From the NCBI GenBank assembly GCA_022826155.1, contig JAJDVL010000016.1, positions 1 through 45,596 of the forward strand: a stretch of DNA of 45,596 nt. Reading direction: 5' to 3'. This document shows, piece after piece, positions 1 to 45,596 of the stretch; the stretch's first letter is position 1; every line of letters begins with the position of its first letter. Under the pieces are notes generated by a model, which saw nothing but the letters and a program-made list of their open reading frames with translations, did not search any database and was not told the origin of the DNA. The DNA comes from Prochlorococcaceae cyanobacterium jk18x22bins.40 (GTDB taxonomy: Bacteria; Cyanobacteriota; Cyanobacteriia; PCC-6307; Cyanobiaceae). A program made the position numbers and the translations under genes.

Positions 1-1033
1 TCTCGCTCACTGCCGTGGCGCCGCTGGACTCGCTGATACGCACTACCGGATCGTCGTCCACCACCGTGACGGTGAAAGAGGTGCTAGGATGTAGTTGGGA
101 AAAACCGCGACACCGGCTCTGTCCATGACCACAGGTCACAAAGGCGCCGACACCGTTATAATCGGGATCGGTGGAGGTGGCGCTGTGGCTGATGGTTACG
201 CTACGGTCGTTGTTCTGGCCCACGGCGTCGTTCACGCCGGTCACCGTCACCGTCTGCGCAGTGTTCCAGTCGCTGGTGGTGAACGTCAAGGTGGGCGGGC
301 TCACTGTCGCGGCTCCCGTATCATCAGAAGTAACCCTGATGGTCACACTGGCTCTGGGCTTGCTGTTCAGCGTCACCGTGTAGGTATCGGTGTTTGCCTC
401 CCCCACCGCCTCGCTCACTTGGGTGGCGCCGTCGGACTCCATGATGGACACACCGCATCTTCGGTAGGTACTGATCGTCGGATGCCAGATACTCGGAATG
501 AGGATCGTCCATTTTCCCGTCGTAGGATAGGTTATGAAAGGAGAAGGGGGCAAACACCTCAGATCATTGCCCCTCAGGTTCAGCCACTGGTCCAGATTGG
601 TGAGCTTATCGAATATGCCCGCCGGCAGGCTGCTCAGACTGTTGTTATGCAGAACCAGCTCTTTCAGGCTGGTGAGGTCATCGAAGTCGCCATTCTTCAA
701 GGTGGTGAGAGTGCTATCGTAGCTTAGTGACAGATGCTTGATCCTTGCCAACTCCGCAGGTGTTATATTGCCACAGTCCGCCTCAGTCTTGCCTAAACCT
801 TTGAGGATGTCAGCCTCGATCTGAGGAGTGCGGTCGCAAATGTTAACCGTCGTCTGCGCCTGTGCCCGCTGTGGGGAAGAGAGGCCAGCCAGGGAGAGGA
901 AGAGGACGACACCCAGTGTTTTAATCCCGGCCTCAACTGGAATTTTCTGTCTCCCATCGGCTTTCCTGAAACTGGCATCGTCAAAACCCGCCCGCCAACG
1001 TTGGCCAGTGATTCCTTTGCGTTCACTACCCAT
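1..1033 (-). CDS. Secreted LRR plus Calx-beta-like repeat protein (3' end outside window)
   Basis: One open frame runs from an ATG at 1031-1033 off the left edge without a stop, so only the N-terminal ~344 residues are present. A long basic leader precedes a hydrophobic segment (TLGVVLFLSLAGL) ending in AQAQTT, read as a signal peptide. Next comes a short leucine-rich-repeat block (SLKELVLHNNSLSSLPAGIF, then KLTNLDQWLNLRGNDL) and, from about residue 195, a beta-rich repeat with a SDGATQVSEAVGEANTDTY start and an FTVTVVDDDP end. A second copy of that repeat begins (SESSGATAVSE) right at the edge. The layout resembles Calx-beta/cadherin-like surface proteins. An adhesion or surface role is inference. 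I see no clear ribosome binding site, so the start is uncertain. Confidence 0.8.
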   Translation of the reverse strand, partial: MGSERKGITGQRWRAGFDDASFRKADGRQKIPVEAGIKTLGVVLFLSLAGLSSPQRAQAQTTVNICDRTPQIEADILKGLGKTEADCGNITPAELARIKHLSLSYDSTLTTLKNGDFDDLTSLKELVLHNNSLSSLPAGIFDKLTNLDQWLNLRGNDLRCLPPSPFITYPTTGKWTILIPSIWHPTISTYRRCGVSIMESDGATQVSEAVGEANTDTYTVTLNSKPRASVTIRVTSDDTGAATVSPPTLTFTTSDWNTAQTVTVTGVNDAVGQNNDRSVTISHSATSTDPDYNGVGAFVTCGHGQSRCRGFSQLHPSTSFTVTVVDDDPVVRISESSGATAVSE

Positions 1034-1758
1034 TGGACGGGACAGCCAGCCAGTTATGACCCAGTTTTATCCGCCTTATAGAATTACAGCATACCTCTTA
1101 GTAGAACTTAACGGTTAAGAAATCGCTGGGGGCGGGCAGGGGGTCCATTGGGGGTTTTCCAGACTTTTCTTCATAGGGCACTCGAAAACCTGGATAACGT
1201 TCCCCATGGGTAAAGTCGTTGTGCAGCAACTAGGGACGATGGTGGCCACAGGCCTCCTTCCAGATCCCGATCACTCCATTCTGGTACTCCCGTGCTTGTT
1301 ACCATGCTTGTTTAGGGGTGCCCTAAGGAAACGCTGGACAACCCCTCCTTTACTGGTAGACTGGTAGCAGCCTCAGGCGTCACAGCAGAACCTGGAAGGC
1401 AGCAGGTTTTGTGGCCTGAGGTAAGGCAATGTCCCCAGGCGCTATCGAGAATAGGTGGGCAAGGGTGTTGGCAAGGCTCCCTCTGCTGAAAGACTGGCGG
1501 AGTCCCGTACAGACGGGAATGGAGAAAGGGAAGCCGGAACCCCTGATACAGAGAGGGTTGAGCGATGCCTGGGGGTGATGCTACAGGTCAACTCCAGGGA
1601 GGCGCGGCGGGATGAGCCGGAGCAAAAAGCCAGGTCCCGCCAGGCCAGGCGCTGGTACGCAAGCGGATCGTTTCTTTCCGGGATCACAGCTTCCCGGCTG
1701 CCCTTGCTAGCCTCCTGCCACCCACCACACCCTTGAGTTCGTCGGAACTCTTCCCGCC
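1034..1758. other. Non-coding region with IS-like end and hairpins
   Basis: I see no convincing gene in these ~725 bases. Positions 1307-1327, read on the minus strand, match 44615-44635 at 18 of 21 positions and look like the end of an insertion element. A weaker related motif (TAGGGCACTCGAAAA, 1174-1188) lies in the opposite orientation. From about 1470 to 1650 several hairpins occur: 1503-1508 with 1513-1518 (loop ACAG), and 1606-1612 with 1635-1641. This could be a decayed mobile element or a structured RNA. The short open frames on both strands here have no recognisable domain. Confidence 0.5.
1307..1327. repeat. IS-like terminal motif, copy 1
   Basis: Its reverse complement reads CTTAGGGCAC, then CC, CTAAACAAG, and differs from 44615-44635 only at three positions. 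A weaker related motif in the opposite orientation lies at 1174-1188, so the pair may bound a short non-autonomous element of about 155 bases. Confidence 0.5.
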
Positions 1759-3327
1759 GTGCAGGAGCGCATCCTCTACATCCGGCTCCCCTGCAACCCC
1801 GTCTTCCCCATCGGGCCGGTCTACCTGGCTGACCACGTTCATAAGGTTTTCCCTCGTCTGCCCCAGCGCATCCTGGATCTGGCCACTGTGCCCCCACTGA
1901 ACGTCCGGGCCATGCTCCGCCAGACCATTGACCAATGGCATCCCACGTTGCTGGTGTTTTCCTGGCGGGATATTCAGATCTATGCCCCTGTGGATGGACG
2001 GGGCGGCAATCCGTTGCAGTATTCCCTCGAAGCGTTCTACGGGGTCAATCCCCTGCACCGCTTGCGCGGCGCCCTGGGGGGTCTGCGGCTCACCTGGAGC
2101 TACTACGCAGAGCTCCAGCGTAATCTGCGCTTGATTCGCATCGGCTTGAACCAAGCGCAGCGCCATCACCCCCATGCCCGGTTGGTGGTGGGCGGTGGTG
2201 CGGTGAGTGTGTTCTACGAGCAGTTGGCGTCCCGGCTTCCCCGGGGAACAATTGTATCGGTTGGAGAAGGGGAGCGACTGCTGGAAGCATTGCTTCAGGG
2301 GAAAAGCCTGGCGGCTGAGCGTTGCTACCGGGTTGGAGAACCTCCCCGTGCTGGTCTCATCCATGAACAACCCGCGCCCCTACCCAAAACTGCTTGCAAC
2401 TACGACTACATCAAGACCGTTTGGCCTCAGTTCAACTGGTATTTGGAAGGAGGTGATTTTTATGTGGGCGTGCAGACCAAGCGGGGCTGTCCCCATAATT
2501 GTTGCTACTGCGTCTACACCGTTGTGGAGGGCAAGCAGGTGCGCCTCAATCCAGTGGACGAGGTGGTGGCGGAAATGCGTCAACTCTATGATCGGGGTGT
2601 GCGGGGATTCTGGTTCACGGATGCTCAGTTCATTCCGGCACGACGCTACATTTCCGATGCCAAGGAGTTGCTGCGCGCCATTCTTGCCGCAGGCATGACG
2701 GATATTCATTGGGCTGCCTATATCCGTGCTGATAATCTGGATGAAGAATTGGCGCAACTCATGGTGGAAAGTGGCATGAATTATTTTGAAATCGGCATCA
2801 CCTCAGGTTCCCAGGAGTTGGTCCGTAAGATGCGAATGGGTTACAATTTGCGCGTCGTTCTGGAGAATTGCCGCCTGCTGGCACAGGCAGGTTTTCAAGA
2901 AAAAATCTCCGTCAACTATTCCTTCAACGTGATTGACGAGCGCCCGGAGACCATTGGCCAGACCGTGGCCTTTCATCGGGAGCTGGAAGCTGTTTTCGGG
3001 GCGGAACAGGTGGAGCCCGCCATCTTTTTCATCGGTCTGCAACCCCACACCCATCTGGAGCGCTACGCCTTGGACCATGGCGTGCTCAAGCCCGGCTACA
3101 ATCCCATGAGCATGATGCCTTGGGTGGCCCGCAAGCTGCTGTGGAATCCTGAACCCATGGGCAGCGCCTTCGGGCGCATTTGCCTGGAGGCCTTTGGGCG
3201 CAATCCCCGTAACTTTGGCCGCACCGTCATGGATCTTCTGGAGGCCAGGTATGGGATAGCACCCCTTGCGGAAGCACTTTCAGCGCCCTTGGCTGGTCAG
3301 CGGATCATGACCAATGCCTCAGCCTGA
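1759..3327 (+). CDS. Radical SAM protein of the cyanobacterial 'PSII high light acclimation' type
   Basis: Protein of 522 aa from a GTG start. The radical SAM cluster motif CPHNCCYC gives Cys244, Cys248 and Cys251 (CxxxCxxC), which bind a 4Fe-4S cluster that cleaves S-adenosylmethionine. The N-terminal ~210 residues resemble a degenerate cobalamin-binding-type Rossmann domain (LVVGGGAVSV, then VSVGEGERLLEALL), but I do not see a DxHxxG cobalamin ligand. Cyanobacterial proteins of this length and layout are, as I recall, annotated as 'photosystem II high light acclimation radical SAM protein'; the substrate is not known to me. The stop overlaps the start of the next gene by 14 bases, which suggests coexpression with the CobD-like gene. 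Confidence 0.8.
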   Translation: MQERILYIRLPCNPVFPIGPVYLADHVHKVFPRLPQRILDLATVPPLNVRAMLRQTIDQWHPTLLVFSWRDIQIYAPVDGRGGNPLQYSLEAFYGVNPLHRLRGALGGLRLTWSYYAELQRNLRLIRIGLNQAQRHHPHARLVVGGGAVSVFYEQLASRLPRGTIVSVGEGERLLEALLQGKSLAAERCYRVGEPPRAGLIHEQPAPLPKTACNYDYIKTVWPQFNWYLEGGDFYVGVQTKRGCPHNCCYCVYTVVEGKQVRLNPVDEVVAEMRQLYDRGVRGFWFTDAQFIPARRYISDAKELLRAILAAGMTDIHWAAYIRADNLDEELAQLMVESGMNYFEIGITSGSQELVRKMRMGYNLRVVLENCRLLAQAGFQEKISVNYSFNVIDERPETIGQTVAFHRELEAVFGAEQVEPAIFFIGLQPHTHLERYALDHGVLKPGYNPMSMMPWVARKLLWNPEPMGSAFGRICLEAFGRNPRNFGRTVMDLLEARYGIAPLAEALSAPLAGQRIMTNASA

Positions 3328-4465
3328 GGGAGAGGCGCCGCCACGCCATGGGGGCAACGTGCATCAACTGGCCCGTCGGCTGAACCGCCATCCCCGTCGG
3401 ATCCTGGATTTCAGTGCTTCCCTGGTGCCGTTCGGGCCGCCCCGCAGCCTGCGCCGGGTCCTGTGCCGAGCATTGAACGATCACGTGGCCCCCTACCCCG
3501 ACCCTGCCTATCAGGCCTTGCGGGAGGCCACGGCCCAGGCCCATGGCCTTCCTGATCCTGGTTGGGTCCTGCCGGGCAACGGAGCGGCAGAGTTGTTCAC
3601 CTGGGCCGCTCGTGACGCCCAATCCCTCATCAACCTTCTTCCCGCCCCTGGCTTTGCGGATTATCAACGGGCCCTGGCCACCTGGGGGGCCGTGGGCCGG
3701 TCCCTGCCCCTTCGCCTCCACTGGGGTGACGGTCCCCAGTCCTGGGTGGAGGCCCTTGCGGAACCTCGGGTTCTGCACAGCCTTGACCCCCAGCGCACCG
3801 CCCTCTGGATCACCAACCCCCACAACCCCACCGGTCAGCTTTGGCGCCGGGACAGCCTGGAGCCGTTGCTCCACGCCCATGGCCTGGTGGTGGTGGATGA
3901 GGCGTTCCTGCCCCTGGTGCCCGATGGTGAAGCCCATTCCCTCGTCCCACTGGCGCCAAGGTTCGGCAATCTGGTGGTGATTCGCAGCCTCACCAAGTTG
4001 TTTGCCATGGCCGGTTTGCGCCTTGGCTATGCCGTCGCCGCGCCGGAGCGGCTGGAGCGCTGGAGCCGTTGGCGTGATCCATGGCCCGTCAACGGCCTGG
4101 CGGTGCAGGCCGGCCTGGCGGTGGTGGCGGACCAGGTGTGGCAACAGCGGGTGTGGCGCTGGCTGGCGCGGGAGGGGCCATGGTTGACCCAACACCTCAA
4201 CCGCCGCTGCCCGTCCCTGCGGGTCCACCCGGGAGCCGCCAACTATCGGTTGTTGTCCTGGGGCTACTCTCTCACGCCCCTGCAGCAATCCTTGGCGCAG
4301 AAAGGCATCCTGGTGCGGGACTGTCGCAGCTTTGCAGGGCTTGACGACCACTGGCTGCGGATCGCCGTTGGCTGTCGCCGCCACAATCGACGTCTGGCGG
4401 CGGCCATGGCTGCCGGCCTCAGGACCCTGGGTCGCCAACCACCGGCCACCGGGGCACGGGCATGA
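3314..4465 (+). CDS. cobD: CobD-like PLP-dependent aminotransferase / threonine-phosphate decarboxylase
   Basis: Protein of 383 aa, fold-type I PLP enzyme. It opens with an RHGGN-type motif typical of CobD/HisC-like proteins, has NPHNPTG near residue 168 and SLTKLFAMAGLRLGY with the likely PLP lysine at about residue 228. CobD makes (R)-1-aminopropan-2-ol phosphate for the lower loop of cobalamin; HisC is the main alternative. The early HGGN motif and the nearby cbiT favour CobD. The start overlaps the radical SAM gene and the stop overlaps the decarboxylase start by four bases (ATGA), so the three probably form one transcription unit. Confidence 0.75.
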   Translation: MPQPEGEAPPRHGGNVHQLARRLNRHPRRILDFSASLVPFGPPRSLRRVLCRALNDHVAPYPDPAYQALREATAQAHGLPDPGWVLPGNGAAELFTWAARDAQSLINLLPAPGFADYQRALATWGAVGRSLPLRLHWGDGPQSWVEALAEPRVLHSLDPQRTALWITNPHNPTGQLWRRDSLEPLLHAHGLVVVDEAFLPLVPDGEAHSLVPLAPRFGNLVVIRSLTKLFAMAGLRLGYAVAAPERLERWSRWRDPWPVNGLAVQAGLAVVADQVWQQRVWRWLAREGPWLTQHLNRRCPSLRVHPGAANYRLLSWGYSLTPLQQSLAQKGILVRDCRSFAGLDDHWLRIAVGCRRHNRRLAAAMAAGLRTLGRQPPATGARA

Positions 4466-5907
4466 CGGACCGGGACGATAGAAACTCCACCGCAGGGACG
4501 GTCCTGCTCAAGGCTCTGCAGCGGGCAGCGGCGTTCACGCTTCCCCTCCACCTGCCCGCCCATGGGCGGGGTCGGGGGTTTCCGCCAGCGCTGGCGGCAC
4601 TGCTCACGGAGCCGCTGGGTCCCCTGGATTTGCCGGAGTTGCCCAGCCTGGGGGGACCACTGGTGCCCCACGGCGCAGTGGCCGAAGCCCAGCAGGCCAC
4701 TGCGCAGCTTTGGGGTAGTCAGTGCTGCTGGTTTGGCGTCAACGGCTCCACAGGGCTGCTGCAGGCTGCCCTGTTGGGGGTCCTGCGCCCAGGCCAGCGA
4801 CTGCTCTGCCCCCGCAACCTGCACCGCTCAGTGCTCCATGGAGCGGTGCTGGCCGGTCTTGAGCCCATCTACTACAGCCTCCCCTTTTCCCAACACTGGG
4901 GGCTGTCCCAGCCCGTGGACGCGCCCTGGTTCCAAAGGGTGCTGGCGGCGGTGGCAGCCCAGGGCTGCTCCGTGGATCTGGCGCTGCTGGTGAATCCCAC
5001 TTATCAAGGGCTGAGCGCTCCTCTGACGCCGCTGGTGCGGCTTTGCCACAGCCAGGGCCTGCCGGTGCTGGTGGACGAGGCCCATGGCAGTCACTTTCGT
5101 GCCCATGGGGCCCTGCCCCCGGACGCCCTGGCCGCCGGGGCCGATCTGGTGGTTCATTCCACCCACAAATCCCTGCCGGGACTCACCCAAACGGCTGTAC
5201 TTCACAGTCGCGGCGCCCGCGTCTCCAGGGAGGACCTGGAGCAAGGCTTGCTGCTGATGCAGACCAGTAGCCCCTCGGCGTTGTTGTTGGCGGCTACGGA
5301 ATTGGCGGCGGCATGGCCCCATCAGCAGCCCCGGGCCGGTTGCGTACTCAGCCGAGCCATGGACCGTTGGAGCCGTTGGCGGCAGCAACTGATGCGTACG
5401 GGCTGGCGAGTGAGCCCCAGTGACGACCCACTGCGCCTGCGGTTGTGCGTCACGGCGGGGGAACCCGGCGGCTTGGCGCTGGATGAGCACCTGTTGCGCT
5501 TGGGGATTGGGGGAGAACTGCCGGAGCCGGCGGGGCTCACCTTCTACCTGGGCTTCCAGCCGCCCCGCCAGGCCCTGGGCCGGCTCCAGAACGCCTTGGC
5601 CCAACTGCGCCGGCCAGCACCGAATCCGCCACCGGTCGTGGACAGCGTCCAGCCCGTCCCCACCCCACTGCTGGCCCGCTCTGCCGTGCCACCCCGCACC
5701 GCCTGGTTCGGCCCCACCAGACGCCTGCCCCTCAAAGAGGCGGTGGGACACGTGCTGGCAGAGGCCGTTACCCCTTACCCACCCGGTATCCCCCTGCTGC
5801 TGCCAGGGGAACGGCTGGACGAAGAACGTTGCGTCTGGCTACTCCACAGCCGGCATCTTTGGCAACATCCGGGTGAAATGCTTGATACGGTGAAGGTTCT
5901 GAGGTGA
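4462..5907 (+). CDS. Orn/Lys/Arg decarboxylase family protein (short form)
   Basis: Protein of 481 aa matching the fold-type I amino-acid decarboxylases. VDEAHGSHFRAHG near residue 204 and HSTHKSLPGLTQ with the PLP lysine at about residue 236 are the family signature. It lacks the N-terminal wing domain of the large enterobacterial enzymes, so it is the shorter Bacillus/cyanobacterial type. The substrate (arginine, lysine or ornithine) cannot be told from sequence alone; a polyamine or cadaverine route is the usual role. The C-terminal part holds a proline-rich stretch, then PFGPTRRLPL-like residues common in this subgroup. The ATGA overlap with the preceding gene indicates coupled translation. 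Confidence 0.85.
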   Translation: MTDRDDRNSTAGTVLLKALQRAAAFTLPLHLPAHGRGRGFPPALAALLTEPLGPLDLPELPSLGGPLVPHGAVAEAQQATAQLWGSQCCWFGVNGSTGLLQAALLGVLRPGQRLLCPRNLHRSVLHGAVLAGLEPIYYSLPFSQHWGLSQPVDAPWFQRVLAAVAAQGCSVDLALLVNPTYQGLSAPLTPLVRLCHSQGLPVLVDEAHGSHFRAHGALPPDALAAGADLVVHSTHKSLPGLTQTAVLHSRGARVSREDLEQGLLLMQTSSPSALLLAATELAAAWPHQQPRAGCVLSRAMDRWSRWRQQLMRTGWRVSPSDDPLRLRLCVTAGEPGGLALDEHLLRLGIGGELPEPAGLTFYLGFQPPRQALGRLQNALAQLRRPAPNPPPVVDSVQPVPTPLLARSAVPPRTAWFGPTRRLPLKEAVGHVLAEAVTPYPPGIPLLLPGERLDEERCVWLLHSRHLWQHPGEMLDTVKVLR

Positions 5908-5928
5908 TGGTTCAGGAGGCTCGCCCCC

Positions 5929-6582
5929 ATGCCCATTGCAGCGGGTGATGCAGCCTCCGGCAAACACCACCCCAAGGACCGGTTTCAATGGGATTTCGTG
6001 ACGCCCGGCATTCCTGACGGCGCCTTTGCCAATGCCCCCGGCTTTGCGCCGACACCCATGGAGTTGCGGGTGATGCTGCTGGCCCATTTACGGCCCCAGC
6101 CCGACTCTCTGGTGTGGGACGTGGGGGGCGGCACCGGCGCCTTGGCGCTGGAAATTGCCCGATTGCTGCCCCGTGGCGTGGTACTGGCCCTGGAACGGGA
6201 TCCGGATGCCCTGGATCTTCTGGAGCGCAACCGGCGGCACTTCCAGGTGAACAATTTGAAGATCGTCCCTGGCAGTGCGCCGGACGATCTCGGTCAACTG
6301 GATGGGGAGCCGGACCGGGTGCTGTTGGAGGTGTCCCGACCGGATCAGGCCATCCTGGATGCGGTGTGGCCCTGCCTGCGCCCCCATGGGCGCTTGGTGA
6401 TCAGCACCAGCAATCTGGCCGGTCTGGTGGATGCCACCAACGCCCTGCGGCGCCTGCAAGCCGCCGATCTGCAGGTGGTACAGGCGACGGTGCATCGTCT
6501 GCAGCAGCGGGGCCGTGACGTGCGCCTGGCTGCCGCGGAGCCCCTGTTCATCATTGCCGCAGAGCGGCCCGCGAGTCCATGA
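5929..6582 (+). CDS. cbiT: Precorrin C5,15-methyltransferase/decarboxylase subunit CbiT-like
   Basis: Protein of 217 aa. GIPDGAF and the following APTPMELR region are characteristic of CbiT. The SAM-binding glycine loop GGGTGAL lies near residue 65, followed by the acidic residue in ALERDPDAL. CbiT methylates C15 and decarboxylates the acetate side chain during corrin ring synthesis, paired with CbiE or fused as CobL. No cbiE lies next to it, so the partner must be elsewhere. An AGGAGG ribosome binding site is visible eight bases before the ATG. The stop overlaps the next start (cdsA). Confidence 0.85.
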   Translation: MPIAAGDAASGKHHPKDRFQWDFVTPGIPDGAFANAPGFAPTPMELRVMLLAHLRPQPDSLVWDVGGGTGALALEIARLLPRGVVLALERDPDALDLLERNRRHFQVNNLKIVPGSAPDDLGQLDGEPDRVLLEVSRPDQAILDAVWPCLRPHGRLVISTSNLAGLVDATNALRRLQAADLQVVQATVHRLQQRGRDVRLAAAEPLFIIAAERPASP

Positions 6583-7463
6583 GTTGGGGGTCCCCACGGG
6601 TATTCAGCGGCCTGGTAACTGCTGCTTTGGGGGTGCTGCTCATCAGCCTGGGGGGCTGGTGGTTCACCCTGCTGGTGGCGGTGATCGTCCATCTGGGCCT
6701 GGTGGAGTTTTTTCAGTTGGCCCGCAGCAAGGGGATTCGCCCCGCCAGCAAAACAACCCTGGTGGCCTGCCAGGTGCTGCTGATCCTCAGCTCCCATGCC
6801 ACCAACCAACTCCCGGACTCCCAGTGGTCCCTGGGGGCGGACGCCGTGGTGCCCCTGGCCAGCCTGGTGATCTGTGGCTGGCTGTTGTTGCAACCACAGA
6901 CCGGCTCCATTGCCGATGTGGGGGCATCAATTTTCGGGTTCTACTACCTGGGCGTGCTGCCCAGCCACTGGCTGCGACTGCGGGCTGTTGATGGGATTGC
7001 CCCTCTCCACGTGCAGCATTGGACCGTGCCCACCGCAGGAATCAGCGCCGGTTTGGCCTTGACCCTGTTCACCACGGCCATGATCCTGGCGGTGGACATC
7101 ACCGCCTACGTGTGTGGGCAACGCTTTGGGCGGCGGCCGTTGACCCGTGTGAGCCCTGGAAAAACCGTTGAAGGAACCATCAGCGGTTGTGTGGCTGCCG
7201 CCCTGGTGGGTGCTGGTGGCGCCGTCATGTTGGGTTGGCCTTGGGCACCGTGGAGTGGCTTGATGCTGGGCATCCTGGTGGCCCTCTCCGCCCTGGTGGG
7301 GGACCTGGTGGAGTCCATGCTGAAGCGGGATGCCGGGGTAAAAGACTCCGGCCGCCTCATTCCTGGCCATGGCGGCATCCTGGACCGGTTCGACAGTTTT
7401 CTACTGACCCCCGCTGTGGTGTTGTATTTCGTGCTTCTGGTGCTCCCGTTGTTGTCCCGGTAA
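6579..7463 (+). CDS. cdsA: Phosphatidate cytidylyltransferase (CDP-diglyceride synthase)
   Basis: Integral membrane protein of 294 aa that makes CDP-diacylglycerol from phosphatidic acid and CTP, the entry step to phosphatidylglycerol. The C-terminal family signature is clear: SMLKRDAGVKDS then HGGILDRFDS at about residues 246-273. SPGKTVEG is the other conserved family block. Several hydrophobic segments fit a multi-pass membrane protein. It overlaps cbiT by four bases. Its last 63 bases overlap the 3' end of an opposite-strand hypothetical gene. Confidence 0.95.
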   Translation: MSWGSPRVFSGLVTAALGVLLISLGGWWFTLLVAVIVHLGLVEFFQLARSKGIRPASKTTLVACQVLLILSSHATNQLPDSQWSLGADAVVPLASLVICGWLLLQPQTGSIADVGASIFGFYYLGVLPSHWLRLRAVDGIAPLHVQHWTVPTAGISAGLALTLFTTAMILAVDITAYVCGQRFGRRPLTRVSPGKTVEGTISGCVAAALVGAGGAVMLGWPWAPWSGLMLGILVALSALVGDLVESMLKRDAGVKDSGRLIPGHGGILDRFDSFLLTPAVVLYFVLLVLPLLSR

Positions 7464-8090
7464 CGACTCCCCCAGGGTGCTGAGATCCTCTGTGAACAGG
7501 GCTGGCACTTGCTCCGTGCGGTAGAGTTCCCACCAACGCAGCCAGAGTTGCTCCCGCAGCAGCCAGAGCTGGTCCTGCCAGGCCTGGGCCGTGGGCGCGC
7601 CTCCCGTTGGCAGATGCCCCAACCAGGGCAGGCCCAACTCCAGGGCAGGGTCGAAGTGGGGCGCATGGGGCTCGCCATGGCTGGTGACGCCCAGAAGAGG
7701 AATCCCGCTCTGCCGAGCCAGGGCGCCATAGGCTCGGGCTTGTCCCTCCCAGCCTGGTTGGGGCGCCCCGACCAGCAGCAAAGGGCGGCGGAACGCGGCC
7801 AGAGCGGTACACCAGTTGACCCCAGGGCCATGGTGCGCCGCCAGTTCCGTGGTCACCAGTAGCCAGGGGCCGCCCTGGGCCGGAGATGGCGCCAACTGCC
7901 GTAACACCTGGAAGGGATCAGCCTCTGGTTCGGGCCTGAACGGAGGTGATCCCCCCAGCACCGCAGCCATGACCTCGGCCGCGGCCTGGGGGTCCACCCC
8001 TTGGAGAGGGTGGACCACACAAGCGATTACCCCCAGTCGTGTTTGGGCTACGCCTGTGGATGCCCTGGAAGAAGCTGTAGCGTCTACCAT
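7401..8090 (-). CDS. Conserved-looking hypothetical protein
   Basis: Open frame of 229 aa from the ATG at 8090; a TTG at 8138 would add 16 residues but would run into prs. I do not recognise a family. The protein has an alternating hydrophobic core (LGVIACVVHPLQG, PWLLVTTELAA, RPLLLVGAPQPGW) that suggests an alpha/beta fold, perhaps hydrolase- or glycosyltransferase-like, and a charged C-terminus rich in Gln and His. It is transcribed divergently from prs and convergently with cdsA, sharing 63 bases with the cdsA end. Supported by length, steady codon use and tight fit between neighbours. Confidence 0.6.
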   Translation of the reverse strand: MVDATASSRASTGVAQTRLGVIACVVHPLQGVDPQAAAEVMAAVLGGSPPFRPEPEADPFQVLRQLAPSPAQGGPWLLVTTELAAHHGPGVNWCTALAAFRRPLLLVGAPQPGWEGQARAYGALARQSGIPLLGVTSHGEPHAPHFDPALELGLPWLGHLPTGGAPTAQAWQDQLWLLREQLWLRWWELYRTEQVPALFTEDLSTLGESLPGQQREHQKHEIQHHSGGQ

Positions 8091-8118
8091 CAGTGTTGCG
8101 AGGTCCCAACGACTGCCA

Positions 8119-9117
8119 GTGACCAGTCTGACAGCCAAGCCCCAGCATCACGATTTGTCCAGGGAGCGCCAGGACCCCAGTCGCTTGCGCCTGTTCAGTG
8201 GCAGCGCCAATCCCCACCTCACCCGGGAGATCGCGGCCTACCTGGGCATTCCCGATAGCGTCGTGGTCCGCAAACGCTTTGCCGACGGGGAGCTCTACGT
8301 CCAGATCCAGGAATCCATCCGCGGCTGCGACGTGTTTCTGGTGCAGCCCACCTGTGCGCCGGTGAACGATCACCTGATGGAGCTCCTGATCATGGTGGAT
8401 GCGTGCCGCCGCGCCTCGGCACGCCAGATCACCGCAGTGATGCCCTACTACGGCTATGCCCGCGCTGACCGGAAAACCGCGGGACGGGAGTCCATCACCG
8501 CCAAGCTGGTGGCCAACCTGCTGGTGCAGGCGGGCGTCAGCCGTGTTCTGGCGGTGGATCTCCACTCGGCGCAGATCCAGGGTTACTTTGACATTCCCTG
8601 TGACCACATCTATGGCGCGTCCGTGCTGGTGGACTATCTCAATACGCGTCAGTTGAAGGATTACGTGGTGGTGTCACCGGACGTGGGGGGTGTGGCCAGG
8701 GCCAGGGCCTTTGCCAAACGCTTCAACGACGCTCCCCTGGCCATCATCGACAAGCGCCGTGCGTCCCATAACGTGGCGGAAAGTCTCACGGTGATTGGTG
8801 ACGTGGCAGGTCGCACAGCCATCCTGGTGGACGACATGATTGATACCGGCGGCACCATTCACCAGGGCGCTCGCCTCCTCAAAGCCCAAGGCGCCAGGAC
8901 GGTCATCGCCTGCGTCACCCATCCGGTCTTTTCTCCTCCTGCCCTGGAACGCTTGCAGGAGCCGGGGCTGTTCGAGGAGGTGGTGGTTACCAACAGCATC
9001 CCGACCAAGCTGGAACAGCGCTTTTCCCAGTTGACGGTACTCTCCATTGCCAACGTGATGGGGGAGGCCATCTGGCGCATCCACGAGGAGAGTTCCGTCA
9101 GTTCCATGTTTCGCTGA
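8119..9117 (+). CDS. prs: Ribose-phosphate pyrophosphokinase
   Basis: Protein of 332 aa that makes PRPP from ribose 5-phosphate and ATP, feeding purine, pyrimidine, histidine and tryptophan synthesis. Conserved blocks are FADGELYVQI, DLHSAQIQGYFD and the PRPP-binding loop ILVDDMIDTGGT; the C-terminus HEESSVSSMFR is the form I know from cyanobacteria. The open frame continues upstream, but the GTG at 8119 gives VTSLTAKP and the expected length for cyanobacterial Prs, and it clears the divergent hypothetical gene. PyrE, Upp and PurQ pathway genes in this window depend on its product. Confidence 0.95.
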   Translation: MTSLTAKPQHHDLSRERQDPSRLRLFSGSANPHLTREIAAYLGIPDSVVVRKRFADGELYVQIQESIRGCDVFLVQPTCAPVNDHLMELLIMVDACRRASARQITAVMPYYGYARADRKTAGRESITAKLVANLLVQAGVSRVLAVDLHSAQIQGYFDIPCDHIYGASVLVDYLNTRQLKDYVVVSPDVGGVARARAFAKRFNDAPLAIIDKRRASHNVAESLTVIGDVAGRTAILVDDMIDTGGTIHQGARLLKAQGARTVIACVTHPVFSPPALERLQEPGLFEEVVVTNSIPTKLEQRFSQLTVLSIANVMGEAIWRIHEESSVSSMFR

Positions 9118-9133
9118 GAATCTCCGCCTGGTG

Positions 9134-10720
9134 TCATGGGCGGGACCGGTGAAACTGGGCGGTGGCCAGAAGCAGAAGGGCCATGATGCCGTAGGCATAG
9201 GCCCATTCGGCTCCCACACCCCAGCCCACGTGCAGGGCCGTATCACCGGGGGTGAAGCGCCAGGCATGAATCACCCCGAACCAGGACAACGCCGCTGCCG
9301 CTGCCGCCGCGCCCGCCGCCGCCAGAAATCGCTGCTCGATCACGTAGACCATCAGGGCGGTGAGCAACATGGCGGTGATGATGCCCCCTTGCTCCAGAGA
9401 AAACAAGCCCCCGGCTCCGGCTACGCCCACCTGCTGTAACCCCTCCAGGAGTCCATCGCCAAAGGGCTGGCCTTGGCCACCGGCCCCCGCCCGGACACCC
9501 GCCTTGAGGAGAAAGGCGCCCCAGCTTGCCAAACCCACCATGATCCCCAAAACTACGGCGGGAGCATGGTTGCCGGGGGTCACCTGAAGACTCTGGGCCG
9601 TGATCACGATGCCCACGTAGACAATGATGGCCACGCCCACCTGGATGGGCACCGCCAGGCCGATGAGGGCAAAGAGCCCCAGGAAGCAACTCAAGCCAAT
9701 GGCCAGGCCGTTGATCCAGGAGTAGCCCAGCCGGGCCCCGAGGGCTTTCCAGCTTGGATGGCCAATGTAGATGGTGGTGGGGAAGCAGGACCCCAGCAGG
9801 GCCGCCACCATGGTGCCGGCCCCGTTGATGAGCAGGGAGTTGCGCACGGGGTAGTTGTCACCGGCGGCAGCGGCGCTCTCCACGTTTTGCATGGACCCCA
9901 GCACGTTGAACAGGCCCATGGGAAGGATCACCCCCATCCAACGCAGCAATTCGGCCCGGGCTTGCCACAATGCCCCCAACTGAAGGTGGGGCAGTTGCAG
10001 GCCAAAATCGTGCCGTGCCTGCTGCCACCGCAGGGGGTCATCCTCCACCAGCCCCATGGACCAGGCCAGAGCCAATCCCAGCAGCACCGCCAGCAGACCA
10101 CCGGGCAGGGGCAGCCGCACCCGCCCGAAATAGGTAATCAGCACCACCGCCAACACCGCCAATCCCAGCACCGGCTTTTCATAGACCTGCAGCAGAAAGC
10201 CCAGGCCAAGGAAGCCCATGGCAATCCCCGCCAGGCTGGCCAGCAGGGCCGAGCGGGGCAGCCATCGCTGCAACGGCGCCACCAGGAACGCTCCCGCCAC
10301 TTCCAGCAGCCCTGATCCCAGACAGGCCATCAGTCCTGCTTGCCAGGCCAGTTGGACCGCGTCCGCCTCGGCCATCCCTTCTCCCATGGCCACCGCTTTT
10401 ACCGGCAGCATCACCAGAAACACATAGGCCAGCAGGCTGATGGTGTTGACCCCGTAGGGCAGGGCTGTGCGGTGGTAGGACCCCTCCTGGCGACCCAGCC
10501 ACCACGCCTGCAGGGCATAGGCCCCGTTGCCCACCAGCACGCTGGCGCCAATGGCCGGCAGGATGGTTCCGGTGATCAGTTCGTCGGGAAACCCCAACAC
10601 GTCACGGCAGAGGCCAATGGCCAGCAGGATGGTGATGAAGCTGTCGAGACCGAGGCCCAGGAAACCTTCAATGTCTCCCCGCAGCAACCAGCGCGGGGAC
10701 GAGGTGGGAACTGTGGTCAT
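9134..10720 (-). CDS. NCS2-like permease (xanthine/uracil/AzgA type)
   Basis: Protein of 528 aa with about 12 hydrophobic segments. It opens with LRGDIEGFLGLGLDSF and has NGAYALQAWWLGRQEG and GVNTISLLAYVFLV blocks, reminiscent of the nucleobase-cation symporter 2/AzgA superfamily. QNVESAAAAGDNYPVRNSLL in the middle is the typical conserved helix. The ligand is unknown; nucleobases are the usual substrates. A glycine/alanine-rich stretch near the C-terminus is low-complexity. It ends 17 bases from prs, convergently. Confidence 0.8.
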   Translation of the reverse strand: MTTVPTSSPRWLLRGDIEGFLGLGLDSFITILLAIGLCRDVLGFPDELITGTILPAIGASVLVGNGAYALQAWWLGRQEGSYHRTALPYGVNTISLLAYVFLVMLPVKAVAMGEGMAEADAVQLAWQAGLMACLGSGLLEVAGAFLVAPLQRWLPRSALLASLAGIAMGFLGLGFLLQVYEKPVLGLAVLAVVLITYFGRVRLPLPGGLLAVLLGLALAWSMGLVEDDPLRWQQARHDFGLQLPHLQLGALWQARAELLRWMGVILPMGLFNVLGSMQNVESAAAAGDNYPVRNSLLINGAGTMVAALLGSCFPTTIYIGHPSWKALGARLGYSWINGLAIGLSCFLGLFALIGLAVPIQVGVAIIVYVGIVITAQSLQVTPGNHAPAVVLGIMVGLASWGAFLLKAGVRAGAGGQGQPFGDGLLEGLQQVGVAGAGGLFSLEQGGIITAMLLTALMVYVIEQRFLAAAGAAAAAAALSWFGVIHAWRFTPGDTALHVGWGVGAEWAYAYGIMALLLLATAQFHRSRP

Positions 10721-10760
10721 GCCAGGAATGCCTGCAGGCAGCCGTTGGGATGGCTGCCCT

Positions 10761-11033
10761 TTACGGCCCCACCATAATGGCCCGCTCCACGTCCGACCGG
10801 CTCAAGCTGTAGGGGAAGCTCCGCTGGGTGATGCCGCCACTGCTGCTGGTCCAGCGCACGCTCATGTCCTCCACGGACAATTCCACGTCCGCACTCCAGC
10901 AGGGTTGCCGCAGATGCCAGAGACAGACGCTTCCTGCATCCCGCTGGCAGCCCATCTGCTCCAGCCAGGCCTCCAAGGCAGGCAGGGTGTGGTGATAGAG
11001 GGGGGTGTCGGGACTGGGGAGGGGTCTGGACAC
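10761..11033 (-). CDS. DUF3143 family protein
   Basis: Protein of 90 aa starting MSRPLPSPDTPLYHHTLPAL and ending FPYSLSRSDVERAIMVGP. The pattern of a conserved C-terminal FPYSLSR(S/R)DVE..I block and a WxxxxLQ-like helix matches my recollection of the cyanobacterial DUF3143 family, whose role is unknown. It is immediately downstream of the J-domain gene (13-base gap), the arrangement seen in other cyanobacteria, so the two may act together. No signal peptide or membrane segment. Confidence 0.75.
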   Translation of the reverse strand: MSRPLPSPDTPLYHHTLPALEAWLEQMGCQRDAGSVCLWHLRQPCWSADVELSVEDMSVRWTSSSGGITQRSFPYSLSRSDVERAIMVGP

Positions 11034-11046
11034 GGAGCTTCAGGCT

Positions 11047-11451
11047 TCAGGACTGTTGCAGGATCAGGATGCTGGCCAGGCCGACACAGAAGAGCAACGT
11101 GCAGACCAGCAGAAGCAATGCCAGCCATTCTCCACCGGACAGGGGCCGCTCGGGAGAGACGGGGTGTTCTTCCACGGTCCCAATGCCCACGGGACCAACG
11201 ACAATGGGGGAATGCTGCCGTAGTCGGTCATCATGCCGCTGTCGGGCTGCCGGATCCCGCAACGTGGCGTAGGCCGTTTTGATCCTGCGAAACCGCTCAT
11301 TGGCCACGGCCGCCGGTAACGTGGTGGTGTCGGGGTGATGCTGTTTGCACAACCGCAAAAATGCTTGGCGCAACATGGCCCGATCCGCATGGCGCGGCAC
11401 CTGTAACACCTGGTAGTAGTCCGGAAGCCGGATGGATCGATGCTTCTCCAT
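11047..11451 (-). CDS. J-domain protein with C-terminal membrane anchor
   Basis: Protein of 134 aa. The N-terminal ~70 residues form a J domain (DYYQVLQVPRHAD start, HPDTTT containing the HPD tripeptide, and FRRIKTAYATLRDP), which stimulates a DnaK-type Hsp70. A single hydrophobic segment near the C-terminus (LALLLLVCTLLFCVGLASIL) suggests a tail anchor, placing it on a membrane. It lacks the zinc finger and client-binding regions of DnaJ, so it is a class III J protein. It is followed by the DUF3143 gene. Confidence 0.9.
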   Translation of the reverse strand: MEKHRSIRLPDYYQVLQVPRHADRAMLRQAFLRLCKQHHPDTTTLPAAVANERFRRIKTAYATLRDPAARQRHDDRLRQHSPIVVGPVGIGTVEEHPVSPERPLSGGEWLALLLLVCTLLFCVGLASILILQQS

Positions 11452-11456
11452 GAACC

Positions 11457-12827
11457 CTATCGAAGTAGGCGCTTCATCCAGCGCAGGCGGTTGCCGTAGG
11501 GGGGATAGCGCCAGGGAGCGTCAAAACCCTGTGGTCGTTCCAGCACGCTGCGCTGATGGCTGAAGCGCACAAAACCGGCACGACCATGATAGGCGCCCAT
11601 GCCGCTTTCCCCCACACCGCCAAACGGCAACTGGGGAATCCCGCCCTGGAGCACCACGTCGTTCCAACAGATAGCGCCCGAACGGGTGCTGGCCAGCAAG
11701 TGGTCCCGCCAGTCCTGACGCCCACCAAACAGATAGACGGCCAGGGGTTGGGGACGACTGTTGATGGCCTCCACGGCCTCCTCCAGACCGGAGAGGGGCA
11801 GGATGGGCAGCACGGGGCCAAAGATCTCCTCCTCCATGAGGGGGTCGTCCCAACGCTCCACCGCCACAACGGTGGGGGCAATGTAGCGTTCTGTTGGATC
11901 CGTGTGCCCACCCCAAAGCACGGGGCGCTCCCGCAGCAGCGCCGCCAGCCGCTGGAACTGACTGTCGTTAACGATGCGGGCAAAGTCCGGGCTGGCCTGG
12001 GGATCGTCTCCGTAAAAATCCACGACGGCCTGGAGCAGCGCCGCCAGAAAGGCGTCTCGCACCGGGGAGGCCACCAGCACATAGTCTGGGGCAAGGCAGG
12101 TTTGGCCGGCGTTGAGGAACCGTCCCCAGGCGATGCGGCGGGCGGCGAGAGGAACGTTGGCATCCTCCGCCACCAGACAGGGATTTTTGCCCCCCAGCTC
12201 CAGGGTCACGGGTGTCAGGGTTTTGGCCGCCTGCTCCATCACCAGCCGACCCACACGGGTGCCGCCTGTAAAGAACACATGGTCAAATCGCTGGCTCAGC
12301 AAAGCCTGGGCGGTTTCCGGTCCCCCCATGACCACGGACACCACCTCACCATCCATGTGCTTCCGGAGCCGTGCGGCCAGACGCTCCCCCGTGCGTGGCG
12401 CATGTTCCGATGGCTTGAGCACGGCAGTGTTGCCCGCGCCCAGGGCGGCCACCAAGGGTGACAGCAGCAGCATGAGGGGGTAGTTCCAGGGGCCAATAAT
12501 CAGGACGCAACCCAGGGGCGCCGCCACCACCCAGGCCCGGGAAGGCTGCAGGATCAACGGCACCGACACCCGCTCCGGCCGCAGCCAGCGGCGCAGTTGC
12601 CGCTGAAACAACCTCAACTCCTGGTAGACGCTGGAGATTTCGTAATAGGCCTCCACAGCGGGTTTGCCCAGATCTTCGGCCAACGCCTCCAGCAAGTCCT
12701 CTTCCGGCTGTAAAGCCTTCTCCAGGCGTCCCAACTGCTCCAGCCGCCAGGCCAGGGGGCAGGTGTGGCCCCGGGTCACCACCTGGCGTTGACGGGCAAT
12801 CCGCGAAGCGAAATCACCGGAGTCCAT
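11457..12827 (-). CDS. Aldehyde dehydrogenase (class 3 / fatty aldehyde type)
   Basis: Protein of 456 aa, the short form without an N-terminal targeting extension. PWNYPL and FFTGGTRVG are NAD(P)-binding blocks, LELGGKNP carries the catalytic glutamate near residue 210 and NAGQTCLAP carries the catalytic cysteine near residue 244. The closest family memory is the cyanobacterial fatty aldehyde dehydrogenase (AldE type), which oxidises long-chain aldehydes to fatty acids. Two bases separate it from the upstream stress-protein gene, and it runs straight into the J-domain gene (5 bases). Confidence 0.9.
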   Translation of the reverse strand: MDSGDFASRIARQRQVVTRGHTCPLAWRLEQLGRLEKALQPEEDLLEALAEDLGKPAVEAYYEISSVYQELRLFQRQLRRWLRPERVSVPLILQPSRAWVVAAPLGCVLIIGPWNYPLMLLLSPLVAALGAGNTAVLKPSEHAPRTGERLAARLRKHMDGEVVSVVMGGPETAQALLSQRFDHVFFTGGTRVGRLVMEQAAKTLTPVTLELGGKNPCLVAEDANVPLAARRIAWGRFLNAGQTCLAPDYVLVASPVRDAFLAALLQAVVDFYGDDPQASPDFARIVNDSQFQRLAALLRERPVLWGGHTDPTERYIAPTVVAVERWDDPLMEEEIFGPVLPILPLSGLEEAVEAINSRPQPLAVYLFGGRQDWRDHLLASTRSGAICWNDVVLQGGIPQLPFGGVGESGMGAYHGRAGFVRFSHQRSVLERPQGFDAPWRYPPYGNRLRWMKRLLR

Positions 12828-12829
12828 CC

Positions 12830-13645
12830 TTATCGCACCAGCAGAACAGGACAGGGCGCCTTGACGCGAAGGTAATCGCTGATGGACGAGCCCAGCAGCT
12901 TGTCCAGATCCACAAGGTTGCGGGCCACGCTGGGGCGCCGATCCGGCGAGGCCAATACCAACAGATCGCTGTTGCTGGCCTCGATGGCAGCACAGATCTC
13001 CTGGGCCGGATTGCCGGTGCGTTCCTCCATCTCCACTTCCACCCCCAAGCGGCGCCCAATCAGACGGGCCTTGTCAAGGATGCGTTTTGCCACTTGGCTA
13101 CCGCTGCGCTGGTTGCTCACGTGGATCACCCGCACCGCCATGCCCTCCACCCCCCGGGCCAAGTCACAGGTCAGGTTCAGGGCGCTATCGCTGATGGCTG
13201 TGCCGTCCACCGCCACCAGCAGCCGGTTGGGATGGCGCACATAAAGATCATCCCGCACCAGCAGCATGGGCCGTCTGGACAACTGAAATACGTACTGGCT
13301 GGCGCTGTTCACCAGGATGGACTGCAACCGCCCCACACCCCGTGAGCCCATGACGATCAGGTCTGCGTTGATTTCATCCGCCACTGCCAGCACCGTCTGT
13401 TTGATGTCCCCTTGACGAAGGATGGTGGTGACCGTGGCGGGATCCAGTTTCATCGCGCCAACGGCCTGCGCCAGCAGTCTGGCGCCTGTTTCCATACCAT
13501 CCGTCAGAGAGTATTTGCCCTGCACGTTCAGCACGTGAAGCAGAGTGAAGCGCGCCCCCGCAAAGCTGGGCATCCTCTGCATCATGCCGACCATGGTTTC
13601 CACATGGCCTTTGCCGGAGTCCGCTACAAGAATGTTCCGAAACAT
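12830..13645 (-). CDS. Tandem universal stress protein
   Basis: Protein of 271 aa with two UspA-type domains. The first begins NILVADSGKGHVETM and contains DLIVMGSRGVGRLQS with an S-Q-Y-V-F-Q-L-S-R-R-P end; the second begins RLLVAVDGTAISDS and includes DLLVLASPDRRPS, then LGSSISDYLRVKAPCPVLLV. The ATP-binding G(2x)G(9x)(S/T) pattern appears in the first domain (GSRGVGRLQ...S) but is weaker in the second. Likely a stress-linked nucleotide-binding protein. It heads the minus-strand cluster with the aldehyde dehydrogenase. Confidence 0.9.
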   Translation of the reverse strand: MFRNILVADSGKGHVETMVGMMQRMPSFAGARFTLLHVLNVQGKYSLTDGMETGARLLAQAVGAMKLDPATVTTILRQGDIKQTVLAVADEINADLIVMGSRGVGRLQSILVNSASQYVFQLSRRPMLLVRDDLYVRHPNRLLVAVDGTAISDSALNLTCDLARGVEGMAVRVIHVSNQRSGSQVAKRILDKARLIGRRLGVEVEMEERTGNPAQEICAAIEASNSDLLVLASPDRRPSVARNLVDLDKLLGSSISDYLRVKAPCPVLLVR

Positions 13646-13785
13646 GGGACAAGGTTGAGAGCAAGACCACCACTATCCGTCAGCCGGTGGCTGTCCTGTC
13701 CGGTTTGCATCCTGGTTGCAACGGTGTTGCCCCGTGTACGTGGCGTGAACCGGGGGATCACTGAATCCAGTCTTGTGTGGCCTGC

Positions 13786-14880
13786 ATGAATCTGCGCTCT
13801 CGCCGTCTGGCCTGGTACCGCTGGGCCAGCATCGAGGGGTTTGGCGTGGCCACCCTGCGGCGTCTGGAGGCTGTCTTCGGCAGCCTGGAGACGGCCTGGC
13901 GGACGCCGCTGCCGTTGCTGCAACAGCGCGGCGGTCTCAACAAAAACCAGGTGCAAGCCCTGACGGCAGCCCTGGACACGCCCCCACCCCTGCCGCCCCG
14001 CCGTTGGCTGGCGCCCGCCGATCCCGCCTTCCCTGCCCCGCTGCGTCAATTGGACCGCCCCCCTCTGCAATTGTTCTGGCAGGGGAAGGGGAGCACCTGG
14101 GCCTATTTGAATCGTCGGCAGGCCGTGGCGGTGGTGGGTAGCCGCACCGCCAGTGACCACGCCCTGGCCTGGGCGGAGCGATTAGGACGCCACATGGCGG
14201 AGGTGGGCTGGCCGGTGGTCTCCGGTCTGGCGGCCGGGGTGGACGCTGCCGCTCACAGGGGTTGCCTGGCGGGCAATGGCCGGCCGGTGGGGGTGTTGGG
14301 CACCCACCTGCAACGGACCTATCCCCAGGACAATCACAGCTTGCAACAGCAGGTGGGTGCCGCTGGTCTGCTGTTCAGCGAGCAACCCCCTGGTGAGCCG
14401 GTGCGGCGAGGGCATTTTGCTGCCCGCAACCGGCTGTTGGTGAGCCTCGTGCAAGCTCTGGTGGTGGTGGAGTGTCCCCGCCGCAGCGGGGCGTTGATTG
14501 CCGCCCGCCTGGCGCAGGAGGCGGGGGTACCCCTCTGGGCGGTGCCGGCGGATGCCGGACGCAACAGCGCCGAAGGCAGCAACCAACTGCTGCAACAGGG
14601 CGCCAACCTGCTGCTCCACGGGGAGGATCTTTCCGCCAATCTCGGCTCTGGCCCCTTGTTGTCTCCACAGAAGCGGACCGCCACCCACCGCCAGGCTGCA
14701 CCCGCCTCCGATATGACCCAGCTTCTGTTGGGGCAACTGGGGCAGCCCCGCACCCTGGAAGAGCTTCAGGAACAGGTGGGAGCGGAAGATCAGGGCCTGC
14801 TGCTGACCCAGTTGTTTCAACTGCAATTGGATGGGGCCGTGCGCTCCTTGCCGGGTTTGCGCTGGGTGCGGATCCGCTGA
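13786..14880 (+). CDS. dprA: DNA-processing protein DprA
   Basis: Protein of 364 aa from the ATG at 13786 (a GTG at 13777 would add three residues). DprA loads RecA on incoming single-stranded DNA during natural transformation. The Rossmann-like core is intact: VGSRTASDHA, GLAAGVDAAAHRGCLA, GVLGTHLQRTYPQDN and SGALIAARLAQEAG, then GSNQLLQQGA. A C-terminal winged-helix-like region follows (LLGQLGQPRTLEELQEQVGA). ComM, another competence factor, lies 12 kb away, so uptake of DNA may be functional. Divergent from the stress-protein gene. Confidence 0.93.
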   Translation: MNLRSRRLAWYRWASIEGFGVATLRRLEAVFGSLETAWRTPLPLLQQRGGLNKNQVQALTAALDTPPPLPPRRWLAPADPAFPAPLRQLDRPPLQLFWQGKGSTWAYLNRRQAVAVVGSRTASDHALAWAERLGRHMAEVGWPVVSGLAAGVDAAAHRGCLAGNGRPVGVLGTHLQRTYPQDNHSLQQQVGAAGLLFSEQPPGEPVRRGHFAARNRLLVSLVQALVVVECPRRSGALIAARLAQEAGVPLWAVPADAGRNSAEGSNQLLQQGANLLLHGEDLSANLGSGPLLSPQKRTATHRQAAPASDMTQLLLGQLGQPRTLEELQEQVGAEDQGLLLTQLFQLQLDGAVRSLPGLRWVRIR

Positions 14881-14974
14881 TGGCCACAGTATTCCCTCAC
14901 TCGTTCCTCATCCTTACTCCCCCTGAGGACCTTGTGGGTGGAATGCAGTAGGGTCAACCATCAGGAGTCAGGTC

Positions 14975-15844
14975 GTGACCACTTCCGCAACCACGTTACT
15001 GGCCTGGTGCAGGGAGCGGCTAGACGAAGGTGGCGACGCGCCCAGCCTGGCCTGGCTTTTGGATGTGGGCGCCGGCCTGGAGCGCAGCGTTTACCACAGC
15101 CTGGCGCTCCATCCCCAAGCCACTGTTGAACTGAGCCGTGGTCTGGATGAACTGACCCGGCTTTGGCATCGCCACCTGAAGCATGAGCCCTTGCAATACC
15201 TCCTGGGCCGCTGCCCATGGCGGGACTTTATGCTGACTGTGGCGCCAGGGGTGTTGATCCCCCGTCCGGAAACAGAGTTGCTGGCGGACGTGGCCATCTC
15301 CCTCATGGACGAGGCGCCAGCAGATCCGGGTTTGTGGGCTGATCTGGGCACCGGCAGTGGCTGTCTGGCCCTGGCTCTGGCTCTGGCCTTCCCCGAGTGT
15401 CATGGCGTGGCGGTGGACCAGGATCCAGCAGCCTTGACGGTGGCGGCCCGGAACCTGAAATCCGTGGCCGCTCGGGTGCATCTGCTGGCCGGGAACTGGT
15501 GGCGGCCCTTGCGGCCATGGTGGGGACGCCTGACCATGGTGGTCAGCAATCCGCCTTACGTTCCCACGTCCACCCTTGCCCAGCTTGATCCTGTGGTGCG
15601 TTGCCATGAGCCCCGTCCGGCCCTGGACGGCGGCCCCGACGGACTTCAGTCCTTCCGTGCCGTGCTGGCAGGTGTTTCTGCCCTGGCGCCGGGAGGTTGG
15701 CTGGTGGTAGAGCACGGCCAGGGCCAGGCGCCAGCCCTGGAGACACTTTTTGCTACGGCAGGTCTTAGGGCCATCCAGCGGTACCAGGATCTGGAGGGCA
15801 ACGACCGCTTCCTGGGGGCCTGCGCCCCGCACCATTGGCCATGA
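14975..15844 (+). CDS. prmC: Release factor glutamine methyltransferase
   Basis: Protein of 289 aa that methylates the glutamine of the GGQ motif in peptide chain release factors. The N-terminal helical domain is present, ending in HEPLQYLLGRCPWRDF; VLIPRPETE and the SAM loop DLGTGSGCLAL (near residue 122) follow, and the SNPPYVP catalytic motif lies near residue 192. GTG start chosen because CAGGAGTCAGG sits just upstream. The stop overlaps the next start in ATGA. Confidence 0.95.
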   Translation: MTTSATTLLAWCRERLDEGGDAPSLAWLLDVGAGLERSVYHSLALHPQATVELSRGLDELTRLWHRHLKHEPLQYLLGRCPWRDFMLTVAPGVLIPRPETELLADVAISLMDEAPADPGLWADLGTGSGCLALALALAFPECHGVAVDQDPAALTVAARNLKSVAARVHLLAGNWWRPLRPWWGRLTMVVSNPPYVPTSTLAQLDPVVRCHEPRPALDGGPDGLQSFRAVLAGVSALAPGGWLVVEHGQGQAPALETLFATAGLRAIQRYQDLEGNDRFLGACAPHHWP

Positions 15845-16428
15845 ACCCGGAACCCCCATCCCCGGACCAGGTGCTGGGTCACCTTGACGCTGACGGTGTG
15901 ATTGCCATGCCGACGGACACCCTGCCGGCCCTGGCGGCGCGACCGGAAGCGGCGAGTCAACTCTGGCAACTCAAGGGGCGCAGGTTGGATAAACCCCTCA
16001 TTCTCATGGGCGCGGCGGCGGACCAGTTCTGGCCGACCTTGCACATCATGCCGCATGCGGCCTGGCAACAGGCCATTGACCACTGGCCGGGGGCCCTCAC
16101 CCTGGTGGTGCCCCACAGCGGGCAGTTGGCCCGGTGGCTGAATCCAGCGCAACCCACCTCCCTGGGACTGAGGGTCCCGGACCACGGTGCCACCCGGGCC
16201 TTGCTGCGCCGGAGTGGACCCCTGGCCACCACCAGCGCCAACCCCTCTGGTCAGCCTGCTCTGCTGGAGCCAGGAGCCATTGCTAAGGCTTTCCCCCAAG
16301 TGATGCTGGCGGGACCGTTCCCCTGGGGCGCCCCATCGGGCCAGGCCAGCACGGTGGTGGCTTGGCGTTCCGGGCGGTGGGTCACCATCCGTGCAGGTGC
16401 CATTCAAACCACAGATTGGCCAAGCTGA
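15841..16428 (+). CDS. tsaC: L-threonylcarbamoyladenylate synthase (Sua5/YciO/YrdC family)
   Basis: Protein of 195 aa that makes threonylcarbamoyl-AMP for the t6A modification of ANN-decoding tRNAs. MPTDTLPALAARP, QLKGRRLDKPL and TTSANPSGQPAL are the YrdC family blocks. The single-domain length fits TsaC rather than Sua5. The ATG at 15841 was chosen since it overlaps the prmC stop; a TTG six bases earlier is also in frame. The family includes YciO and YwlC with less certain roles, so function assignment is likely but not proven. Confidence 0.85.
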   Translation: MNPEPPSPDQVLGHLDADGVIAMPTDTLPALAARPEAASQLWQLKGRRLDKPLILMGAAADQFWPTLHIMPHAAWQQAIDHWPGALTLVVPHSGQLARWLNPAQPTSLGLRVPDHGATRALLRRSGPLATTSANPSGQPALLEPGAIAKAFPQVMLAGPFPWGAPSGQASTVVAWRSGRWVTIRAGAIQTTDWPS

Positions 16429-16446
16429 AGCAACCGCTCTCCCGCC

Positions 16447-18921
16447 ATGAACGAGGCCCACATTTCTGGTGACCCCTGTTGGCAGGCCTGGTCCTGGGGA
16501 GGCTCCAGGCCGTCACGGCCCAAGGCAGCCTGGCAGCGGCCCCTCGGTCAGGGCTGGCAACGGCCCTTCACCGGGCGCAGCGCCAGCAACCTGGATGACG
16601 GGCCGTGGCATGGAGCCCCTTTGGGGGGGTTCGGGGCCGGTTGTTTTGGGCGCAGTTCCCGTGGGGACATCACCCTGTGGCATCTGGACGGCGGCGAGCA
16701 CTGGTTTGGCGCCATCCCGGATTGCCAGTTTGCCATCCACGAGCGGCGTGGCAATGACGGCCGCACCTATGCCCTGTCCACGGCGGCGCCCACGGACGGC
16801 AGCCTGGGGAGTTGGGCCTGGTATCCCGCCAGCCAGCCCTCTCGCGTCACCGGTCATTACGCGGCCCGTTATCCCCTGAGCTGGTTCCAATACAGCAACG
16901 TCTTCCGGGCCCAGATCAGTTGCGAGCAGTTCAGTCCCATCATCCCCGGCGACTATCAACGCACCGCCTACCCGGTGGCCGTGTTCCGCTGGCTGTTCCG
17001 CAACCCCGGCCTGCGGCCGCTTCAGCTTTCCCTGCTGCTGAGCTGGCGCAACCTCTGCGGCTGGTTCACCAACACCCGGATCAGCCCGGAGGTGGTCTAT
17101 CGGGAAGACGGGAGCCCGGTGTATGCCTACGTGCCGGCCGTTGGCCGCACCGAGGGGCAGCACTGCTCGTTTGTAGATGAGGAGCAGGTGCAGGGACTCC
17201 TGTTGCAGGGTCCCTGCAGCAAGCCCGTGGCGGAGGGGGAGGGTCAGTGGTGTCTGGCGGTGGGGCAGTTGCCGCCAGGGGTGGAGTTGCAGCGCTGTGG
17301 ACGCTGGAATCCCGTCGGTGACGGCGCGGAAATCTGGACTCCGTTTTCCCGGGATGGGTCCATCCCCCAAACCATGGACACCCGCCGCAGTGGCGTGAAC
17401 GATCCCTCAGCGGCTGCCATGGCCGTGCGCTTCGAACTCCAGCCGGGAGCGACGCTGGCGTTGCCCCTGGTGATCAGTTGGGACCTGCCGGTGACGGAGT
17501 TTGCCCAGGGCATCACCAGCTACCGGCGCTATACGGACTTTTTTGGGCGCTCCGGCAGCCATGCCACGGCCATTGCCGCTGAGGCACTGCGGGACTGGCC
17601 CCAGTGGCGCCAGGCCATTCGCCGTTGGCAACAACCCGTCCTGGAGCAGGGGGATCTGTCCGAGGCGGTCCGGATGGCCCTGTTCAACGAACTGGGCGAT
17701 CTGGCCAGCGGCGGCAGCCTCTGGACCGCTGCTACTGCTGATCGATCAGTGGGACACTTTGGCGTCCTGGAATGCCTGGACTATTCCTGGTATGAAAGCT
17801 TGGACGTGCGGCTCTATGGCTCCCTGGCCCTGGTGCAGTTGTGGCCGGAGCTGGATAAAGCCGTGCTCCGTGACTTTGCCCGGGCGATCCCCGGCGAGGA
17901 TCTGCGACCTCGCCTTATCGGCTGGTACATGACCAAGGGGCAAGGGCCTGTCCATGCACCCCGTAAACGGGTCCAGGCCACGCCCCACGACCTGGGGGCC
18001 CCCAATGAACATCCCTTCACGGCCACCAATTACACCGCCTACCAGGACTGCAATCTCTGGAAAGACCTGCCCAGTGACTTTGTGCTCCAGGTGTGGCGCA
18101 CCTTCCGGCGGGGGGATCAGGATCTGCGCTTCCTGGCGGATTGCTGGCCGGCGGTGGACGGCTGCCTCCGCTACTTGAAGACGTTTGACCAGGACGGGGA
18201 CGGTCTTCCCGACCATGATGGCGGCGCCCCTGACCAAACCTTTGACGACTGGCCCATGAAGGGCGCCAGCGCCTATTGCGGTGGGTTGTGGATTGCGGCA
18301 CTGGAGGCGGCCTTGGCCAGCGCCCAACAGTTGTCTCTTCACCTGGGCCTGGACACCACCGCCAGTCAAAGGGATTTTGGCACCTGGTTACAGCAGGCTC
18401 GCGGCGCTTATGACCGCCTGCTGTGGAGAGGGCAGTACTACGCCTTTGATACTCATACGGAAGGGTCGGTGGTGATGGCAGACCAACTCTGTGGCGACTT
18501 CTATGCCCGCCTGCTGGGCCTTCCGTCCGTGGTGAGCGAAGAGCGGGCCCGCGCCACCATGGCCACCATCTGCAGGGTGTGCTTTAACGGGTTTCATCAG
18601 GGAAACTACGGGGTTGTCAACGGCCTCAGGGAAGACGGCAGCCCCGTGGATCCCCAGGGAACCCACCCCCTGGAGATCTGGACCGGCATCAATTTTGGTC
18701 TGGCGGCGTACTGCTGCCTTTTGGGGGACCAGAAGACCGCCATGGCCATCAGCGGCAGGGTGATTGAACAGATCTATGACCATGGTCTGCAATTCCGCAC
18801 ACCGGAAGCGATCACGGCTGATGGGAGCTTTCGGGCGTGTCACTACCTGCGCCCCATGGCCGTCTGGGCCATCTGGGCGGCCCACACCCGGTGGAAACCC
18901 CTCCCCATGCCGAAGGACTGA
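16447..18921 (+). CDS. GH116 beta-glucosidase, GBA2-like glucosylceramidase
   Basis: Protein of 824 aa with an N-terminal beta-sandwich (PLGGFGAGCFGRSSRGD) and a C-terminal (alpha/alpha)6 domain typical of GH116 (DUF608). YESLDVRLYGS contains the probable nucleophile near Glu450, and GAPDQTFDDW the probable acid/base near Asp596, placed by analogy with studied GH116 enzymes. The family cleaves beta-glucosides including glucosylceramide; the cyanobacterial substrate is unknown. No signal peptide is seen, so cytoplasmic. Its stop overlaps the start of ribD (TGATG). Confidence 0.9.
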   Translation: MNEAHISGDPCWQAWSWGGSRPSRPKAAWQRPLGQGWQRPFTGRSASNLDDGPWHGAPLGGFGAGCFGRSSRGDITLWHLDGGEHWFGAIPDCQFAIHERRGNDGRTYALSTAAPTDGSLGSWAWYPASQPSRVTGHYAARYPLSWFQYSNVFRAQISCEQFSPIIPGDYQRTAYPVAVFRWLFRNPGLRPLQLSLLLSWRNLCGWFTNTRISPEVVYREDGSPVYAYVPAVGRTEGQHCSFVDEEQVQGLLLQGPCSKPVAEGEGQWCLAVGQLPPGVELQRCGRWNPVGDGAEIWTPFSRDGSIPQTMDTRRSGVNDPSAAAMAVRFELQPGATLALPLVISWDLPVTEFAQGITSYRRYTDFFGRSGSHATAIAAEALRDWPQWRQAIRRWQQPVLEQGDLSEAVRMALFNELGDLASGGSLWTAATADRSVGHFGVLECLDYSWYESLDVRLYGSLALVQLWPELDKAVLRDFARAIPGEDLRPRLIGWYMTKGQGPVHAPRKRVQATPHDLGAPNEHPFTATNYTAYQDCNLWKDLPSDFVLQVWRTFRRGDQDLRFLADCWPAVDGCLRYLKTFDQDGDGLPDHDGGAPDQTFDDWPMKGASAYCGGLWIAALEAALASAQQLSLHLGLDTTASQRDFGTWLQQARGAYDRLLWRGQYYAFDTHTEGSVVMADQLCGDFYARLLGLPSVVSEERARATMATICRVCFNGFHQGNYGVVNGLREDGSPVDPQGTHPLEIWTGINFGLAAYCCLLGDQKTAMAISGRVIEQIYDHGLQFRTPEAITADGSFRACHYLRPMAVWAIWAAHTRWKPLPMPKD

Positions 18922-20021
18922 TGGGCCTTATGGATGAAGTCTGGATGGAGCGAGCTTTGGCGCTCGCCGCATTGGGACGGTGGACCACCAGCCCCAATCC
19001 CATGGTGGGCGCCGTGGTGCTGGATGCCCATGGGCAGTTGGTGGGGGAAGGGTTCCACAGGGCGGCGGGGCAGCCCCATGGGGAGGTATTGGCCCTGGAG
19101 CAAGCGGGGGGACGGGCTCGGGGGGGCACCCTGTACGTCACCCTGGAGCCCTGCTGCCATCATGGCCGCACCCCCCCCTGCACCGAGGCCGTTCTTGCAG
19201 CCGGCATCCGGCGCGTGGTGGTGGCGATGGCGGATCCTGATCCCCGGGTTGCCGGTGGTGGTCTTGCGTGCCTGCGGCAAGCGGGGCTGACGGTGGTGCA
19301 GGGGGTGGGAGAAGACCGGGCCCGCGCCCTCAACCAGGCATTCCTCCACCGGGTGGGCCATGGGCGTCCCTGGGGTGTGCTCAAGTGGGCCGCCAGTGTG
19401 GACGGGCGCGTTGCCACCACAACGGGGGATAGCCAGTGGATCAGCGGCGTACCGGCGCGCCAGTGGGTCCACCAGTTGCGGTCCCAGTGTGATGCGGTGC
19501 TGGTGGGGGCTGGCACGGTGCGCTCGGATAACCCCCTGCTCACCAGCCGTGGTCAGCGGCAACCCGAGCCCCTGCGGGTGGTGTTGAGCCGTCGGCTGCA
19601 TCTGCCCCGCCAAGCCCGACTATGGGATCAAACGGTAGCCGGCACCATGGTGTTTCACAGTCCTGGCGCCAATCCCGTTGTCGTCACCCAACTGGCGCAA
19701 CAGGGGGTGAAATGCGTTGCTCTGGAGCCCTGCTCCCCAAGAACGGTCCTGGAGCATTTGGTTCAGCGGGGATGCAACAAGGTGTTGTGGGAGTGCGGTC
19801 CCACCTTGGCGGCCGCAGCAGTGCGGGAGGGTTGTGTTCAGGAGGTGGCCGCCGTGCAGGCCCCCAAGTTGCTGGGCGGGCTGGAGGCCTTCACGCCGCT
19901 GGGGGATCTTCAGGTCAGCACCATGGCCCGGAGCCTGCCACTGAGCAAACCCCGCCTGGAACGCTGTGGTGACGACCTGATCTGGCGTTTCCATCTGGAT
20001 ATCCCCACGGCAATTGCCTGA
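18921..20021 (+). CDS. ribD: Bifunctional riboflavin deaminase/reductase
   Basis: Protein of 366 aa. The deaminase domain has the zinc motif with His53 and Glu55 (HGEV) and cysteines at 78 and 87 (EPCCHHGRTPPC). The reductase domain carries KWAASVDGRVAT and VGAGTVRSDNPLL. It catalyses two consecutive steps of riboflavin synthesis. The frame is open further upstream, but the ATG at 18921 was taken because it overlaps the GH116 stop; a second ATG at 18930 is also possible. Confidence 0.93.
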   Translation: MGLMDEVWMERALALAALGRWTTSPNPMVGAVVLDAHGQLVGEGFHRAAGQPHGEVLALEQAGGRARGGTLYVTLEPCCHHGRTPPCTEAVLAAGIRRVVVAMADPDPRVAGGGLACLRQAGLTVVQGVGEDRARALNQAFLHRVGHGRPWGVLKWAASVDGRVATTTGDSQWISGVPARQWVHQLRSQCDAVLVGAGTVRSDNPLLTSRGQRQPEPLRVVLSRRLHLPRQARLWDQTVAGTMVFHSPGANPVVVTQLAQQGVKCVALEPCSPRTVLEHLVQRGCNKVLWECGPTLAAAAVREGCVQEVAAVQAPKLLGGLEAFTPLGDLQVSTMARSLPLSKPRLERCGDDLIWRFHLDIPTAIA

Positions 20022-20106
20022 CGTCCTTATCGCTTCGTAGCATTCGGGAAACCGGACCACTGGAGGCCACTCTGCGGCTTAGCGTGAAACCAGCCGCTCA
20101 GTTCTC

Positions 20107-21981
20107 GTGCCGCTTCAGCGCCAAGACAACAACGAACCCAGACGACGTTTTGCATGGGTCAACCTTATTTTGGTTGGGGTTGGTGTGTTGTTGTTACTCA
20201 GCAGTTTTTTACCCCGACCTGCCATGCAGGTGCCTCGCGTTCCTTATTCTCTCTTCATTGACCAGGTGAATGATGAACGGGTGGCCAGGGCCTACATCAC
20301 CCAGGACCAAATCCGCTACGAACTCAAGCAGCCGGTGGATGGGGAGCCTCCCCTGTTGGCCACCACACCCATCTTCGACATGGATCTTCCCCAACGGTTG
20401 GAGCAACACGGTGTGGAGTTTGCCGCAGCGCCACCCAAGCGTCCCAGCGTGTTCAGCACAATCCTGAGCTGGGTGGTGCCGCCACTGATCTTTATTCTGG
20501 TGCTCCAGTTCTTCGCACGGCGCCAAATGGGTGGCGGTGGCCAGGGGGCCCTTAGTTTTACCCGCTCCAAGGCCAAGGTTTATGTCCCCGATGAACAATC
20601 ACGGGTCACCTTTGCGGACGTGGCCGGTGTGGACGAGGCCAAGCAGGAACTGACGGAAATTGTCGACTTTTTGAAGAAACCACAGCGCTATGCCGTGCTG
20701 GGGGCAAAAATCCCCCGCGGTGTGCTGTTGGTCGGTCCCCCTGGCACCGGAAAAACCCTGCTCTCCAAGGCTGTTGCTGGAGAAGCCAACGTCCCGTTCT
20801 TCATCATTTCCGGCTCGGAGTTTGTGGAGTTGTTTGTGGGGGCTGGCGCAGCACGGGTGCGGGACCTGTTTGAGCAGGCCAAAAAGAAAGCCCCTTGCAT
20901 CATCTTTATTGACGAACTGGACGCCATTGGCAAAAGTCGCTCCGGGTCCATGGGGGTTGTGGGCGGCAACGACGAGCGGGAGCAGACTCTCAACCAGTTG
21001 CTCACGGAAATGGACGGCTTCAATGCCTCCGATAAGCCCGTGATTGTGTTGGCAGCCACCAACCAGCCGGAAACCTTGGACGCCGCCCTGTTGAGACCGG
21101 GTCGCTTTGACCGACAAGTGTTGGTGGATCGCCCCGACTTGAGCGGTCGCCGTACCATTCTGGACATCTACGGCAACAAGGTGAAACTGGATCCCGCGGT
21201 GGATATGGAGAGCATTGCCGCGGCCACCAGCGGATTCGCAGGGGCGGATCTGGCCAATCTCGTCAATGAAGCCGCCCTGTTGGCAGCCCGCGCTGATCGC
21301 AAGACGGTAACCCAGGCGGACCTGCAGGAGGCCATCGAGCGAGTGGTGGCTGGCCTGGAGAAACGCAGTCGCGTTCTCGCCGAGGATGAAAAGCGCATCG
21401 TTGCCTACCACGAAGTGGGCCATGCCATCGTGGGCCACTTGGTTCCCGGCGGCAGCAAGGTGGCCAAAATTTCCATTGTGCCCCGGGGCATGTCCGCCCT
21501 GGGCTATACCTTGCAACTGCCCACGGAGGACCGCTTCCTCAATTCCAAGGATGACCTGCAGGGTCAGATCACCACGCTGCTGGGGGGACGCTCTGCCGAG
21601 GAAATTGTCTTTGGCGCAATCACCACCGGTGCGGCCAACGATCTGCAACGGGCCACGGACATTGCCGAGCAGATGGTGAGCACCTACGGCATGAGCAGTG
21701 TGCTGGGTCCACTGGCCTATGACCGGCAGACTGGTAACCGCTTCCTTGGCCAGACCAACAACCCGCGCCGCGCCGTCAGTGATGCCACGGCCCAATCCAT
21801 TGATCGGGAGGTGCGCCAACTGGTGGACAATGCCCACAACCACGCTCTGGCCATTCTGGAGTTCAACCGGGAGTCCCTGGAAGTGATCTCCCAGAAGATC
21901 CTGGAAAAAGAAGTGATTGAGGGAGAAGAGCTGCAAACTCTGCTGAATCAGTGCCGGACGCCTGACCCTGTTCAGGTATAA
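20107..21981 (+). CDS. ftsH: ATP-dependent zinc metalloprotease FtsH (FtsH4-like)
   Basis: Protein of 624 aa with two membrane segments near residues 17-37 and about 117-136 flanking a periplasmic/lumenal loop. The AAA module has Walker A GPPGTGKT near residue 209, Walker B IIFIDELD near 265, and arginine-finger region RPGRFDRQ. The protease zinc site HEVGH is at about 435-439. The [11 protein letters not shown] block resembles FtsH4 more than the FtsH2/8 pair involved in PSII repair, in my recollection. It starts with GTG at 20107. Eight bases separate it from a possible TTG start of argF. Confidence 0.93.
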
Positions 21982-22003
21982 AGGCTCTTTGACAGCCTCT
22001 ACC

Positions 22004-22930
22004 ATGACCTTCCCTGGTGGCCACTTCCTTGGGATTGAGTCTTGCAGTCGCCAAGAGTGGCTCAACCTGCTCCAGTTGGCAGGAGCCATGAAGCGGGGAG
22101 AGATCCGGTTGCCCAACCCCACCACCGTTAAGGTGCTGGGGCTTTTGTTTTCCAAGCCTTCCACCCGCACCCGGGTCAGTTTTGCGGTGGCCATGGCTCG
22201 CCTGGGGGGACAAACTCTGGATTTGCCCCCCGGCAGCACCCAGGTGGGCCGCGGCGAGCCCATTGCCGACACTGCCCGAGTCCTCAGCCGCTATGTGGAC
22301 GCCCTGGCCATTCGCACATTTGCCCAGGATGATCTTGAGGCCTATGCCCGGGCCAGCACCGTTCCAGTGATCAATGCCCTCAGTGATGTGGAGCACCCTT
22401 GCCAGGTGATTGCGGACTTCCTCACCCTGCAGGAGTGCTTCCCGGATCTGGATGACCTGACCATGGCCTACGTCGGGGACGGCAACAACGTGGCCCACTC
22501 CCTTCTACTTGCTGCTGCCCTGCTGGGTGTTCACCTGCGGGTCGCAACCCCCCGGCGGTATGGACCGGATCCTGCCGTGGTGCAGCGGGCCCGGCAACTG
22601 GGCCAGGGGCGGTGTAGCGTGACCGTGCTCCACGACCCTGTAGAAGCCTGTCGCGGCGCCCAGGCTATCTACACCGACGTGTGGTCGTCCATGGGTCAGG
22701 AAGCAGCAGCCCAGCAGCGCCGCCGTGATTTTGCCGGATATTGCCTGAATGCAGGCCTGCTGGCTCACGCAGCGCGGGATGCCGTTGTGCTCCACTGCTT
22801 ACCTGCTCACCGGGGGGAGGAAATCAGCAACGAGGTGCTGGAAGGACCGGCAAGTCGGGTCTTTCTGCAAGCTGAGAATCGCCTCTACGGTCAGCAAGCC
22901 CTGCTCGCCCTGTTGCTGGATCTTGCCTGA
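22004..22930 (+). CDS. argF: Ornithine carbamoyltransferase
   Basis: Protein of 308 aa from the ATG at 22004; a TTG at 21989 would add five residues. It makes citrulline from ornithine and carbamoyl phosphate. SKPSTRTRVSF binds carbamoyl phosphate (near residue 50), HPCQ is present, and HCLPAHRGEEI contains the ornithine-site cysteine. It follows ftsH closely on the same strand, an adjacency I recall from other Synechococcus genomes. Confidence 0.95.
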   Translation: MTFPGGHFLGIESCSRQEWLNLLQLAGAMKRGEIRLPNPTTVKVLGLLFSKPSTRTRVSFAVAMARLGGQTLDLPPGSTQVGRGEPIADTARVLSRYVDALAIRTFAQDDLEAYARASTVPVINALSDVEHPCQVIADFLTLQECFPDLDDLTMAYVGDGNNVAHSLLLAAALLGVHLRVATPRRYGPDPAVVQRARQLGQGRCSVTVLHDPVEACRGAQAIYTDVWSSMGQEAAAQQRRRDFAGYCLNAGLLAHAARDAVVLHCLPAHRGEEISNEVLEGPASRVFLQAENRLYGQQALLALLLDLA

Positions 22931-23026
22931 GATCATGGATCACGAACAATTCCATCAAGAATCCAGGGGCAGGCTGGACAAATGGATAAAAATCTGGCAC
23001 ATCTGTATTGACTGCCCGGATGGCTG

Positions 23027-23653
23027 ATGCAGCCCGCACCCCTCACCGTTGCCCAGCAAGAGCTTTACGACTGGATCGTTGAGTTTCTGAGTGACCATGG
23101 CCATGCCCCATCCATCCGTCAGATGATGGAGGCCATGGGCCTTCGCTCACCGGCGCCCATCCAAAGTCGTTTGCGCTATCTCCAAAAGAAGGGCTGGATC
23201 CAGTGGGAGCCGGGCCGAGCCCGTACCTTGCAGTTGAAGATTGTCCCCCCCGCGGGAATCCCCGTTTTGGGAACTGTCTCTGCGGGGGGGCTGGTGGAGA
23301 CCTTCCCTGACGTGGAGGAGCACCTGGATCTACAGACGGTTCTCAAGGGGCAAAACGTGTTTGCCCTCACTGTCTGCGGTGACAGCATGATTGGCGCCCA
23401 CATCACCAGCGGAGACGTGGTGTTGATGAAGCCCGTAGCCGATATCCGGAGTCTACCCAACGGAGCCGTTGTCTCCGCCATGGTTCCAGGGGAAGGCACC
23501 ACGCTCAAGTTCTTTCACTGGGATGGCCCCACCATCCGCCTGGAGCCAGCGAACCCTGCCTATGAACCCATTATTTTGCCTGCGGAGCAGGTGGCGATCC
23601 AAGGCAGACTGGTGGCGGTGTGGCGTCAGGTTCGTGCTTTCGCGGGCGGGTGA
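23027..23653 (+). CDS. lexA: LexA-family transcriptional repressor
   Basis: Protein of 208 aa. The N-terminal helix-turn-helix (residues ~28-55, APSIRQMMEAMGLRSPAPI) precedes the self-cleavage domain, with Ala86-Gly87, Ser120 (GDSMI) and Lys161 (TTLKFF) all in place, so it appears cleavage-competent. In cyanobacteria LexA often controls genes outside a classical SOS response. I did not find a clear LexA box in its own 96-base upstream gap. It is convergent with the SAP/Rho_N-like gene. Confidence 0.93.
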   Translation: MQPAPLTVAQQELYDWIVEFLSDHGHAPSIRQMMEAMGLRSPAPIQSRLRYLQKKGWIQWEPGRARTLQLKIVPPAGIPVLGTVSAGGLVETFPDVEEHLDLQTVLKGQNVFALTVCGDSMIGAHITSGDVVLMKPVADIRSLPNGAVVSAMVPGEGTTLKFFHWDGPTIRLEPANPAYEPIILPAEQVAIQGRLVAVWRQVRAFAGG

Positions 23654-23682
23654 TTAGGCCCGCTGCAATCGCCCAAGCCCAA

Positions 23683-24381
23683 TCAAGACTTGCCGACGTT
23701 TTTGGCAATGTGTTGAAGCAAAGCCTCAATGCGATCAAAGCGATCCAGGACCTCAAGAATCAGACTGTCGGACACCTCAACCATGGTTTCCTCAGCATCG
23801 ATTTCAAATTGACTTTCAAAGTTGTCTTTGCCGACATCTATGTCTGCATCAGACAAATCTTCACTGGATAAGTCTTCAGCAGAGTTTTCCTGATCAATCT
23901 GATTGGCATCCAAATCTTCTGAATACAACTGGTCTGAATCTGATTCGTCCATCACAAGAGAACTTTTCATACTTGTGCGTGGTGCTTTTCGTGAGATAGC
24001 AGAGCTAATGATTTCAAGTAACTGTTGCTTATTTTTACGTGCAAAGCCCTTAATGCCTTGGTCTTTGCAAAATTGCTTCAGTTGAGCAATGGTCAGGCTG
24101 GCAAAGTCTTCCTGCTGAGCCATATCCTGGTTATCCTGGGAGGTCTTGGCCTCAGGCTTTGGCGTCAGCCGCGACTGGCTTGACTTTGACTGGCTTGACG
24201 AGTCAGCGTCAGCCGCTTCCGAGGTCCCTGACGCAGCTTCAATCATTTCAAGGAGTTTGGCTTTTGACTTGTGGAAAAAACCCTTGATGCCGCGCTCCTT
24301 GCACAGGTTCTTCAGCTCGACAACTGTTAGATCTTTGAGGGGCTTGCCTGTCAAACTGGCTGCGGACGACTTGCTGGCCAT
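23683..24381 (-). CDS. Two-domain SAP/Rho_N-like protein with acidic linker
   Basis: Protein of 232 aa, composition much richer in A+T and in Ser, Asp, Glu and Lys than the neighbours. Two similar helix-loop-helix units are at residues 16-50 (LKDLTVVELKNLCKERGIKG start) and 92-128 (LTIAQLKQFCKDQGIKG). Both look like SAP or Rho N-terminal (Rho_N) nucleic-acid-binding domains. They are joined by a Ser/Gln-rich linker and followed by an acidic tract (140-200) and a C-terminal helical segment (SLILEVLDRFDRIEALLQHI) that may form a coiled coil. Role unknown; nucleic-acid or chromatin-like binding is inference. The promoter holds a nested dyad (24402-24438). Confidence 0.75.
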   Translation of the reverse strand: MASKSSAASLTGKPLKDLTVVELKNLCKERGIKGFFHKSKAKLLEMIEAASGTSEAADADSSSQSKSSQSRLTPKPEAKTSQDNQDMAQQEDFASLTIAQLKQFCKDQGIKGFARKNKQQLLEIISSAISRKAPRTSMKSSLVMDESDSDQLYSEDLDANQIDQENSAEDLSSEDLSDADIDVGKDNFESQFEIDAEETMVEVSDSLILEVLDRFDRIEALLQHIAKNVGKS

Positions 24382-24401
24382 AGTTGTTCTGTGGAGAAGC
24401 C

Positions 24402-24438
24402 CATTTTAGGCCTGCCTGCAGGCAAGTGGTCTAAAATG
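24402..24438. promoter_or_regulatory. Nested inverted repeat upstream of the SAP/Rho_N-like gene
   Basis: An outer dyad CATTTTAG (24402-24409) with CTAAAATG (24431-24438) encloses a 12-base perfect palindrome TGCCTGCAGGCA (24413-24424), almost concentric with it. Read on the minus strand, the right half-site CCTAAAATGG provides a TAAAAT -10-like sequence just before the gene start at 24381. It looks like an operator over a promoter, possibly bound by a dimeric regulator; the regulator is unknown. Confidence 0.45.
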
Positions 24439-24508
24439 AATCAGTGACTTTTCATCGCTGGGGGGGCGCAGCCAACGGATAGGCGTGGGGTCTCCCGACC
24501 GCCTGGGC

Positions 24509-24964
24509 TCAATTGCGCTCATCAGCTTGACGTTCCAGCGCCGCCACAAGACCCTCCAACCCCAGCCGGTAGCTTAGGGCCCCAAAACCACAGACCACGC
24601 CAACGGCCCGGTCGGCCAGCAAGGACCGCTGCCGAAAGCGCTCCCGCCCATGGATGTTGCTCAGGTGAACCTCCACGAAGGGGAGCGCCGTGGCCAGCAA
24701 CGCGTCCCTCAGGGCGATAGAAGTGTGGGTGTAGGCAGCGGCATTGATCAGGACACCATCAACCTGTTGGGAGACTGCCGCCTGGACGCTGTCCACCAGA
24801 GCCCCCTCGTGGTTGCTCTGGACACACCTGAGGCTGATGCCCCTCTGCTGAGCCCAGGACACCAGTTGAGCGTCAATCTCCGCCAGGGAGGCCCGTCCAT
24901 AAACACCGGGCTCACGGGTTCCCAGCAGGTTCAAGTTGGGTCCATGGAGAACCAGGATCTTCAC
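24509..24964 (-). CDS. aroQ: Type II 3-dehydroquinate dehydratase
   Basis: Protein of 151 aa that dehydrates 3-dehydroquinate in the shikimate pathway. [20 protein letters not shown] is the N-terminal signature with the catalytic tyrosine and flexible loop, [16 protein letters not shown] carries the active-site asparagine region, and [14 protein letters not shown] supplies the conserved His/Arg block. Typical length for the small dodecameric type II enzyme. Divergent from tRNA-Tyr. Confidence 0.95.
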
Positions 24965-25041
24965 AGCTCCGGGGAGGCTGTACCCACCCTAACGGCACCA
25001 ATGGCGCCACCCCCACCTGATATGCTCCGTACCAATGGCAC

Positions 25042-25123
25042 GGGTCGGTGCCCGAGTGGTTAATGGGGGCGGACTGTAAATCCGCTGGCTCTGCCTACGT
25101 TGGTTCAAATCCAACCCGGCCCA
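25042..25123 (+). tRNA. tRNA-Tyr (GTA)
   Basis: Cloverleaf of a class II tRNA with anticodon GTA at 25076-25078 and a long variable arm typical of tRNA-Tyr. The T arm is GTTGG-loop-CCAAC (25099-25115). The acceptor stem GGGTCGG pairs with CCGGCCC, with one G-U wobble; discriminator A. CCA is not encoded. It lies 3 bases before tRNA-Thr. Confidence 0.95.
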
Positions 25124-25126
25124 TGC

Positions 25127-25198
<72 letters not shown>

Positions 25199-25220
25199 GT
25201 TCTGCTTTCTCCGTCCTCCT

Positions 25221-26327
25221 GTGCTCTACCGCCGCTGGAGATCCGCCCCATCGAGCAAACGTTTCCGGAGGAAACGGCGTTTGTGGGATTCTCAGGTCTG
25301 GCAAGTCCCCCTCGGCGCCCTGGCCACTCTCGTGGTTGCCGGCGCCACTGCCTATCGGCTGGCGGAGCCCAGCCACAGTTGGTCCGATGCCTTCTGGATG
25401 GCCATTATCACCCTCACCACGGTGGGCTACGGGGAGGTCCATCCCCTGGGCGTTGGGGGGCGTCTGGTCACCGTTCTCCTTCTGGTGGGAGGTGTTTTCA
25501 CCGTTCAGCTAGTGATCCAACGCCTTGCCCAGCTCAGCAGCACCGGCTACTTCCATCGCCTTCGTCTCCGCCGTGAGCAAGCCATGCTTGACGCCATTTG
25601 CGACCATGTGATCATTTGCGGCTACGGCCGCATGGGCCAGGAAGTAGCAGCTTGTATGGCCAGGGAAGACGTGCCGCTGCTGGTGGTTGACCAGCAGGCC
25701 CAGCGCACGGCCCTGGCCACGGAACACGGCTTCTACGGGGTCACCGGTGATGCCAGTCTGGACGACGTGCTCCGCAGGGCCGGGGTGGAGCGGGCCCGTA
25801 GTCTCGTGGCAGTGCTGGGCACGGACGCGGACAACGTCTACGTGGTGCTCAGCGCCAAAGCGTTGGCGCCCCGCATCCAGATTATTTCCCGGGCTGAGAG
25901 TCAGGAAGCTGCCAGCAAGCTGCGCCGTGCCGGGGCCAACGATGTTGTGTCCCCCTTTGTTGCAGGCGGTCGTGTCCTGGCCTCAAAAGCCCTGTATCCG
26001 GAGGCAGCGAGTTTCATGGAGGTGCTTGCGGGCACCAAGTATCAGATTGAGCGCATTCAACTCACCACAAGCCAGGAAGAATTCAGCAGATTGCCCGGGC
26101 GCAGCCTGGCCGAGATTCAGTTGGGGACCCTGAGCGGGGTACTGGTGCTGGCCATTAGCTCCTCCCGTGGCGTGCAGGTCAATCCTGGCGGCCAGGCTGT
26201 TCTCCACCCGGGGGACCAACTCATCCTGCTGGGCTCACCCCGGCAGCGCCGCTCCGCCGAGGCGCTGCTAGGCCTGGTGACAGCCCGGGTGGAGGTGTTG
26301 GAGGATCCCATGGATCTCCATGGCTAG
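25221..26327 (+). CDS. Potassium channel with RCK (TrkA-N/TrkA-C) domains
   Basis: Protein of 368 aa from GTG. Two membrane segments (from LGALATLVVAGATAY and VTVLLLVGGVFTVQLVI) flank the pore loop TLTTVGYGEVHP, whose TVGYG is the K+ selectivity filter. The cytoplasmic part begins VIICGYGRMGQEVA (Rossmann RCK-N with GxGxxG), and GVTGDASLDDVL follows. An RCK-C domain (from LPGRSLAEIQLGTLSGVLVL) ends the protein. It should act as a ligand-gated K+ channel in the cell membrane, MthK-like in layout. Confidence 0.92.
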   Translation: MLYRRWRSAPSSKRFRRKRRLWDSQVWQVPLGALATLVVAGATAYRLAEPSHSWSDAFWMAIITLTTVGYGEVHPLGVGGRLVTVLLLVGGVFTVQLVIQRLAQLSSTGYFHRLRLRREQAMLDAICDHVIICGYGRMGQEVAACMAREDVPLLVVDQQAQRTALATEHGFYGVTGDASLDDVLRRAGVERARSLVAVLGTDADNVYVVLSAKALAPRIQIISRAESQEAASKLRRAGANDVVSPFVAGGRVLASKALYPEAASFMEVLAGTKYQIERIQLTTSQEEFSRLPGRSLAEIQLGTLSGVLVLAISSSRGVQVNPGGQAVLHPGDQLILLGSPRQRRSAEALLGLVTARVEVLEDPMDLHG

Positions 26328-26354
26328 GTCCCGTTCTACCGGCCGTCAACCGGC

Positions 26355-26630
26355 TCAGTAGGGGCCAAACTCTTGGCTGCCGATGGTGAGCAGGGGACTG
26401 TTTTTCTTGAACCAGAGCCAATCCCGCAAGGGTGGGGTTTCCGCAAGCTCCTGCCGGCTCAGACCCAGGCCAATTTTGTCCGATGCCTGTTGGAGCAAAT
26501 CCAGCATGGCCTCCCGATCCGACGCCTTGGCGAGGGCTTCGTTCCAGCGCTTGTGGCCCTGGATGCCCTTCACCAGGGCCCTCACCTTCTGGGCGGAAGA
26601 GTACTGACTGTAGGGATTGGGCTGCACCAT
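26355..26630 (-). CDS. Small hypothetical protein, 91 aa
   Basis: The frame from ATG at 26630 gives a soluble, mostly helical 91-residue protein (VRALVKGIQGHKRWNEALA, then AMLDLLQQASDKIGLGLSRQ, ending LTIGSQEFGPY). The LGLSRQEL segment recalls Nif11-like leader domains, but I am not sure of that match and give no function. It lies between the channel gene and comM, divergent from comM. Confidence 0.6.
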   Translation of the reverse strand: MVQPNPYSQYSSAQKVRALVKGIQGHKRWNEALAKASDREAMLDLLQQASDKIGLGLSRQELAETPPLRDWLWFKKNSPLLTIGSQEFGPY

Positions 26631-26700
26631 GAGGAAAGGCTAACGGTAACGCCGGGGCAAAGCGCGGGAACACTGGGCCAAACCCTCACTGCTCAGCACC

Positions 26701-28221
26701 ATGCTTGCCCGTTGCACCAGTGCCGCCATTGTTGGGGTGGAGGCTTGTCCCGTGGTGGTGGAGGCAGATTTAGGCCCTGGCCTGCCGGCGTTTCAGATTG
26801 TGGGTTTACCGGATACGGCCGTTCAGGAATCCCGCGAGCGAATCCGCTCTGCCCTGCGCAACAGTGGTCAGCGCCCGTTGGTGTCTCGCCTGACCATCAA
26901 TCTGGCTCCGGCCGCCTTGCGCAAACAAGGCCCCAGTTTTGATTTGCCCATGGCCCTTGCCCTCCAGGCCGCCGCCGGCCGCATTCCCCTGACCTGGCTG
27001 GAGGGCCTTTGGGCCACAGGGGAGCTGGGGCTGGATGGCAGCTTGCGGCCGGTGCGCGGGGTGCTGGCTATGGCTGAGGCGGCCCAGGCCGCGGGGGCCA
27101 GACATCTACTGGTGCCCCAAGCCAACGGGGACGAGGCGGCCCAGATTGACGGCCTCTCCGTGCTCGCCGCGGCGGACCTGAACGAAGCCCAGAATCAACT
27201 GAACAACCCCCAAGTACACCCCGCCCCGGATCAAGGCCGTTTTGCGGGGATCGTGAATGAGTTCAGGTTTGATCTCAGGGATCTGCAGGGGCAGAGCCAT
27301 GGGCGGCGGGCCTTGGAAATTGCCGCCGCCGGTGGACACCACATGCTCCTGGTGGGGCCGCCCGGCTGCGGCAAAAGCGTGTTGGCTCGCTGCTTGCCGG
27401 ATTTGTTGCCACCACTCTCCATGGAGGAGGCTCTGGCGGTGCGGCGCGTCCATTCGGTGGCCTTTGCCCAGCCGGAGGCGGGCCTGCGTAGCCAGCGCCC
27501 CTTCCGTGCCCCCCACCACAGTTGCACCCCGGCAGCTTTGGTGGGGGGCGGCTCCCCCCACCCGGTGCCCGGTGAAGTCAGCCTGGCTCACCACGGAGTG
27601 TTGTTTCTCGACGAGCTGCCGGAATTTGGCCGTCATTGCCTGGACCACCTGCGGGAACCTTTGGAGCAAGGGGCCATTGACATTGCCCGGGCCGGTCAGC
27701 GGCTGCGCTTTCCCTGTCAGTTTCAACTGGTGGCGGCGGCCAACCCCTGCCCCTGTGGCTGGTGGGGGGATCCGGTGCATAGCTGCAGTTGTGGTGATGC
27801 CGTGCGTCGTCGCTATTGGCGCCAAGTGTCAGGCCCCCTGCTGGACCGCATTGATCTCCATGTGCCGGTGCGACGGCTTTCACCCACGGAGGTGAGCCGT
27901 CCCGTCGCCGCGGAAACCACCGTCCAGGTGCAGCAGCGCCTGGACATCAGCCGCCAGAACACCAACCAGCGCTTTGGCCGCCAACTGTTTGATAACCGCC
28001 TCCTGGATGGCCGTCAACTGCGCCTTTGCAGCCCCCTCAGCAGCGCCGCCCGGGACCTGCTGGATCGCCTCGCTGACCGTCTCGGCCTCTCCATGCGCAG
28101 CCTTGATCGCCTCGTGCGGGTGGCTCGCACCATTGCTGATCTGGCAAATTCCGAACGTATCGAAGCCGAACACCTGGCGGAGGCCGCCACATATCGGAGT
28201 TGTGATCCGGGCGTGACCTGA
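26701..28221 (+). CDS. comM: YifB/ComM family Mg-chelatase-like AAA ATPase
   Basis: Protein of 506 aa. An N-terminal Lon-like domain ([20 protein letters not shown], then [13 protein letters not shown]) leads to an AAA module with Walker A GPPGCGKS near residue 219 and [13 protein letters not shown] as Walker B. A cysteine-rich insert ([13 protein letters not shown]) precedes the C-terminal helical domain. ComM is a hexameric helicase that aids branch migration during natural transformation. Together with dprA it suggests intact transformation genes. Confidence 0.93.
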
Positions 28222-28322
28222 CGGGAGGTGAGGAGCGTTCATGCCCACTGGTCAGGGCCGTGTTCCGGAGGGACACGGCCGCAACCATCAACCTTCAGGA
28301 TGGAAGTTCTTCTGTCGACACC

Positions 28323-28919
28323 ATGGACATCCGGTCCCGTGTTCCACTGGTGAATTCCTCGTCCGCCCGCCGTGAGACCTTGCGGCAGATGCTGGCCCGT
28401 CAGGCCTACAGGCGTGGCGACTTCCTCCTGGCCAGTGGTCGGCGTAGCGAGCACTACGTGAATTGCAAACCCGTCAGCCTCAGCAGCAGCGGCGCCATGC
28501 TACTGGCGCCGCTGCTGCTGGAGGCGGTGGACCCCAAGGCCCAAGCTGTGGCGGGCCTCACCATGGGTGCCGATCCCCTTGTGAGTTGCGTGGCCATGGC
28601 CGCCGGCCTTGCGGGCCGACCATTGGATGCCCTCATCGTGCGCAAAGAGCCCAAGGGCCATGGCACAGGCGCCTGGATTGAAGGTCCACTGCCGGCGCCT
28701 GGCGCCCCGGTGACGTTGCTGGAGGACGTGGTGACCACGGGCGGCTCCTGTCTCAAGGCGGTAAAGCGGTTGCGGGAGGCAGGCTATGCCGTTCAGGAGG
28801 TGGTGGCCGTTGTGGATCGCCAGGACGGCGGGCAAGCCGCCCTGGCCGCTGAGGGCCTGCGCCTCAAAGCCCTCTTTCTGCTGGAGCACATCAGCACCCC
28901 GTTGGAACACCAGTCATGA
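28323..28919 (+). CDS. pyrE: Orotate phosphoribosyltransferase
   Basis: Protein of 198 aa from the ATG at 28323; the frame stays open upstream to 28260 but that lead has no conserved features. It joins orotate and PRPP to form OMP in pyrimidine synthesis. [16 protein letters not shown], the PRPP motif [11 protein letters not shown] and [14 protein letters not shown] are present. It is coupled to ygfZ by an ATGA overlap. Confidence 0.95.
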
Positions 28920-29944
28920 CTGCCCCCCTGCCTTTCCCCCACTGGCTGAGCCAGGCCTTGCCGGAGCCCGGTGCATGGCCGGTGTGGACTGTCCGTTCCG
29001 TCCACCTGTTGCATCTCACCGGCGCTGATAGCTTGCGCTTTCTCCATGGCCAAACCACCCAGGACCTGAACAGCGCCCCGCCTGGTTGTCTGCGTCGCAG
29101 TTGCGCGGTGACCGCCACAGCACGACCTGTGGCCCTCCTGGACGTGTTGGCGGACAAGCACGCAGCCCGGTTGGTGGTCCTGGCTGGTGACGGGCCGGCG
29201 TTGCATCAGCGTTTTGACCGCTATCTGTTTCCCGCGGATCAGGTCACCCTGCTGCCCATGGTCCAGGCGCAGCAGGTGAGCGTGCTGGGGGAAGCCGCCC
29301 CGGCTTTGTTGGCAGCCGAGGGCATCACCATGGCTCCCCCGGGTGCCGGGTGGTGCTCGGTGGCCGAAAGCAACCACCAGGCTTTGCTGCTGCGGGGCAC
29401 GGATTTTGGCGACGGCGTACCGGGATTGCGGCTGCTGGTGCCGGAGCCCCACCCGTTGCCGCCATGGCTAGACCATGTTCCCCGGCTGACCAGGGTCCAG
29501 GCGGAGTTGCTGCGGCTCCAGCAGGGAACGCCAGCATGGCCAAGCGAGATCAACGATGCCTTCAATCCCTTTGAACTGGGCCTTGCGGGGGCCGTAGCCC
29601 TCAACAAGGGTTGTTACTTGGGGCAAGAGGTGTTGGCCAGGTTGGTGACCTACGACGGCGTCAAACAGCAACTGCGCCTTTGGCGCAGTTGCATCGCCCT
29701 TGGGAGTCTGCCTGAGGACAACGTGCTCCAAGGCGAAGACGGCGCCCGTGCCGGAGTGGTCACCTCCCGCTCAGCCCTGGACACGGGCAGCATGGGTCTG
29801 GCCGTCGTGCGCCGAGCCTGGCTGGGGGCATCCACCTTGCGCCTGGGCCAGGAGGCCATCAGCCTCAGTCTTCCCGCAGGGGCAGAGTTTCCTGCCGGCA
29901 CAAATCCTTCCAACGAGCCCCCGCCCTTGGAGACTCACCTCTAA
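28916..29944 (+). CDS. ygfZ: Folate-binding protein YgfZ (GcvT-like)
   Basis: Protein of 342 aa. The family signature KGCYLGQEV (at ~228-236) contains the conserved cysteine required in YgfZ for iron-sulfur cluster maintenance, and [10 protein letters not shown] is the N-terminal block. YgfZ binds folate and supports repair of Fe-S enzymes. Coupled to pyrE by a four-base overlap. Confidence 0.88.
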
Positions 29945-29999
29945 AAGTGGGAAAAGCATGTGGGTGTGAACCACGCCCCATGTCTTGACCGATAGCCCC

Positions 30000-30187
30000 A
30001 GCACGCCCGCATCCAACCCCCAAGACCAGGCCCCGGTCAAGGCTGGTCCTTCGGTAGCGCCGCGGCGCTAAACAAGCGGATTGACGAGGTGAGGGCAGGC
30101 TTCGAAGCGGAGATCAAAGTCGAGGTCAGGGGCATGGGCGAGAAACTGGACCGGGTGCTGGAGACCCTGCTGGCGGCCCAATTCTGA
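30000..30187 (+). pseudogene. Startless coiled-coil fragment
   Basis: An open frame bounded by a stop at 29993 and TGA at 30185 encodes a basic/proline lead and then an amphipathic helix (AALNKRIDEVRAGFEAEIKV, then EKLDRVLETLLAAQF). It lacks an upstream ATG; a GTG at 30089 would give only 32 residues. I read it as the tail of a decayed small coiled-coil protein, lying just beyond the 3' end of the ankyrin gene. A functional small protein from the GTG cannot be excluded. Confidence 0.4.
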
Positions 30188-30198
30188 GTTGAAGTCAA

Positions 30199-31317
30199 TC
30201 ATGCCATTGCTGCTTGAATCACGTGCACCACGCTCCAGCGTTCCATGGCTTGTGCAACCGCAAGTGGAGTCCCCCCGGTCTTGCCCGAAGCATGAAGGTT
30301 GGCACCAGCATTGATGAGGGTCCGGGCGACTTCCGCGTGCCCTTGCAAAGCCGCAATGTGCAGGGGAGTCCATCCATTCTTGCCGACAGTGTGAAGGTTG
30401 GCGCCAGCATCAATGAGAAGCTGAGCGGCTTCTGAATGCCCCTCCAAGGCCGCAACGTGGAGTGGAGTCCCGCCATTCTTGCCGACAGCATGAAGGTTGG
30501 CGCCAGCTCTGACGAGAACGTTGACAACGTCCGTATGCCCCACCCCAGATGCAATGTGCAGGGGGGTCCAGTCATTTTTAATTGTAGTATGAAGATTGGC
30601 ACCGGCATTGATGAGAGCCTGGGCAACGTCTGCATGTCCTTCCGAAGCAGCATAATGCAGCGGAGTCCAGCCATGTTTGTCTATGGCATGAAGGTTGGCG
30701 CCAAAATCGATGAGAAGCTGAGCAATCTCCGAATATCCCTCCAGGGCCGCAACGTGCAGGGGAGTCCAACCGTTCTTGCCGACAGCATGAAGGTTGGCGC
30801 CGGCATGAACCAGAAGCCGAGCGACCTCTGGGTGTCCCTGCAATGCTGCAACGTGGAGTGGAGTCCCACCATTCCTGCCGGTTGCATGAAGGTTGGCGCC
30901 GGCACGGATGAGAACCTGGGCAACTTCTGAATATCCCACCACAGCCGCAACGTGCAGAGGGGTCCAATTATTTCTGGTTGTAGCATGGAGATTAGCGCCG
31001 GCATTGATGAAAACATTGGCCACTTCTACATTTCCCTCCGAAGCCACAACATGCAGCAGGGTCCAGCCGTTCATGTCTGTAGCATGAAGGTTGGCGCCAG
31101 CATTGATGAGAGCCTCCACCTCTTTTTCATCCCCCTTACGCACTGCCTCGTGGAGTGGCGTCCTGCCATCTTGATCTACGGGATTGACACGGGTGTCGAT
31201 TTCGGCGAGAGCCTTGGTGATATCTGGATATCCTTCGTAAATGTCCTGATGGAGTGGCATCGTCTTGCCACCTTGATTTACGGGATTGGCATGGGCGCCG
31301 GCATTGAATTTAGACAT
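30199..31317 (-). CDS. Ankyrin repeat protein
   Basis: Protein of 372 aa made almost entirely of ankyrin repeats: nine regular 33-34-residue units (pattern GWTPLHVAALEG, then AGANLHA) plus a degenerate unit at each end. Repeats are nearly identical to each other, so array length may vary between strains. There is no signal peptide or membrane segment, so any export would need another route. Ankyrin proteins bind partner proteins; in sponge symbionts they are thought to affect host phagocytosis, but a target here is unknown. The start ATG at 31317 has no strong ribosome binding site. Confidence 0.93.
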   Translation of the reverse strand: MSKFNAGAHANPVNQGGKTMPLHQDIYEGYPDITKALAEIDTRVNPVDQDGRTPLHEAVRKGDEKEVEALINAGANLHATDMNGWTLLHVVASEGNVEVANVFINAGANLHATTRNNWTPLHVAAVVGYSEVAQVLIRAGANLHATGRNGGTPLHVAALQGHPEVARLLVHAGANLHAVGKNGWTPLHVAALEGYSEIAQLLIDFGANLHAIDKHGWTPLHYAASEGHADVAQALINAGANLHTTIKNDWTPLHIASGVGHTDVVNVLVRAGANLHAVGKNGGTPLHVAALEGHSEAAQLLIDAGANLHTVGKNGWTPLHIAALQGHAEVARTLINAGANLHASGKTGGTPLAVAQAMERWSVVHVIQAAMA

Positions 31318-31756
31318 TGATCAGAAGTGATGGGCTAAGGCTTTGCTTCCAGCGTAGGCCAGCACGGCAAGGTTTTGCCTCGAAAATGATACAAATTAAA
31401 TGATACAAATTAAAAAGTGCGTCATCTCCAGGTAAAGCAAAGCGTCCCAATAGCAGACCATACCACAGGCAAACGACGTGGCGCGAGAAGGCAGCGCCCA
31501 CAGTGCCTCATTCCCGGAGGACGTGATGCCGGTGGCCGAGTCAGGTGGGATAGCCATTGTGGAGATGCCGGCCTTGCCGTTGACCGGGTGCCACCCGGGG
31601 GCTCCCCACCCCGCCGGTTGGCGTTGGGCGTTGTACACCAGATCCCCCTGGTGGCGAAGCCGCAGGAAGATGCTGTCTGCCCCATTCGCTGCGATCCCTC
31701 ACCAAGGCGAAATTGTCGGACCAAGGAATTAGCATTGATGCTCTTGTTGCCAACAC
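31318..31756. other. Unassigned region between ankyrin gene and mnmE
   Basis: These ~440 bases carry no gene I can support. Overlapping short frames on the minus strand (about 31400-31700) have plausible composition in more than one frame, as in a decayed gene, but I could not name one. A perfect tandem duplication of 14 bases (AATGATACAAATTA) covers 31385-31412 near the ankyrin start, in AT-rich DNA that may hold its promoter. Confidence 0.4.
31385..31412. repeat. Tandem 14-base direct repeat
   Basis: Two head-to-tail copies of AATGATACAAATTA sit about 70 bases upstream of the ankyrin start codon, in the likely promoter region. It could alter promoter spacing by slippage. Sequence is seen directly; effect is inference. 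Confidence 0.7.
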
Positions 31757-33133
31757 ATGAGCGGCCCGGGAAGCACCATTGCTGCAATCGCCACAGCCGT
31801 GGCTGCCGGTGTGGGCAGTGTGGCCATTGTGCGCATCTCCGGTCCACAGGCACAGGCCGTTGGTCGGCGTGTATTCCGCCCAGCAGGCAAGCGTTATCAG
31901 GCATGGGAAAGCCATCGGGTGCTGTATGGCCATGTGGTTGAGCCCGCCAGTGGCCAGGTTCTTGACGAAGTGCTGCTGCTCTATATGCAAGCCCCACGCA
32001 GCTTCACGGGGGAAGACGTGGTGGAACTCCACTGCCATGGGGGGCTGGTTTGTGTGCAGCGGGTGCTGGAGCAGGTGCTGGCCAATGGCGCCGAGGCCGC
32101 AGCACCCGGAGCGTTCAGCCAGCGTGCTGTTTTACATGGACGTTTGGATCTCACCCAGGCAGAAGCTGTGGCCCAGGTGATCAGTGCCCGCAGTCGCCGG
32201 GCGGCGGCGCTGGCGTTGGCAGGCTTGAATGGGGGGATTTACCGCCGCATTGAGAGGCTACGCCAGCAACTGCTGGAACAGTTGGCCCACTTGGAAGCCC
32301 ACCTGGACTTTGAAGATGACCTACCACCTTTAAATCCTGAAACTGTGAAGGAGAAGATGCAGGCAGTGGCCGAGGATTTATCCCGACTTGTGGAAGATAG
32401 TCGCCGAGGTCAGCGACTACAACAGGGGCTACGGGTTGCTATTATTGGTTGTCCCAATGTGGGAAAATCCAGTCTTTTGAATTGTCTCAGCGGTCATGAT
32501 CGGGCCATTGTCACAGATTATCCTGGAACCACACGAGATATTGTGGAGACCGAGTTAATTTTAGGGGATGTGCCCATCACGCTGGTGGACACCGCTGGCA
32601 TCCGTCACACCAGCAACCCGGTGGAGAAGCTGGGCATTGCCCGTAGCCGTCAGGTCTTTACGCAAGTGGATGTGATTGTCTTGCTATTTGACGTGAACAT
32701 GGGTTGGAGTGAAACTGACCAGGCCCTTGCCAACGAGCTGCCGGAAGAGGTTCCTCAGTTGCGGGTCGGCAATAAAGTTGATCTACTGGACAAGAGTAGC
32801 AATCAATCTAATAATTTATCCAAGTTTCCCTTGGCCATTAGTGCGATGACAGGCCAAGGAATAGAAGCCTTCACCCAGGCCCTGCTCAATTGTTGTGGCC
32901 TTACAGATTTAGAGAGTCTTGACACAAGTCTTAATCGCCGCCAAATTAGTGTGGCCCAGAAGGCTATCGAGTCCTTGATCTGCTTAGACAATACAGCCAA
33001 AGCCGAGTTGCCTTGGGATTTCTGGACCATTGATCTGCGGGACGCCATTCAGCATCTCGGAGGAATCACTGGAAAAGACGTTAGTGAAGATATTTTAGAT
33101 GAAATATTTAGTAAGTTCTGCATTGGCAAATAA
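31757..33133 (+). CDS. mnmE: tRNA modification GTPase MnmE
   Basis: Protein of 458 aa. The N-terminal folate-binding/dimerisation domain (from TIAAIATAVAAGVGSVAIVR; FTGEDVVELHCHGG) is followed by a GTPase domain inserted in the helical domain: P-loop GCPNVGKSS near residue 231, then DYPGTTRD and DTAGIRHT, NKVD. The C-terminal CIGK carries the conserved cysteine. It forms 5-carboxymethylaminomethyl-uridine at the tRNA wobble position with MnmG. From about 32300 the coding sequence turns distinctly AT-rich while the protein stays canonical. Confidence 0.95.
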   Translation: MSGPGSTIAAIATAVAAGVGSVAIVRISGPQAQAVGRRVFRPAGKRYQAWESHRVLYGHVVEPASGQVLDEVLLLYMQAPRSFTGEDVVELHCHGGLVCVQRVLEQVLANGAEAAAPGAFSQRAVLHGRLDLTQAEAVAQVISARSRRAAALALAGLNGGIYRRIERLRQQLLEQLAHLEAHLDFEDDLPPLNPETVKEKMQAVAEDLSRLVEDSRRGQRLQQGLRVAIIGCPNVGKSSLLNCLSGHDRAIVTDYPGTTRDIVETELILGDVPITLVDTAGIRHTSNPVEKLGIARSRQVFTQVDVIVLLFDVNMGWSETDQALANELPEEVPQLRVGNKVDLLDKSSNQSNNLSKFPLAISAMTGQGIEAFTQALLNCCGLTDLESLDTSLNRRQISVAQKAIESLICLDNTAKAELPWDFWTIDLRDAIQHLGGITGKDVSEDILDEIFSKFCIGK

Positions 33134-33584
33134 TCGTTATTTCTATTATCTTACTATTCTCATATGGGACCCATTTATGGATTCAAAGTGAGTCTCGTAT
33201 GAGACGAAATAGTTCACATGCAGGGGTTTATAAAAGCTGTCTTAGGAAGACCTTGCCAAGCAGGTGAGGTTCCCTCGGAACGCGAGAATGACCGGGAGCA
33301 TATCGACGATTTTCAATCTCTCATCTATCTCATAAAAGACTCATATTAAGTCTAAAATCAAGACTCATATGATACGGATAAATATCCCCTGCTGGACGCG
33401 CTCCACCCAATGTCCCTCAAGTCAGTTCCAACAGGGGAAGTCTTCTTCGGTCCAAGGTCTGTCCAGTGGGCCTTGCCCTTGCCTTGAAAGCCTTGCGAAG
33501 ACTGGCGAGTTCAAGTTTGCCACACTGCGGTTTACGCAGTGTGGCAAGCATAATTGCCTGCCTCTGTGGCGTTTGGTTTTGGAT
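33134..33584. other. AT-rich non-coding region with repeats and hairpins
   Basis: No gene is supported in these ~450 bases between mnmE and the end of ureC. The first half is AT-rich and carries AGACTCATAT twice (33337-33346 and 33361-33370, period 24), with a related TCTCATAT near 33158 and a short dyad GTCTC-GTAT-GAGAC (33192-33205). CCCCTGCTGG near 33387 is nearly complementary to CCAACAGGGG near 33428. A perfect 13-bp stem sits at 33517-33547. Seen directly; no function assigned. Confidence 0.5.
33517..33547. terminator. Perfect 13-bp hairpin between convergent mnmE and ureC
   Basis: TTGCCACACTGCG and CGCAGTGTGGCAA flank a five-base loop (GTTTA). It lies about 40 bases beyond the ureC stop on the minus strand and 380 bases beyond mnmE. 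It lacks a U run on either strand, so it is not a textbook intrinsic terminator; a 3'-end stabilising structure or a regulator-binding dyad are alternatives. Confidence 0.4.
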
Positions 33585-35297
33585 TTAGAACAAGAAATAC
33601 CGCTGCGCCATGGGTAACACCTGGGCTGGCTCACAGATGAGCAACTGCCCATCGGCAAACACTTCATAGGTTTGGGGGTCCACCTGAATGGCAGGGGTGG
33701 CGGTGTTCAGCTTCATGGCGGCTTTGCCAATGCCTCCACGGGTGTTGCACACGGGAACACATGGTGTTTGTAAACCCAGGCGATGGGGCAGGCCATCGTC
33801 CACCGCTGCTTGGGAGACGAAGGTGAGACAGCTTGGGGCCATGGCCGCCCCGAAACTGGCAAACATGGGACGGCCGTGGACGGGTCCCGGGGTGGGGATA
33901 GAGGCGTTGGGATCCCCCATCTGGGCCCAAACAATGGAGCCACCCTTGAGCACCAGTTCAGGCTTGACCGCGAAGAACCCCGGTTTCCAGAGACAAAGAT
34001 CCGCCAGCTTACCCACCTCTACGGAGCCCACCTGGCTGTCAATACCGTGGGCAATGGCGGGGTTGATGGTCACCTTGGCCATATAGCGGCGGATGCGGTG
34101 GTTATCGTTGCGCTCGCTATCTTCCGGCAAAGCGCCCCGCTGCACCTTCATTTTGTGGGCAGTTTGGAAGGTGCGGGTGATCACTTCCCCCGCCCGGCCC
34201 ATGGCCTGGGAATCACTGGCAACGATGCTGAACGCCCCCAGGTCGTGGAGAATATCTTCTGCGGCAATGGTTTCTCGGCGGATGCGGGATTCGGCAAAGG
34301 CCACGTCTTCGGGAATGCTGCGGTCCAGGTGGTGGCAGACCATCAGCATGTCCAGGTGTTCCTCCAGGGTGTTGGCGGTGTAGGGCCGGGTGGGGTTAGT
34401 GGAGGAGGGCAGCACGTTGGCCTCACTGCAGATGCGGATGATGTCCGGCGCATGGCCGCCTCCGGCGCCTTCCGTGTGAAAGGTATGAATGGTGCGTCCG
34501 GCAATAGCGGCGATGGTGTCTTCCACATGGCCGGCTTCATTGAGGGTGTCCGTATGGATACACACCTGCACGTCGAAGCGGTCCGCCACCGTCAGGCAGC
34601 AGTCGATGGCGGCAGGGGTGGTGCCCCAATCCTCGTGGAGCTTGAGGCCACAGGCGCCAGCCCGCACCTGTTCCTCCAAGGCCTCCGCTTCACTGGCATT
34701 CCCCTTCCCGAAAAACCCCAGATTCACGGGCAGCCCCTCGGCCGCTTGCAGCATCCGCGCCAGATGAAAGGCGCCCGGCGTGCAGGTGGTGGCATTGGTG
34801 CCGGTGGCGGGGCCGGTGCCGCCCCCCAGCATGGTGGTCACCCCGCTAGCCAGGGCGGTTTCCACCTGCTGGGGGCAGATGAAGTGGATGTGGCTGTCAA
34901 TGGCACCGGCGGTCAGGATTTGCCCTTCTCCGGCAATGATTTCCGTGCCCGGACCAATCACCACGTCCACCCCGTCTTGAATGTCGGGGTTGCCCGCTTT
35001 GCCGATGGTGGCAATTCTGCCGTCTCGCAGTCCCACGTCCGCCTTGACGATGCCCCACCAATCCAGGATCAGGGCGTTGGTAATGACCGTGTCCATGGCC
35101 CCTGCCCCACGACTCACCTGGCTCTGACCCATGCCGTCCCGAATCACCTTGCCGCCGCCAAACTTCACCTCCTCTCCATAGATGCAACGATCCTGCTCCA
35201 CCTCCAGGACCAAGTTCGTATCCGCCAAACGCAATCGGTCCCCCACGGTGGGGCCATAGGTTTCTGCATAGGTGCGGCGATCCAGAGGGTAGGCCAT
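33585..35297 (-). CDS. ureC: Urease alpha subunit
   Basis: Protein of 570 aa, the catalytic subunit that hydrolyses urea with a di-nickel centre. HIHFICPQQ provides two nickel-binding histidines, GLKLHEDWG holds the carbamylated lysine near residue 218, and [15 protein letters not shown] and the flap region MVCHHLD follow. All hallmark residues I can see are in place, so the enzyme should be active. It is the last gene of ureDABC and is 35 bases from ureB. Accessory ureEFG do not follow it. Confidence 0.97.
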
Positions 35298-35332
35298 GGT
35301 GAGGAGGAGGAAGGGGAACGTGTGGGTGGGAC

Positions 35333-35689
35333 CTAATCGCAGGCATCGAGGCGGCCGTTGATGTGGCCGTTGAAGCCCATGACGCGGCGCTTGCCTGCCA
35401 TGGGAATTAGCCGCACCAGCCGCTCATCCCCCGGTTCGAAGCGCATGGCGGTCCCTGCCGGCAGATCCAGGCGCATGCCCCGACAGGATTCCCGGTCGAA
35501 TTTCAGGACGTTGTTCACCTCATGGAAATGAAAGTGAGACCCCACCTGAATGGGGCGGTCCCCCGGGTTGGCCACCCGCACTTGGTGGGTGGGCCGGTCC
35601 GCGTTGAGCAGGACGGTGCCGGGTTCAGGCAGCAGTTCGCCAGGAATCACGGGGGGCATGGCCGGCCGGGGTTTGGTGTTAATGGACAT
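35333..35689 (-). CDS. ureB: Urease beta subunit
   Basis: Protein of 118 aa. [20 protein letters not shown] and [13 protein letters not shown] (His-rich loop) and [15 protein letters not shown] are the family blocks. It assembles with UreA and UreC into the trimeric apoenzyme. Separated from ureA by nine bases, which fits one operon with coordinated translation. Confidence 0.96.
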
Positions 35690-35698
35690 GGTGTGGGC

Positions 35699-36001
35699 TC
35701 AACGGATGGGCTCGTGGAGGGTTACCAATTTGGTGCCGTCCAGGAAGGTGGCTTCCATCTGCACCTCCTTGATCAACTCCGGCACCCCCTCCATCACCTG
35801 GTGTCGCCCCAGCCATGTGGTGCCCTCCTCCATGACCGCGGCCACGGTTTTGCCGTCCCGGGCCGCTTCCAGGATGCAGAAGCCGAGCCATGCCATCGCT
35901 TCAGGGTGGTTCAGCCGCAGACCGCGCTTGAGACGTCGTTCCGCCAACAGCGCCGCGGTGACGGTGATCAGTTTGTCTTTCTCCTGAGGAGTGAGGTGCA
36001 T
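35699..36001 (-). CDS. ureA: Urease gamma subunit
   Basis: Protein of 100 aa starting [20 protein letters not shown], with [17 protein letters not shown] and [19 protein letters not shown], diagnostic for UreA. Structural subunit of urease. Two bases separate it from the end of ureD upstream. Confidence 0.96.
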
Positions 36002-36003
36002 GG

Positions 36004-36948
36004 TCAGCAGGGGGCAGGGCCGTTTGAAGCCATTGTGCCGCCGGACGGCAGGAAGGCATCTTGTAAGGGCCAGACACGGGGCAGAACAGGAGGTGGCTCA
36101 CCCCGCCACTGGTGGATCAAGGTCCAAATGCGCACAAACCAGCAGCGGGCCGCCTGGGTGGAGTCCCCCCGATAGCGGCAGCAGAGGAGATCTCCGCCAT
36201 CGTCGTGGATCATCCCCACCTCCATCTCGCCCGAGAGGTTCCCACGGGCTTGGCGACAGGCGTCCAGGGCGGCGGCATCCAGCCGCAAGCCACCGGCCCA
36301 GTTCAACATTCCCACCACCGGCTGTCCCGCCAGGCCATGGAGCCGTTGCCGGGAGGCGCTGTTGAGAGCCATGGGGTCCCCCAGCAGGAGGCGCTGCCCA
36401 CGCCACAACTCCAGGCGAGAGCGCCAGCAGCCCCGTCCAACGGTCTCGTCCGCCGCCGTGCGTCCCAGCCGCACCACCTCCACCCCCAGCCAGGCGCCGG
36501 ATCCCTTCAAATCCACCCGCTGCTCCTGCTGCAACAACCCATTGGCAAACACCACCGTCTCCTGGGGAAACCAACCGAGCCATGCCCCGTCCTCCACCTG
36601 ACAGATGAGCCGTTGCCGGGCCCAGGCACCCTCCGGCTGGAGTCGGGAGCGTCCCACACTGCCGTAGACCTTCTGGGCTGCCACGCTGGTGAGCAGAGCG
36701 CGACTATGGGGCGCCAACCGGCAGTTGACGTGCAGCACGTCTCCCCCCACCAACCCACCTGCGGTGTGGAGGAGGGACAATTCACAGGTGCTGCCGTGGG
36801 CAAAGGCACGGGACAGCTTCAAGGGCGCCGTGCAGCCCCCCTGGTGAATGGTCCGCCCACCGGAGCGATGGAACCTGACGGAGGCGTGGCCTTGCCAGCA
36901 CTGCCGACCCACGGCTATGTCTTCTACTGGAATTGACAACAACAGCAC
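36004..36948 (-). CDS. ureD: Urease accessory protein UreD
   Basis: Frame of about 314 aa from GTG at 36948 (alternative GTG at 36912, which leaves 45 bases before the divergent gene). [15 protein letters not shown] and [11 protein letters not shown] are characteristic UreD blocks. UreD binds the urease apoenzyme as part of the UreDFG nickel-loading complex. The frame continues open beyond, but that part overlaps the divergent CIA30 gene and is not UreD-like. Start position uncertain. Confidence 0.85.
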
Positions 36949-36957
36949 CACTCCGCA

Positions 36958-37506
36958 ATGCACACAACTACTCTGTTTCGCGGTGACGGCTTCGTGGGTT
37001 GGCAGGCCCTCAACGACACCATCATGGGCGGCCGCAGCCAGGGCCACTGCCACTGCGGAAGCTGGGGACTGGAGTTCACGGCCCAGGTGGTGCGGCAGGG
37101 AGGTGGTTTTATCAGTTGCCGTTCTCCCGTGTTGTCTCCCCCTCTGGATCTGCGCCCCTTCTCGGCACTGCGTCTTGTGATGAGTGGGGATGGGCGCCGC
37201 TACAAGCTGGGCCTCACCTGTAACGATCCGGTGAGCCGCGCCAGTGCCCTGGTCCCCGGCGGGTTGCGGTGGGTGAGTGAGTTTGACACGGTTGCCAACG
37301 GCGCCAGCGCGGTGCTGGTGCCGTTGGCAGCATTGCGGCCGGTGGTGCGCGCCAAGCCGGTGGCCATACCCATGGATTTTGATGCCCATCGGGTGAGCCG
37401 CATCCAGTTGCTCTATTCCCGTTTCAATGACAGTGGCGGGGAGAACCCGGGCTTTCAAGCCGGTCCTTTGCGCTTCATCCTGCACGCCATCGAGGCGATC
37501 ACGTGA
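36958..37506 (+). CDS. CIA30 family protein
   Basis: Protein of 182 aa with [19 protein letters not shown] and FDFDAHR-type endings typical of the NADH dehydrogenase assembly factor (complex I intermediate-associated protein 30) superfamily, a galactose-binding-like beta sandwich. In cyanobacteria these proteins are of uncertain role. No signal peptide. It starts nine bases from one of the ureD starts and its last eight bases overlap the end of ilvD. Confidence 0.85.
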
Positions 37507-39208
37507 AGTCCGAATCCGTGACCGCACCACGGCTGCTGCTGCTCACCAAACGGATGTATTTGCCCAGAACGCCCCGACGGAAACGGGGTGCCGGTGAAGT
37601 CCAGCGGGCCCGCCGTTGAGCCAACTCCCCATCGGACACGTTCAACTGCAACAGCCGACGGGGTGCGTCAATGGTGATGGTGTCCCCTGCTTCCACCAGG
37701 GCAATGGCGCCCCCCACGGCCGCTTCCGGCGCCACATGGCCCACCACCATTCCGAAGGTGCCCCCGCTGAAGCGCCCATCGGTGATGAGCCCCACCTTGT
37801 CTCCCAGACCAGCTCCGATGATGGCGGACGTGGGCGCCAGCATTTCCCGCATTCCAGGTCCGCCCTTGGGACCCTCATAGCGGATCACCACCACGTCCCC
37901 AGCCTGGATCGCGCCATTGAGGATGGCTTCCAGACACTCCTCCTCACTGCCATACACCTTGGCAGGGCCAGTGATGACTGGGTTTTTGACACCACTGATC
38001 TTGGCCACGCCGCCTTCTTCCGCCAGATTGCCCCGCAGCACCGCCAAGTGGCCCGTTGAGTAGAGGGGGGTGTGGATGGGCCGGATCACGTCTTGCCGGG
38101 GATCCGGCTGGGTGGGAATCTCCTGGAGCGTCTCCGCAATGGTGCGGCCGGAGACGGTGGGGCAGTCCCCGTGGAGCAGCCCTTCTGCCAGCAGAATTCT
38201 CATTACCTGGGGGATGCCGCCGGCCCGGTGCAGATCCACCGTCACGTAACGGCCGCTGGGCTTGAGGTCACAGAGCACGGGGGTGTGGGCCCGCAAGGTT
38301 TCAAAGTCCTCCAGGGTGAGGGGGACAGCGGCGGCGTGGGCCGCAGCCAGCAGGTGGAGCACGGCATTGGTGGAGCCCCCCACGGCCATGACCACGCGAA
38401 TGGCGTTCTCGAATGCCTGACGGGTCATCAGATCCCGAGCCTTGATCTGTCGGGCGATGGCCTGCATCAACACCTCAGCCGAAGCGGCAGTGCTGTCCGA
38501 CTTCTCAAAATCTTCCGCCGCCATGGTGCTGCTAAAAGGCAAGCTCATGCCCATGGCCTCAAAGGCGGCAGCCATTGTGTTGGCGGTGAACATGCCCCCG
38601 CAACTGCCGGCGCCGGGGCAGGCTTTTTTCTCCACAGCCAATAACTCGGCATCCGTAATGTGGCCCGCTGCGTGCTGACCTACTGCCTCAAAGGCGCTGA
38701 CCACGGTGAGATCCTGGCCAGCGTGGTGTCCGGGCTTGATGGTTCCCCCATACACAAAGACCGCGGGAATGTTGAGGCGGGCCATGGCGATCATGGCGCC
38801 GGGCATGTTCTTGTCACAGCCGCCAATGGCCAGGAGACCATCCATGCATTGTCCGTTGCAGGCGGTCTCGATACTGTCGGCAATCACCTCCCGTGACACC
38901 AGGGAGTAGCGCATCCCGTCGGTCCCCATGGAGATGCCGTCACTCACCGTGATGGTGCCGAACACCTGGGGCATCCCCCCAGCCTCGTGGAGGCTCGCCT
39001 CCGCCCGCCGGGCCAGGTCGTTGAGGCCAATGTTGCAGGGGGTGATGGTGCTGTAACCGTTGGCAATGCCCACAATGGGCTTGTTGAAGTCAGCATCGCC
39101 AAATCCCACAGCGCGGAGCATGGCGCGGTTGGGTGTGCGGCGCACCCCTTGGGTGATGGCCGCGGAACGGCGCATGGCTGGGGGAGCAGTGGCGGTTGTG
39201 GTGGTCAT
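37499..39208 (-). CDS. ilvD: Dihydroxy-acid dehydratase
   Basis: Protein of 569 aa from the ATG at 39208 (a GTG at 39223 adds five residues). It makes the 2-oxo acid precursors of valine, isoleucine and leucine using an Fe-S cluster. [20 protein letters not shown] and [19 protein letters not shown] hold the cluster cysteines; [15 protein letters not shown] is the substrate-side signature. The length and motifs fit the bacterial enzyme. Confidence 0.96.
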
Positions 39209-39235
39209 GTACGGATGGAGCACGGATGGGGACTC

Positions 39236-39532
39236 TCATCCATCGTTGCCCATGGCCTCCAGTTGACGCCGCACATCTTCAATGGAGGCCTGGATCTGGC
39301 TCATGCGGTCCTCCAGGGGTTTGGGCAGGCTCTTCCCATCGGTAACGACATCCTCCTCTTCATAACAGTCGTCATAGGTCATGCGGGGCATATGCAGCAT
39401 GCGCCGTTGACGGCTCACCAGGCGATCACGCTGTCTTGGGGCCAGCAGAAGCCAGGCCATGGCCACTCCACCCAGAACGGCTCCATAGACCATGGCCGTG
39501 AAGATGGTGCCGCTTGCTGGTCGATCCGTCAT
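39236..39532 (-). CDS. Small membrane-anchored hypothetical protein
   Basis: Protein of 98 aa with one N-terminal membrane segment (TAMVYGAVLGGVAMAWLLL), a basic stretch, an acidic patch (DDCYEEEDVVTDG) and a C-terminal amphipathic helix (DRMSQIQASIEDVRRQLEAM), perhaps a coiled coil. I do not recognise a family. It lies between ilvD and upp, with all three on the minus strand. Confidence 0.6.
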   Translation of the reverse strand: MTDRPASGTIFTAMVYGAVLGGVAMAWLLLAPRQRDRLVSRQRRMLHMPRMTYDDCYEEEDVVTDGKSLPKPLEDRMSQIQASIEDVRRQLEAMGNDG

Positions 39533-39553
39533 GGTGTTGCCCCGGGTTCCCGA

Positions 39554-40237
39554 TCATGTATTGCCATTATTGAAGCAATCTCGGTCGCCAGTGCCAAAAA
39601 GGCGGTCGCCCGCATCCCCCAGACCCGGCACAATGAACCCCGCCGGATCCAGCTCCGGATCAATGCAGGCAGTATAAACCACCAGATCGGGGAAAGCAGA
39701 CCCAAGTTGCTGCAGGCCCGGTGCGGAGCAGAGCGCTGTAATCACCCGTAGCCGTTTGCCCTCCACCCCCATGGTGTTCAGGCGCTCCAGCACGGCCAGC
39801 ATGGTGGTGCCCCTGGCCAGGATGGGGTCCAGCACCAGCACTCCGGTCTGCTGGGCAATGGCGTCCGGCAAGCCGTTGTAATACCACTGCACGGTGCCCG
39901 CCTCCTGACCACGACGAAGCCCCACATGCCAAATCCGGGCATGGGGCAGCACCCCTTGGGCCCCTTCCCAGAGCCCCAAGCCAGCCCGCAGAACGGGCAC
40001 CACGGCCAGATCCACAGCCTGATCCACCACATGACCCGTGGCTTGCCCCAGTGGCGTGGTGACCGTCATGGCGTGATGGGGCAGCCAGTCCCGCAGGGCC
40101 TCGTAGCTCAGCCAGCGCCCCAACTCCTGCAGCGCGGTTCTGAACAGGGGAGCTGGTGTCCGGGCATCCCTGGCCACGGTGAGCCAGTGGGCAATGAGGG
40201 GATGAGGAGGCACCACAACCCGCAGTGTCAGCGCCAT
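39554..40237 (-). CDS. upp: Uracil phosphoribosyltransferase
   Basis: Protein of 227 aa that salvages uracil to UMP with PRPP. VVPVLRAGLG, VLDPILARGTTM (PRPP loop) and GDAGDRLFGT are present. The frame is open further upstream, but the ATG at 40237 starts at the conserved MALTLRVV and leaves a 69-base divergent gap to the lumenal pentapeptide gene. Links with the NCS2-like permease as nucleobase uptake and salvage are possible. Confidence 0.93.
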   Translation of the reverse strand: MALTLRVVVPPHPLIAHWLTVARDARTPAPLFRTALQELGRWLSYEALRDWLPHHAMTVTTPLGQATGHVVDQAVDLAVVPVLRAGLGLWEGAQGVLPHARIWHVGLRRGQEAGTVQWYYNGLPDAIAQQTGVLVLDPILARGTTMLAVLERLNTMGVEGKRLRVITALCSAPGLQQLGSAFPDLVVYTACIDPELDPAGFIVPGLGDAGDRLFGTGDRDCFNNGNT

Positions 40238-40306
40238 GGGGCAATCCTCTTCAAGGGGTCCGCTAGTCTGCCGTTGCCAGGGTACTTTCGACGCGAGGGC
40301 AAGGGG

Positions 40307-40816
40307 ATGGTTCATCTGGGGCGCCTGCTGGGGTTGGCGACGGCCATGCTGCTGATCCTCTTGCCCCCTGCTCCGGCATTGGCGATCACGGCGCCGGAGT
40401 TGCGCGGCGCCGGTGCCAATGCGGCCATCAGTGCAGACATGCATGGACGTCAACTGCAGGGGGCGGAATACATCAAGGCGGACCTGACCAAGGTGGATCT
40501 TTCCGCCAGCGATCTCACCGGCGCGGTGTTCAACACCTCCAACCTGAGTGGCGCTGACCTGCGGGGCGCCGTCCTCCGTGACGTGGTGGCTTTTGCCAGT
40601 CGGTTCAACGGCGCTGATCTACGGAACGCCGTGTTGGAAAACGGGTTGTTCATGCAAAGCAGCTTCACCAATGCACGAATCAGCGGGGCTGACTTCACGA
40701 ATGCGGTGGTGGACCGGAGCCAGTTGCCGCGGCTCTGCCAACGGGCTGATGGCCACAACAGCATTACGGATCGGGATACACGGGCTAGCCTTAACTGCCC
40801 CCAGCCCAAGGGCTGA
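40307..40816 (+). CDS. Exported pentapeptide repeat protein, thylakoid-lumen-like
   Basis: Protein of 169 aa. A signal peptide (LGLATAMLLILLPPAPALA) precedes runs of A(D/N)LxX-type pentapeptides (ADLTKVDLSASDLTGAVF; GADLRGAVLRD), forming a right-handed beta helix. Plant and cyanobacterial relatives are thylakoid-lumen proteins of unclear function. The upstream in-frame extension overlaps upp on the other strand and is not part of the gene; the ATG follows a purine-rich AAGGGG. Confidence 0.85.
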   Translation: MVHLGRLLGLATAMLLILLPPAPALAITAPELRGAGANAAISADMHGRQLQGAEYIKADLTKVDLSASDLTGAVFNTSNLSGADLRGAVLRDVVAFASRFNGADLRNAVLENGLFMQSSFTNARISGADFTNAVVDRSQLPRLCQRADGHNSITDRDTRASLNCPQPKG

Positions 40817-40870
40817 TCCCTGTCACCCCGGGATGCCATCCGGTGGTGCTTTGCTCTCTTGAAGCTTTGA

Positions 40871-41506
40871 ATGATGTCTCGTTTGTCCCACGTTGTGCCC
40901 CTGGTCCTGGTGGGTGTAGTGCTCGCAGCAACTCCCGGCTGGGCTCACCACCCCTTCGAGGGTGTGGAGCCCCGGGACTTCAGCCTGGTTCAGGGCCTGG
41001 TGAGCGGGCTGGGACATCCTCTGCTGGGGACCGACCACCTGATCTTCCTGCTGGCCATTGTCGTGATGACCGTCCTCACCACACGGCGGTGGGTGCTGCC
41101 TCTCCTGGCCAGTGGGCTGGCAGGCAGTGGGCTGGCGGTTCTGGTGGTCGCCACGCCGGAAACCGGCCTGCGTCTGGCGTTGGAGCTTGTGGTCAGCTTG
41201 AGCTTGGTGGCCGCAGGCCTGGTCCATGGGGGCTGGCTGCCGGCCTGGGTCCTGTTGCCCCTGATGGGGGTTCACGGATTCCTTCTGGGGGAGCCCATGG
41301 TCGGGTCTGAACCAACGCCACTGGTGGCCTATGGGTTGGGGCTGCTCCTCTCCCAAGGGGCCTTGCTGCTGGTGGCAACGGCCCTGCTGGCCCGAGCCAG
41401 GGGCATCCTGGCGCTGTTGCAGAGGCTCCGCCTGGCCACCACCGCCCTGCTGGTGGCCCTGGGGGCGATCTGGACAGTTCAACGTCTTGAAGTCCTATGG
41501 GGCTAA
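40871..41506 (+). CDS. HupE/UreJ family membrane protein
   Basis: Protein of 211 aa with a probable signal peptide ending in AWAHH and six or so hydrophobic segments. HHPFEGVEPRDFSLVQGLV and GHPLLGTDHLIFLLAI (histidines in the HPLLGxDH motif) are the HupE/UreJ signature; relatives move nickel or cobalt. Its position 28 bases before the cobW-like gene, with urease elsewhere in the window, supports a metal-supply role. Confidence 0.88.
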   Translation: MMSRLSHVVPLVLVGVVLAATPGWAHHPFEGVEPRDFSLVQGLVSGLGHPLLGTDHLIFLLAIVVMTVLTTRRWVLPLLASGLAGSGLAVLVVATPETGLRLALELVVSLSLVAAGLVHGGWLPAWVLLPLMGVHGFLLGEPMVGSEPTPLVAYGLGLLLSQGALLLVATALLARARGILALLQRLRLATTALLVALGAIWTVQRLEVLWG

Positions 41507-41533
41507 GCCCTTCCCGTTGCACCCCGTCCGGTC

Positions 41534-42637
41534 ATGGCCACCATCAACAAGCTTCCCGTCACCATCGTCACAGGCTTCCTGGGCGCCGGGAAAACAACCG
41601 TCCTTCGCCATGTACTCACCCAGCAGAAGCGTCGGCTGGCAGTGCTGGTGAATGAATTTGGCGACGTGGGCCTGGATGGCGTCGCCCTGGCGGATTGCGG
41701 CATCTGTGATGCTGAACCCACCAGCACCGCCAGCAGCACCGGTAGCAGTCCCGATCCCCAGCGCCCCACCGTGGTGGAATTAGCCAACGGCTGTCTCTGT
41801 TGCACGGTGCAGGAGGAGTTTTTGCCGGTAATGCTGGGGTTGCTGGAGCGGCGTCAGAGCCTGGACGGCATCGTCATTGAAACCAGCGGCCTGGCCCTGC
41901 CCCAGCCGCTGCTGGATGCGTTTCGTTGGCCCGAAATCCGCACGGCTGTCACGGTGGATAGCGTGGTGACCATGGTGGACGGGGAAGCCCTGGCCGCAGG
42001 CAGCGTGGTGGGAGATGCCTCCGCAGTGGAGCGTCAGCGCCAGGCGGATCCGGAGTTGGACCACCTCACCAGTCTGGAGACCCTGTTGGCGGATCAGTTG
42101 CGCAGTGCGGACGTGGTGCTGGTGAGCCGTGCCGATAAGCTTTCTGCTGCCGAGATAGCCGCTGTTCAAGCGCGCATTCATCCCCACATGCGCCCGGGGG
42201 TGCCGGTGCTGCCCAGTCACCACGGTGTTGTGCCCCCTGAGGTGCTCTTGGGCCTGGATCGTGGGGCGGAGGAAGATCCAGACCGGATGAGCCCGCACCA
42301 TCCTGCTGGACAGGGTGACCACGACCACCATGACCATCACCACCACGCGCCAGTCACCAGCGCCGTAGTGAAGCTGGATGGGGTCTGGGATCGTCAGGAT
42401 CTTGAAGCGTTTCTGCAGCAACAGTTCACGGCCATGGGTTTGCTGCGGGCCAAGGGCTATGCCGCCATTGCCGGTAAATCCCTGCCGCTGATGATCCAGG
42501 CCGTGGGACCTCGCATTGAGACCTGGTACCAGGCCAGGTCCGACAACCGTGGCGGCTTGACCATGGTGCTCATTGGGTTGACGGTGGATCCCGCTCCGCT
42601 GCGTACGGCCTTGGCGGACCTGCGTCTGCCATCCTGA
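41534..42637 (+). CDS. cobW: CobW-like G3E GTPase (metal chaperone)
   Basis: Protein of 367 aa. Walker A GFLGAGKTT, the metal-binding motif GCLCC and a C-terminal CobW_C domain are present. A histidine-rich insert (HDHHDHHHH) lies near residues 257-266. CobW proteins deliver metal ions, with cobalt to cobalamin assembly the best known role; zinc homologues exist, so the metal needs a test. It follows the HupE/UreJ gene directly. Confidence 0.9.
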   Translation: MATINKLPVTIVTGFLGAGKTTVLRHVLTQQKRRLAVLVNEFGDVGLDGVALADCGICDAEPTSTASSTGSSPDPQRPTVVELANGCLCCTVQEEFLPVMLGLLERRQSLDGIVIETSGLALPQPLLDAFRWPEIRTAVTVDSVVTMVDGEALAAGSVVGDASAVERQRQADPELDHLTSLETLLADQLRSADVVLVSRADKLSAAEIAAVQARIHPHMRPGVPVLPSHHGVVPPEVLLGLDRGAEEDPDRMSPHHPAGQGDHDHHDHHHHAPVTSAVVKLDGVWDRQDLEAFLQQQFTAMGLLRAKGYAAIAGKSLPLMIQAVGPRIETWYQARSDNRGGLTMVLIGLTVDPAPLRTALADLRLPS

Positions 42638-42665
42638 AGGCAGGTCTCCAACAACACCTGTCGCC

Positions 42666-42926
42666 ATGCCCTGTTTCCATGCCACCGTCCGTGTGGGCCT
42701 GAGACCTTCTGTTCTGGATCCCGCTGGAGAAGCTGTCTGCACGGCGGCCCAACGCCTGGGCCATGGCGCCATCCAATCCATCCGCATTGGTAAGGCCATC
42801 GAGATTTGCCTGGATGCCCCTGATGAGGCCAGAGCCCGTCAGCAACTGGAGTCCCTTAGCGCCAACTTGCTGGCCAATCCCGTGATGGAAACCTGGAGCC
42901 TGGAACTCCACAACCAGGAGGCCTGA
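42666..42926 (+). CDS. purS: Phosphoribosylformylglycinamidine synthase subunit PurS
   Basis: Protein of 86 aa. [11 protein letters not shown] and [12 protein letters not shown] blocks and length match PurS, the small bridging subunit of the PurSQL complex that makes formylglycinamidine ribonucleotide. One base separates the stop from the purQ start. purL is not in the window. Confidence 0.93.
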
Positions 42927-42927
42927 G

Positions 42928-43596
42928 ATGCACGTTGGTGTGGTGGTGTTCCCCGGCGCCAATTGTGACCGGGACGTGGGCTGGGCACTGGCGGGTTGCC
43001 TGGGCTGGCGCGTCACATTTCTTTGGCACCAGGACGCCACGGTGCCAAAGCTGGATGCCCTGGTGCTGCCCGGTGGCTTCAGTTACGGGGATTACCTGCG
43101 CTGCGGGGCCATTGCCAGTTCTGCCCCCCTGCTGGGGGCCGTGGCGGATTTCGCGGCCAGTGGCGGGCCGGTGTTGGGCATCTGCAACGGCTTCCAGGTG
43201 TTGACGGAAGCGGGATTACTGCCTGGGGGGCTGATCCGCAACAGGGGCCTTCACTTCATTTGCCGGGATCAGACAGTGCAGGTTGCCAGTTGCCGTTCCC
43301 CCTGGCTGCGCCACTTTGCCGTGGGACATTCCCTCACCCTGCCCATTGCCCATGGGGAAGGGTGCTACCACATTGACCCTCCTGGCCTGCGGCAGCTTGA
43401 GGACCATGACCAAATTGCCCTGCGCTATCTGGATAATCCCAATGGATCTGTTGGCCATATTGCTGGTGTTAGCAACAGGGCGGGCAATATTTTGGGGCTC
43501 ATGCCCCATCCGGAGAGAGCCTGCGACCAGGCCATCGGCGGCACGGACGGACAGGCGCTGTTCCAGGGCCTGGTGAACTGGATGGGCCTCAGTTGA
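42928..43596 (+). CDS. purQ: Phosphoribosylformylglycinamidine synthase subunit PurQ
   Basis: Protein of 222 aa, class I glutamine amidotransferase subunit that supplies ammonia to Pur[15 protein letters not shown], the nucleophile Cys86 in GICNGFQVL and the C-terminal MPHPER (catalytic histidine and glutamate) are intact. Its end overlaps the opposite-strand peroxiredoxin gene by eight bases. Confidence 0.96.
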
Positions 43597-44179
43597 CGGC
43601 GGCGAAATACTCCTTGGACTTGACCGGGTCAGGGTTCATTGTGGGATCACCGGGTGTCCAGTCGGCAGGGCACACCTCGTCCGGGTGGCTGCGGATGTGC
43701 TGGAAGGCCTGGAGCACCCGCAAGGTTTCGTCCACGTTGCGGCCCACCGGCAGGTTGTTGACCGTGGCGTGCATGATCATCCCATCCGGATCAATGATGA
43801 ACAGCCCCCGCACGGCCACACCGGCTTCTTCATCCAAAACATTGTAGTCCCTGGCAATGGTCTTGTTCAAATCAGAGACCAGGGGATAGGCAATATCTCC
43901 AAGACCGCCGGCTTCCCGACCTGTTTGCAACCAAGCCAGATGGGAGTACTGACTATCGACGGAAACACCCAGAACTTCCGTGTCCTTGCTGCTGAACTCC
44001 TCGTAACGATCACTGAATGCCGTGATCTCCGTGGGACAAACAAAGGTGAAATCCAGTGGATAAAAGAAGAGAACCACATACTTGCCGCGGTATTGGGACA
44101 GCTTGATCTCCTGAAACTCCTGGTCAAACACGGCTGTTGCCGTAAAGTCTGGGGCTTGCTGGCCAACACGGATGGTCAT
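43589..44179 (-). CDS. 2-Cys peroxiredoxin
   Basis: Protein of 196 aa. Peroxidatic Cys48 in [11 protein letters not shown] and resolving Cys170 in EVCPADW form the inter-subunit disulfide, reduced by thioredoxin. Both GGLG (near residue 94) and a C-terminal YF (KEYFAA) are present; these two motifs mark the hyperoxidation-sensitive type in eukaryotes and many cyanobacteria. It detoxifies hydrogen peroxide in the cytoplasm. Confidence 0.95.
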
Positions 44180-44271
44180 GGTGGGTATGGGTCAAGGTGG
44201 CCTGAGCACAGCACGCTAGCTGGCCTGCTCAGTTGCCCCTACCCTAGCAACACGTGGGTCCGGGCGGAGGG

Positions 44272-44277
44272 TACAAT
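44272..44277 (+). promoter_or_regulatory. Possible -10 box of the 82-aa protein gene
   Basis: TACAAT at 44272-44277 is about 30 bases before the ATG at 44308 and close to the -10 consensus. I see no good -35 box at 17 bases. It lies in the 128-base divergent gap with the peroxiredoxin gene. Confidence 0.3.
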
Positions 44278-44307
44278 GGCCAGGACGTCAACACGGATTG
44301 CTTGCCC

Positions 44308-44556
44308 ATGGGATGGGACCCCGGCATCATGCGCAAATTTGCCACCACCAGTCATCAGCGCTTGATTCATCAGCTTCGTGGCGAGCTACGCAAGGACAAC
44401 AAGGACAACTTGGCGCCACGACTCCCCACAACTGCTCCAGAATCCGATAGAGGCGCCTCGGCAGCGTCACAGGGGAGCACTTCAAACCAAGAGCAAAGCC
44501 AGGAGAAACGGCGCCGATCCTTCCGCCAGCGTCTCAATGCCGTTGACATGCGCTGA
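44308..44556 (+). CDS. Small basic hypothetical protein, 82 aa
   Basis: The ATG at 44308 gives MGWDPGIMRKFATTSHQRL and an 82-residue protein with a basic helical N-terminus (RLIHQLRGELRK), a Ser/Gln-rich middle and a basic tail (KRRRSFRQRLNAVDMR). Small cyanobacterial proteins with this MRKF...(S)FRxRLNxxxMR outline exist in my recollection; function unknown. The 18-codon extension to 44254 is not supported by conserved features. Confidence 0.6.
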   Translation: MGWDPGIMRKFATTSHQRLIHQLRGELRKDNKDNLAPRLPTTAPESDRGASAASQGSTSNQEQSQEKRRRSFRQRLNAVDMR

Positions 44557-44614
44557 GATGGGTGACCACAGTCCTCAATCGCCCAGGTCAGATGCACCTC
44601 TGTATCAATGAAAT

Positions 44615-44635
44615 CTTAGGGCACTTCTGAACAAG
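44615..44635. repeat. IS-like terminal motif, copy 2
   Basis: Reads CTTAGGGCAC, then TT, CTGAACAAG; matches the reverse complement of 1307-1327 at 18 of 21 positions. The two copies face each other across the window. Probable relics of one insertion-element family; no transposase is recognisable beside either. Confidence 0.5.
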
Positions 44636-44710
44636 TCGGAGTCGTCCGCCATCAGGCTCCCACTCACAAAACACCTGGGCAATTTACTGAATAAGCCCAG
44701 AATTCTAAGG

Positions 44711-44757
44711 AAAGCCTGGGAATACTGGAATTTGATCCAGGGCGAATCTCCCAGGCT
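44711..44757 (+). terminator. Interrupted hairpin followed by T-rich run
   Basis: AAGCCTGGGA pairs with TCCCAGGCTT; between them an inner CTGGA/TCCAG stem forms. On the plus strand TTTTCTCTT follows, terminator-like. It is about 150 bases beyond the 82-aa protein gene. It could equally be part of the decayed element. Confidence 0.4.
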
Positions 44758-45220
44758 TTTCTCTTAGGGAGAGTTGACGGCTTGCTGAAAAACCTGAATC
44801 GTGAGACTACCAAACCTAGTCTTGAAATGAGACTGCTTAAGCCTGAAGCCAAGTCCTAGCGTTCAAGAGGAGTTTGGTGGGTTTCGGCACTGTGCTACAT
44901 AAGCCTCTTTCTGTTCATTGGTACGGGGTCCCATCGTCCCCTGTCAGTGAACTCACCGCCAAGCGTAACCAGGTGTTTACGGGAGCTACCTCTCTGCCCT
45001 ATCTCCTGCTGGGACATGTCGTGGCACGGCTCGTGAATCGGGTCCTGCCCGATGTGGGAAGATTCCCCTTTCCCCTATGGGCATCCTGGCGACACCGCTT
45101 TGTCTCAGACTGTTGATTACAGAGAACCAGTCCTGTGGCGCGTCCCCATGGGCAGGGGATGGGGCATGGGTTCCAACTGGCAACTGACGCCAGAGCCTGC
45201 CGATGGTCCCCAGAACGGTA

Positions 45221-45273
45221 GCCCCTCTCCACAGCACAGACTGGTGGCCGCAGCCAGTGCTATGGAGAGGGGC
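45221..45273. terminator. Long interrupted hairpin beside the barrel gene end
   Basis: GCCCCTCTCCA (45221-45231) pairs with TGGAGAGGGGC (45263-45273), then AGCAC with GTGCT and TGG with CCA inside. It lies about 25 bases downstream of the stop of the minus-strand barrel gene. There is no U run on either side. A 3'-end structure or repeat is possible. Confidence 0.45.
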
Positions 45274-45298
45274 GCTGGTGAGTGACGGGGGAATACCC

Positions 45299-45596
45299 TC
45301 AAAACAAGGTAGAGAAGTTGAGCTTGAGGGAGTGATCGTCTGGAGTCGAGGAAGAGAAGTATTCCAGTCGTTCCGCTTCGATGGAGAACTCCCAAGGAAG
45401 AGCATGTGACTGTTCAGAGTAGGGAGTGACCGACCAGAGGAGGCCGTAGGTCCTGCTGGTGGGGGAGAGTGCCATTGCCACGGCAGGGGTCAGGGTGAGG
45501 CGGTCGTTATAGAAGGGGAAGCCATAGGCCAGTTGTGCTTCAAACCGTTGCCCGTTGCTGGGTGAGACATCCAGCCCGTCGAGCCCGTCCAGGACG
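45299..45596 (-). CDS. C-terminal end of outer-membrane barrel protein (5' end outside window)
   Basis: A frame open from the right edge to TGA at 45299-45301 gives the last ~98 residues. It alternates beta strands (NGQRFEAQLAYGFPFY; LTLTPAVAMALSP; TYGLLWSVTPYSE; PWEFSIEAERLEYF) and ends in LNFSTLF, a terminal phenylalanine as in outer-membrane proteins. It resembles the barrel ends of autotransporter-like proteins that carry Calx-beta repeats. This could be the end of a protein like the one cut at the left edge, but the link is inference. Confidence 0.65.
   Translation of the reverse strand, partial: VLDGLDGLDVSPSNGQRFEAQLAYGFPFYNDRLTLTPAVAMALSPTSRTYGLLWSVTPYSEQSHALPWEFSIEAERLEYFSSSTPDDHSLKLNFSTLF

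What the first reader, a model, noticed from the sequence alone, without database searches (positions are those of the whole stretch)
30199..31317. Ankyrin array of near-identical repeats beside decayed DNA
Nine highly similar repeat units are flanked by a startless coiled-coil fragment and an unassigned gap, between ygfZ and mnmE. That is a sign of a recent insertion hotspot. The likeness of the units favours copy-number variation and host adaptation.
Basis: partly seen in the sequence, partly recalled or inferred. Interest (0 to 1): 0.65.

Follow-up and report, generated by a model that had tools for sequence, protein, structure and literature searches.

The report
Sponge-symbiont ankyrin protein, fixed repeat order
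This is one of the many ankyrin-repeat proteins expected in a sponge-dwelling cyanobacterium; its repeats are not near-identical or freshly multiplied, but an old, fixed series whose probable binding face has been kept almost unchanged between two species.

Summary
The ankyrin gene is real: 30199-31317 (-), 372 aa, ten 33-aa units plus a C-terminal cap. The genus is the 'Candidatus Synechococcus spongiarum' clade. The units are not near-identical: units 2-10 are 61-83% alike in DNA and 45-79% in protein. A relative (G006, SP3) has a 78%-identical orthologue with the same number of units in the same order, so the array is old and its copy number stable in that pair. The sister genome G004 holds only a dead remnant, in which exactly eight units (792 bp) were lost between units 2 and 10. 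ygfZ and mnmE are neighbours only in the window's clade; the DNA after ygfZ differs in every species compared (CRISPR-Cas9, helicase, P450 and others), so the spot is variable, but the gene itself is not a recent insertion. The coiled-coil fragment is the tail of a multi-copy membrane coiled-coil family. Unexpected: the probable ligand face evolves under strong constraint (dN/dS 0.07 against 0.33 on the back), unlike other ankyrin genes of the genus. Enrichment of such genes in this symbiont is published. New member of a known kind.

The parts
30199..31317 (-). Ankyrin-repeat protein gene, 372 aa, start ATG at 31317, stop at 30199-30201
   Evidence: start supported by alignment with G006 orthologue
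31261..31317 (-). N-terminal 19 residues, no hydrophobic signal segment seen
   Evidence: sequence; pLDDT below 50 for residues 1-51
31162..31260 (-). Unit 1, degenerate (12-30% aa identity to other units; 45% to G006 unit 1)
30271..31161 (-). Units 2-10, nine ankyrin units of 33 aa (99 bp each)
30202..30270 (-). C-terminal cap (TPLAVAQAMERWSVVHVIQAAMA), also in G002, G004 remnant and G006
30047..30187 (+). Startless C-terminal fragment of a multi-copy single-pass membrane coiled-coil family
31318..31756 (.). Gap without a recognised gene; 31540-31753 is 85% identical to the same place in G004; 14-bp tandem repeat at 31384-31414; no Rfam match
26701..28221 (+). comM-like (Mg chelatase-related) gene, left anchor block
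28260..28919 (+). pyrE
28916..29944 (+). ygfZ
31757..33133 (+). mnmE

Best explanation
A conserved eukaryote-like ankyrin-repeat protein of a sponge-symbiotic cyanobacterium. It folds as a solenoid of about ten units, and its concave side (first helices and beta fingers) binds a definite protein target in a fixed unit-by-unit order. Shown here: the ORF, the predicted fold, the orthologue with the same unit order, purifying selection concentrated on the concave side, and the decay of the gene in one sister genome. Inferred: that the target is a sponge (host) protein and that binding helps the bacterium avoid digestion by sponge phagocytes, as reported for other sponge-symbiont ankyrin proteins tested recombinantly. 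How it would leave the cell is unknown; no signal segment was seen in the sequence and the genome has no VirB4 match. The array is old; only the local gene order is young.
For: Pfam Ank E 1e-77; AlphaFold2 solenoid, pLDDT above about 80 over nearly all of units 2-10, best PDB fold matches ankyrin-B, ankyrin-1 and DARPins. G006 orthologue 78% identical, same length, all ten G006 units match best the same-numbered window unit. dN/dS 0.235 overall; concave codons 0.068, convex codons 0.326, with similar dS (0.66 and 0.52). At positions equally variable between units, 13 of 108 concave and 39 of 99 convex residues changed (p 6e-6; position permutation p 0.003). All 10 genomes of the genus carry Ank domains, 15 of 191 others in the family do. 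Ankyrin proteins in all six Ca. S. spongiarum genomes and the proposed link to phagocytosing archaeocytes: PMC6506613; reported effect of sponge-symbiont ankyrin proteins on amoebal phagocytosis: PMC4850255.
Against: No direct evidence of export, expression or target. VirB4 (type IV secretion) not found in the genome. The gene is a remnant in G004, and no clear orthologue was found in six other genomes of the genus, so it is not essential for symbiosis. The concave-side test was chosen after seeing the alignment and rests mainly on one species pair; the partial G002 sequence agrees in direction only (6/50 against 12/48).
Confidence: 0.5

Rival explanations
1. It works inside the bacterium, as a scaffold or inhibitor that binds a bacterial partner; symbiont life merely tolerates or favours many ankyrin proteins.
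For: No signal segment seen in the sequence; no VirB4 match. Constraint on the binding face fits any fixed partner, bacterial or host. Ankyrin matches also occur in other cyanobacteria of the class, such as G028.
Against: Strong enrichment in the symbiont genus against the rest of the family; no neighbouring partner gene kept with it: neighbours are ygfZ/mnmE in the window's clade and ispG in G006.
Confidence: 0.27
2. It is cargo of a defence-rich variable spot behind ygfZ and acts in phage defence or counter-defence.
For: At the same side of ygfZ G005 has a CRISPR array with cas2-cas1-cas9 and G009 has a PLD-SNF2 helicase next to an MzaA-like gene.
Against: The G006 orthologue sits by ispG, not in that spot; other species have housekeeping or P450 genes there; PADLOC hits of the window protein are to ankyrin-bearing models and were taken as repeat cross-matches; no close relative found in viral contigs.
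Confidence: 0.08
3. One reading: a recently inserted array whose likeness reflects ongoing copy-number change and host adaptation.
For: G004 shows that recombination between units can remove exactly eight of them; the region behind ygfZ is variable across species.
Against: Units 45-79% identical in protein, matched in order with G006 at the same number; synonymous divergence like that of old neighbours; concave faces conserved, not diversified.
Confidence: 0.08
4. A gene on its way out: a former symbiosis gene now decaying in this clade.
For: Remnant in G004; unit 1 degenerate and fast-changing in the window (dN/dS 0.64 against 0.18 for units 2-10); G002 copy lacks the usual stop codon at its end.
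Against: Window ORF intact; dN/dS of the G002-window pair is 0.24, well below 1.
Confidence: 0.07

Closest known systems
Ankyrin-repeat eukaryote-like proteins of 'Ca. Synechococcus spongiarum' (reported in all six genomes, PMC6506613)
   Same: Same genus, same repeat family, high copy number per genome
   Different: The copy-level facts (unit order kept between species, constrained concave face, collapsed remnant in a sister) were not seen in the passages read
Sponge-symbiont ankyrin proteins that alter amoebal phagocytosis (Nguyen et al. 2014, cited in PMC4850255)
   Same: Ankyrin solenoid in a sponge symbiont
   Different: Those were other proteins; no activity has been shown for this one
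Legionella Dot/Icm ankyrin effectors (NCBIfam AnkY, AnkH and others)
   Same: Cross-matches through the repeats
   Different: All scores far below the family cut-offs (177 bits against 600 for AnkY); no VirB4 match here
Human ankyrin-B repeats R13-24 and DARPins (PDB 5y4f, 6mol)
   Same: Same solenoid fold, 38-41% identity over 320-350 columns
   Different: No sign of shared target; likeness is that of consensus ankyrin units

Membership tests
Ankyrin-repeat proteins (Pfam Ank clan) | Multiple 33-residue units above gathering score | tested here: met
   Ank_2 257 bits against 27.3; nine Ank stretches
Ankyrin-repeat proteins (Pfam Ank clan) | Helix-turn-helix-loop solenoid | tested here: met
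   AlphaFold2 model and PDB fold matches
Sponge-symbiont eukaryote-like ankyrin proteins | Enriched in the symbiont lineage against its kin | tested here: met
   10/10 genus genomes against 15/191 others of the family
Sponge-symbiont eukaryote-like ankyrin proteins | Alters phagocytosis or reaches host cells | not testable with these tools
   needs expression experiments
Dot/Icm type IV ankyrin effectors | Score above the equivalog cut-off of an Ank effector family | tested here: not met
   best 177 bits against 600
Dot/Icm type IV ankyrin effectors | A type IV secretion ATPase of the VirB4 kind in the genome | tested here: not met
   PF03135 gives no match in the 98.5% complete genome; Dot/Icm-specific ATPases not searched
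Phage-borne ankyrin proteins (ankyphages) | Close relative on viral contigs | tested here: not met
   none in IMG/VR by close-relative scan; distant ones not excluded
Recently amplified, copy-number-variable repeat array | Units more alike within a genome than to same-numbered units in a relative | tested here: not met
   same-numbered units 72-89% DNA between species (mean 81%), units 2-10 61-83% within (mean 69%)

The most novel reading that the evidence does not exclude
Within one symbiont genus, ankyrin proteins fall into two regimes: this one keeps its binding face fixed, unit by unit, across species, pointing to one conserved target shared by different sponge hosts, while another family (the contig C42 protein and its relatives) changes its binding face faster than its back, as expected for host-specific recognition.
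Probability: 0.3. Interest if true: 0.55.

Novelty: new member of a known kind. Interest (0 to 1): 0.3.

Why it matters
Sponge symbionts carry many ankyrin genes with no known targets. A simple comparison of the two faces of the solenoid between orthologues separates a protein with a fixed surface from ones with changing surfaces, which tells an experimenter which bait to use first for target capture. It also warns that repeat likeness read by eye is not evidence of recent copy-number change.

Tried and rejected
Viral origin: no close relative in viral contigs. Type IV export: no VirB4. RNA elements at 28000-34000: none in Rfam. Promoter scan of 29900-31800: nothing above chance. The founding papers on Ca. 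S. spongiarum genomes (mBio 2014 and 2015) are not held. Searching ygfZ-mnmE as an ancestral interval failed because there is none: in relatives outside the genus with both genes on one contig the two lie far apart, e.g. about 476 kb in G017. Whether ispG in the window genome lacks an ankyrin neighbour cannot be told: it lies at a contig end.

Full report
What is there. The window is contig 2 of a 1.99-Mb, 51-contig genome, 98.5% complete. Its closest named relatives by MnmE are Synechococcus sp. SB0662_bin_14 (93%), Candidatus Synechococcus spongiarum SP3 (83%) and LMB bulk15M (82%), so it belongs to the sponge-symbiont clade. The ORF at 30199-31317 (-) encodes 372 aa. It has ten units of exactly 33 residues and a 23-residue C-terminal cap; Pfam Ank E is about 1e-77. 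The AlphaFold2 model, from a two-sequence alignment, is a regular solenoid over units 2-10 and the cap, with low confidence for residues 1-51; its best fold matches are ankyrin-B, ankyrin-1 and DARPins.

The units are not near-identical. Units 2-10 share 61-83% of DNA and 45-79% of residues, mean 69% and 60%; unit 1 is degenerate. Tandem Repeats Finder reports 71% matches for the 99-bp period.

The array is old and in fixed order. G006 has an orthologue of 373 aa, about 78% identical over its whole length. For every G006 unit the best match in the window array is the unit of the same number, in DNA and in protein; in the other direction this holds for eight of ten window units in protein and seven in DNA. 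Synonymous divergence between the two copies (0.51) is like that of comM (0.41), ygfZ (0.43) and mnmE (0.60). G002 has the last units and the cap behind ygfZ, 85% identical, then its contig ends. No clear orthologue was found in G001, G003, G005, G007, G008 or G009; their best matches are 59% or less.

Collapse in a sister. In G004 (SB0662_bin_14) the place between ygfZ and mnmE holds only a remnant: unit 2 runs into the end of unit 10 and the cap, the offset between the two aligned pieces is 792 bp, exactly eight units, the start region is gone and the frame is broken. Recombination between units therefore does occur, but the only case seen is loss in a broken gene.

The place. comM-pyrE-ygfZ stay together in the genus genomes where the block could be read, but ygfZ and mnmE are neighbours only in the window genome and G004, and probably G002. 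In G006 the ankyrin gene lies upstream of ispG (my reading of the translation), while in the other genomes where ispG was found no ankyrin match lies on the same contig. mnmE keeps another neighbour, a DUF2062-like gene by my reading of its translation, in G001, G003 and G006. In relatives outside the genus the two genes are far apart. Behind ygfZ each species has something else: a CRISPR array with cas2, cas1 and cas9 in G005, a PLD-SNF2 helicase in G009, and by reading of the translations a cytochrome P450 and queC in G003, pheS and a transposase-like ORF in G006, and phosphoglucomutase, aspS and pyrG in G001. So the junction is variable, but no baseline for gene-order breaks in this genus was computed.

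The coiled-coil fragment. Its 46 residues match 14-20 places in most genomes of the genus that were searched. Intact members have a proline-rich N-terminus, one probable membrane helix (PWWRRW...) and a coiled coil of variable length that ends in a KLDRVLETLLA-like motif. None could be assigned to a specific Pfam or NCBIfam family; the hits are coiled-coil matches to unrelated families. G002 has the same fragment at the same place, so it was there before that split.

Selection on the two faces. With the unit numbered from the T of TPLH, positions 1-9 and 26-33 (first helix and beta finger) form the concave, ligand-facing side of ankyrin solenoids and 10-25 the convex side; this is general knowledge of the fold, and the helices of the model fall accordingly. 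Between the window and G006, dN/dS is 0.068 for concave and 0.326 for convex codons of units 2-10, with dS 0.66 and 0.52. The concave side is not merely framework: at positions that vary between units, diversity between units is equal on both sides (0.54), yet 13 of 108 concave and 39 of 99 convex residues changed between species (Fisher p 6e-6; permutation over positions p 0.003). The partial G002 copy points the same way without significance. In other ankyrin pairs of the genus the odds ratio is 1.0 to 2.5, the opposite or no bias. The partition was chosen after viewing the alignment and one species pair carries the result, so it is a lead, not a proof.

How it most likely works. Shown: predicted fold, order, constraint, loss in a sister. 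Inferred: a fixed target bound along the concave side; most likely a host protein, since the genus is rich in such genes (6-32 Ank matches in each of 10 genomes, against 15 of 191 other genomes in the family, at most 5 matches each), since such proteins are reported in all six Ca. S. spongiarum genomes with a proposed role against phagocytosis (PMC6506613), and since other sponge-symbiont ankyrin proteins altered amoebal phagocytosis (PMC4850255). Export is unexplained: no signal segment is seen and VirB4 is absent.

Verdict. A real, ordinary member of a known class, misread as near-identical and recent. The collapsed remnant, the variable junction behind ygfZ and the contrast between binding faces are worth a note.

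Noticed in passing
window 30047-30187; L192, L195, L197, L199, L202: Multi-copy family, about 14-20 matches per genome in most of the genus genomes searched (6 in incomplete G002, none in G001), with a proline-rich N-terminus, one probable membrane helix and a coiled coil of variable length ending in a KLDRVLETLLA-like motif; some copies look decayed; no specific Pfam or NCBIfam family.
   Followed up: partly
L182 5538-10518 (G005 contig 170): CRISPR array of about six repeats with cas2, cas1 and a 1080-aa Cas9 directly behind ygfZ, the place held by the ankyrin gene in the window.
   Followed up: partly
L181 6636-10950 (G009 contig 61): PLD-SNF2 helicase (1058 aa, DrmD-like and HKD+Snf2 matches) and a gene with an MzaA-like match directly behind ygfZ.
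   Followed up: partly
L188 / L236 (G000 contig 22, about 113.5-121.2 kb): Cluster of large ankyrin ORFs (464, 509 and 973 aa); the 973-aa protein has an 81%-identical relative in G003 and a 54%-identical one in G009, so it may be a core ankyrin protein of the genus.
   Followed up: partly
L189 (G000 contig 42, about 27-28 kb): A 357-aa ankyrin ORF at a contig end whose concave positions change faster than convex ones against relatives in G003 and G005 (odds ratio 2.0-2.5, p about 0.02), the reverse of the window protein.
   Followed up: partly
L176 (G002 contig 10): The G002 ankyrin copy lacks the stop codon at the usual end; the frame runs on for over 100 residues antisense to the coiled-coil fragment and ygfZ.
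   Followed up: no
window 45312-45557: 72% identical DNA to the region upstream of mnmE in G007 and G009, where long frames read like a surface or autotransporter-like protein.
   Followed up: no
window 39926-40816: Pentapeptide-repeat protein, 296 aa.
   Followed up: no
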